A DNA stretch of 43,125 nucleotides, taken from contig CATLEJ010000004.1 in the NCBI GenBank assembly GCA_949916125.1, positions 1 through 43,125 of the forward strand. The letters are read 5' to 3'. Within the stretch, counting starts at the first letter, position 1; every line of letters begins with the position of its first letter. Made by a program: the position numbers and the translations under genes. The notes under the pieces are model-generated. The model was not told where the DNA came from and ran no database searches. It saw only the letters and a program-made list of their open reading frames with translations. Source of the DNA: an uncultured Oscillospiraceae bacterium (GTDB lineage Bacteria; Bacillota; Clostridia; Oscillospirales; Oscillospiraceae). This document shows, piece after piece, positions 1 to 43,125 of the stretch.

Positions 1-134
1 CCGCGCGGGGACCCCTTTGGATTTCAATGCTCGGGCTGGCAAAGCCAGCCCTGCGCCAAGGTTTTCGCCTGCGGCAAAAACACTTGTACGGCGCTTACGC
101 ACCGCCCCGCTTCGCGGGGCCCCGGGCGGCACGC

Positions 135-168
135 AAAAAGACAGCCGCCTAACGGCGGCTGTCTTTTA
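135..168 (-). terminator. Rho-independent terminator downstream of tuf
   Basis: Perfect 11-bp stem AGACAGCCGCC/GGCGGCTGTCT (139-149/154-164), T-run on minus strand. Confidence 0.85.
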
Positions 169-189
169 CGATGCGTTTATGCGTCGGAA

Positions 190-1392
<1,203 letters not shown>

Positions 1393-1512
1393 TTTGAGTT
1401 TTCCTCCTTGTACTGATTAAAGTTGTAATGTGTTGGGACAAATCAGGTTGATGGGCCTATTTTATCCTATAGCGGCAGAAATTGCAACTGTTTTTTGTGC
1501 CGCCGGCACTGC

Positions 1513-3621
1513 TCACGCGTCCTCCTTGCGGCCGCGCTGGGCGATGATCTTTTCCGCGATGCTCTTGGGGATCTCCACGTAGCTGTGGGGCTCCATGGTG
1601 TACTGGCCGCGGCCCTGGGTGCGGGAGCGCAGGTCGGTGGCGTAGCCGAACATCTCGGACAGGGGGACCAGCGCGTCCACCTGGGTGGCGCCGGGCCGGG
1701 CCTCCTGGCCCTGGATCTGGCCCCGGCGGCTGGTGAGGTCGCCGATGACGTTGCCCAGGTACTCGTCGGGGGCGGTGACGGACACCTTCATGATGGGCTC
1801 CAGCAGGCAGGCCCCGGCCTTGCGGCAGGCCTCCTTGAAGGCCATGGAGCCGGCGATCTTGAACGCCATCTCGGAGGAATCCACCTCATGGTAGGAGCCG
1901 AACACCAGATGGACCTTCACGTCCACCACGGGGTAGCCGGCCAGCACGCCGGCCTGCATGGCCCCCTGGATGCCCGCGTCAACGGCGGGGATAAACTCCT
2001 TGGGGATGACGCCGCCGGTGATCTCGTTGAGGAACTCGTAGCCCTTGCCGGGCTCGTTGGGCTCCACCTCCAGGACCACGTGGCCGTACTGGCCCTTGCC
2101 GCCGGACTGGCGGGCATACTTGGTGTCCTGCTTGACGGCGGTCTTGATGGTCTCCTTGTAGGCCACCTGGGGCGCGCCCACATTGGCCTCCACCTTGTAC
2201 TCGCGCAGCAGGCGGTCCACGATGATCTCCAGGTGGAGCTCGCCCATGCCGGCGATGATGGTCTGGCCCGTCTCCTCGTCGGTGTAGGTCTTGAAGGTGG
2301 GGTCCTCCTCGGCCAGCTTCATCAGGGCGATGCCCATCTTCTCCTGGCCGGCCTTGGTCTTGGGCTCGATGGCCACCCGGATCACGGGCTCGGGGAACTC
2401 CATGGACTCCAGGATCACCGGGTGCTTCTCGTCGCACAGCGTGTCGCCGGTGGTGGAATTCTTCAAGCCGATGACGGCGGCGATGTCGCCGGCGTACACG
2501 GTCTCGATATCCTCCCGGTGGTTAGCGTGCATCTGCAGAATGCGGCCGATGCGCTCCTTCTGCTTCTTGGTGCTGTTGAGCACCGACGTGCCGGTGTTCA
2601 GCGTGCCGGAATACACCCGGATGAAGGACAGACGGCCCACAAACGGGTCGGTGGCAATTTTAAACGCCAGGGCGGAGAAGGGCTCGTCGTCGGAGGACGG
2701 GCGCTCCTCTTCCTCCTCGGTGTCCGGGTTCACGCCCTTGATGGGCGGGATGTCGGTGGGGGCGGGCATATAGTCCACAATCGCGTCCAGCAGCTTCTGC
2801 ACGCCCTTGTTGCGGTAAGAGGTGCCGCAGGTGACGGGAACCAGCAGGTTGTCGATGGTGCCCCGGCGCAGGGCCCGGCGCAGCAGCTCCTGGGGAATGG
2901 GCTTCTCGTCCAGGGCCAGCTCCATGATCTCCTCGTCAATGTCGGCGCAGGCGTCCACCAGCTTGGTGCGGTATTCCTGGGCCAGCTCCATCATGTCCTC
3001 GGGGATGGGCTCCACGCGCATATCCTTGCCCATCTCGTCGTAGTAGATATCGGCGTCCATCTCCACCAGGTCGATGATCCCCTTGAAGGTCTCCTCTTTC
3101 CCGATGGGGAGCTGGATGGGCACAGCGTTGGCCTTGAGCCGGTCGTGGATCATGTTGAGCACGTTGTAGAAGTCGGCGCCCATGATGTCCATCTTGTTGA
3201 CGTAGATCATGCGGGGCACCTTGTAGTGGTCCGCCTGACGCCACACGGTCTCGGACTGGGGCTCCACGCCGCCCTTGGCGCACATGACGGTGACAGAGCC
3301 GTCCAGCACCCGCAGGGAGCGCTCCACCTCCACGGTGAAGTCCACGTGGCCCGGGGTGTCGATGATGTTGATCCGGGTTTGGGGGAACTGGTCCTTGGTG
3401 CCCTTCCAGTAGCAGGTGGTGGCGGCGGACGTAATCGTGATGCCGCGCTCCTGCTCCTGGGCCATCCAGTCCATGGTGGCGGTGCCGTCATGGGTCTCGC
3501 CGATCTTGTAGTTCACGCCGGTGTAGTACAGAATACGCTCGGTGGTGGTGGTCTTGCCGGCGTCGATGTGGGCCATGATGCCGATATTTCTGGTATTTTC
3601 CAGAGAAACTTTTCTCGCCAT
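1513..3621 (-). CDS. fusA: Elongation factor G
   Basis: [35 protein letters not shown]; 702 aa. Confidence 0.99.
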
Positions 3622-3642
3622 GTTGGTCTGTGTCCTCCGTCC

Positions 3643-4113
3643 TTACCAGCGGTAGTGGGCGAACGCCTTGTTGGCCTCGGCCATCTTGTGGGTGTCCTCG
3701 CGCTTCTTCACGGCGGAGCCGGTGTTGTTGGCGGCGTCCATGATCTCGCCGGCCAGCCGCTCCTTCATGGTCTTCTCGCCGCGGTTGCGGGAGTAGGTGG
3801 TCAGCCACCGCAGGCCCAGGGTCTGCCGGCGCTCGGGCCGGACCTCCATGGGGACCTGGTAGGTGGAGCCGCCCACACGGCGGGACTTGGTCTCCAGAGA
3901 CGGCATGATGTTCTCGATGGCGGTGGTGAACACCTCCAGGGGTTCTTTGCCGGTCTTATCCTTGATGATGTCAAAAGCACCGTAGACGACCTTCTGGGCC
4001 ACGCCCTTCTTGCCGTCCAGCATGATGCTGTTGACGAGCTTAGTGACTAAGACGGAATTATACAGCGGGTCGGGCAGAACCTCCCGCTTGGGTACGTTAC
4101 CACGTCTGGGCAC
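3643..4113 (-). CDS. rpsG: 30S ribosomal protein S7
   Basis: [37 protein letters not shown]; 156 aa. Confidence 0.99.
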
Positions 4114-4327
4114 TTCGCTTCCCTCCTTCTATATAGAATTAGAATTCACAGGTACTCGAAGTTTTTCGAGCGGCGCGCGAAGCGCGGGCTCAAAAACATC
4201 TCCGTACAATGCCTGTCCGAGGCGCACCCATAAAATATAGGTAAACGCCCGGCAAGGCTTTCGGCCTTGCGCGTGTGCGCAAAACTCGTTGTGGGTTGAA
4301 GCGTCGCCGCTTCACGTCGGGGAAGAA

Positions 4328-4750
4328 TTACTTCTTCTTCGCCTTGGGCCGCTTGGCGCCGTACTTGGAGCGGGCCTGCATCCGGCCGTTGACGCCCTGG
4401 GTGTCCAGAGTGCCGCGGATGATGTGGTAACGCACGCCGGGCAGATCCTTCACACGGCCGCCGCGGATCATGACCACGGAGTGCTCCTGCAGGTTGTGGC
4501 CCACGCCGGGGATATAGGCGGTGACCTCGTAGCCGTTGGTCAGGCGCACACGGGCGATCTTACGCAGCGCGGAGTTGGGCTTCTTCGGGGTGGAAGTACG
4601 CACCGCGGTGCACACGCCCCGTTTCTGGGGGGAGGGCAGATCGGTCTCCTTGTTCTTCAGGGTGTTCAGGCCGTGCTGCATGGCGGGGGAGTTGGACTTG
4701 TAGGTGGCCTTCTCCCGGCCCTTGCGAACCAGCTGGTTAAAAGTAGGCAT
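4328..4750 (-). CDS. rpsL: 30S ribosomal protein S12
   Basis: [13 protein letters not shown]...[17 protein letters not shown]; 140 aa. Confidence 0.99.
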
Positions 4751-4829
4751 GATGTTCCTCCTTTCAATAAATATATATTTTAACGAATGATCCGGGGATT
4801 ATTCGCTAAAACCGGAAAAATCTGTGGGG

Positions 4830-4965
4830 CATTGTCACACTGCGCCTGTTCGCGACGCGCGGCTTCGCTCCGGCTCGGGCAAAACCCAGCCCCACTTCGT
4901 GGGTCTTGGGCTTTTCCCCTCGCTCCGCTCCATCCGCGCGGCTCACGACGGCTCCGCGCTTCTCA
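4830..4965 (-). repeat. Mosaic dispersed intergenic repeat, copy R1
   Basis: Minus-strand GAGAAGCGCGGAGCCGTCGTGAG...AAAAGCCCAAGACCCACGAAGTGGGGCTGGGTTTTGC...CGCGTCGCGAACAGGCGCAGTGTGACAATG aligns with copies at 15.2, 34.3 and 40.0-40.3 kb. Confidence 0.8.
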
Positions 4966-5200
4966 GCTCGGCCGCGGCGGACGTGCCCACGGCCAGACCG
5001 CAGGCGCGGCCAAGCTCCTTCATGGAGGGGACCCAGATCACGTCCACGCCCCGCTCCGCCGCCTGGCGCTCCAGGGGCTGTGTCAGCTGGGGGTCGGCGT
5101 CCTTCGCCAGGTACAGGCGCTTGACCCGGCCCGCCGCCAGCGCCCGGCGGATCTGCTTGACGCCCGCGGCCTTCGCCGCGTTCTTCAGTTCCTCCAGCAT
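4943..5200 (-). CDS. L7Ae/L30e-family ribosomal protein (YbxF-like)
   Basis: MLEELKNAAKAAGVKQIRRALAAGRVKRLYLAKDADPQLTQPLERQAAERGVDVIWVPSMKELGRACGLAVGTSAA; position next to rpsL; internal start chosen over ORF-track start. Confidence 0.9.
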   Translation of the reverse strand: MLEELKNAAKAAGVKQIRRALAAGRVKRLYLAKDADPQLTQPLERQAAERGVDVIWVPSMKELGRACGLAVGTSAAAELRSAEPS

Positions 5201-5238
5201 GGGACAGACACCCCTTCCGCATACCAACGCAATGTTGA

Positions 5239-5267
5239 ATTATACCATATCTGAATTACCCCGTCAA
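5239..5267 (-). promoter_or_regulatory. SigA-type promoter for L7Ae-like gene
   Basis: TTGACG-17-TATAAT on minus strand. Confidence 0.75.
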
Positions 5268-5298
5268 GGCCATTTTTCTCAGCGGAATGCCGAAATGA

Positions 5299-5327
5299 TT
5301 GACAGGCGGCGGCAAAATTGATAAAAT
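5299..5327 (+). promoter_or_regulatory. SigA-type promoter for hybrid kinase operon
   Basis: TTGACA-17-TAAAAT. Confidence 0.7.
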
Positions 5328-5416
5328 AACTACATTGGCATGGTGTGCCTTGCCGGACGAGCGCGTGCCGGAAGGACGCGGCGGAACAGCCCCTGCCGAC
5401 ACGGGAGGAAGCGATT

Positions 5417-8212
5417 ATGTATCACTGCCATATCCAGTTCTATCTGATGGGCCGGGACGACGGCCTGTTCCGCGTCATCCGGGAGGCGGCGCCCCTGGAG
5501 CATTTTTCCCATGCCTTTGCGGAGAGCGCCGGGCCGGACGCCGCCCTGTGCGCCGGGGCGGACGTGGTCCTGGCGGACCTGCGGGGGCTGGACGCGCCCG
5601 GGGCGCTGGACGCGCTGCTGGGCGCCATGGGGGACGGCGCCCAGCTCATCGCCATTGCCGGCCGGGAGCAGCTGCCCGCTTTGGCGGACCGCCTGCCCAG
5701 GCTCCGGGACGTGTGGACCGCCCCCATGGGGGAGGATGAGGCGCGCTTCCGCTTCCTGCGCTGGCAGCAGGCCTTCCGGCAGGGGAAGGACCTGTGGGAA
5801 AAAAGCCAGTTTCTGGACGCCACCATCAATAGTGTGCCCAACCTGATCTGGTATAAGGATAAAAACGGGATCCACGAGAAGGTAAACGACAGCTTCTGCC
5901 GGACGGTGAAAAAGACCCGGGACCAGGTGCAGGGCCGGGGCCACGCCTATATCTGGGATGTGGAGCGCGACGACCCCGCCTGCATCGAGTCGGAGCGGGA
6001 GGTCATGGCCACCCGGCAGACCTGCGTATCGGAGGAAACCATCCAGACCGGGGAGGGGGAGCGGCGGCTCACCACCTATAAATCCCCGCTGTACAACCTG
6101 GACGGCAGCGTGATGGGCACCGTGGGGGTTGGCATCGACGTGACCCTGGAGCGGGCCTACCAGGAGGAGATCATCCGCAAGAACCAGAGCCTGGAGGCCC
6201 TGTTCACCACCATGGACTGCGGCGTGCTCTCCCACACCCTGGACGGCAGGATCCTCAGCGTCAACCGGGCCGCCCTGAGCATCCTGGGCTATTCCTCCCA
6301 GGAGGAAATGGAGCGGGCGGGCTTCAATATGATCGCCCCCTCTGTGGTGAAGGAGGACCAGGGGCGGCTGACGGCCTGCATCCAGGCCCTGAAAGCGGAG
6401 GGGGACAGCGTGGGCGTCGCCTACCGGGTGGAGCACTCCGACGGGGCGCTGCTGCATATCATGGGCAACGTAAAGCTCACCAGGGAAAACGGCGAGCTGG
6501 TATACCAGCGGTTCCTGCTGGACTGCACCGCCCAGAAGGAGCGGGAGCAGCAGGAGCGCCGGGCGGCGGAACGCCGGCAGATGGAGCTGGTCCAGGCGCT
6601 GAGCATCGACTTCAGCATGGTATGCTTCTTCGATTTGGACTCCGGCGCAGGGTCCATCCTGCGGACCGCCGGCGGGGAGAACGGGGCCTTTTCCTCCGCC
6701 TTTGCCCAGGGGCGCCCCTTCCAGGAGAGCATGGACGCCTACATCGACGAGTATGTCTGGCCGGAGGACCGGGAGATGGTCCGCCATGCCTGCTCCCGGG
6801 AGAAGCTGCGGGAGGAGATGTCCGGGAAAGACATTTTCTATCTGAACTACCGGGCGCTGTCCGGCGGCGAGGCGGCGTACTACCAGCTCAAGGCGGTGCG
6901 CGCCAGCACACAGGACAGCGGGCTGGGCGTGGTGCTGGGGTTCCGCAATGTGGACGAGGAGACCCGGAAGGAGCTGGAGCAGAAGGTCCTGCTGGAGGAC
7001 GCGCTGTCCCAGGCCAACCGGGCCAACCGGGCGAAAAGCGCTTTCCTGTCCAATATGTCCCACGATATGCGCACCCCCCTCAGCGCCATTTTCGGTTTTA
7101 CCTCCCTGGCCAAGCGGGACCGGAACGACCCGGAGGCAGTGCGCGGCTACCTGGAGCGGATGGAGACCTCTGCCCACCAGCTCCTGGGCCATATCGACAA
7201 GGTGCTGGAGCTGTCCCAGGCGGAGTCCGGCCAGCTCCAGACGGTGGAGGTCGAGTGCAACCTGACGAATATCCTGGAGGATGTGTACGAGTTCCTGCTG
7301 CCCCAGGCGGAGGAGAAGGACATCGCCTTCACCATGGACTGCTCCGGGCTCGTCCACAGTGAAATCCTGGGGGACAGGGAGAAGCTGAAGCAGCTGGTGC
7401 TCTACCTTGCCAACAACGCCGTCACCTACACCCACCCGGAGGGCCGGGTGTCCCTCACCGCGGTGGAGCGGGAGCTGCTGCCCAACCAGTACGCCCTCTA
7501 CCAGATCACCGTGTCGGACACCGGCGTGGGCATCAGCCGGGAGTTCCTCAGCCGGCTGTTCGACCCCTTCACCCGGGAGAAGAACACCACCCTCAGCGGC
7601 ATCCATGGGATCGGCCTGGGCCTGACCATCGCCAAGAACATCGTGGATATGATGGGCGGTTCCATCGACGTGCAGAGCGAGCTGGGGCAGGGCAGCACGT
7701 TTACGGCCACCCTGCGCCTGCGCCTTCGGCCCGGCGCCGCCGCCGGGGGCGGGGATGCCGGCCTTCCCGCCGCGGAGGTGAAGGGGCGGGCCATCCTGCT
7801 GGTGGAGGACAACGAGATCAACCTGGAGATTGAGACCGAGCTGCTTCAGGAGCTGGGTTTCGTCGTGGACACCGCGATGAACGGCAGCATCGCCGTGGAG
7901 AAGATGAAAAACGCCCGGCCCGGCCAGTACAGCCTGGTTTTGATGGATATCCAGATGCCGGTGATGGACGGCTGGCAGGCGGCGGAGGCCATCCGCCGCC
8001 TGGACAACCCGGGCGCGGCGGATGTCCCCATTGTCGCGCTGTCCGCCAATGTGCTGGACAGCGACAAGCGCAGGTCGGAGGAGAGCGGCATGGACGCCCA
8101 CCTGCCCAAGCCGCTGGATGTGCCGCAGCTGCTGGAGACCATCAGCCTGCTCTCGGCAAAGCCGCGCAGCCGCAGGGGGCCCATAGCTACGAACGCTGAA
8201 AGGGATATATAA
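5417..8212 (+). CDS. PAS-domain hybrid sensor histidine kinase with C-terminal receiver
   Basis: PAS-like segments, HisKA SFLSNMSHDMRTPLSAIFGF, HATPase GIHGIGLGLTIAKNIVDMMGG, receiver ILLVEDNEINLEIETELL...LVLMDIQMPVMDG; no obvious TM segment. Confidence 0.93.
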   Translation: MYHCHIQFYLMGRDDGLFRVIREAAPLEHFSHAFAESAGPDAALCAGADVVLADLRGLDAPGALDALLGAMGDGAQLIAIAGREQLPALADRLPRLRDVWTAPMGEDEARFRFLRWQQAFRQGKDLWEKSQFLDATINSVPNLIWYKDKNGIHEKVNDSFCRTVKKTRDQVQGRGHAYIWDVERDDPACIESEREVMATRQTCVSEETIQTGEGERRLTTYKSPLYNLDGSVMGTVGVGIDVTLERAYQEEIIRKNQSLEALFTTMDCGVLSHTLDGRILSVNRAALSILGYSSQEEMERAGFNMIAPSVVKEDQGRLTACIQALKAEGDSVGVAYRVEHSDGALLHIMGNVKLTRENGELVYQRFLLDCTAQKEREQQERRAAERRQMELVQALSIDFSMVCFFDLDSGAGSILRTAGGENGAFSSAFAQGRPFQESMDAYIDEYVWPEDREMVRHACSREKLREEMSGKDIFYLNYRALSGGEAAYYQLKAVRASTQDSGLGVVLGFRNVDEETRKELEQKVLLEDALSQANRANRAKSAFLSNMSHDMRTPLSAIFGFTSLAKRDRNDPEAVRGYLERMETSAHQLLGHIDKVLELSQAESGQLQTVEVECNLTNILEDVYEFLLPQAEEKDIAFTMDCSGLVHSEILGDREKLKQLVLYLANNAVTYTHPEGRVSLTAVERELLPNQYALYQITVSDTGVGISREFLSRLFDPFTREKNTTLSGIHGIGLGLTIAKNIVDMMGGSIDVQSELGQGSTFTATLRLRLRPGAAAGGGDAGLPAAEVKGRAILLVEDNEINLEIETELLQELGFVVDTAMNGSIAVEKMKNARPGQYSLVLMDIQMPVMDGWQAAEAIRRLDNPGAADVPIVALSANVLDSDKRRSEESGMDAHLPKPLDVPQLLETISLLSAKPRSRRGPIATNAERDI

Positions 8213-10176
8213 TGAACGATTGGTATCAAGGAGAGCCGATGTTTGACGCCCTGACCACCAGTGTGGACGATATTTTTGTCGTGCTGGACAGGGAAACCTG
8301 GCGGGTGGATTACCTCAGCCCCAATGTGGAGCGGCTGCTGGGCATACCCCGCCAGGAGGCGATGGCGGATATCCAGCTGCTGGCCCATGGGAGTGGGGAC
8401 CCCCTCACCAGGGAGCAGCTGGAGGGCATCCCCGTCCATGCCTGCCGCCGCTGGGACCGGGAGCACCGGCACCAGGCCACCGGCGAGCGCCGATGGTTCC
8501 GGGAGACCGTGTCCCGGGAGGTCATCCAGGGGACGGAAAAGCTGGTGGTGGTCATGTCCGACCGCACCAGGGAGCGTCAGATCAACCAGAACCTCCAGAA
8601 GGCGCTGGACACGGCAAAAAGCGCCAATCAGGCGAAAAGCCATTTCCTGTCCAATATGTCCCACGATATCCGCACCCCCATGAACGCCATCATCGGCTTC
8701 ACGGTGCTGCTGGCCAAGGACGCGGACAACCCGGAAAAGGTGCGGGAGTACACCCGGAAGATCTCCGCCTCCAGCCAGCACCTGCTCAGCCTCATCAACG
8801 ACGTGCTGGACATGAGCAAGATTGAAAGCGGCAAGACCTCGCTGAATGTGGCCCCGTTCAGCCTGCCCGAGCTGGTGGAGGAGCTGCACACCATCCTGCT
8901 GCCCCAGGCCAGGGCCAAAAGGCAGACGTTTGAGTTTTCGGTGCGGGGGCATCCGGCGGAGCGGCTGCTGGGCGACAAACTGCACCTGAACCAGATCCTG
9001 ATTAACCTGCTGTCCAACGCCATCAAATATACGCCGGACGGAGGCGACATCTCGCTGCTGGTGGAGGAGCTGCCTGTGCCGTCCCCCCAGTACGCGCGGC
9101 TGCGGTTTGTGGTGCGGGACAACGGCGTGGGCATGAGCGGGGAGTTCCTGCAGACCATATTTGACCCCTTTGTACGGGCGGAGGACACCGCCGACGGCGT
9201 CCAGGGCACCGGCCTGGGCATGGCGATCACCAAGAACCTGGTGGAGCTCATGGGCGGCATCATTGGGGCGGAGAGCCGCCTGGGGGAGGGCAGCGTGTTC
9301 ACGGTGGAGCTGACCTTTGCCGTCCCCGCCCCGGTGGATGAGGAGACCTTCTGGGCCCGGCGCGGCATCTCCCGCGTCCTGGTGGCGGACGACGAGGAAG
9401 AGGTCTGCCTGGACATCCGGGAGATGATGGAGGGCACCGGCGTAACGGTTTCCTATGTCACCAACGGTTCCGCCGCCGTGGACGCGGCGGTCCGCGCCCG
9501 GGACAGGGGGGAGGGCTTCCACGCCATCCTGCTGGACTGGAAAATGCCGGGCCAGAGCGGGGTGTCCACCGCCCGGCAGCTCCGGGAGCGGGTGGGCTGG
9601 GAGACGCCCATCCTGGTGCTCACCGCCTACGACTGGAGCGATATCGAGGACGAGGCCCGGGCGGCGGGGGTGGACGCGTTTATGCCCAAGCCCTTTTTTG
9701 TGTCCACCTTCCGGCAGCTGCTGGACGGCCTGGGCTCCAAAGAAGAGGAAGCGGAAGCCGTCCCGGAGGACGCGCTGCGGGGGATGTTCTTCCTGGTGGC
9801 GGAGGACAACGAGCTCAACGCCGAAATCCTGTCCGAGATGCTGGACATGGAGGGGGCGGGGTGCGAGATCGTCCCCAACGGGCAGGCCGCCGTGGAGCGG
9901 TTCCTCCAGGCCGGGGAGGACAGGTACGATATGATCCTGATGGATGTGCAGATGCCGGTGATGGACGGCTACGAGGCCACCCGGCGCATACGGGCCAGCG
10001 GACAGCCCCGGGGGGCGGACATCCCCATCGTGGCCATGACGGCCAACGCCTTTGCCGAGGATGTGCGCGACGCCCTGGAGGCGGGGATGGACGGCCACCT
10101 GCCCAAGCCAATCGACATGGAGGCCATGCGGGCGCTGCTGGGAAGCCTGCGGCGTTCGGAAGAGGAGAGCGGATAA
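8212..10176 (+). CDS. PAS-domain hybrid histidine kinase with two C-terminal receiver domains
   Basis: PAS, HisKA FLSNMSHDIRTPMNAIIGF, HATPase GTGLGMAITKNLVELMGG, receivers VLVADDEEEVCLDI and FLVAEDNELNAEILSEML...LMDVQMPVMDG; start overlaps upstream stop (TAATG). Confidence 0.94.
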   Translation: MNDWYQGEPMFDALTTSVDDIFVVLDRETWRVDYLSPNVERLLGIPRQEAMADIQLLAHGSGDPLTREQLEGIPVHACRRWDREHRHQATGERRWFRETVSREVIQGTEKLVVVMSDRTRERQINQNLQKALDTAKSANQAKSHFLSNMSHDIRTPMNAIIGFTVLLAKDADNPEKVREYTRKISASSQHLLSLINDVLDMSKIESGKTSLNVAPFSLPELVEELHTILLPQARAKRQTFEFSVRGHPAERLLGDKLHLNQILINLLSNAIKYTPDGGDISLLVEELPVPSPQYARLRFVVRDNGVGMSGEFLQTIFDPFVRAEDTADGVQGTGLGMAITKNLVELMGGIIGAESRLGEGSVFTVELTFAVPAPVDEETFWARRGISRVLVADDEEEVCLDIREMMEGTGVTVSYVTNGSAAVDAAVRARDRGEGFHAILLDWKMPGQSGVSTARQLRERVGWETPILVLTAYDWSDIEDEARAAGVDAFMPKPFFVSTFRQLLDGLGSKEEEAEAVPEDALRGMFFLVAEDNELNAEILSEMLDMEGAGCEIVPNGQAAVERFLQAGEDRYDMILMDVQMPVMDGYEATRRIRASGQPRGADIPIVAMTANAFAEDVRDALEAGMDGHLPKPIDMEAMRALLGSLRRSEEESG

Positions 10177-10181
10177 ACGGA

Positions 10182-10215
10182 AAGGAGGGGCGGCCCGGCC
10201 GGGCCGCCCCTCCTT
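10182..10215. terminator. Bidirectional hairpin between convergent hybrid kinase and rlmD genes
   Basis: Perfect stem AAGGAGGGGCGGCCC-GGCC-GGGCCGCCCCTCCTT. Confidence 0.75.
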
Positions 10216-10227
10216 ATAATATTCTGT

Positions 10228-11574
10228 TCAGCCATTCCCCCGGACCAGGAGGGCGGCGGTCTCCACGTGGGCGGTGCGGGGGAACAGGTCCACCGCCTCC
10301 GCCTGCGCCAGCCCATAGCCCAGCGGGGTGAAGCGCCCCACGTCCCGGGCCAGGGTGGCCGGGTCGCAGGAGACGTACACCACCCGGCGGGGGGCCATGC
10401 GGGCGATGGTGTCCACCACCGCCGGCGCCAGCCCCTTCCGGGGCGGGTCCACCACCACCACGTCCGGACGGACGCCCTCCGCCTCCAGCGACGCCGCCAG
10501 CTCGGCGGCGTCGCCGCACACAAAGCGGGTCCTGCCCTCCAGGCCGTTCCGGCGGGCGTTTTCCCGGGCGTCGGCCACCGCCTGGGGCACCACCTCCACG
10601 CCGATGACCTGTCCGGCCCGCTCCGCCAGGGTGAGGCTGATGGTGCCGATGCCGCAGTACAGCTCCACCACCGTCTCCCGTCCGGTGAGGGCGGCAAACT
10701 CCAGGGCCCTGCCGTATAGCACCTCGGTCTGCGCCCGGTTCACCTGAAAAAAGGAGGGCACCGACAGCCGGAACACGTGGCCGCACAGCGTTTCCTCCAG
10801 CCAGTCCCGGCCCCAGAGGGTGCGGAACTCCTGCCCCAGGATGACGTTGGTTTTCCGGGTGTTGACGGACAGCACCACCCCCGCCAGCGACGGCGCGGCA
10901 GCCTGTAAAACGTCCACCAGCTCCTTTTCATGGGGGAGGGACTTCCCGTTGGCCACCACGCAGCACAGCGCCTCCCCCGCGGAATTGGTGCGCAGGAACA
11001 GGTGCCGCACCAGCCCCTTCCCCGTCCGCTCGTCGTAGGCCGGAACATGGAAGCGCTCCATCCAGCCCTTCACGGCGGCCCGGCAGGCGGTGTCCGCCTC
11101 CGGCTGGAGCAGGCAGTCGGCGATGTCCACCACCTGATGGGTGCCCCCCCGGTAGTAGCCGACGGCCCCCTGGGCCACGGGGAACTGGACCTTGTTGCGG
11201 TAACGCAGGGTGTTTTTTGCGCCGTAGATCACGGGGACGCCGATCTCCGCCCCGCCGATGCGCCGCAGGGCGTCCTCCACCCGCTGCCGCTTGGCCTCCA
11301 GCTCCTCGGCGTAGGTCATGTGCCGGAACTGGCAGCCGCCGCAGCGCCCGTAATAGGGGCAGTCCGGCTGGATCCGGGCGGGGGAGGGCTCCAACAGCTT
11401 CTCAATGCGCCCCCAGGCGGCGCTGCGGCCCACGTGCTCGATGAACACGTCCGCCCGCTCCCCCCGGAGGGCCCCCTTGACGAATACCGCCACGCCGTCG
11501 ATCCGGGCCACCCCCTCGCCGCCGCTGGCGTAGCCCTCGATGACGGCGGGGAACACCGCGCCCTCCTTCAGCAT
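10228..11574 (-). CDS. rlmD: 23S rRNA (uracil-5-)-methyltransferase RlmD/RumA family
   Basis: TRAM-like N-terminus, CPYYGRCGGCQFRH Fe-S cysteines, DPPRKGL and YVSCDPATLARD motifs. Confidence 0.93.
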   Translation of the reverse strand: MLKEGAVFPAVIEGYASGGEGVARIDGVAVFVKGALRGERADVFIEHVGRSAAWGRIEKLLEPSPARIQPDCPYYGRCGGCQFRHMTYAEELEAKRQRVEDALRRIGGAEIGVPVIYGAKNTLRYRNKVQFPVAQGAVGYYRGGTHQVVDIADCLLQPEADTACRAAVKGWMERFHVPAYDERTGKGLVRHLFLRTNSAGEALCCVVANGKSLPHEKELVDVLQAAAPSLAGVVLSVNTRKTNVILGQEFRTLWGRDWLEETLCGHVFRLSVPSFFQVNRAQTEVLYGRALEFAALTGRETVVELYCGIGTISLTLAERAGQVIGVEVVPQAVADARENARRNGLEGRTRFVCGDAAELAASLEAEGVRPDVVVVDPPRKGLAPAVVDTIARMAPRRVVYVSCDPATLARDVGRFTPLGYGLAQAEAVDLFPRTAHVETAALLVRGNG

Positions 11575-12152
11575 TGGGACGCCCTCCCCTCCGCCTTGTG
11601 GAGTTTGTGCAGCTCCTTTTTGCGGCGGTTGGAGAACCGGTCCTCCTCGCTGTACACGCAGCCGCAGTACTTCTGCAGATAGAGGCCCAGCGCCCGGGCT
11701 TCCTCCTGCCCCTCCCGGAAGCGGGGCCGGAAGTCATAGGGGACAAACTCCACGCCGTATTTTTCCCCCATCCGCGCCCCTGTGGCGCAGATCAGCTCCC
11801 GGTTCTGGTAGGGGGACACCAGCAGGGTGGTGGTAAAGCGGCCGAAGCCGTGTTCCGCCGCGTACCGGGCGGCGAATTCCATCCGGCAGGCGTAGCAGTA
11901 CCCGCAGCGGTGGTCGCTGTCCTGGGCCACGGCGGCGGTGAACTGCCGCAGGCCGTAGAAATCCTGCTCCCGCAGCTCCAGGCCGATGTCCTGGGCGTAC
12001 TGCCGCAGGGTGTCCCGGCGGGCCCTGTACTCCTGGAAGGGGTGGATGTTGGGGTTGTACCACAGGCCGGTGGGCTCCACCCCTTCCTCCCGCAGCGTTT
12101 TCACACAGGCCACGGAGCAGGGGGCGCAGCAGATGTGGAGCAGCAGCTCCAT
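11568..12152 (-). CDS. queH: Epoxyqueuosine reductase QueH (DUF208)
   Basis: LLLHICCAPCSVACV, GLWYNPNIHPFQEYRARRDTL, CGYCYACRMEFAA. Confidence 0.93.
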   Translation of the reverse strand: MELLLHICCAPCSVACVKTLREEGVEPTGLWYNPNIHPFQEYRARRDTLRQYAQDIGLELREQDFYGLRQFTAAVAQDSDHRCGYCYACRMEFAARYAAEHGFGRFTTTLLVSPYQNRELICATGARMGEKYGVEFVPYDFRPRFREGQEEARALGLYLQKYCGCVYSEEDRFSNRRKKELHKLHKAEGRASQC

Positions 12153-12220
12153 GGGGGATCATCTCCTTCCGATGGAATGGGACAGCCAAGGCCGCGCCCG
12201 GTCTTGGCTGTCGGTGGGTT

Positions 12221-14149
12221 CTATTTGACGGGCAGGATATCCAGCCCGGCCAGCACCGCGAACATCCCGGCGGCGGCCTCATCCCGGAGGATGGGGGCCT
12301 TGGGGGACAGCTCCTCCAGCGGGGCGTACAGCAGCCCCAGCTTGGACCAGGCGTCGCCCTCGAAGCTCTCGTCCACCCCCCAGGCCAGCACCGCCATGCT
12401 GGTGCGGGCCCAGTCGGAATAGCCCATCAGTGCCCCACGCTGGGTTAAGGTGAGGTTGTCGGCTTTGTCCTCCACCCACAGGCCGTAGTCGTCGATCCTC
12501 AGGTTGAGGAAGCGGGCGGTGCGGCCCATGATGGTGAAGAACTCCTCCTGCGTGAGGATGCCGGAGGGGTTAAACCGTCCGCTCCCCACGCCGTTCACCA
12601 GCCCCAGATAGGCCATGGCGTTGACGGCGGCGGCGTACCACGCGCTTTGGTGTACATCTGTAAACAGGCTCTCCCCCTGGTAGGACACGTTCAGCACGTT
12701 GGCCAGCATAGAGCACAGCTCGGCGCGGGTGAGGTTCCCCGCAGGATTGAAGTGCCCCTTGCCGTCCCCTTGGAGCAGCCCATAGGTGCCCATGGCGTTG
12801 ATGGCGTCGGCGTATTTGCTGTCCGCCACGTCGGTAAACCAGCGGCTCTCGTATTCGATGCCCAGCTTTTCCGCGATCTGGGGGGCGGTGTAGTTGTCGG
12901 CGTGCCAGCCGGGGAACTCGGTGTAGCTCACCAGGATCTGGGGGGGCAGGGCGGACAGCAGGGCGGACAGGGTCTCGCTGTCCGTATCGGGGTCAATGCT
13001 GTACGAGCGGCAGGTGGAGCTCAGGTTGGTACGGAAGGAGATGCCCAGCTTGGCCTCCGACGGATCCCCGCACAGGGCCAGGGACACGGCGTTGGTATAG
13101 GTGCTGTCCACCAGCAGGGTGGGGATCACGCCGATTTTGTCGGTGGTGTTGCAGCCGCCGGAGTAGAAGCGGTGGACGGTGAGCTTCAGGCTGTCTTCGT
13201 CGAAGTAGTCGGGGAGGACGCTGCCGTCCAGCATGGCCTGGGCCACGCCCTTGCCATAGGTGCGGCCCCCCACGGTGATGCTGCGCCCCTCGTCCCGGAG
13301 GCCGGAGGCCACAAGCTCGGAGGCGGAAGCGCTGCTCCCGTCGGTGAGCACGATGACGGGCTTGGCGGTGGCGGCGTGCTTCTGGGCGGGGACGGGGGTC
13401 ACCGTGTTGTCCCCACTCTGGTAGTAGAGGTAATAGCCCGGGCCCAGCAGGGCGTTGAGCATTTCCACCGCCGCGTTGGTGTAGCCCCCGCCGTTGCCCC
13501 GCAGGTCCAGCAGCCACAGGCGCACTTTGGCGTCGTTGTCCCGGACCATCTGGGCAAACTCCCTGCCGGTGTCGCTGCCGAAGCTGTTGCAGTCGATGTA
13601 GCCGATGCCGCCGTCCAGGAGGCGCACCTCGGTGTTGGGGATGACCACCAGGCGGCGGGTGAGGGTATATTGGGTGCGCGCGCCGTCCCGGAGGACGGTG
13701 ACGGTGACCTGGGTGCCCTCGTCGCCGGCGATCCGGCTGACGACGGCGTCGTCCGCGGGGACGCAGGACACGCCGTCGATCTCCACGATGAGGTCCCCGG
13801 ACCGCAGGCCCGCCTCCCGGGCGCTTCCGCCGGAGATGGTGTCCACAATCAAAATCCCCTCGTCGGTGCGCTGGATGGTGACGCCGATGCCCACCAGGCC
13901 GGTCTCCCCCTCAAGGGCGTCCAGGAACGCCCGGTATTCCTCGGCGGTCATATAGCTGGTATAGGGGTCGCCCAGCAGGCGGATCAGCTCGTCCACCGTC
14001 TGCGCCTCATAGGCCTCGTCGGGGATGTCGTAATAGTAGTATGTCTCCAGCAGCTCCAGGGCCTGGTCCACCGTGAGGGCGTAGGCCGGGGTGAGCAGCA
14101 GGGCAAGGGACAGCAGCAGGGTCAGCAGACGGGTCAGGCACTTCTTCAT
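12221..14149 (-). CDS. S41-family C-terminal processing peptidase with PDZ and C-terminal SLH repeats
   Basis: Signal peptide; PDZ (GIGVTIQRTDEGILIVDTISGGSAREAGLRSGDLIVEIDG); catalytic VLTDGSSASASELVASGLRD...YGKGVAQ; SLH-like FTDVADSKYADAINAMGTYGLLQGDGKGHFNPAGNLTRAE. Confidence 0.94.
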   Translation of the reverse strand: MKKCLTRLLTLLLSLALLLTPAYALTVDQALELLETYYYYDIPDEAYEAQTVDELIRLLGDPYTSYMTAEEYRAFLDALEGETGLVGIGVTIQRTDEGILIVDTISGGSAREAGLRSGDLIVEIDGVSCVPADDAVVSRIAGDEGTQVTVTVLRDGARTQYTLTRRLVVIPNTEVRLLDGGIGYIDCNSFGSDTGREFAQMVRDNDAKVRLWLLDLRGNGGGYTNAAVEMLNALLGPGYYLYYQSGDNTVTPVPAQKHAATAKPVIVLTDGSSASASELVASGLRDEGRSITVGGRTYGKGVAQAMLDGSVLPDYFDEDSLKLTVHRFYSGGCNTTDKIGVIPTLLVDSTYTNAVSLALCGDPSEAKLGISFRTNLSSTCRSYSIDPDTDSETLSALLSALPPQILVSYTEFPGWHADNYTAPQIAEKLGIEYESRWFTDVADSKYADAINAMGTYGLLQGDGKGHFNPAGNLTRAELCSMLANVLNVSYQGESLFTDVHQSAWYAAAVNAMAYLGLVNGVGSGRFNPSGILTQEEFFTIMGRTARFLNLRIDDYGLWVEDKADNLTLTQRGALMGYSDWARTSMAVLAWGVDESFEGDAWSKLGLLYAPLEELSPKAPILRDEAAAGMFAVLAGLDILPVK

Positions 14150-14227
14150 AGTCGTTCTCCTTGTGCGCGGCGTTTGGCTCCGGCCCGCCCCCGCGCGTAA
14201 AACAGGCCATCGGCCCCTTTTTGTAAA

Positions 14228-14256
14228 TTGACAAACGGGGCGGTTTCCATTAAACT
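14228..14256 (+). promoter_or_regulatory. SigA-type promoter
   Basis: TTGACA-17-TAAACT upstream of the 14295 CDS. Confidence 0.55.
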
Positions 14257-14294
14257 GAGTATACCATATTTAGATGACAATGGGGTGAGTTTTT

Positions 14295-15260
14295 ATGGTA
14301 AACTTTACGGAATTTTCGTTTCCCTCCAGGGACGGGGTCCATCAGTGCCACGCGAGCCTGTGGACGCGTTCGGACACCGAGCCCCGGGCGGTGGTGCAGA
14401 TCGTCCACGGCGTGGCGGAGTACGCTGGGCGGTACGACGCCTTCGCCCGGTATCTTGCGGACCACGGCTTCGCCGTGTGCGGCGAGGACCACCTGGGCCA
14501 CGGCAAGACGGTGGACGACGGCAAATACGGCTACTTCGGCAAAAAGGACGGCTGGACGCTGGTGACCGCCGACGTGCGGCAGCTGCGCGTTCTCATGGGG
14601 GAAAAATTCCCCGGCGTGCCCTACTTCCTGCTGGGCCACTCCATGGGCTCCTTCCTGGCCCGCACCTACCTGTGCAAATATCCCGGCACGGTGGACGGCT
14701 GCATCCTGTCCGGCACCGGCCAGGAGAAGCCCGCCCTGGTGGCGGCGGGCAAGGCGGTGGCCGGCGCTATTTGTGCCGTCCGGGGGCCGGAGGCGGTGAG
14801 CGGCCTCATCGACAAGCTGTCCCTGGGGGCGTACAACAAGCAGTTCCAGCCCAACCGCACCACGGCGGACTGGATCTGCCGGGACGAGGCGGTGGTGGAC
14901 AAGTACCTGAAAGATCCCTTCTGCACCTTCAAGCCCACCGCCGGGATGTTCCGGGACATGATGGGGGGCCTTCAGTATATCGCCAGCGAGGAGGCCCTGT
15001 CCGCCATGGACCCCCGCACCCCGGTGTACCTGTTCTCCGGGGACCAGGACCCGGTGGGCTCCAACGGGGAGGGCGTGAAGCGGGTGTACGGCTTCTTCAA
15101 GGACCACGGCACCGCGGACCTCACCATGAAGCTCTACCCCGGCGGGCGGCACGAGATGCTCAACGAGATCAACAAGGGCGAGGTGTACGCCGACGTGCTG
15201 GCCTGGCTGGAGCAGAGAAGCGCGGAAAAGCGGACAGTGAGGGAGCTTGGAGCGGAGTGA
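14295..15260 (+). CDS. Alpha/beta hydrolase (monoacylglycerol lipase-like)
   Basis: VQIVHGVAEYAGRYDAFARYLADHGFAV, nucleophile elbow LLGHSMGSF, FSGDQDPVG, YPGGRHEML. Confidence 0.92.
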   Translation: MVNFTEFSFPSRDGVHQCHASLWTRSDTEPRAVVQIVHGVAEYAGRYDAFARYLADHGFAVCGEDHLGHGKTVDDGKYGYFGKKDGWTLVTADVRQLRVLMGEKFPGVPYFLLGHSMGSFLARTYLCKYPGTVDGCILSGTGQEKPALVAAGKAVAGAICAVRGPEAVSGLIDKLSLGAYNKQFQPNRTTADWICRDEAVVDKYLKDPFCTFKPTAGMFRDMMGGLQYIASEEALSAMDPRTPVYLFSGDQDPVGSNGEGVKRVYGFFKDHGTADLTMKLYPGGRHEMLNEINKGEVYADVLAWLEQRSAEKRTVRELGAE

Positions 15261-15405
15261 AAGCAAAAGCCAAGGCCCGCGCAGCGGGGCTGGGTTTTGC
15301 TTGAGTCGCAGCGGCGGTGTGTGCCAGTGGCACACGTCTACCGCACGACCGAGCCGAAGGCGAGACAGCGACCGAATGTCCTGGCCGCTTCGCAGCGTGA
15401 CAATG
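15214..15405 (+). repeat. Mosaic dispersed intergenic repeat, copy R2
   Basis: GAGAAGCGCGGAAAAGCGGACAGTGAGGGAGCTTGGAGCGGAGTGAAAGCAAAAGCC...GGGTTTTGCTTGAGTCGCAGCG...TGTCCTGGCCGCTTCGCAGCGTGACAATG aligns closely with 39989-40128; contains an extra GTGTGCC-AGT-GGCACAC hairpin. Confidence 0.82.
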
Positions 15406-15417
15406 AGGCCCTTGACC

Positions 15418-16296
15418 TTATCCTCGCCGCAAAAACCTGAACTGGGTTTCCGAGCACACCATGGCCAGGAAGATGACACAGAAGCCCAGGTACATCAGCG
15501 GCGTGGGCTCCTCCGCCCCGAAGGCCACGGAGAACAGCACCCCGAAGGGGGCTTCCAGGGAGAGCAGCAGGGCCGCCGACGAGGGGTCGGTATACTTCTG
15601 CCCCACGTTCTGAAACAACAGGGCCACGGCGGTGCACCCCACTCCAAGGTAAAGCAGCACCCACCAGGCAAAGGGGGTGAGGGGCTGGGTGGGGAAGCCG
15701 CGGGTGAGGAGCATACCTACCCCGCACATGACGGCCATGGCGGCAAACTGCATGGTGGTAAGCAGGAAAATATCCCGCCCGGGGGAGAGCTTGGCCACCG
15801 CCACGATGTGGCAGGCCAGAAAGAAGGCCGCCACAAGGGTGAGGCAGTCTCCCAACGCCAGGGCGATCCCCCCGTCCCAGGACACCAGCCCGATGCCTGT
15901 CACAGACAGCAGGGCGGCCAGCACATTCCAGCGGGTGGGGCGCTTGCGATCCACGATCCAGTAGAGGAAGGGGACGATGATGCAGTAGGAGGCGGTAAAA
16001 AAGGCGTTTTTCCCCGGGGTGGTGCCGATCAGCCCAAAGAGCTGGGTGATATACGCCGTCCCCATCAGCAGGCCCAGTATGCCTCCCTGCCACACATAGC
16101 CCCAGTCCATGTTCCGCCACTGCCTCCAAAACACCACCGCCAGCAGCACCGCCCCCAGGGCAAACCGGAAGGCCAGCATGAACATAGGATCCACATCATC
16201 TACCGCATCCTTCACCAAGAAAAAAGACGAGCCCCAAATCAGGGTGGCGGACACGATCATGGGCTTGGCCAGCTTTTTCATAACGGATTCGTTCAT
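15418..16296 (-). CDS. DMT superfamily (EamA) transporter
   Basis: MNESVMKKLAKPMIVSATLIWGSSFFLVKDAVDDVDPMFMLAFRFALGAVLL; ~10 hydrophobic segments. Confidence 0.93.
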   Translation of the reverse strand: MNESVMKKLAKPMIVSATLIWGSSFFLVKDAVDDVDPMFMLAFRFALGAVLLAVVFWRQWRNMDWGYVWQGGILGLLMGTAYITQLFGLIGTTPGKNAFFTASYCIIVPFLYWIVDRKRPTRWNVLAALLSVTGIGLVSWDGGIALALGDCLTLVAAFFLACHIVAVAKLSPGRDIFLLTTMQFAAMAVMCGVGMLLTRGFPTQPLTPFAWWVLLYLGVGCTAVALLFQNVGQKYTDPSSAALLLSLEAPFGVLFSVAFGAEEPTPLMYLGFCVIFLAMVCSETQFRFLRRG

Positions 16297-16345
16297 AAAA
16301 ATTCAACTCCAGGTTATGATATTGGAGGGGAAAGGGGGCGGCCCC

Positions 16346-16957
16346 ATGCTGCCGCAGGCATTTTTCAGCGGGGACACGGTGGAAACCGCCCGCGCCCTGG
16401 TGGGCAAGTACCTGGTCCGGCGGTACGGCCGGATCACCCTGGCCGCCCGGATCACCGAGACGGAGGCCTATGTGGGCCGGATGGACAAGGCGTGCCACGC
16501 CTACGGCTACCGAAAGACGGAGCGGACGAAAACCCTGTACGCCCCGCCGGGGACGGCCTACGTGTACCTGATTTACGGGATGCACTGCTGCCTCAACTTT
16601 GTCACCGAGGGGGAGGGGGAGCCGGCGGCGGTGCTGGTCCGGGGCCTGGCCCCAAGGTATAACCAGGACATCATAGCAGAAAACCGCTTCCATTGCAAGT
16701 GCGGTGAGATGACCGCCTACCAGAAAAAGAACTTTCTCAACGGCCCCGGGAAGGTGTGCGCCGGAATGAACATCGACCGGGCGCTCAACGGCCTGCCCTA
16801 CGGTTCGCAGGAGCTGTTTGTCTGCGGCCGCCTGGAAGAGGCGGGCCTGCCGCCCTGCCCGGATGATGACGGGCCGCTGGATCTCAAGGTTGGGAAGCGC
16901 ATCGGGATCGACTACGCGGAGGAAGCGGTGGATTTCCCCTGGCGGTTCTATTTATAA
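16346..16957 (+). CDS. DNA-3-methyladenine glycosylase (Aag/MPG family)
   Basis: ARALVGKYLVRRYGRITLAARITETEAYVG-RMDKACHAYGYRKTERTKTLYAPPGTAYVYLIYGMHCCLNFVT; alternative start at 16316. Confidence 0.94.
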   Translation: MLPQAFFSGDTVETARALVGKYLVRRYGRITLAARITETEAYVGRMDKACHAYGYRKTERTKTLYAPPGTAYVYLIYGMHCCLNFVTEGEGEPAAVLVRGLAPRYNQDIIAENRFHCKCGEMTAYQKKNFLNGPGKVCAGMNIDRALNGLPYGSQELFVCGRLEEAGLPPCPDDDGPLDLKVGKRIGIDYAEEAVDFPWRFYL

Positions 16958-16969
16958 GGTTCGCCGCGC

Positions 16970-17017
16970 AAAAAAACCGGAGCGCCTGCCCTGTTGACGG
17001 GCGGCGCTTCGGTTTTT
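16970..17017. terminator. Bidirectional terminator between convergent genes
   Basis: AAAAACCGGAGCGCC...GGCGCTTCGGTTTTT. Confidence 0.85.
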
Positions 17018-17089
17018 CTGATTGGCGTTTCTGAGGGACAGGCGCGTCAAGCCGCAGAGCCGGTGTTTCCAGCTCTGCGGGAGCCCACC

Positions 17090-17452
17090 TTATACAAGCG
17101 CCTGCTCCAGCGCCTCGAGGAAGGTCTGCTGCTCCAGGGGCTTGTAGAGGAACCCCTTCGCGCCGATGCAGTCCGCCTCGTCAATGGTGTCGTCGTAGGC
17201 CAGGGAGGACACCATGACAATCCGGGCCTCCGGATGCTCCTCCAGGATGACCTGGGCCGTCTCCAGCCCGTCCAGCCCGGGCATGATGATATCCATGGTC
17301 ACCAGATCCGGCTGCACCTCGTCGTAACGGGCGATGGCATCCTCGCCGTTTTCACAGTAGGCCACCACCTCGAAGTCGGTGCCCTCCAGCAGCTTCCGGA
17401 TCTGGATCTCTGTCACACGGGAGTCGTCAACCACCATGATCTTTTTTTTCAT
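17090..17452 (-). CDS. Single-domain CheY-like response regulator
   Basis: KKKIMVVDDSRVTEIQIRKLLEG...LVTMDIIMPGLDG...GAKGFLYKPL; 120 aa. Confidence 0.95.
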   Translation of the reverse strand: MKKKIMVVDDSRVTEIQIRKLLEGTDFEVVAYCENGEDAIARYDEVQPDLVTMDIIMPGLDGLETAQVILEEHPEARIVMVSSLAYDDTIDEADCIGAKGFLYKPLEQQTFLEALEQALV

Positions 17453-17949
17453 ACAGACACATCCCTTTCCAAATCATTCTCGTCCCCATGAGGGGTATAG
17501 TAGATAAGCTGTACCTGCTCCGCCCTGTCGCCGTCATAGTCCAGCATAATGCTCCGCCGTTCCGACTCAGGCACATAGGGCCCCTGGCAAAAGACAGGGA
17601 CGCTAAACCGGGCAGGCCGTTTTGCCTCCGGAAACAGCCGGATCAGCACGTGCCCGCCCAGCACATTGAGGTATTCTTTGGCCACGTCGGCCACATCCCG
17701 GGGCGTCAGCTCGTCGGTCTGCATCACTTCCTGGGCCAGACGGACAAACATGGCCGCGTTGGCGCACAGGCACAGGGTGCCGTCCATCCCGCGCTCAAAG
17801 GTGATGTACACTGTGCAGGCGCCCTCCCCAAGCCCGGTCCCGCCCGTCTCCGTCAGGCTCAGGCAGATCCCTGCCTCCCGCCGGGTGATCTCCCGGGTGA
17901 CCTGATCCAGCATGACACGGAGCTTTTCCCTGGGCATCACACGATCCAT
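17449..17949 (-). CDS. CheX/CheC-like chemotaxis phosphatase domain protein
   Basis: MDGTLCLCANAAMFVRLAQEVMQTDELTPRDVADVAKEYLNVLGGHVLIRLFPE resembles CheX; overlaps the CheY-like start. Confidence 0.75.
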   Translation of the reverse strand: MDRVMPREKLRVMLDQVTREITRREAGICLSLTETGGTGLGEGACTVYITFERGMDGTLCLCANAAMFVRLAQEVMQTDELTPRDVADVAKEYLNVLGGHVLIRLFPEAKRPARFSVPVFCQGPYVPESERRSIMLDYDGDRAEQVQLIYYTPHGDENDLERDVSV

Positions 17950-17983
17950 GCCGGCCCTCCTCTCTCATCGTTCCATACCGGGG

Positions 17984-19723
17984 CTACATTACAAGGATCT
18001 CACCGCTTACCAGTTTTGCAATACACTGGTGGTTCTCCTCCCGCAGGCGTACCATTTCGTCCCCAAAGCTGATCTCCGTGCCCGCGTAGGCGACGCCGCA
18101 CTCCAGCCGCCCCTCGTTGTCCGAATGCAGTTCCTCCCTCAGGTCCAGCAGGTCGTCTTCCAGCTGCTTCAGTTTCAGCTCCGCGGCGTTCAGCTTCATC
18201 CGCACCTTGCTGAGCAGGCTGGTTTTGACCGGGCTGTCCAGCTGGCACTCCAGCTTTTCCATTTCGATCTCCAGGTCCTTCAGCTCCTGCTGGATGAGCT
18301 CCCGCTCAAAATTGGTGCAGGGCAGGCCGCCCAGGGCGATGGAGGTCCGGCACTCCGATTTGGAGCCCACAGAGGTGGCGCTCACCTTTTTGGCGGCCCA
18401 TACCCGTCCGCCCATAATACTGCCCCGGCCGGAGCGCACCAGCACCTCGCCGTCGCAGAAGATGTTGCCGTTGATAATGCAGTCTGTCTGAAGGTTTTCC
18501 CGGACGTAGATGGTGGAGTTTTCGATGTACTTGGAGAAAATGCATCGGTGGGCCCGGACGGTGGTGGTGCCGTCGCCCAGGATGCCCTTGACCACGGTGA
18601 GGTCGCCGCCGGCCTCCACGGTGCTGCCGGCCTCAATCACGCCGCCCACCCAGATATTCCCCATGGCGCGGACGGTAAAACCGGTGAGCACGTCGCCCTT
18701 GATATTGACGTCTCCCAGGAACTTGATGTTCCCGGTGGAGAAATCCACGTTGCCGGGAATATCCAGCACCGGCCTGACCTGGAAGCTGCGGCCGGTAAAT
18801 TCCACATGGCCCGCCATGGTTGCCACCAGGGCGTCGCCGTCCTCGCTGATCTCCGTGTTGCGCCCCTTGGGCAGGGACACCACCTTGCCGCTCTTGGCGG
18901 GGATCTCCTGGTCCAGCACCGTGCGGCCCGGCTCGCCCTCGGTGGGGTGGATGAGGCGGCAGATCTCCTGGCCCTCCTTGACGTTGTGGATTAAATTCAG
19001 CGCGGTATAATCCACCTGGTCGTATTCGTCCACCTGGAGCACCCGTTCAATGACGCGGGGGACATAGTCCACGATATTGCCGTTTTTTCCGTCAAATGCA
19101 GGCTTGCCCTGGGCGATGAGGTACAGGTTGAAATACCGGGATTCGTCGTGGGCCATCCGGTCCACCAGGCGGGTGTCCACGCCGTAGGAGATCCCGCAGT
19201 CTTCCAACGCCCGCAGCAGCATATCCCGGGACAGCTCCCTGCCCTGTTCCGTGGGCGGGAACACCAGCACCCAGGCATAGATTTTGTCGGCGGAGAGGAA
19301 AAACCAGGGCATGGCGTCCAGCCCCTTGGGGGCATTGTCCCCCTCCGGGGCGGTCTCATTGGCCTTATCTTTCCGGCGTTTGACGTCGCTGCCCTTGAGC
19401 GCCTTGGCCCGGGCAAGGCACGCGCTTTTGAGGCCCGCCTGCAGGCGCTGCTTTTCCCGGCTCACCAGCTCCTCCGGGAGCACCCCGTCCTCGTCCAGGC
19501 ACAGCCGGGGGGCGGGCAGATAGCCCGCCTCCTTCCGCCGCAGGTTGTAGAACTGGAATATGGGATGGTCGGCGGGGAGCCGCAGCAGGGCGGGGTCATC
19601 GGCGGCAAAGGACATATCCTCAGGGGCCTCATCCACCTGCTCCTGCTGTACAAGGGGTTCCTCCGCCTCTTTTTCGGGTTTTGTACCGAACAGAAAGGAC
19701 GCTACCCTGTCTTTCAGCGACAT
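17984..19723 (-). CDS. FapA family (DUF342) polymer-forming protein
   Basis: YFNLYLIAQGKPAFDGKNGNIVDYV, beta-helix GNVDFSTGNIKFLGDVNIKGDVLTGFTVRAMGNIWVGGVIEAGSTVEAGGDLTVVKGILG, C-terminal coiled coil. Confidence 0.92.
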   Translation of the reverse strand: MSLKDRVASFLFGTKPEKEAEEPLVQQEQVDEAPEDMSFAADDPALLRLPADHPIFQFYNLRRKEAGYLPAPRLCLDEDGVLPEELVSREKQRLQAGLKSACLARAKALKGSDVKRRKDKANETAPEGDNAPKGLDAMPWFFLSADKIYAWVLVFPPTEQGRELSRDMLLRALEDCGISYGVDTRLVDRMAHDESRYFNLYLIAQGKPAFDGKNGNIVDYVPRVIERVLQVDEYDQVDYTALNLIHNVKEGQEICRLIHPTEGEPGRTVLDQEIPAKSGKVVSLPKGRNTEISEDGDALVATMAGHVEFTGRSFQVRPVLDIPGNVDFSTGNIKFLGDVNIKGDVLTGFTVRAMGNIWVGGVIEAGSTVEAGGDLTVVKGILGDGTTTVRAHRCIFSKYIENSTIYVRENLQTDCIINGNIFCDGEVLVRSGRGSIMGGRVWAAKKVSATSVGSKSECRTSIALGGLPCTNFERELIQQELKDLEIEMEKLECQLDSPVKTSLLSKVRMKLNAAELKLKQLEDDLLDLREELHSDNEGRLECGVAYAGTEISFGDEMVRLREENHQCIAKLVSGEILVM

Positions 19724-19761
19724 TTCATAACACCACCCTTTCAAAGTGATGACTTATCTGT

Positions 19762-19790
19762 ATTATATCAGATGGCTTATCTTTTGGCAA
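19762..19790 (-). promoter_or_regulatory. Promoter for FapA-family operon
   Basis: TTGCCA-17-TATAAT on minus strand. Confidence 0.65.
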
Positions 19791-19879
19791 GACGCAGCTT
19801 GGGGGACGGTACCGGGGCTCGGGGATTTTGCGCTGTGTCCGGTGTAGAAAGGCGACAGAAAAAATAAAAGAAAAAAGTG

Positions 19880-19908
19880 TTGACAAACGGCGCGGTATCT
19901 GCTATGAT
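19880..19908 (+). promoter_or_regulatory. tRNA-Ala promoter
   Basis: TTGACA-17-TATGAT with extended -10 TGC and upstream A-tract. Confidence 0.88.
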
Positions 19909-19945
19909 TCTTCTTGCGCTGAGAAACGCGCAATGAGATCCATTT

Positions 19946-20021
<76 letters not shown>

Positions 20022-20030
20022 AAGCAGCAT

Positions 20031-20078
20031 AATCCGAACTTGTTCCCCAGGGGGAGCAAATTCGGATTTGTTGTTTAT
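20031..20078 (+). terminator. Terminator after tRNA-Ala
   Basis: AATCCGAACTTGTTCCCC/GGGGAGCAAATTCGGATT near-perfect inverted repeat followed by TGTTGTTT. Confidence 0.75.
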
Positions 20079-20097
20079 CCGGATAATATCGACACAT

Positions 20098-20133
20098 AGG
20101 AACGGCCCCTGCCGGTGTGACGGGGCCGTTCCT
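20098..20133. terminator. Hairpin downstream of the OmpR-type regulator (minus-strand end)
   Basis: Perfect 12-bp stem AGGAACGGCCCC/GGGGCCGTTCCT; no strong T-run. Confidence 0.5.
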
Positions 20134-20135
20134 AA

Positions 20136-20828
20136 TTATATATGATGCTTCTGGTCCTGGCCGCCCCCGTCCTCCAGGCGGTACCCCACCTTCCGCAGGG
20201 TGGCAATCCCCGCCCGGGAGCCCAGGTAGAAAAACTTCTTGCGCAAAAAGGAGATATACGCCTCCACATTGTTGTCCTCCGCGCCGCCCCACAGCCGCTC
20301 CAAAATCTCCCCCTTGGGGCACACCGCCCCGGCCCGGGACATAAGCAGCCGCAGCAGCTCAAACTCCTTGGGGGAGAGCTGTACCGATTTCTCCCCGCAG
20401 CTCAGGGTGTGGGCGGACAGGTCCAGCCGCAGGTCGGCGAAAGCCGTCCCCGCCGGGGCTGGGAGCTCCCCCTGCCGCCGGGCCAGCGCCCGGATGCGGG
20501 CCAGCAGCTCCTCCGGGGCGAAGGGCTTGGTCATATAGTCGTCCGCGCCGCAGTCCAGTCCGTCCACCTTGTCCCCCAGCCCGGTGCGGGCGGTGAGCAT
20601 CAGGATGGGGACCTGGTTCCCCTCCCCCCGCAGGGTGCGGCACAGGGTAAAGCCGTCCATGCCGGGGAGCATCACATCCAGCACCACCACGCCCCAGCCC
20701 CCGGCCCGGGCGCTGGCCAGGCCGCCGGGGCCGTCCGCCTCCCGGTGGGTCTCATAGCCCCCGTCCCGCAGGAGCTGGGCCAGCGCCTCCGCCAGCCGGG
20801 GCTCGTCCTCCACGATCAGGATCTTCAT
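20136..20828 (-). CDS. OmpR/PhoB-family response regulator (no adjacent kinase)
   Basis: MKILIVEDEPRLAEALAQLL...VVLDVMLPGMDG...LMLTARTG...YMTKPFAPEELLARIRAL; winged-helix LSPKEFELLRLLMSRAG. Confidence 0.95.
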   Translation of the reverse strand: MKILIVEDEPRLAEALAQLLRDGGYETHREADGPGGLASARAGGWGVVVLDVMLPGMDGFTLCRTLRGEGNQVPILMLTARTGLGDKVDGLDCGADDYMTKPFAPEELLARIRALARRQGELPAPAGTAFADLRLDLSAHTLSCGEKSVQLSPKEFELLRLLMSRAGAVCPKGEILERLWGGAEDNNVEAYISFLRKKFFYLGSRAGIATLRKVGYRLEDGGGQDQKHHI

Positions 20829-20843
20829 GGGCCGTCCCTCCTG

Positions 20844-21821
20844 TCAAAGCATGGTCACCGTGCCGGAGGACACGGCGTAATCTGCCCCGTCGTCCCCCCG
20901 GACCCGCAGGGCGAAGGAGCCGTCCACCCCCGACGCCGTCCCGGTGAGAAGGCCGGCCTGGGTCTCGAAGGACACCCGGCGGCCCAGGGTGACGCAGTGG
21001 GCCCGGTAGTGTTCCAGATAGTCCGCCCGCCGCCCCGGGAAGTCCCGCACCATTTTGTCCAGGGCGGTGAGCAGGCAGACGGCCAGGTGGTTTTGCTCCA
21101 CCGGGAAGCCCTCCAGGGCCAGGGAGGTGGCGATATCCCCCAGGCCCTGGGCCCGGAAGGCGTCCGCTGTCTGGCTCATGTTCACCCCCATGCCCGCCAC
21201 CACGTAGTCCGGCTCGCCGCTCTCCCCTAAAAAGGACAGCTCGGTGAGGATGCCGCACAGCTTTCTGCCGTTGAGGTAGAGGTCGTTGAGCCACTTGATC
21301 CGAACAGGGGCGCCGCTGGCCCGCTCCACCGCGTCCCGTGCCGCCACCCCCACCCAGCCCGTCAGGGTGAGCAGATCCTCCAGCCGGATGAGCCGGGGCC
21401 GGAGCAGCACCGACAGGTACAGCCCGTCCCCCCTGGGGGACTGGAAGGACCGCCCGTGGGTGCCCCGCCCGCCGGTCTGCTCCTCGGCGATGAGGACGGT
21501 TCCGGTAGGGGCCCCCGCCGCGGCCAGGGCCTTCAGCCGGGTGTTGGTGGAGTCCACCACCGGCTCCACCTGCACCTTCCCGGCAAACAGGCTGTCCGGG
21601 GGGAGCATGGCGGAGAGATACGCCGCCGACAGCACCGGGGGCGGCCCCGCCAGGCGGTAGCCCTTCCGGGTGGACGACTGGATGGGCCAGCCCTCCCGGC
21701 GCAGGGCGTCGATCTCCTTCCACACCGCCGCCCGGGTGACCCCCAGGGCGCGGCTCATCTCCTCGCCGGAGACGTGGCCCCCGCCTCCCGCCAGCAGGGC
21801 GGCGATCCGTTCCCGATCCAT
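20844..21821 (-). CDS. birA: Biotin--[acetyl-CoA-carboxylase] ligase / biotin operon repressor
   Basis: N-terminal HTH; TNTRLKALAAAGAPTGTVLIAEEQTGGRGTHGRSFQSPRGDGLYLSVLLRP; KWLNDLYLNGRKLCGILTEL. Confidence 0.96.
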   Translation of the reverse strand: MDRERIAALLAGGGGHVSGEEMSRALGVTRAAVWKEIDALRREGWPIQSSTRKGYRLAGPPPVLSAAYLSAMLPPDSLFAGKVQVEPVVDSTNTRLKALAAAGAPTGTVLIAEEQTGGRGTHGRSFQSPRGDGLYLSVLLRPRLIRLEDLLTLTGWVGVAARDAVERASGAPVRIKWLNDLYLNGRKLCGILTELSFLGESGEPDYVVAGMGVNMSQTADAFRAQGLGDIATSLALEGFPVEQNHLAVCLLTALDKMVRDFPGRRADYLEHYRAHCVTLGRRVSFETQAGLLTGTASGVDGSFALRVRGDDGADYAVSSGTVTML

Positions 21822-21847
21822 AATCCCGTGCTCCTTTCCGTATTTCA

Positions 21848-21877
21848 GCAGGGGCGGCCCCGTGGGGCCGCCCCTGC
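21848..21877. terminator. GC-rich hairpin between htrA-like gene and birA
   Basis: GCAGGGGCGGCCC-CGTG-GGGCCGCCCCTGC perfect 13-bp stem, no T-run. Confidence 0.45.
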
Positions 21878-21882
21878 GCCGG

Positions 21883-23181
21883 TTAATCCGCCGATGTCGG
21901 CTTGTCGATGAGGGAGAAGGTGATGGGCAGTTCCTCCCCGCCGCGCACCACGACGCAGTGCAGCTGCCCGTCCACCCCGGTGCGGTAGATCTGACGGCGC
22001 AGCTCCGGCAGGGTGGTCACGGCCGCGCCGTTGGCGGACACAATGAGGTCGCCCTTGCGCAGCCCCGCCTCCCGGGCGGGCACGTCCTTCTCCACCGTGG
22101 CCACCAGGATGCCCCGCCGCCCGGACTGCTCCGCCGCCTCGCAGGTGATGCCGATATAGGGCCGCCAGCTCTCCCCGGTGGCCAGGATGTGGTTGACGAA
22201 GGGCAGGATATCCGAAATGGGCAGGGCCAGCCCGATGTTTTCCAGCACGGCGGCGTCCTCAATGTCCTCGCCGCTGTCCCGCACCAGGCCGGTGATCTTG
22301 GCGGAGGTGATGCCCACCACCTGCCCCTGCTCGTTGAGCAGGGCCCCGCCGGAGTTGCCGGGATTCAGGGCGGCGGAGGTCTGGATCATGCCCATGCCCC
22401 TGCCGTCCACCTCGTCGTCCCGGTCCAGGGCGGACACGATGCCCTCCGTCATGGAGCCCAGCAGGTAGCCCATGGGGTTGCCCTCGGCGTACACCGGGTC
22501 GCCCACCGCCAGCGCGTCCGAGTCGCCCAGCCGGGCGGGGGTGAGGTCCAGCCCCTCCCCGTCGAACTTGAGCACGGCGATGTCAAATTCCTCGTCGAAG
22601 CCGATGACCTTGGCGTCGTATTCGGTGAGGGTGTCGGTGAGCAGCCTGATGCGCACCTCGGTGGACTCGTCGATGACATGGTAGTTGGTGAGGACGTAGC
22701 CCGAGTAGGTGACGATCACGCCGGTGCCCGAGTGGATGTACCCGCCGAAAGAGCCGGATTCCTCGGCCTCCACATAGACAATGCTGGGCAGGGCGAGCTG
22801 GTGGATCTCCCGGCCCGACAGGGCGGCCCCCGCCGCCGGCTCCACGCTCAGCCGGACGCCGGGGTCCGGGTCGCCCCAGGGCAGGTCGTCCGCGCTCCAA
22901 TTCGACGTGTTGGGGATGGACCAGGTGCGGTGGGGGGGCGGGTCGCTGGCGGCGGCCGGGGGAGGCATATTGGCCAGCAGCTCCGCCAGGCCGTTCACCG
23001 CCCAGAAGCTGACGCCGCCCAGCAGGGCCACGCACAGCACGATGGACACAATGGTCACCGCCCAGCGCCGGGGGGACCAGCGGGCCTTCTTCCGGGGGGG
23101 CGCCGGGGGCCGTGAGGCGGGCACCGGGGGCGGCTGGACGCCGGGGCCCCTGGGCCACCGGGAGGAGAGATAATTGTCCAT
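21883..23181 (-). CDS. HtrA/DegP-like S1C trypsin-like serine protease with PDZ domain, membrane anchored
   Basis: TM segment; VLTNYHVID, FDIAVLKFD, NPGNSGGALLNEQGQVVGI, PDZ AREAGLRKGDLIVSANG. Confidence 0.95.
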   Translation of the reverse strand: MDNYLSSRWPRGPGVQPPPVPASRPPAPPRKKARWSPRRWAVTIVSIVLCVALLGGVSFWAVNGLAELLANMPPPAAASDPPPHRTWSIPNTSNWSADDLPWGDPDPGVRLSVEPAAGAALSGREIHQLALPSIVYVEAEESGSFGGYIHSGTGVIVTYSGYVLTNYHVIDESTEVRIRLLTDTLTEYDAKVIGFDEEFDIAVLKFDGEGLDLTPARLGDSDALAVGDPVYAEGNPMGYLLGSMTEGIVSALDRDDEVDGRGMGMIQTSAALNPGNSGGALLNEQGQVVGITSAKITGLVRDSGEDIEDAAVLENIGLALPISDILPFVNHILATGESWRPYIGITCEAAEQSGRRGILVATVEKDVPAREAGLRKGDLIVSANGAAVTTLPELRRQIYRTGVDGQLHCVVVRGGEELPITFSLIDKPTSAD

Positions 23182-23237
23182 GGGAAAAACCTCCTAACAC
23201 AGATCAGGGATGCGGGCAGGCCCGGGCGTAGGAGAAA

Positions 23238-24650
23238 TCATGCCCGGGTGAGCGTAAACACAAACTTGGTCACGCCGTCCTCGCTGGTGCAAGTAATCGT
23301 CTCTTTGTGGCTGTTGAGGATGGTTTTGACGATATACAGCCCAAGGCCCACCCCGTCCCGGTCGGCGGAGCGGGAGTGGTCGGTTTTGTGGAAGCGGTCA
23401 AACACCAGCAGCTGCTCCCCCTCCGGGATGGTGTCCCCCTCGTTGCTGATGGTGATGGTGGCCTTCGGCCCCTTGACGGAAACCCCGATGCCCAGTACGC
23501 CCCCCTCCCTGGAGAACTTGATGGCGTTGTCCAGCAGGTTGTAGCACACCTGGGTGATGGCGTCCTGGTCCCCCCAGACGGGGACGGGCTCGTCGGGGAG
23601 CTGAGCGTCCACCTCCAGGTTCTTGCCGTTCACCTTGCTCTCCAGGGTGACCAGGGTGCGCACCAGGGTCTCGCTGATGTCGAACTGCTGCTGGGCGGCC
23701 CGCTCGTCCGACTGGAGGCGGGACAGGTCCAGCATGGAGCGCACCAGCCGGGACAGGCGGCGGGTCTCCGAGGAGATGATTTCCAGGTAGTGCCGCTCTT
23801 GCTCCGGCGGGATGGTGCCGTCCAGGATGCCGTCGGCGAAGCCGGCGATGGTGGTCATGGGGGTTTTCAGCTCGTGGGACACATTGGCGATAAACTCGGT
23901 GCGCCGCTGCTCGCTTTTGGACAGGGAGTCGGCCATGGCGTTGAAGGCCTCGGCCAGCTCCCCCACCTCGTCCCGGCGGGGGCCCACGTCCACCCGGACG
24001 TTGAGCTCGCCCAGGCCGAACTGCCGGGCGGCGGCGGCGATCTCCTTGATGGGCTGGGACTGGCGCATACTGGTCACCGAGCTGATGATGGCGGCGATGA
24101 GGACCACGGCCAGCGCCGTCACCAGCAGGATGGCGGACAGGTCCTGCCACATCCCGCTGATGTTGGAGGCGGCGCAGGACACCAGCACCAGCCCCTGGAG
24201 ATGGCCGCTGGCGCTGTTCACCGGTAGGCCCACCAGGTAGCGGGCCTCGTCGTACAGCCCGTCCAGGGTGGTCATGCCCATAAAGGAGCCGCCCACGATC
24301 TCGTCCACCTTCTGCCGGGACAGGGGGACGTTCTCCATCTCCGCCAGCTGGCTGTCGCCGCTGGTGGCGTAGAGGATCACCCCGTCGGGGGTGGACACCA
24401 GCACATGACAGTCGGACACCCGGGCCACCGAATTGAGGTAGCTCTGGAAGGAGGCGGTCTGCCAGACGGTGCTGCCCCCGGTGATGACGGCGTTGGAGGT
24501 GAAGTCGGCGATATACCGGGCGTTGCGCTCCAGGGTGTCCTTTTTCTCCCGGATGGTGTACTGGTAACTCAGGGTGGCGAAGGAGGCCCCCAGCATGAGG
24601 AAGGACAGCAGCACCATGCCCACCATGGTGGCGAACTGGCGGCCGTACAT
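23238..24650 (-). CDS. Sensor histidine kinase (two TM, HAMP, HisKA, HATPase)
   Basis: MYGRQFATMVGMVLLSFLMLGASFATL, HAMP, ANVSHELKTPMTTIAGFADGI, DRDGVGLGLYIVKTI; start inferred at the internal Met. Confidence 0.93.
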   Translation of the reverse strand: MYGRQFATMVGMVLLSFLMLGASFATLSYQYTIREKKDTLERNARYIADFTSNAVITGGSTVWQTASFQSYLNSVARVSDCHVLVSTPDGVILYATSGDSQLAEMENVPLSRQKVDEIVGGSFMGMTTLDGLYDEARYLVGLPVNSASGHLQGLVLVSCAASNISGMWQDLSAILLVTALAVVLIAAIISSVTSMRQSQPIKEIAAAARQFGLGELNVRVDVGPRRDEVGELAEAFNAMADSLSKSEQRRTEFIANVSHELKTPMTTIAGFADGILDGTIPPEQERHYLEIISSETRRLSRLVRSMLDLSRLQSDERAAQQQFDISETLVRTLVTLESKVNGKNLEVDAQLPDEPVPVWGDQDAITQVCYNLLDNAIKFSREGGVLGIGVSVKGPKATITISNEGDTIPEGEQLLVFDRFHKTDHSRSADRDGVGLGLYIVKTILNSHKETITCTSEDGVTKFVFTLTRA

Positions 24651-24782
24651 GGTTTTCAAGCGTTTGCCACCCCCCACGAAACGTCCCGTTTCGCGGGGAC
24701 CCCCTTATGATTGAACGTATCGCGGGCCGGGAGTGAATCCCGTCCCGCTCCGCCGCACTCGCGGCGGCACGCTGCGCGCGCT

Positions 24783-24805
24783 GGTGACTTCATGCTGAAG
24801 TCACC
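24783..24805. promoter_or_regulatory. Inverted repeat overlapping the response-regulator stop codon
   Basis: GGTGACTTCA-TGC-TGAAGTCACC perfect 10-bp stem; minus-strand TGA stop at 24790-24792. Confidence 0.7.
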
Positions 24806-25476
24806 TCAAACTTGTAGCCCACGCCCCAGACGGTTTTCAGGCTCCACTGGTCGCTGACGCCCTCCAGCTTCTCCCGCAGGCGCTTGATGTGTACGTCCAC
24901 CGTGCGGCTGTCGCCGAAGTAATCGAAGCCCCACACCTCGTCCAGCAGCTGGTTGCGGGTAAACACCCGGTTGGGGGCGGCGGCCAGGTGGTACAGCAGC
25001 TCCAGCTCCTTGGGCGGGGTGTCCACCCGCCTGCCGTCCACCAGCAGCTCATAGGAGTCCAGGTTGACCACCAGCTTGTCGAAGGTGAGCCGCTTTTCCG
25101 GCTGTTCCTCCTCGCCGAAGCGGCGCAGCACCGCGTGGATGCGGGCCACCACCTCCTTGGCCTCGAAGGGCTTGGTGATGTAGTCGTCCGCCCCCATCTC
25201 CAGGCCGGACACCTTGTCCTCCAGCTCGCCCTTGGCGGTGAGCATGATAATGGGGGTTTTGGAGGCCTCCCGGATCTTGCGGCACACCGACCAGCCGTCC
25301 ATCCCCGGGAGCATGATGTCCAGCAGCACCAGGTCGGGCTGCACCTGCTGGAACTTTTCCAGGCCGGCCAGGCCGTCCCCGGCCACATGGCAGGTCATTT
25401 CCTCCTTTTCCAGGTAGAGCCGGAGCAGGTCGGCGATATTCTTGTCGTCCTCCACAATCAAAATTGTGCGGGGCAT
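24790..25476 (-). CDS. OmpR-family response regulator, partner of the downstream histidine kinase
   Basis: MPRTILIVEDDKNIADLLRLYLEKE...VLLDIMLPGMDG...TAKGELEDKVSGLEMGADDYITKPFE; winged helix. Confidence 0.96.
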   Translation of the reverse strand: MPRTILIVEDDKNIADLLRLYLEKEEMTCHVAGDGLAGLEKFQQVQPDLVLLDIMLPGMDGWSVCRKIREASKTPIIMLTAKGELEDKVSGLEMGADDYITKPFEAKEVVARIHAVLRRFGEEEQPEKRLTFDKLVVNLDSYELLVDGRRVDTPPKELELLYHLAAAPNRVFTRNQLLDEVWGFDYFGDSRTVDVHIKRLREKLEGVSDQWSLKTVWGVGYKFEVTSA

Positions 25477-25557
25477 GAGAGCACACCCTTTCTATGGTAA
25501 CGGTTCTCACCATTATAAAATAATTGGCGGGAAATTTCTACACCTATTTGTAAACTC

Positions 25558-26718
25558 CTACAGGACATGGCTCCGGTCCACCCCGATCACCGGCTTCAGC
25601 CCCGGCTCCAGCTCCCCCAGGCGCTGGGTGAGGGCGGCGCGCACCTCCTCGTCGGTGAGGGGCACCTCGTAGGGGGCCACCACGTCGAAGGCCACCTCGC
25701 CGTCCGGCGTACAGCGCAGGTCGTGGATGGTGGCGGCGGGGTCCAGCTCCCGGGCCAGCGCCTCCGTCAGGGCAAGCAGGCGGGCGGTGCGGGGATCCCC
25801 CGGCTCCACGGGGTCCAGGTGGATCACCGCCTCCAGGCCGAAGCGCTGGTGCAGCTCCCGCTCCGCGTGGTCAATGACGGCGTGTATCTCCACCAGGGGG
25901 CTCTGGGCGGGCACCTCGGCGTGGACGGACATCATCCGCCGCCCGGGGCCGTAGTCGTGGATCACCAGGTCGTGGATACCCAGGATCTGGGGGTGATCCA
26001 GGATCAGGGCTTCAATGTCCGCCACCATGGCGGGGTCGGGCTGGGCCCCCAGCAGGGGGTCCAGGGTATCCTTGGCGGCGGACCACCCCGCCCGCAGGAT
26101 GAAGGCCGCCACCGCCAGCCCCAGCCAGCCGTCCAGGTTCACATGGAACAGGTGGGAGACGGCCAGCCCGGCGAGCACCGCCGACGTGGCCAGCGCGTCC
26201 GTCCGGGCGTCCAGCGCCGCGGCCCGCAGGGCGGAGGAGTCGGTCTGCCTGCCCAGGGCGGCGTTGAACCAGCCCATCCACAGCTTGACGGCAATGGAGA
26301 GCACCAGCACCCCCGCCGCCACCGGGGTGAGGGAGGTCTCCGCCGGGTGAAAAATCTTGTCCACCGAGCTCTTGCCCAGCTCCACCCCCACCAGCAGGAT
26401 CAGCAGGGACACCGCCAGCCCCGCCAGGTATTCGATCCGACCATGGCCGAAGGGGTGGCGCTCGTCCGCCCGCTGGCCGGCCATGCGGAAGCCCGCCAGC
26501 GTCACCACCGACCCGGCGGCGTCGGACAGGTTGTTGAAGGCGTCGGCGGTGACGGAGATGGCCCCGGTGAGGATGCCGGCCGTCATTTTTCCGAAAAACA
26601 GGGTGAAGTTGAGCGCCACCCCCAGCGCCCCGGCGGCGAAGCCGCAGCGGCGCCGGACATCGGGGTCAGCGGGGTTGCTGCCCTCGGGGAGGACGCGGCG
26701 CAGAATGGCGTGGAACAC
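25558..26718 (-). CDS. Cation diffusion facilitator (CDF) family transporter
   Basis: ISVTADAFNNLSDAAGSVVTLAGF, DARTDALATSAVL, DEERHPFGHGRIEYLAGL; 386 aa. Confidence 0.93.
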   Translation of the reverse strand: MFHAILRRVLPEGSNPADPDVRRRCGFAAGALGVALNFTLFFGKMTAGILTGAISVTADAFNNLSDAAGSVVTLAGFRMAGQRADERHPFGHGRIEYLAGLAVSLLILLVGVELGKSSVDKIFHPAETSLTPVAAGVLVLSIAVKLWMGWFNAALGRQTDSSALRAAALDARTDALATSAVLAGLAVSHLFHVNLDGWLGLAVAAFILRAGWSAAKDTLDPLLGAQPDPAMVADIEALILDHPQILGIHDLVIHDYGPGRRMMSVHAEVPAQSPLVEIHAVIDHAERELHQRFGLEAVIHLDPVEPGDPRTARLLALTEALARELDPAATIHDLRCTPDGEVAFDVVAPYEVPLTDEEVRAALTQRLGELEPGLKPVIGVDRSHVL

Positions 26719-26773
26719 GGTGGAACCCTCCGATCAGAATGAGTTGGCCAATGGCGTGTGGAACAACGGCCTG

Positions 26774-26797
26774 TAGGGGCGGACATTGTCCGCCCGG
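26774..26797 (+). repeat. GTAGGGGC-type short palindromic repeat
   Basis: GTAGGGGCGGAC-ATT-GTCCGCCCG; related pair at 42012-42089. Confidence 0.6.
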
Positions 26798-26800
26798 ATT

Positions 26801-26919
26801 TGTAGGGCGCGACGGTCTCGTCTTCGACTCGGTCGGCGATGGACGAGCGCCACCGGCGTTCATCGCCCCGGCGCGCCGGTCTACCGCGTTCGCGGCGTGC
26901 CCAGTGGTCACGCCCTACA
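26801..26919. repeat. Compound palindromic intergenic element bounded by 9-bp inverted ends
   Basis: TGTAGGGCG ... CGCCCTACA with internal GC-rich palindromes. Confidence 0.55.
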
Positions 26920-26991
26920 CGATCCCGTCAACAAGGTTGAGGATGATTATAAATTATATACAAAAAACAGGCCACGGCATACCTGCCGGAT

Positions 26992-27480
26992 TCAGCGCCC
27001 CATCAGCTCCCTGGCCTGCTTGCCGGTGATGTGCTCCGGGACCAGCTCCACCATGAGGAAGCGGTTCCAGGAGCCGTCGATCTCCGCGGCCAGCTCCGCC
27101 TCAAAGCCGGGGCGGTACTTGGCGCCCAGCGCCTCGATGGCGCGGCGCTTTTCCTCGGGGTCGTCCAGCACCCGGGCGGCGCCAAAGACGATCACCGAGC
27201 GGTAGTAGGTGGTGTATTCCTCGGGCATGATCTGGTTCTGGTCCACCACGCAGAAGGACGCCCGCCCGTCGGCCCGGATGGCGTCCAGCTTGTGGCCCGA
27301 CACGGCGCTGTGGAAGTACAGCCGCCCGTCCCGCCACACATAGCTCAGGGGCACGGCGTAGGGCCAGCCCCCGTCCCCCGTCACCGCCAGCACCCCGGCG
27401 GTGTTCCGCTCCAGGACGGCGGCGCATTCCTCCGCGGTCAGCGCCTGCCTGGATCTGCGCATTGCTCTCATTGTGTCCAT
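26992..27480 (-). CDS. Pyridoxamine 5'-phosphate oxidase family (NimA-like) flavoprotein
   Basis: MRRSRQALTAEECAAVLERNTAGVLAVTGDGGWPYAVPLSYVWRDGRLYFHSAVSGHKLDAI. Confidence 0.88.
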   Translation of the reverse strand: MDTMRAMRRSRQALTAEECAAVLERNTAGVLAVTGDGGWPYAVPLSYVWRDGRLYFHSAVSGHKLDAIRADGRASFCVVDQNQIMPEEYTTYYRSVIVFGAARVLDDPEEKRRAIEALGAKYRPGFEAELAAEIDGSWNRFLMVELVPEHITGKQARELMGR

Positions 27481-27553
27481 CCCCTTCCGGTGGTTATGAT
27501 TTAAGCCGTTTTGCTCGCCGTCTGCGGCGTCAACCGCAAAACATGGCACACAC

Positions 27554-27597
27554 TACTTCCGACCTTTTGGCTCGGAAGTAATATGTGAAACAGTATA
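27554..27597 (-). promoter_or_regulatory. Candidate promoter with downstream palindromic operator for the PNPOx-family gene
   Basis: Minus strand TATACT (-10) and palindrome TACTTCCGA-N9-TCGGAAGTA at 27554-27580. Confidence 0.5.
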
Positions 27598-27674
27598 CCA
27601 ATAAATCCCCGGTTTTACAAGAGCGGATCGCCCTCCCGCCGGACCAAAGCGCGAGGGTTACATAATAAAAAGGA

Positions 27675-27703
27675 TTGACGAACCGTTGGGGGCGTGCTAA
27701 GAT
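27675..27703 (+). promoter_or_regulatory. SigA-type promoter
   Basis: TTGACG-17-TAAGAT upstream of the 27752 CDS. Confidence 0.65.
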
Positions 27704-27751
27704 AGGGCTGTCCGACAAAATTCGATGCCACCGGCCAAGGAGGATTCCGCC

Positions 27752-28945
27752 ATGCCGTCAAAGCCCTCTCCCAACAGCCTGATTCATTGCGCCGTCTGCG
27801 GCGAAGATTATAGTGCCACATATAAACGCTGCCCCTTCTGCGGGGCCAAAAACGCCCCGTCCGCCCCCCAGCCCCCTGCGCGCAGGCGGGAGCCGGAACC
27901 CGAGGCCCCACCCCCGCCCCCGCGCAGGCCCACCCCGGAGGACCCGGACGACACCTACGTGTTTGACGGGCAGGATCTTTTTGACGAGGAGCCGGAGGAG
28001 GACTACCGCCCCGCCCGCCCCAAGGGGGGCAAGCGGCTGGCGGAAAAACCGTCCTCCAACCCCTTTGCGGACGCCCAGATCAACTGGCCCCGGATGATCA
28101 CCTTCCTGTGCTCGCTGGTGATCATCATTGCGGCGCTGGTCATTGTGTTCACCGTGATCTATCCCCAGCTCCGGGGGGACAAGGACCCCGTGGCCGGCGG
28201 CACCGAGCAGCCCTCCGCCGGCGTCACCGACCCGGTGCCCGGTGTGACGCAGCCCCCGGCGGACCCCGGCGTGACCGACCCGGTGCCCGGCGTGACGCAG
28301 CCCCCGGTGGATCCCAGCGTCACCGATCCCCCCGCCGTGGGCGACGACGAGCCCACCGGGCTGACGCTGAGCACCACCGACGTCACGCTGTACCCCGTGG
28401 AGAACGGCAGGCCTGTGGCCCTGCGCAATTACTTCCAGCTCAAGGCCACCGTCACCCCCGCCGACTGGAACGGCACGGTGACCTTTGAGTCCAGCGACCC
28501 CTCCCTGGCCACGGTGAGCGCCGACGGCACCGTGTCCCACGCCAATCCGAACGTGACCAGGCTCCACCAGGTGGTGATCACCGTGCGGGCGGGGACCCTG
28601 GAGGCGGAGTGCATTGTCCGCATCGCGCCCAAGCCCGCCGCCACCCAGCCCCCGGCCACCCAGGCCCCGGCCCAGACCGATCCCCCCGTGGCCGACACCC
28701 AGGCCCCATCCAGTGGGGGGAACGTCACGGTGGGCCGTTCCGGCGTCGTTGTGAACGCGGAGGGCGGCCTGCGGGTGCGCTCCGGCCCGGGCACCGGGTA
28801 CGCCGTGCTGGCCACCGTGTGGAACAACACCCCCATCAACGTGGTGGCCGACGCGGGGGGCGGCTGGTATGAGATCACCTATGCCGGCACGGGCGGCACC
28901 GCCACCACGGGCTACATCATGGGCGAGTACATTTCCACCAACTGA
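27752..28945 (+). CDS. Zinc-ribbon, single-TM protein with Pro-rich repeats, Ig-like region and C-terminal SH3b domain
   Basis: CAVCGEDYSATYKRCPFCG; TM ITFLCSLVIIIAALVIVFTVIY; GVTDPVPGVTQPP repeats; SH3b VVNAEGGLRVRSGPGTGYAVLATVWNNTPINVVADAGGGWYEITYAG. Confidence 0.85.
   Translation: MPSKPSPNSLIHCAVCGEDYSATYKRCPFCGAKNAPSAPQPPARRREPEPEAPPPPPRRPTPEDPDDTYVFDGQDLFDEEPEEDYRPARPKGGKRLAEKPSSNPFADAQINWPRMITFLCSLVIIIAALVIVFTVIYPQLRGDKDPVAGGTEQPSAGVTDPVPGVTQPPADPGVTDPVPGVTQPPVDPSVTDPPAVGDDEPTGLTLSTTDVTLYPVENGRPVALRNYFQLKATVTPADWNGTVTFESSDPSLATVSADGTVSHANPNVTRLHQVVITVRAGTLEAECIVRIAPKPAATQPPATQAPAQTDPPVADTQAPSSGGNVTVGRSGVVVNAEGGLRVRSGPGTGYAVLATVWNNTPINVVADAGGGWYEITYAGTGGTATTGYIMGEYISTN
28220..28315 (+). 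repeat. 48-bp (16-aa) coding tandem repeat, two units plus a partial
   Basis: GVTDPVPGVTQPPADP / GVTDPVPGVTQPPVDP. Confidence 0.85.
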
Positions 28946-28955
28946 CCCCAGTGCG

Positions 28956-28987
28956 GGGGCGCCGCCCAGGCGGGCGGCGCCCCTTTT
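28956..28987 (+). terminator. Terminator/attenuator-like hairpin
   Basis: GGGGCGCCGCCC-AGGC-GGGCGGCGCCCC-TTTT. Confidence 0.7.
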
Positions 28988-29002
28988 AAGGAGGCATCTG
29001 CC

Positions 29003-29638
29003 ATGCTTACGGTTGAGCGCGTCAGCGTCATGAACCTGGAAAATGCCATGCGGGGGGCCCGCAACCCCATGAACAGCTGGGACCGCTCGGACAGCGGCTA
29101 TGACGAGGCGGGGGCCTATGTGCTGGGGGAGAACGACCTGTCCCTGGCCCTGCGGCTGTGCGCGGCGGGACGGGACCACCGAAAATTCCTCCGGCAGGTT
29201 TTCGTGTCCATGGACGTCACCGCCCCCCTGTACTGGTGGAAGGAGTTCGACACCTATAAGGTGGGCACCGTGGCCAACTCCACCTCCACCATGCACAAGC
29301 TCCACGCCCGGCCCATCGCGCTGCCCGACTTCTCTACCGACCACCTGACCCCCGCCTCGCTGGCCCAGTTCCAGCGGTATATGGACTACCTGGAGACGGT
29401 GCGGCAGCGGTACGTGGCCGGCAGGGATAAGGCGGACTGGTACGACCTGATCCAACTTCTCCCGTCCAGCTACAACCAGATGCGCACTGTGGGCCTCAAC
29501 TATGAGGTGCTGGCCAACATCTACTTTGCCCGCCGCGGCCACAAGCTGGACGAGTGGCACACCTTCTGCGCCGCCGTGCTGGAGCTGCCCTACGCCCGGC
29601 AGATGCTGGAGGCCATGGAGGGCGGGGCGGCAACATGA
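29003..29638 (+). CDS. Uncharacterised protein with possible distant ThyX-like fold
   Basis: DHRKFLRQVFVSMDVTAPLYWWKEFDTYKVGTVANSTSTMHKLH...LNYEVLANIYFARRGHKLDEWHTFC; 211 aa. Confidence 0.85.
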   Translation: MLTVERVSVMNLENAMRGARNPMNSWDRSDSGYDEAGAYVLGENDLSLALRLCAAGRDHRKFLRQVFVSMDVTAPLYWWKEFDTYKVGTVANSTSTMHKLHARPIALPDFSTDHLTPASLAQFQRYMDYLETVRQRYVAGRDKADWYDLIQLLPSSYNQMRTVGLNYEVLANIYFARRGHKLDEWHTFCAAVLELPYARQMLEAMEGGAAT

Positions 29639-29735
29639 AAACCGCCCTGCCGGGTAGACAGGCGGGCCGTTTTGTGCTATGATGGCGGCAGGCAGGTTAT
29701 CCCTGATTTCGACACGGTTTCGGAGGTGCGTCCCT

Positions 29736-30386
29736 ATGCGGATCAAACGTTGCGCGGCTCTGTTTCTGGCGGCTCTCACGGCCCTGGCCCTGACCGGATG
29801 CAGGCCGGGGAACAGCAAGAGCGTCGAGCTGTCCGTCCGGCCCGCCCAGCTCACCGAGGAGGAGAAAAACTTTGCCGCCCTCCTGTCCGTGGGCCTGGAT
29901 GGCTACCGCATTTTCCAGTTCCAGACGCCGGAGGGCGGGGCCGATACCATCCGCATCAACACCTATGAGCTGCTGAACGGGGAATGGAGCCTGCTGGTGG
30001 GCGGCGAGGGGATGCCCTTCACGGGGGAGACGGGGCGCGTTGCCCTCACCTTCGGCAAGCTCACCGACGGGGTGGGGATCGCCTTCCAGGCGGGCGGGGA
30101 GACCAACGCCTCCAGCTACCGGGCGGAGCCGGAGGACGACGTGTCCAGGATGACCTGCGCGTCCTCCGTGCTGGGCGAGGAGAAGACGGTGGAGCTGGGG
30201 GAGGAAGTGCCGCTGGTGCTTCAGATCGTCACGTCCAAAACCGAGATCAGCTCCTACGGTGTGGAGTATTTCGGGATGCCCAAGGATCTGGACCGGCACG
30301 GCTATGAGCACGTGTACGCCATCACCGTGTCCTTCAGCGCCGAAGGGACGGCCGACGCCTCCGGGGCGCCGTCCCCCGCAAAGTAA
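29736..30386 (+). CDS. Putative lipoprotein of unknown function
   Basis: MRIKRCAALFLAALTALALTGC lipobox; 216 aa. Confidence 0.82.
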   Translation: MRIKRCAALFLAALTALALTGCRPGNSKSVELSVRPAQLTEEEKNFAALLSVGLDGYRIFQFQTPEGGADTIRINTYELLNGEWSLLVGGEGMPFTGETGRVALTFGKLTDGVGIAFQAGGETNASSYRAEPEDDVSRMTCASSVLGEEKTVELGEEVPLVLQIVTSKTEISSYGVEYFGMPKDLDRHGYEHVYAITVSFSAEGTADASGAPSPAK

Positions 30387-30393
30387 AAACCGG

Positions 30394-30426
30394 AAGGCCC
30401 CCCGGCACAGCCGGGGGGCCTTTTTT
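30394..30426 (+). terminator. Rho-independent terminator
   Basis: AAGGCCCCCCGGC-ACA-GCCGGGGGGCCTT-TTTT. Confidence 0.9.
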
Positions 30427-31099
30427 ATACGCCGAGCCAGTCCCGCAGGGCGGGGAGGCTGTCCGCGATGTACACATGGGGGTAGTCCGCGAAGGCTTCC
30501 GCGGGGGTGGCGCCGTTGAGCACCGCGCAGAAATCGCAGCCCCCCGCCCGGGCGGTGGCGGCGTCGATCACCGTGTCCCCGCAGAACAGCACCTGCCCCG
30601 GCGCCAGCCCCAGGCGGGCCAGCGCCAGCCGAAGGCCCTCCGGGTCGGGCTTGGTCCGGGACACCTCGTCCCCGCCCACCACCAGCTCCAGCAGCTCCAG
30701 CCGGCCCTGGTGGTCAAAGATCTGCCGCAGGGTGTCCCCCGGTTTGGTGGACACGATGGCGGTATGAACGCCCGCCCCCTTCAGGGCGGACAGCAGCTCC
30801 GCCGCGCCGGGGAGCAGCGCGGTGCCCTCGATCATCAGCCTGCGCCCCGGCCCGTGGGCCTGGGTGCCCACCGTGATGTGGAACTGGTGGGCGAAGGCGG
30901 CCTGCCGCCCCGGGTCGGCGTCCCCGGTAATCAGGGTGTAGCCGTCCTCCAGGGTCATGCCCACCGTGCGGCGCACCTGCTCCACCGTGGGCGGCGCCAG
31001 CCCCAGGGCCTCAAAGCCCAGGCGGTAGCCCTCCGCGATGGCGGCGGTGGAGTCCCCCAGCGTGTAGTCAAAATCGAAAAATACCCCTTGATAGTCCAT
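30425..31099 (-). CDS. HAD-superfamily hydrolase (phosphoglycolate phosphatase-like)
   Basis: MDYQGVFFDFDYTLGDSTAAIAEGY, IVSTKPGDTLRQI, TKPDPEGLRLALARLGLAPGQVLFCGDTVIDAATARAGG; internal start. Confidence 0.94.
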   Translation of the reverse strand: MDYQGVFFDFDYTLGDSTAAIAEGYRLGFEALGLAPPTVEQVRRTVGMTLEDGYTLITGDADPGRQAAFAHQFHITVGTQAHGPGRRLMIEGTALLPGAAELLSALKGAGVHTAIVSTKPGDTLRQIFDHQGRLELLELVVGGDEVSRTKPDPEGLRLALARLGLAPGQVLFCGDTVIDAATARAGGCDFCAVLNGATPAEAFADYPHVYIADSLPALRDWLGV

Positions 31100-31170
31100 G
31101 TCATGCCCTCTGCTTCCCAGATTCGGCCCCGGGGGCCGTTCCGGTATCATATCACAAAACGCCCCGGCAA

Positions 31171-31488
31171 TCAACCGTTGGCCTGCTCCAGCAGGTTGGC
31201 CGCGCCGTAGCGCAGGCAGCGGTACAGCCGCTGCCGCCCCCGCTTCAGGGTGCGGGACACGGTGGATTTGTTCACGCCGCACTGCCGGGCGATGGCCTCC
31301 ATGCTCATGCCCTGGCCGTAGTAGAGGATCATGTACTCCCGCTGACGTTTGGTGACGTCCTGGCGCAGGGCGTGGGTCAGGTTCCGCTTCAGGCGGTTGA
31401 TCTGGTCCCGGTTGTCGTCCGCCATCAGCTCGGTATACACCGCCAGGTCCACCATGCCGAAGGTGTTGTCATAGGATACGGTTCGCAT
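31171..31488 (-). CDS. Sigma-70 region 4-like HTH protein (no region 2)
   Basis: LTHALRQDVTKRQREYMILYYGQGMSMEAIARQCGVNKSTVSRTLKRGRQRLYRCLRYG; 105 aa. Confidence 0.85.
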   Translation of the reverse strand: MRTVSYDNTFGMVDLAVYTELMADDNRDQINRLKRNLTHALRQDVTKRQREYMILYYGQGMSMEAIARQCGVNKSTVSRTLKRGRQRLYRCLRYGAANLLEQANG

Positions 31489-31490
31489 TG

Positions 31491-31745
31491 TCAGACCCTC
31501 CCCTTCCGCTCCCGCGGCGCGCGGGGCGCCCGCCGCGGGGTAAATTTCTGATAGTAGCCGTTGAGGTGCCGGGCCACCGCCCGCACGTCCCGGTACATGG
31601 AGCGCAGGGGGCGCAGCCGCCTGTCCAGCCGCACCCGGCTCCCCTCGTCGCCGGCCTCCCGCTGGGCCCGCTCCAGCTCGGAGATGCGCTGGCGCAGCAT
31701 GGCGGCCGTCTGTTCATATTCCAGTGATAACTCGTACAGTGTCAT
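31491..31745 (-). CDS. Small uncharacterised coiled-coil protein
   Basis: MTLYELSLEYEQTAAMLRQRISELERAQREAGDEG; spaced/overlapped with both neighbours as in an operon. Confidence 0.75.
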   Translation of the reverse strand: MTLYELSLEYEQTAAMLRQRISELERAQREAGDEGSRVRLDRRLRPLRSMYRDVRAVARHLNGYYQKFTPRRAPRAPRERKGRV

Positions 31746-32026
31746 AGTGCTCCTTTTCCCTCTGGTGATGGCTCATGGGAGGGGGCTGCCCGCCCCTCCC
31801 GGCCCACCCGCCGCAGGCGGTGGGCAAAATAAATGCGGGCGTACCGGCCCAGACAGTCCTCACACACCGTCCGCCCGTCCAGCTCGAAATAGGGGTCGCC
31901 GGGGTACAGCTCCCCCCGGCACAGGCTGCACCGCAGCCCCTGTGCCGTCACGCTCCACTGCGCCGTTTCGCTCCATCTCCTTTTGTCCGCTTTTTTGAAA
32001 AAACTGTTGACAAACCGCCCGGCCAC
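31742..32026 (-). CDS. Small zinc-ribbon-like protein of unknown function (start uncertain; possibly GTG at 31948)
   Basis: CSLCRGELYPGDPYFELDGRTVCEDCLGRYA; annotated start overlaps the divergent tRNA promoter. Confidence 0.65.
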   Translation of the reverse strand: MAGRFVNSFFKKADKRRWSETAQWSVTAQGLRCSLCRGELYPGDPYFELDGRTVCEDCLGRYARIYFAHRLRRVGREGRAAPSHEPSPEGKGAL

Positions 32027-32035
32027 TGCTATAAT
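32007..32035 (+). promoter_or_regulatory. tRNA-Thr/tRNA-Tyr promoter
   Basis: Perfect TTGACA-17-TATAAT with extended -10 TGC. Confidence 0.93.
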
Positions 32036-32066
32036 AAGCTCCGTTGTGAACGCGGAAACCGTCTGT

Positions 32067-32142
32067 GCTGGTGTAGCTCAGCTGGTAGAGCAGCTGATTT
32101 GTAATCAGCAGGTCGGGGGTTCGAATCCGTCCACCAGCTCCA
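32067..32142 (+). tRNA. tRNA-Thr (anticodon TGT), CCA encoded
   Basis: Acceptor GCTGGTG/CACCAGC, anticodon arm GCTGA-TTTGTAA-TCAGC. Confidence 0.97.
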
Positions 32143-32164
32143 CCCCTTTCTCACAACTGAATAC

Positions 32165-32249
32165 GGAGGAGTACCCAAGTGGCCAAAGGGGACAGACTGT
32201 AAATCTGCTGGCTTCGCCTTCGATGGTTCGAATCCATCCTCCTCCACCA
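32165..32249 (+). tRNA. tRNA-Tyr (anticodon GTA), long variable arm, CCA encoded
   Basis: Acceptor GGAGGAG/CTCCTCC, anticodon loop CTGTAAA, T-arm GATGG-TTCGAAT-CCATC. Confidence 0.97.
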
Positions 32250-32299
32250 AAAAGAGGGCAGATGCGAGAGCATCTGCCCTCTTTTTGGTGGAGGAGGAT
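32236..32299 (+). terminator. 30-bp perfect inverted repeat: terminator hairpin extended into the tRNA-Tyr 3' end
   Basis: ATCCTCCTCCACCAAAAAGAGGGCAGATGC-GAGA-GCATCTGCCCTCTTTTTGGTGGAGGAGGAT. Confidence 0.92.
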
Positions 32300-32571
32300 C
32301 CCCGGTTCCAACCCCCGCGCCGTCAGGGCGACCTCTCCCACCCCCCTGGTCTTTTCTCCATCACCACTCCCCCTTTTGTTCGGCGATTAAAACAGTTGTT
32401 CGATTACAGCCCATACTTTACCACCCCCCGCCCCCAAAGTCAAGACAGCGCGGGCGGATTTTTTTTCGTAATTTTTAAAAATGGCCCGGATAAACGGACA
32501 CCATTTGTGGGCGGCGTTGCACGCCGGAGGGCGGGGAGGCCAACATTTACAAAGGTTTTACAGATTCCCCG

Positions 32572-32600
32572 TTGACGATTGGCCGCCGGGGTAGTATATT
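32572..32600 (+). promoter_or_regulatory. SigA-type promoter
   Basis: TTGACG-17-TATATT upstream of the 32630 CDS. Confidence 0.65.
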
Positions 32601-32629
32601 GGGGGAAACTGATCGTTTGGGAGGTCGCC

Positions 32630-33595
32630 ATGAAGAAAAAAACCACGTTTGGACTGCTGGGCCTGGCCGCGGCCGGGGCCGGCGCGGCGGGCGGCTGGGC
32701 CGCCCTGGGCAATTACCTCTACAACCGGGTGATGGTGCCCCAGGTACGCGATCCCGAAGAGGAGGACGTCAACCCCGTCCAGATCGCGGGCCGGGACTGG
32801 GCCCGGAGCCGGGAGGGCTTCCAGGAGGCCACCATCCAGGCCGTGGACGGGCTGATCCTGTGGGCGGCGCTGGTCCCCGGCCAGGAGGGCTGCCACCGCT
32901 GGGTCATCTGTATGCACGGCTACCACGACACCTATGAGTCCATGGGGGCCATTGCGAAGCACTACCACGACCAGGGCTGGCAGGTGCTCATGCCCGACCA
33001 GCGGGGACACGGCCAGAGCGAGGGCGACTACGTGGGCTGGGGCTATGACGAGCGGCTGGACGTTGTGGGCTGGGTGAACTGGGTGCTGCGCCGGGACCCG
33101 GAGGCGGAGATCCTGCTGCACGGCGTGTCTATGGGGGCGGCCACGGTGCTGATGGCCACCGGCGGCGTCCTGCCCGACCGGGTGAAGGCCGCCATCTCGG
33201 ACTGCTCGTATACCAGCATCGAGGCGGAGATGCGCCACCTGCTGGCCCAGATGAGGGATGAGCTGCCCACCCGGTTCCCCCTGCCGGCGGGGCTGCTGTT
33301 CTCGGCGCTGCGGAAAAACGTGCTGCGCCGGGCCCGCTACGACCTGCGGGAGGCGGCGCCTGTGGAGGCGGTGGCCCACTCCACCACCCCCACCCTCTTT
33401 ATCCACGGCGTGGAGGACGATTTCGTGCCCGCGTCCATGATGGGCAGGCTGTACCAGGCGGCCCGGTGCCCCAAGAGCTTTTTGTGGATGCCCGATGCGG
33501 GCCACGCCGCCTGTGTGGGCGCCAACGAGGCCCTGTACTGGACGGCGGTGTCCACCTTCCTCCAGGACTATTTTGTGGACGACGAAGAAGCATGA
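32630..33595 (+). CDS. Alpha/beta hydrolase with N-terminal membrane anchor
   Basis: MKKKTTFGLLGLAAAGAGAAGGWAAL; CMHGYHDTYESM, LHGVSMGAATVL, FIHGVEDDFVP. Confidence 0.92.
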   Translation: MKKKTTFGLLGLAAAGAGAAGGWAALGNYLYNRVMVPQVRDPEEEDVNPVQIAGRDWARSREGFQEATIQAVDGLILWAALVPGQEGCHRWVICMHGYHDTYESMGAIAKHYHDQGWQVLMPDQRGHGQSEGDYVGWGYDERLDVVGWVNWVLRRDPEAEILLHGVSMGAATVLMATGGVLPDRVKAAISDCSYTSIEAEMRHLLAQMRDELPTRFPLPAGLLFSALRKNVLRRARYDLREAAPVEAVAHSTTPTLFIHGVEDDFVPASMMGRLYQAARCPKSFLWMPDAGHAACVGANEALYWTAVSTFLQDYFVDDEEA

Positions 33596-33602
33596 CGCAA
33601 AC

Positions 33603-33631
33603 GCGCCCCCGGCCCAAAAGGCCGGGGGCGC
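33603..33631 (+). terminator. GC-rich hairpin after hydrolase gene
   Basis: GCCCCCGGCC-CAAAA-GGCCGGGGGC; weak T-run. Confidence 0.5.
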
Positions 33632-33703
33632 CAGTCTGTCGAAAAAGCCGCTTTTGTTTCGATGACGGGAGGGAAGATCGTGTGAAAGAAACCCAGGCGG
33701 GGC

Positions 33704-34201
33704 TCAGCCCCCCATGTCCCAGGGGGCGCCGTCCGGGCCGAACAGGTTGTTGGGCTTGGTACAGTAGGCCCCGCTGGCGGTGGCCAGCAGCCTGCCGGGC
33801 TGTCCGGCGGGGTAGACCTCCGCGTCGATGTGGCCGGAGGTGGCCCCGCACCGGACCGTGCGGGTGCGCACATGGATCAGGGCGTCCAGCGGCACCGGGC
33901 GGGCATAGTTCACCGTCATGGACACGGTGGGGGTGATGAGCCCGCACTGGACGCCGCAGGTGATGCCCATACAGGTGTCCACCAGGGTGGCGATGACGCC
34001 GCCGTGGACCACCCCCCAGATGTTGGCCATCCAGGGCTTAGTCTCGTAGGCCAGCACCAGCGAGCCGGCGGGTCCGTCGCAGCCCACTAAGGTGAGGGCG
34101 GCGGAGGGGTCGGGGGCGGCCTGGGGGGTCTCCCGGGCGCGGTAGTCCAAAAACGCCTGCGCCCTGCGGCGCAGCTCCTCGGTTGTCAGTTTTTTCTCCA
34201 T
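33704..34201 (-). CDS. PaaI-like hotdog-fold thioesterase
   Basis: NIWGVVHGGVIATLVDTCMGITCGVQC...SMTVNYARPVPLDALIHVRT. Confidence 0.9.
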   Translation of the reverse strand: MEKKLTTEELRRRAQAFLDYRARETPQAAPDPSAALTLVGCDGPAGSLVLAYETKPWMANIWGVVHGGVIATLVDTCMGITCGVQCGLITPTVSMTVNYARPVPLDALIHVRTRTVRCGATSGHIDAEVYPAGQPGRLLATASGAYCTKPNNLFGPDGAPWDMGG

Positions 34202-34241
34202 GCGGATTCCCTCGATTCTGTTTCCAGCCCCGCAGCGCCCG

Positions 34242-34366
34242 CATCGTCACGCTTCGCCTGTTCGCAACGCGCGGCTTCGCTCCGTCTCGGCCTGGTCTCC
34301 GGCCCGCTGCGCGGGCCTGCGCTCGGTCTCGCTGCGCTCCATCCGCGCTACTCACGACGGCTCAGC
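34242..34366 (-). repeat. Mosaic dispersed intergenic repeat, copy R3
   Basis: Minus strand GCTGAGCCGTCGTGAGTAGCGCGGATGGAGCGCAGCGAG...GAGACGGAGCGAAGCCGCGCGTTGCGAACAGGCGAAGCGTGACGATG aligns with R1. Confidence 0.78.
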
Positions 34367-36090
34367 GCCCGCACCAGCTCCTGGCTGGGGGTGACGTATA
34401 CGGTGCGGCAGGTGTTGTAAATCACGTAGCCCGGCTTGGCGCCGGCGGGCTTCTTCACCGCCTTCACCGGGGTGTAGTCCACCGGCACCTGCCCGGACTC
34501 CCGGCCCTGGGAGAACCAGGCCGCCAGCATGGCCGCCTCGGTGAGGGAGGCCTCGTCCGGCTCCGCGCCGCCGGTTTTCAAGATGACGTGGGAGCCGTGG
34601 AGCTTCTGGGCGTGGAGCCACAGGTCCCGCTTGTCCGCGTCCCTGGTGGTCAGCCGGTCGTTCTGGCTGTTGTTCTTGCCCACCAGGATGGTGAGGCCGG
34701 AGGAGGAGCGGAACTCCATGGGCTTGGCGCGCACGACCTTCACCCGGCCCTTGCCGGTCATCTTCCGCTTGTGCTGCTTGAGGTAGCCGTTGTCCATCAG
34801 CTCCTGGCGGATCTCCTGGAGGTCCTTGTCCCCCTCGGACAGGGTGATCATTTGCAGCACGCTGTCCAGGTAATCCAGCTCGCCCCGGTTCTTCTCCAGC
34901 TGGATGGTCAGCATTTCCTCCGCCTTCTGGGCCTTTTTGTAGTCCTTGTAATACTTGGCGGCGTTCTGCTGGGGGGTGAGCAGGGGGTCCAGGGGAATGT
35001 CCACGTCCCCGGCCGACCGGTCGTAATAGTTCTGCGCCCGCAGGACGGTCTGGCCCCTGCTCATCTGATAGAAGTTGGTGGTGATGATATCGCCGTACTG
35101 GCGCAGCTTCTCCCGGTCGGCGGTGCGGGCCAGGTCCCCCTCCTGGTTGGCGATCTTCTTCGCCGTGCGGTTCCGGGCCTGGGTGACGGAGCGGATGAAG
35201 TCCTGCCCCCGCTGGCGTACCCGCTCCTGGGCCTCCTTCTGCTCGTAGAAGTCGTCCAGCAGGGCGGAGAAGGTGGGGTACCGGCGCAGCTCCACCGAGG
35301 GGCCGTACTGGAGCACGGCCTGGAAGGTGAAGTCGAAGGGCTTCCCGTCCCGGAGCAGGGCGGTGGGGGTATAGTCCCCGGCCCGCACCCGGTCTATGAG
35401 CTGGGCAAAGCGGTCCGCCAGCCCGTCCCGGGCGCCGTCCCCCTGGAACGCCAGCTCCCGGGCGGTGAGGGGGGACAGGCCGTTGAAGCTGTCCAGCAGC
35501 CACTTGTCCTGGCCGTCCCCCTCGGGGGCGTTGGCCAGGATCAAGGCGCGCAGCTCCTCGGGGGCCAGGCGGGAGGGATCCAGCCGGCCGGTGGGCTCCG
35601 GGGGGGCGTAGTACAGCCCCGGCATGACGGGGCGCTTGGCGGACAGATCCCCGTCCGCCCGGCGCATACAGTCGGTGATGCGCCCCGCGCCGTCCAGCAT
35701 AATCAGGTTGGATTTGCGCCCGATGCACTCCAGCACCAGCCGCCGCTCCACCCGGTCGCCCAGCTCGTCCAGCGTCTCGAAGCGGAAGTCCAGCAGCCGC
35801 TCCATGGAGGGCTGGGTGAGCTCCAGCAGCCGGGCCCCGGTGAAGTGCTTGCGCAGCAGCATACAGAACATGGGGGGCGTCTCCGGGTTCTCCCGGGGGA
35901 CCTTGGTGAGCTGGGCCCGGGGGTGGGCGGGGCTGGCGGACAGCAGCAGGCGGACGTTCTCCCGTCCCGCCCGCATATGGAGCACCGCCTCGTCCCGGGC
36001 GGGCTGGTAGAGCTTGTCCACCTTGCCGCCGATGAGGGTGCTTCGCAGTTCCCCGGCCAGCGCGGTCATAAAGATAGCGTCAAAAGGCAT
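34348..36090 (-). CDS. rqcH: Ribosome quality control protein RqcH (NFACT/FbpA family)
   Basis: MPFDAIFMTALAGELRSTLIGGKVDKLYQPARDEAVLHMRAG; RKSNLIMLD; NFACT-R GLTILVGKNNSQNDRLTTRDADKRDLWLHAQKLHGSHVIL. Confidence 0.96.
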   Translation of the reverse strand: MPFDAIFMTALAGELRSTLIGGKVDKLYQPARDEAVLHMRAGRENVRLLLSASPAHPRAQLTKVPRENPETPPMFCMLLRKHFTGARLLELTQPSMERLLDFRFETLDELGDRVERRLVLECIGRKSNLIMLDGAGRITDCMRRADGDLSAKRPVMPGLYYAPPEPTGRLDPSRLAPEELRALILANAPEGDGQDKWLLDSFNGLSPLTARELAFQGDGARDGLADRFAQLIDRVRAGDYTPTALLRDGKPFDFTFQAVLQYGPSVELRRYPTFSALLDDFYEQKEAQERVRQRGQDFIRSVTQARNRTAKKIANQEGDLARTADREKLRQYGDIITTNFYQMSRGQTVLRAQNYYDRSAGDVDIPLDPLLTPQQNAAKYYKDYKKAQKAEEMLTIQLEKNRGELDYLDSVLQMITLSEGDKDLQEIRQELMDNGYLKQHKRKMTGKGRVKVVRAKPMEFRSSSGLTILVGKNNSQNDRLTTRDADKRDLWLHAQKLHGSHVILKTGGAEPDEASLTEAAMLAAWFSQGRESGQVPVDYTPVKAVKKPAGAKPGYVIYNTCRTVYVTPSQELVRALSRRE

Positions 36091-36230
36091 AATTTACGTT
36101 TCCCTCCAAGCAGATTTCGGGGCCCCCGCGAAAGCGTCCTTCCGCTTTCGTGGGGAGAGGAGGCGCAAGGGAGCGGCGCGAGGAATGGCCGCAAGGCCGT
36201 TCCGAGTAGAGCGGACTTTGCGCCGACGAG

Positions 36231-36644
36231 TCAAATGGCATGGTCGGCCTCCTCCATCATGGCGTCAAACAGCTCGTTGAGCCGGTCGGTTTTCCCCTGC
36301 AGGTACAGCCAGCCAAACAGGGATTCCAGCGCCGTGGCGGCGTGGTACTCGCCTACGCTGGCCCCCTTGGGGACGGTGGCGGTGTGGCTGTTGCGGCCCC
36401 GGCGGTAGACAGCCTGCTCATCCTCGCTCAAAAGGGGGAGGATGGCGTGGGCCAGCCTCGCCTGGGCGGGGGCGGCCACATACCGGACGGCGGCCTTGTG
36501 CAGGCCGGCGTTGGTGGCCTTGCCGTGGAGGCACAGCCAGGAGCGCACCATCAGCTCGTACACCCCGTCGCCCAGGTGGGCCAGGCCCAGGGCGCTGATA
36601 CGCTCCGCGTCGTCCCGCCCGCCGGACAGGTGAAAGTAATCCAT
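36231..36644 (-). CDS. mrnC: Mini-ribonuclease III (MrnC)
   Basis: GLAHLGDGVYELMVRSWLCLHGKATNAGLHKAAVRYVAAPAQARL...YRRGRNSHTATVPKGASVGEYHAATALESLFGWLYLQG. Confidence 0.94.
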   Translation of the reverse strand: MDYFHLSGGRDDAERISALGLAHLGDGVYELMVRSWLCLHGKATNAGLHKAAVRYVAAPAQARLAHAILPLLSEDEQAVYRRGRNSHTATVPKGASVGEYHAATALESLFGWLYLQGKTDRLNELFDAMMEEADHAI

Positions 36645-36749
36645 GGGTATCTCCAATCCGGGCGGCAGGGAAGGGCCGTGCCGCCCAAAGGCAACGATTT
36701 TGAAAGGAATTATATCACGGGAACGGAAAAATGCAAGGGCCCCGGGCCG

Positions 36750-37196
36750 CTACGGGGCCTCGCCGCAGCTTCCCCCCGGGTCCTGCCTGTCCTGCTGCCG
36801 CCGCACCAGGTCGGCCAGGGTGGTGCCGTCCACCACGGCGGACACCGCCCGGTGGATCTCCTGCCACAGCTCCACCGTCACGCAGTCGCAGCTGTGGGCG
36901 CAGAAGCTGCCGTCGGTGGCGCACTCCACCGGGGCCAGGTCGCCCTCCAGGGGGCGGAGGATGTCGCCCACGGAGTATTCCTCCGGCCTCCGGGTGAGCA
37001 GGTAGCCGCCCCCGGCCCCCCGCACCGAGCGCAGCAGCCCCGCCCGGGCCAGGGGGGTGACGATCTGCTCCAGGTATTTGTCGCTGAGCTGCTGCCGCCG
37101 CGCGGCGTCCCGGAGGGATACCGGCCGGCCGTCCCCGTGCTGGGCGATGTCCGCCATCAGCCGCAGGGCGTAGCGCCCTTTTGTGGAAATTTTCAT
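36750..37196 (-). CDS. Rrf2/IscR-family transcriptional regulator with three C-terminal Cys
   Basis: MKISTKGRYALRLMADIAQH...LSDKYLEQIVTPLARAGLLRSVRGAGGGYLL...ECATDGSFCAHSCDC; nested in a spurious 904-aa ORF. Confidence 0.94.
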   Translation of the reverse strand: MKISTKGRYALRLMADIAQHGDGRPVSLRDAARRQQLSDKYLEQIVTPLARAGLLRSVRGAGGGYLLTRRPEEYSVGDILRPLEGDLAPVECATDGSFCAHSCDCVTVELWQEIHRAVSAVVDGTTLADLVRRQQDRQDPGGSCGEAP

Positions 37197-37370
37197 GGTG
37201 TGTCCCTCCCGGCGGGCCGTCTGGGCGGCCCGGAACGGCTGTGAAAAAATTGCTGCTCTAAAAATACCATATGTTTGATAGGAATTCAAGTGGGAGGATA
37301 TTCCGCCGTTGAAACTCACGGAGAAATATGGTACACTGATAGGAACAAGCGTAAGACAGGGAGGCCCGCC

Positions 37371-38417
37371 GTGAACCCGTTGGACAAGCTGACCGTCCCC
37401 CTGCTGGAGTGGTACCGGGACAACGCCCGGCGGCTCCCCTGGCGGGACGACCCCACGCCCTACCATGTGTGGCTGTCGGAGGTGATGCTCCAGCAGACCC
37501 GGGTGGCGGCGGTGCTGGACTATTACAGGCGCTTTCTGGAGGCGGCCCCCGACGTGGCCGCCCTGGCCGCCCTGCCGGAGGACAGGCTGCTCAAGCTGTG
37601 GCAGGGGCTGGGCTACTACAGCCGGGCCCGGAACCTGCAAAAGGCGGCGCAGGTCATTGTGGAGCGGTACGGCGGGGCGTTCCCGTCGGACTACGCCGCG
37701 GTGCGGGCCCTGCCGGGGGTGGGGGACTACACCGCCGGGGCCGTCTGCTCCATCGCCTTCGGGCAGGCCGTCCCCGCCGTGGACGGCAATGTGCTGCGGG
37801 TGTACGCCCGCATCTGCGGGGACGAGGGGGACATCGCCAGCCCCCAGATGAAGAAAAAGGTCGCCCAGGCCATCCGGGCCGCCATCCCCCTGCACGCGGC
37901 GGGGGCGTACAATCAGGCGCTGATGGAGCTGGGGGCCACGGTGTGCCTGCCCAACGGCGCGCCGCTGTGTGAACGGTGCCCGGCAAAGGGCTTCTGCGCC
38001 GCCCTGGCCCGGGGGTGCACCGCCGAGCTGCCCGTGAAGGCCCCCAAAAAGCCCCGCCGGGTGGAGGAGCGCACGGTGTGGCTCATTTTTTGGGAGGACG
38101 GCGTGGCCCTGCGCCGCCGCCCGGATAAGGGGCTGCTGGCGGGGCTGTGGGAGTTTCCCAACGAGCCGGGGGACGGCCCCCTGCCGCAGTCGTGGGGGAT
38201 CGAAGCGCTGTCCGAGGCATACGCAGGACAGGCGAGGCACATTTTCACCCATATTGAGTGGCGCATGGCCCTGCGGGCGGTGGAGGCGGGCGGGGACGCC
38301 CTGCCTCCCGGCTGGGTGTGGGCCGGCGGGGACGAATTGGAGGAGAAATATGCCGTGCCCAACGCCTTCGAGCGGGCGCTGGGGTGCGCGAAAGAGAGAC
38401 TGAACGGGGGAGAGTAG
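37371..38417 (+). CDS. mutY: A/G-specific adenine glycosylase MutY (GTG start)
   Basis: RRLPWRDDPTPYHVWLSEVMLQQTRVAAVLDYYRRFL; LPGVGDYTAGAVCSIAFG; C-X6-C-X2-C-X5-C Fe-S. Confidence 0.96.
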   Translation: MNPLDKLTVPLLEWYRDNARRLPWRDDPTPYHVWLSEVMLQQTRVAAVLDYYRRFLEAAPDVAALAALPEDRLLKLWQGLGYYSRARNLQKAAQVIVERYGGAFPSDYAAVRALPGVGDYTAGAVCSIAFGQAVPAVDGNVLRVYARICGDEGDIASPQMKKKVAQAIRAAIPLHAAGAYNQALMELGATVCLPNGAPLCERCPAKGFCAALARGCTAELPVKAPKKPRRVEERTVWLIFWEDGVALRRRPDKGLLAGLWEFPNEPGDGPLPQSWGIEALSEAYAGQARHIFTHIEWRMALRAVEAGGDALPPGWVWAGGDELEEKYAVPNAFERALGCAKERLNGGE

Positions 38418-39008
38418 ATGGCAAAGCTGTATTTCCGCTACGGCGTGATGGGGTCCAGCAAGTCGGCCAACGCGCTGATGGTGCGGTATAACTACGAGGA
38501 GCGGGGCCAGAGCGCCCTGATGGTGAAGCCCGCCCTGGACCAGCGGGAGGGGGAGCGGGTGGTCAACTCCCGCATCGGGCTTCATTACGCCTGCGTGTGG
38601 TTTGAGGACCTGGAAAAAATGCCGCCGGAGGACATCACACGCCACCAGTGCGTCATTGTGGACGAGGCCCAGTTCCTCACCCGCGCCCAGGTGGACTACC
38701 TGACGGAGATCGTGGACGGCCTGAATGTGCCCGTGATCTGCTACGGCCTGCGGGCCGACTTCAGCGGGCGGCTGTTCCCCGGCTCGGAGGCCCTGCTGGC
38801 CTGCGCGGACGTCATCGAGGAGGTCAAGACCATCTGCTGGTGCGGCAAAAAGGCCATCTGCAACGCCCGGTTTGACAAAAACGGCGTGGTGCTCAAGGAG
38901 GGGGAGCAGGTGGTGCTGGGCGCCAACGACTGCTACATCGGCCTGTGCCGGAAACACTGGAAGGCGGGCGACCTCGGTTCTGACTGGCGGAGGGCCCATG
39001 ACCTGTAA
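38418..39008 (+). CDS. tdk: Thymidine kinase
   Basis: MAKLYFRYGVMGSSKSANALMVRYNYEERG; CVIVDEAQFLTRAQVDYL; zinc-binding CWCGKKAICNAR. Confidence 0.96.
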   Translation: MAKLYFRYGVMGSSKSANALMVRYNYEERGQSALMVKPALDQREGERVVNSRIGLHYACVWFEDLEKMPPEDITRHQCVIVDEAQFLTRAQVDYLTEIVDGLNVPVICYGLRADFSGRLFPGSEALLACADVIEEVKTICWCGKKAICNARFDKNGVVLKEGEQVVLGANDCYIGLCRKHWKAGDLGSDWRRAHDL

Positions 39009-39876
39009 CCTCTGCCCCCGGCGGTGCGGGGCCCTGCGGGACGAAAGCCGCGGGGAGGGCTTCTGCCAGATGCCCAGCCGCCCCGTGTGCGCCCGGGCCG
39101 CCCTCCATTTCTGGGAGGAGCCCTGCATCTCGGGCAGCGCCGGGGCGGGGACGGTGTTCTTCTCCGGCTGCACCCTGGGGTGCGTGTTCTGCCAGAACGC
39201 CCCCATCAGCCGGGAGGGCTTGGGCAGGCCGCTGACGGACGACGAGCTGTACGCCGTCTTCCAGCGGCTGGCGGACCAGGGGGCCGCCTGCATCGAGCTG
39301 GTCACCCCCACCCAGTTCACCCATGTGCTGGCCCGGGTGCTGGAACGGCCCGTCCCCGGCGGCCTGAGCGTGGTGTGGAACAGCGGCGGGTACGAGCGGG
39401 CGGACGTGCTGCGCGCACTGGAGGGGAAGGTGGACGTGTACCTGCCCGACCTGAAGTATGTCACGCCGGAGCTGGCTGGCCGGTATTCCGGCGCGGCGGA
39501 CTACCCGGAGGCCGCCAAAGCCGCCATTTTGGAGATGTACCGCCAGCGGGGCCCCGTCCGGCTGGAAAACGGCCTGCTGAAAAGCGGGGTGCTCATCCGG
39601 CACCTGATCCTGCCGGGGCGGGTGCCGGAGGCCAAGGCCGTGATGGACTGGGCGGCGTCGGCGTTCCCCCCGGGGGCGGTGCTGTTCTCCCTTATGGCCC
39701 AGTACACCCCCGTGGGGGCGCTGGACGGCTTCCCCGAGCTGCGCCGCCCCCTGCGGCCCTCCGAGCTGCGGACGGCAAGAGAGTATATGGAGAACCTGGG
39801 CCTGTCCGGGTACGTCCAGGAGCTGGGCTCCTGCGGGGAGGGGTTTATCCCCGCTTTCGACCTCACAGGGCTGTAA
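38998..39876 (+). CDS. Radical SAM protein, pyruvate formate-lyase activase-like
   Basis: MTCNLCPRRCGALRDE; GTVFFSGCTLGCVFCQNAPISREGLG (CxxxCxxC); overlaps tdk stop. Confidence 0.9.
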   Translation: MTCNLCPRRCGALRDESRGEGFCQMPSRPVCARAALHFWEEPCISGSAGAGTVFFSGCTLGCVFCQNAPISREGLGRPLTDDELYAVFQRLADQGAACIELVTPTQFTHVLARVLERPVPGGLSVVWNSGGYERADVLRALEGKVDVYLPDLKYVTPELAGRYSGAADYPEAAKAAILEMYRQRGPVRLENGLLKSGVLIRHLILPGRVPEAKAVMDWAASAFPPGAVLFSLMAQYTPVGALDGFPELRRPLRPSELRTAREYMENLGLSGYVQELGSCGEGFIPAFDLTGL

Positions 39877-39988
39877 AGGGGCGGAAAAATTTGCGGATAG
39901 GGGTTGCAATCCCAGGCAATCCGTGGTAAACTACGCTTGTTATGTAAGGTAGAAGGGAGTGAGGCGCGGGCCTCACTCCTTCTTTTGA

Positions 39989-40317
39989 GAGGAAGCGCGG
40001 AGAAGCGGACAGCGAGGAAGCTTGGAGTGGAGCGAAAGCAAAAGCCCAAGGCCCACGAAATGGGACTGGATTTTGCTTGAGTCGCAGCGAAAGCGACCGA
40101 GCGTCCTGGCCGCTTCGCAGCGTGACAACAGCGGAAGCGCGGAGCCGTCGTGAGCAGCGGGCTAACTCCGAAGCGGAGCGAATTGGCCGGAGCCGCCGAG
40201 GGCGGCGCAGGACAATTTGCGCAGTCGGAGGAGTTAGAGCCGCGTCGCGAACAGGCGCAGCGTGACAACAGCGGAAGCGCGGAGCCGTCGTGAGCAGCGG
40301 GCTAACTCCGAAGCGGG
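39989..40317 (+). repeat. Mosaic dispersed intergenic repeat, compound copy R4
   Basis: Contains R2-like module then two identical 61-bp units at 40116-40176 and 40256-40316. Confidence 0.88.
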
Positions 40318-40373
40318 GCGGACAGCTTTGTGGGGGCCCCAAAAAAGCCGGTTGCGCGGAGAGGAGTTTTTAT

Positions 40374-40817
40374 ATGCCAAAGGTGACCGACGCGGTGGCC
40401 GCCCTGGCCCTGCCCATTGTGGAGCGGGCGGGCTGCACCCTCTGGGATGTGGAATATGTCAAGGAGGCCGGGGAGTGGTTCCTCCGGGTCTATATCGACC
40501 GTCCGGGCGGCGTGGACATCGACTGCTGCGAGGCCGTTTCCCGCCCCCTGTCTGACGCGCTGGACGAGGCGGACCCCATCGAGGGCGGCTATACCTTCGA
40601 GGTGTCCTCCGCCGGGCTGGATCGGGCGCTGAAGAAGCCCGCCCACTTCGCCGCCTGCATGGGCCAAACGGTGGACGTGCGCTTCTACCGCCCTGTGGAC
40701 GGGCGCAAGGAGGTCACCGGGACCCTCACCGGCTATGAGGACGGGGCCGTCCTGGTGGACGGCGCGCGCTTTGAGAAGAAAGACGTGGCCCAGGTGCGGC
40801 TGCACGTCGAGTTTTAA
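40374..40817 (+). CDS. rimP: Ribosome maturation factor RimP
   Basis: VERAGCTLWDVEYVKEAGEWFLRVYIDRPGGVDIDCCEAVSRPLSDALDEADPI; internal start. Confidence 0.95.
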   Translation: MPKVTDAVAALALPIVERAGCTLWDVEYVKEAGEWFLRVYIDRPGGVDIDCCEAVSRPLSDALDEADPIEGGYTFEVSSAGLDRALKKPAHFAACMGQTVDVRFYRPVDGRKEVTGTLTGYEDGAVLVDGARFEKKDVAQVRLHVEF

Positions 40818-40831
40818 GGAGTCGATGCGAT

Positions 40832-41980
40832 ATGGCCAAGAAAAAGAACGCCGCGAAAAGCACGGAGCTGGATACGAGGGAATTTTTCGCCGCCATCTCC
40901 GATATTGAAAAGGAAAAGGGGATCCCCAAGGCCTATATGCTGGAGAAGATCACCCAGGCCCTGGTGGCCGCCTACAAGCGGGACCACGAGGGGATCACGG
41001 ACAACGTGGTGGTGGACGCCAACGAGGAAGCCCAGACCGTGCGGATGTACGTGAAGAAGGACGTGGTGGAGGCGGTGGACAATCCCCACACCGAGATCAG
41101 CCTGGAGGACGCCCGGAACGCCCTGCCCCGGGCCCAGCTGGGGGACGTGCTGCGCATTGAGATCAAGCCCAAAAACTTCGGGCGCATCGCCGCCCAGACC
41201 GCCCGCCAGGTGATCATCCAGGGGATGCGGGAGGCGGAGCGGGGCATGATCTTCGACGAGTTCTCCGCCAAGGAGCACGAGATTTTGACGGGCACCGTCA
41301 CCCGGGTGGACGAGCGCAGCGGTTCGGTGGCCATCCGGCTCACCTCCGGCTCCGAGTTCACCGACGCCTTCCTGTCCGCCGGCGAGCAGGTCAAGGGCGA
41401 GGTCATCCACGAGGGCGACCGGGTTCGGGTGTACGTGGTGGAGGTCCGGCAGGCCAGCCGGGGGCCCCAGGTGCTCATCTCCCGGACCCACCCCGGCCTG
41501 GTGAAGCGGCTGTTTGAGCTGGAGGTGCCCGAGATCTACGACGGCACGGTGCAGGTCATGTCCATCGCCCGGGAGGCGGGCAGCCGCACCAAGCTGGCCG
41601 TGTGGAGCGACGACGAGAACGTGGACCCCATCGGCGCCTGCGTAGGCCCCCGGGGCGCCCGGGTCAACGCCGTGGTGGAGGAGCTGCGGGGCGAGAAGGT
41701 GGATATCATCAAGTGGTCGGAGGACCCCGGCCAGTATGTGGCCGCCGCCCTGGCCCCCGCCGACGTGCTCAGTGTCACCGAGCTGGAGGAGGGCAAGAGC
41801 TGCCGGGTGGTGGTGCCCGACGACCAGCTGTCCCTGGCCATCGGCAAGGAGGGGCAGAACGCCCGGCTTGCCGCCCGTCTGACGGGCTATAAAATCGACA
41901 TCCGTCCCGCCAGCGCCCCCGAGCCCCCCGAGGAGGAGGCCCCTGCGGAGGAGACGGAGATCGAGGCGGAAGAAGAATGA
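40832..41980 (+). CDS. nusA: Transcription termination/antitermination protein NusA
   Basis: S1/KH: RDHEGITDN, FDEFSAKEHEILTGTVTRVD, DPIGACVGPRGARVNAVVEELRGEKVDIIKWSEDP. Confidence 0.98.
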   Translation: MAKKKNAAKSTELDTREFFAAISDIEKEKGIPKAYMLEKITQALVAAYKRDHEGITDNVVVDANEEAQTVRMYVKKDVVEAVDNPHTEISLEDARNALPRAQLGDVLRIEIKPKNFGRIAAQTARQVIIQGMREAERGMIFDEFSAKEHEILTGTVTRVDERSGSVAIRLTSGSEFTDAFLSAGEQVKGEVIHEGDRVRVYVVEVRQASRGPQVLISRTHPGLVKRLFELEVPEIYDGTVQVMSIAREAGSRTKLAVWSDDENVDPIGACVGPRGARVNAVVEELRGEKVDIIKWSEDPGQYVAAALAPADVLSVTELEEGKSCRVVVPDDQLSLAIGKEGQNARLAARLTGYKIDIRPASAPEPPEEEAPAEETEIEAEEE

Positions 41981-42011
41981 GAGGCAGGGCGGATCCGATG
42001 TATGATCCCAA

Positions 42012-42089
42012 GGGCCGCTGAGGACAGCGGCCCCTACGCCCACCAACGGCAAATCATGCACCGTAGGGGCCGGCGTCCCCGCCGGCCCG
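42012..42089. repeat. Pair of oppositely oriented GTAGGGGC-type palindromic repeats
   Basis: GGGCCGCTG-AGGA-CAGCGGCCCCTAC and GTAGGGGCCGGC-GTCCCC-GCCGGCCCG. Confidence 0.65.
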
Positions 42090-42131
42090 GTTCCCACATT
42101 CCGAATTACCCAAAAGAAGGGGGAGAACACC

Positions 42132-42407
42132 ATGCCGAAAAAAATACCTATGCGGCAATGCCTGGGCTGCCGGGAGATGAAGCCCAAACCGGAGCTGATC
42201 CGGGTGGTGCGCTCCCCTGAGGGGGACTTGTCCCTGGACTTCCGGGGGAAAAAGCCGGGCCGGGGGGCCTACCTGTGCCCCAACCCCGCCTGCCTGGCCC
42301 GGGCGAAAAAGAGCCGCGCCATCGAGCGGGCCCTGTCCGCCCCCATGCCCCCCGAGGTGTGGGAGGGCCTGGAGGCCCAGATGAAGGCGGGTGAGGTTGG
42401 TGACTGA
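42132..42407 (+). CDS. ylxR: YlxR/RnpM-family RNA-binding protein
   Basis: PMRQCLGCREMKPKPELIRVVRSPEGDLSLDFRGKKPGRGAYLCPNPACL. Confidence 0.96.
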   Translation: MPKKIPMRQCLGCREMKPKPELIRVVRSPEGDLSLDFRGKKPGRGAYLCPNPACLARAKKSRAIERALSAPMPPEVWEGLEAQMKAGEVGD

Positions 42408-42792
42408 CAACGCCCTGTCCCTGCTGGGCCTGGCCCTGCGGGGGAACCACTTGGCCGTGGGCGAGGAGCCGGTGGCGGAGGCCTGCAAAACCGGCCGGGC
42501 CGAGCTGGTGCTCACCGCCGCCGACGCCGCCGGGAACAGCGCAGACCGCGCCCGCCGCTGGGCGGAAGCCGGGGGCGTCCCGTGGATTCCGGCCCCCTGG
42601 ACGAAGGAGGAGCTGGGCGGGGCCCTGGGGCGGTCGGTGTGCGCCATGGCGGCCCTCACCGACCGGGGGCTGGCCGCCGCGCTGGCGGGAAAGCTGGCCC
42701 TGCGGGACGAAGCCCTGCGCCCCATGGCGTCCCTGCTGGAGGAAAAGAAGAAGCCGCGGGCTCAGAAAAAGCCCGCTGTCCGTGAGATTTAG
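42391..42792 (+). CDS. L7Ae/L30e-family protein (YlxQ-like), GTG start
   Basis: NALSLLGLALRGNHLAVGEEPVAEACKTGRAELVLTAADAAGNSADRARRWAE; between ylxR and infB. Confidence 0.9.
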   Translation: MRLVTDNALSLLGLALRGNHLAVGEEPVAEACKTGRAELVLTAADAAGNSADRARRWAEAGGVPWIPAPWTKEELGGALGRSVCAMAALTDRGLAAALAGKLALRDEALRPMASLLEEKKKPRAQKKPAVREI

Positions 42793-42804
42793 GAGGTGGC
42801 CTGT

Positions 42805-43125
42805 TTGAGCCTTGCGAAACTGAACGCCCGGGACGTGGCCAAGGACTTTGGGATGCAAGCCAAAGCCATTATCGCCATTCTGGCCGAGCACACCAAGGAG
42901 ACCGTGTCTCCCACCAAAACCCTGACCGACCGGGAGCTGTCCATTATCTTTGAGCACCTGACCCAGCACAACCAGGTGGACTCCATCGAGTCCATCTATG
43001 CCGACGTATACCACGAGCCGTCCAAGGCCAAGCCCGCCGCCCCCGCCCCCAAGGGGGAGCAGAAGCCCGCCGCCCAGAAGGACGGCAGGCCCCCCCCCCC
43101 CCCCCCCCCCGACAAGGGCGCGCCC
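42805..43125 (+). CDS. infB: Translation initiation factor IF-2, N-terminal part (runs off window)
   Basis: TTG start after AGGAGG; SLAKLNARDVAKDFGMQAKAIIAILAEHTKETVSPTKTLTDRELSIIFEHLT. Confidence 0.9.
   Translation, partial: MSLAKLNARDVAKDFGMQAKAIIAILAEHTKETVSPTKTLTDRELSIIFEHLTQHNQVDSIESIYADVYHEPSKAKPAAPAPKGEQKPAAQKDGRPPPPPPPDKGAP
43090..43110 (+). repeat. 21-C homopolymer within infB
   Basis: Direct read: AGG-C(21)-GAC; encodes seven in-frame Pro. Confidence 0.9.

Follow-up and report, generated by a model that had tools for sequence, protein, structure and literature searches.

A dispersed, sense-oriented hairpin repeat at the 3' ends of genes in an Oscillospiraceae bacterium

Stable hairpins in general are enriched within 50 bp after stop codons (PMC1590033), and it is already known from BOX and RU elements that repeats can encode the ends of genes. 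In enterobacteria, the ERIC element (also IRU or RU-1) is an imperfect palindrome of ~127 bp found in intergenic space, with TA-flanked termini and a target duplication, and it is co-transcribed, its orientation being important for the stability of the upstream mRNA (PMC2229807). ERIC can also encode protein ends, and RU elements occur inside open reading frames (PMC2759123). In Streptococcus pneumoniae, 36 genes have their extreme 3' end, stop codon included, formed by a BOX element; signs of truncation are few for BOX, and gaps between convergent genes are enriched in it (PMC3049150). ERIC in Yersinia and BOX in pneumococcus form the comparison set for co-transcribed gene-end hairpins that affect mRNA life or processing (PMC2229807, PMC3049150, PMC1590033).

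The present analysis concerns a stretch of 43,125 nucleotides (the window) from an uncultured Oscillospiraceae bacterium, in which a 21-mer termed R1, AGAAGCGCGGAGCCGTCGTGA, sits at 4943–4963 on the reverse strand. The original prediction held that R1 encodes the C-terminus and stop codon of an L7Ae-like gene, and this was borne out, since the L7Ae/YbxF-like gene (85 aa; 4943–5200, reverse strand; PF01248, E 8e-10) terminates in frame with RSAEPS and a TGA, both supplied by the repeat. The repeat module as first delimited holds for the 21 bp at 4943–4963 but not for 4964–4965, which are bases of the native Leu codon. Moreover, R1 is not the stand-alone unit it had been taken for, but the 5' edge of a hairpin element of ~130 bp, whose full-length copy 1 occupies ~132 nt at 4832–4963 on the reverse strand (nhmmer model positions 1–132, 102.9 bits) and has a predicted fold of -63 kcal/mol (z -2.7). 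Copy 1 is located between L7Ae and rpsL, the ribosomal protein S12 gene that comes next in the str operon (4328–4750, reverse strand; PF00164, E 1e-36), and the operon is intact. The order L7Ae-rpsL-rpsG-fusA-tuf is preserved over 190–5200, with fusA and tuf assigned by position and size only, and the rpsL leader on the far side of copy 1 is conserved across the genus.

L7Ae orthologs without the element end in AAEL, VAATV or similar residues. In the closest relatives, G034 and G035 (identity of 97% on the rpsL side), the L7Ae site is empty and reads GAG or GAA, CTT, TGA; in the source genome, GAG CTG is followed by the element and then by TG-CCCC, and the downstream leader aligns beyond the element. 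By alignment to these two empty sites, the TG found 3' of the element at 4830–4831 (reverse strand) represents bases 1 and 2 of the TGA at which the ancestral gene stopped, which places the insertion exactly between the last Leu codon and the old TGA. Since the site is empty in the closest relatives, RSAEPS and its stop are element-encoded, and, with insertion directly 5' of the ancestral stop, zero residues were lost and six gained. Translation of L7Ae extends six codons into the element and halts at the TGA found there. An alternative reading of this end, with a frameshift of 2 nt beyond a TGA in common with G006 (TGA followed by GAAGCGCGGA), was rejected because the closer relatives identify the G006 string as local sequence and place the insertion just 5' of the stop.

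An iterated profile search over 655 kb of the 2.76-Mb, 239-contig draft genome recovered 59 copies of this imperfect-hairpin repeat, which measures ~130–190 bp. R1 itself, at up to 3 mismatches, occurs 3 times in the window and 32 times genome-wide, the chance expectation being 0 by shuffling and 0 for a reversed-pattern control; the hydrolase and rqcH copies described below were missed at this threshold because they are in different frames and belong to different arm subtypes. The outer foot, AGAAGCGC/GCGTGACAA, is almost invariant, and inside it are nested arm modules of several subtypes, each with a matching partner (GCCGTCGTGAGC with GTCGCGAACAGGC, GAAGCGGACAGCGAGG with TCCTGGCCGCTTC and GCAGACGGCTGC with GTCAGGCGGCTGC, among others). 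Over 35 copies, 93.5% of cells were paired in the consensus structure, compared with 74% in shuffled and 22–54% in slid controls, and two-sided (compensatory) changes were observed in 16 of 23 pairs. Swapping halves gave a mean fold inferior to that of a copy's own halves in every case (35/35, average difference 11.5 kcal/mol), and the transcribed, sense strand folded better than its complement in every copy (35/35), these counts and those of the pairs representing non-independent events because the copies are related by descent. As a point against selection on the RNA, template-switching hairpin correction could also preserve arm complementarity, although it would not favour the G-U pairs of one strand. 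A U-tract at the hairpin foot was present in only 2 copies, so the element is generally no intrinsic terminator, and that assignment was rejected. Except for tRNAs, no known Rfam RNA was found at gathering score in the window, where a perfect 30-bp inverted repeat with a 4-nt loop (32236–32299) is also located at the very end of a tRNA gene.

The window holds six copies, namely those at L7Ae, a hydrolase gene and rqcH, and a tandem of two full units and one truncated unit. Copy 2, which is longer and of another arm subtype, lies on the forward strand at the end of the S33 hydrolase gene (copy 15216–15403, nhmmer 71.3 bits; gene 14295–15260, PF12146; stop 15258–15260). Orthologs of this hydrolase end in LEGHI or LDRHI, whereas here LEQ is followed by the element-encoded RSAEKRTVRELGAE and stop, and the right flank begins with TGAGG, matching the empty site. 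Copy 3 (34246–34368, reverse strand, nhmmer 67.7 bits) lies at the end of rqcH (NFACT; 34348–36090, reverse strand; PF05833; stop 34348–34350), which terminates with VRALSRRE, whereas the element-free orthologs end in VRALR.GK.. (37 ortholog loci, most of them native, with VRALR.GKK and variants). SRRE also occurs in the rqcH genes of three relatives, L129, L131 and L137, which read further into element-like or following sequence, and in L129 nearly the whole element is read through in frame. The native rqcH 3' end, displaced, is still recognisable behind copy 3, bounded by the 11-bp direct repeat TGCGGGCGCTG on the reverse strand; the left copy of this repeat is found at 34363–34373, and the right one, at 34233–34243, continues into the displaced ancestral end. 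The tandem array (39992–40331, forward strand) begins 115 bp after the upstream stop and comprises copy 4 (39992–40128, nhmmer 85.3 bits), copy 5 (40134–40268, 70.1 bits) and copy 6, reduced to its 5' 58 nt (40274–40331, 31.3 bits). It had been claimed that the hydrolase and rqcH also end inside copies of the repeat, and they indeed end inside copies of the same element; likewise, the count of three of four copies over a stop codon is correct per site, the fourth being the tandem. Other head-to-tail arrays, with a period of ~136–142 bp, were observed at G013:C152:401-753 and G040:C18:26409-26813, which suggests copy-number change by recombination.

In agreement with what had been expected from alignment to repeat-free orthologs, homology stops at the element edge in the L7Ae, hydrolase, rqcH, infC, SSB-like, UPF0020 methyltransferase, Maf, shikimate kinase and YbjQ genes. 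Together with some nine genes in other parts of the genome, L7Ae, the hydrolase and rqcH take their stop and a short tail from the element, the losses at such genes being confined to the last few residues. Genes such as rpsO, nusG, miaA and pth retain their native stop, with the element just behind it. As separate cases, a TAATG stop-start overlap at L092:16725 (G000:C9) is split by the element, with a new GGAG ribosome-binding site before the downstream ATG, and at L285 (G013) a copy with an internal deletion seems to be translated in full, forming the tail EKREAARREQAQRDNI on an orthologous protein. RSAEPS-type tails are shared by no fewer than five unrelated proteins (L7Ae, shikimate kinase, Maf and the C104 and C121 genes), which would favour the view that the encoded tail (RSAEPS, SAEKR..RELGAE) is itself selected, for instance as a stability or localisation tag. 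This view is highly improbable, given that three reading frames and several tails are in use and that, of the copies next to a stop, the majority come after a native stop that has been preserved and contribute no tail. The peptide tails would instead be by-products of the position of the 5' edge relative to the reading frame.

With regard to orientation, gap counts rest on gene calls made with our own hexamer-based caller, not on an annotation. Among 49 element-containing gaps, 40 were co-directional, 5 convergent and 4 divergent. Copies in the co-directional gaps were sense in 38 cases and antisense in 2 (p=1.5e-9), all five in the convergent gaps had the same strand as the gene that they overlap at its end, and loci of other species yielded 15 sense and 0 antisense copies. 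Eight contigs carry elements on both strands, each following gene direction, and therefore the orientation bias follows transcription and not the replicon strand, so that a replication-strand bias was rejected as its cause. The 5' edge was located between -45 and +5 nt from the upstream stop in 26 of the 38 sense cases, whereas within-gap permutation expects 12–21 (P 0.04 to <5e-5, the range being set by the tolerated overlap and ribosome-binding-site space). The enrichment at stop codons proposed originally was thus recovered, and the bias is also present in other species; it is real, but partly forced because intergenic gaps are short. Such forcing, and the restriction of losses to the last few residues, would be in line with passive survivorship, in which insertion is random and gene-end copies survive because the last residues are dispensable, with no selection on RNA. 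However, this would predict approximately equal orientations, which the observed 53:2 strongly disfavours, and it predicts neither the covariation nor the strand-specific fold, making it an improbable explanation. Copies far from a stop were found behind other transcript features, again in sense. T-box leaders precede the element at L097:3732-3912 and L099:11149-11392 (E 1.2e-17 and 1.3e-5, below gathering score), the former ending 5 nt before the element and the latter overlapping it by ~22 nt; L111 is a third likely case, by motif only. Other distant copies follow runs resembling terminators and, as judged by visual inspection, the end of a 23S rRNA.

The 44-nt 5'-arm motif is present in 19 of 42 species of the Oscillospiraceae genus, a group of gut bacteria, DNA-level matches were found in 8 of 18 sampled congeners besides the source genome, and no DNA match to the element was obtained in 11 genomes belonging to other families within the order. 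The main rival to selection on the transcript would dispense with any RNA function: the mobiliser itself would place the element in sense at gene 3' ends, its substrate being, for instance, a transcript or a structure exposed where translation or transcription ends. In principle, the sense bias (38:2 and 15:0) could stem from such an oriented insertion mechanism alone, which would also agree with the recurrent placement directly after stop codons and T-box antiterminators, and with rpsO and infC, where copies with different arm subtypes are found at the stop in several species. On the other hand, there is no left-flank or target motif and no general target duplication around the copies, the only ones beyond chance being those of the tandem copies and the 11-bp repeat that flanks the rqcH copy. 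Hence, of the earlier proposal of insertion at, or selection for, gene ends, the stop bias stands, whereas insertion targeted to the stop codon is not backed by any consistent target motif or duplication. Furthermore, no candidate mobiliser tracks the element: Y1/RAYT had 0 matches in G000, G004, G012, G013, G015 and G017, this family as well as the IS110 and reverse-transcriptase families are missing from several element-rich genomes, and the latter two were rejected as mobilisers because their distribution does not follow the element across the 42 species. Insertion in a fixed orientation would also leave the better folding of the sense RNA unexplained, and we consider it unlikely, albeit the strongest of the alternatives. 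Slightly more doubtful still is a so far unrecognised mobiliser that inserts the hairpin specifically behind genes and in sense only, and whose target may be RNA or the ends of transcription or translation. If sense-only insertion were true, the element would spread as a ready-made 3'-UTR module, writing new C-termini as it does so.

Considering these findings, the R1 element is probably a non-autonomous, dispersed and co-transcribed hairpin that lies after genes, similar to ERIC and BOX. The dominant signal is strand orientation together with RNA covariation, which points to RNA-level selection and not to a search for stop codons. Since the sense orientation and covariation are accompanied by strand-specific folding, the transcribed hairpin appears to be what is maintained, and the unit kept would be this RNA. 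The element may be tolerated or favoured just after genes because it is there outside the reading frame of conserved residues, is co-transcribed and can serve as a hairpin at the mRNA 3' end or at operon junctions. In such a position, the hairpin could protect the upstream message or mark it for processing, a role also proposed for ERIC and BOX hairpins, and we infer mRNA stabilisation or cleavage as its putative effect. The family represents a naturally replicated experiment in gene-end remodelling, with one hairpin, dozens of stop codons and clean empty sites in sister species, and would make it directly testable whether an mRNA function accounts for the retention of such repeats or they are merely tolerated. 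It is also a warning for annotation, since conserved-looking C-terminal tails such as RSAEPS can be repeat-derived, including those on a ribosome-associated protein and on RqcH.

In comparison with known systems, the element shares with the ERIC-like class an imperfect palindrome of ~100–200 bp dispersed in intergenic space, an oriented placement beside or over stop codons and the capacity to form protein ends. In the work of De Gregorio (2005), ERIC copies at stop codons reportedly favour one orientation. Unlike ERIC, the present element has neither TA termini nor a TA target duplication, its host is a Firmicute of the Oscillospiraceae and its sense bias is nearly absolute at all distances; we know of no sequence relation between the two, which are set apart by description. 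BOX, likewise compared by description, is also a modular hairpin repeat of a Firmicute that encodes gene ends and stops, but the tails described here replace native ends, co-directional gaps dominate, and the modules are nested and paired, whereas those of BOX are serial (A-B-C). REP/REPIN elements with RAYT are similar in being dispersed hairpins near gene ends; the present element is much longer, and this assignment was rejected because no Y1 transposase (RAYT) was found in the source or other element-rich genomes. Integron attC sites also resemble it as imperfect hairpins in fixed orientation directly after a gene stop, but were rejected, since R'/R'' core boxes were found in 0/41 copies, an integron integrase exceeded the cut-off in 0/42 genomes and the genes lie in their native operons. 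A MITE mobilised by a DDE transposase was also rejected, as the ends AGAAGCGC / GCGTGACAAC pair imperfectly and there is no target duplication of fixed length. In the literature searched, no Oscillospiraceae element of this type was found, nor any description of the sequence family, its occurrence in this genus, its nested modules with their covariation or its near-absolute sense orientation; the family and this orientation appear to be new.
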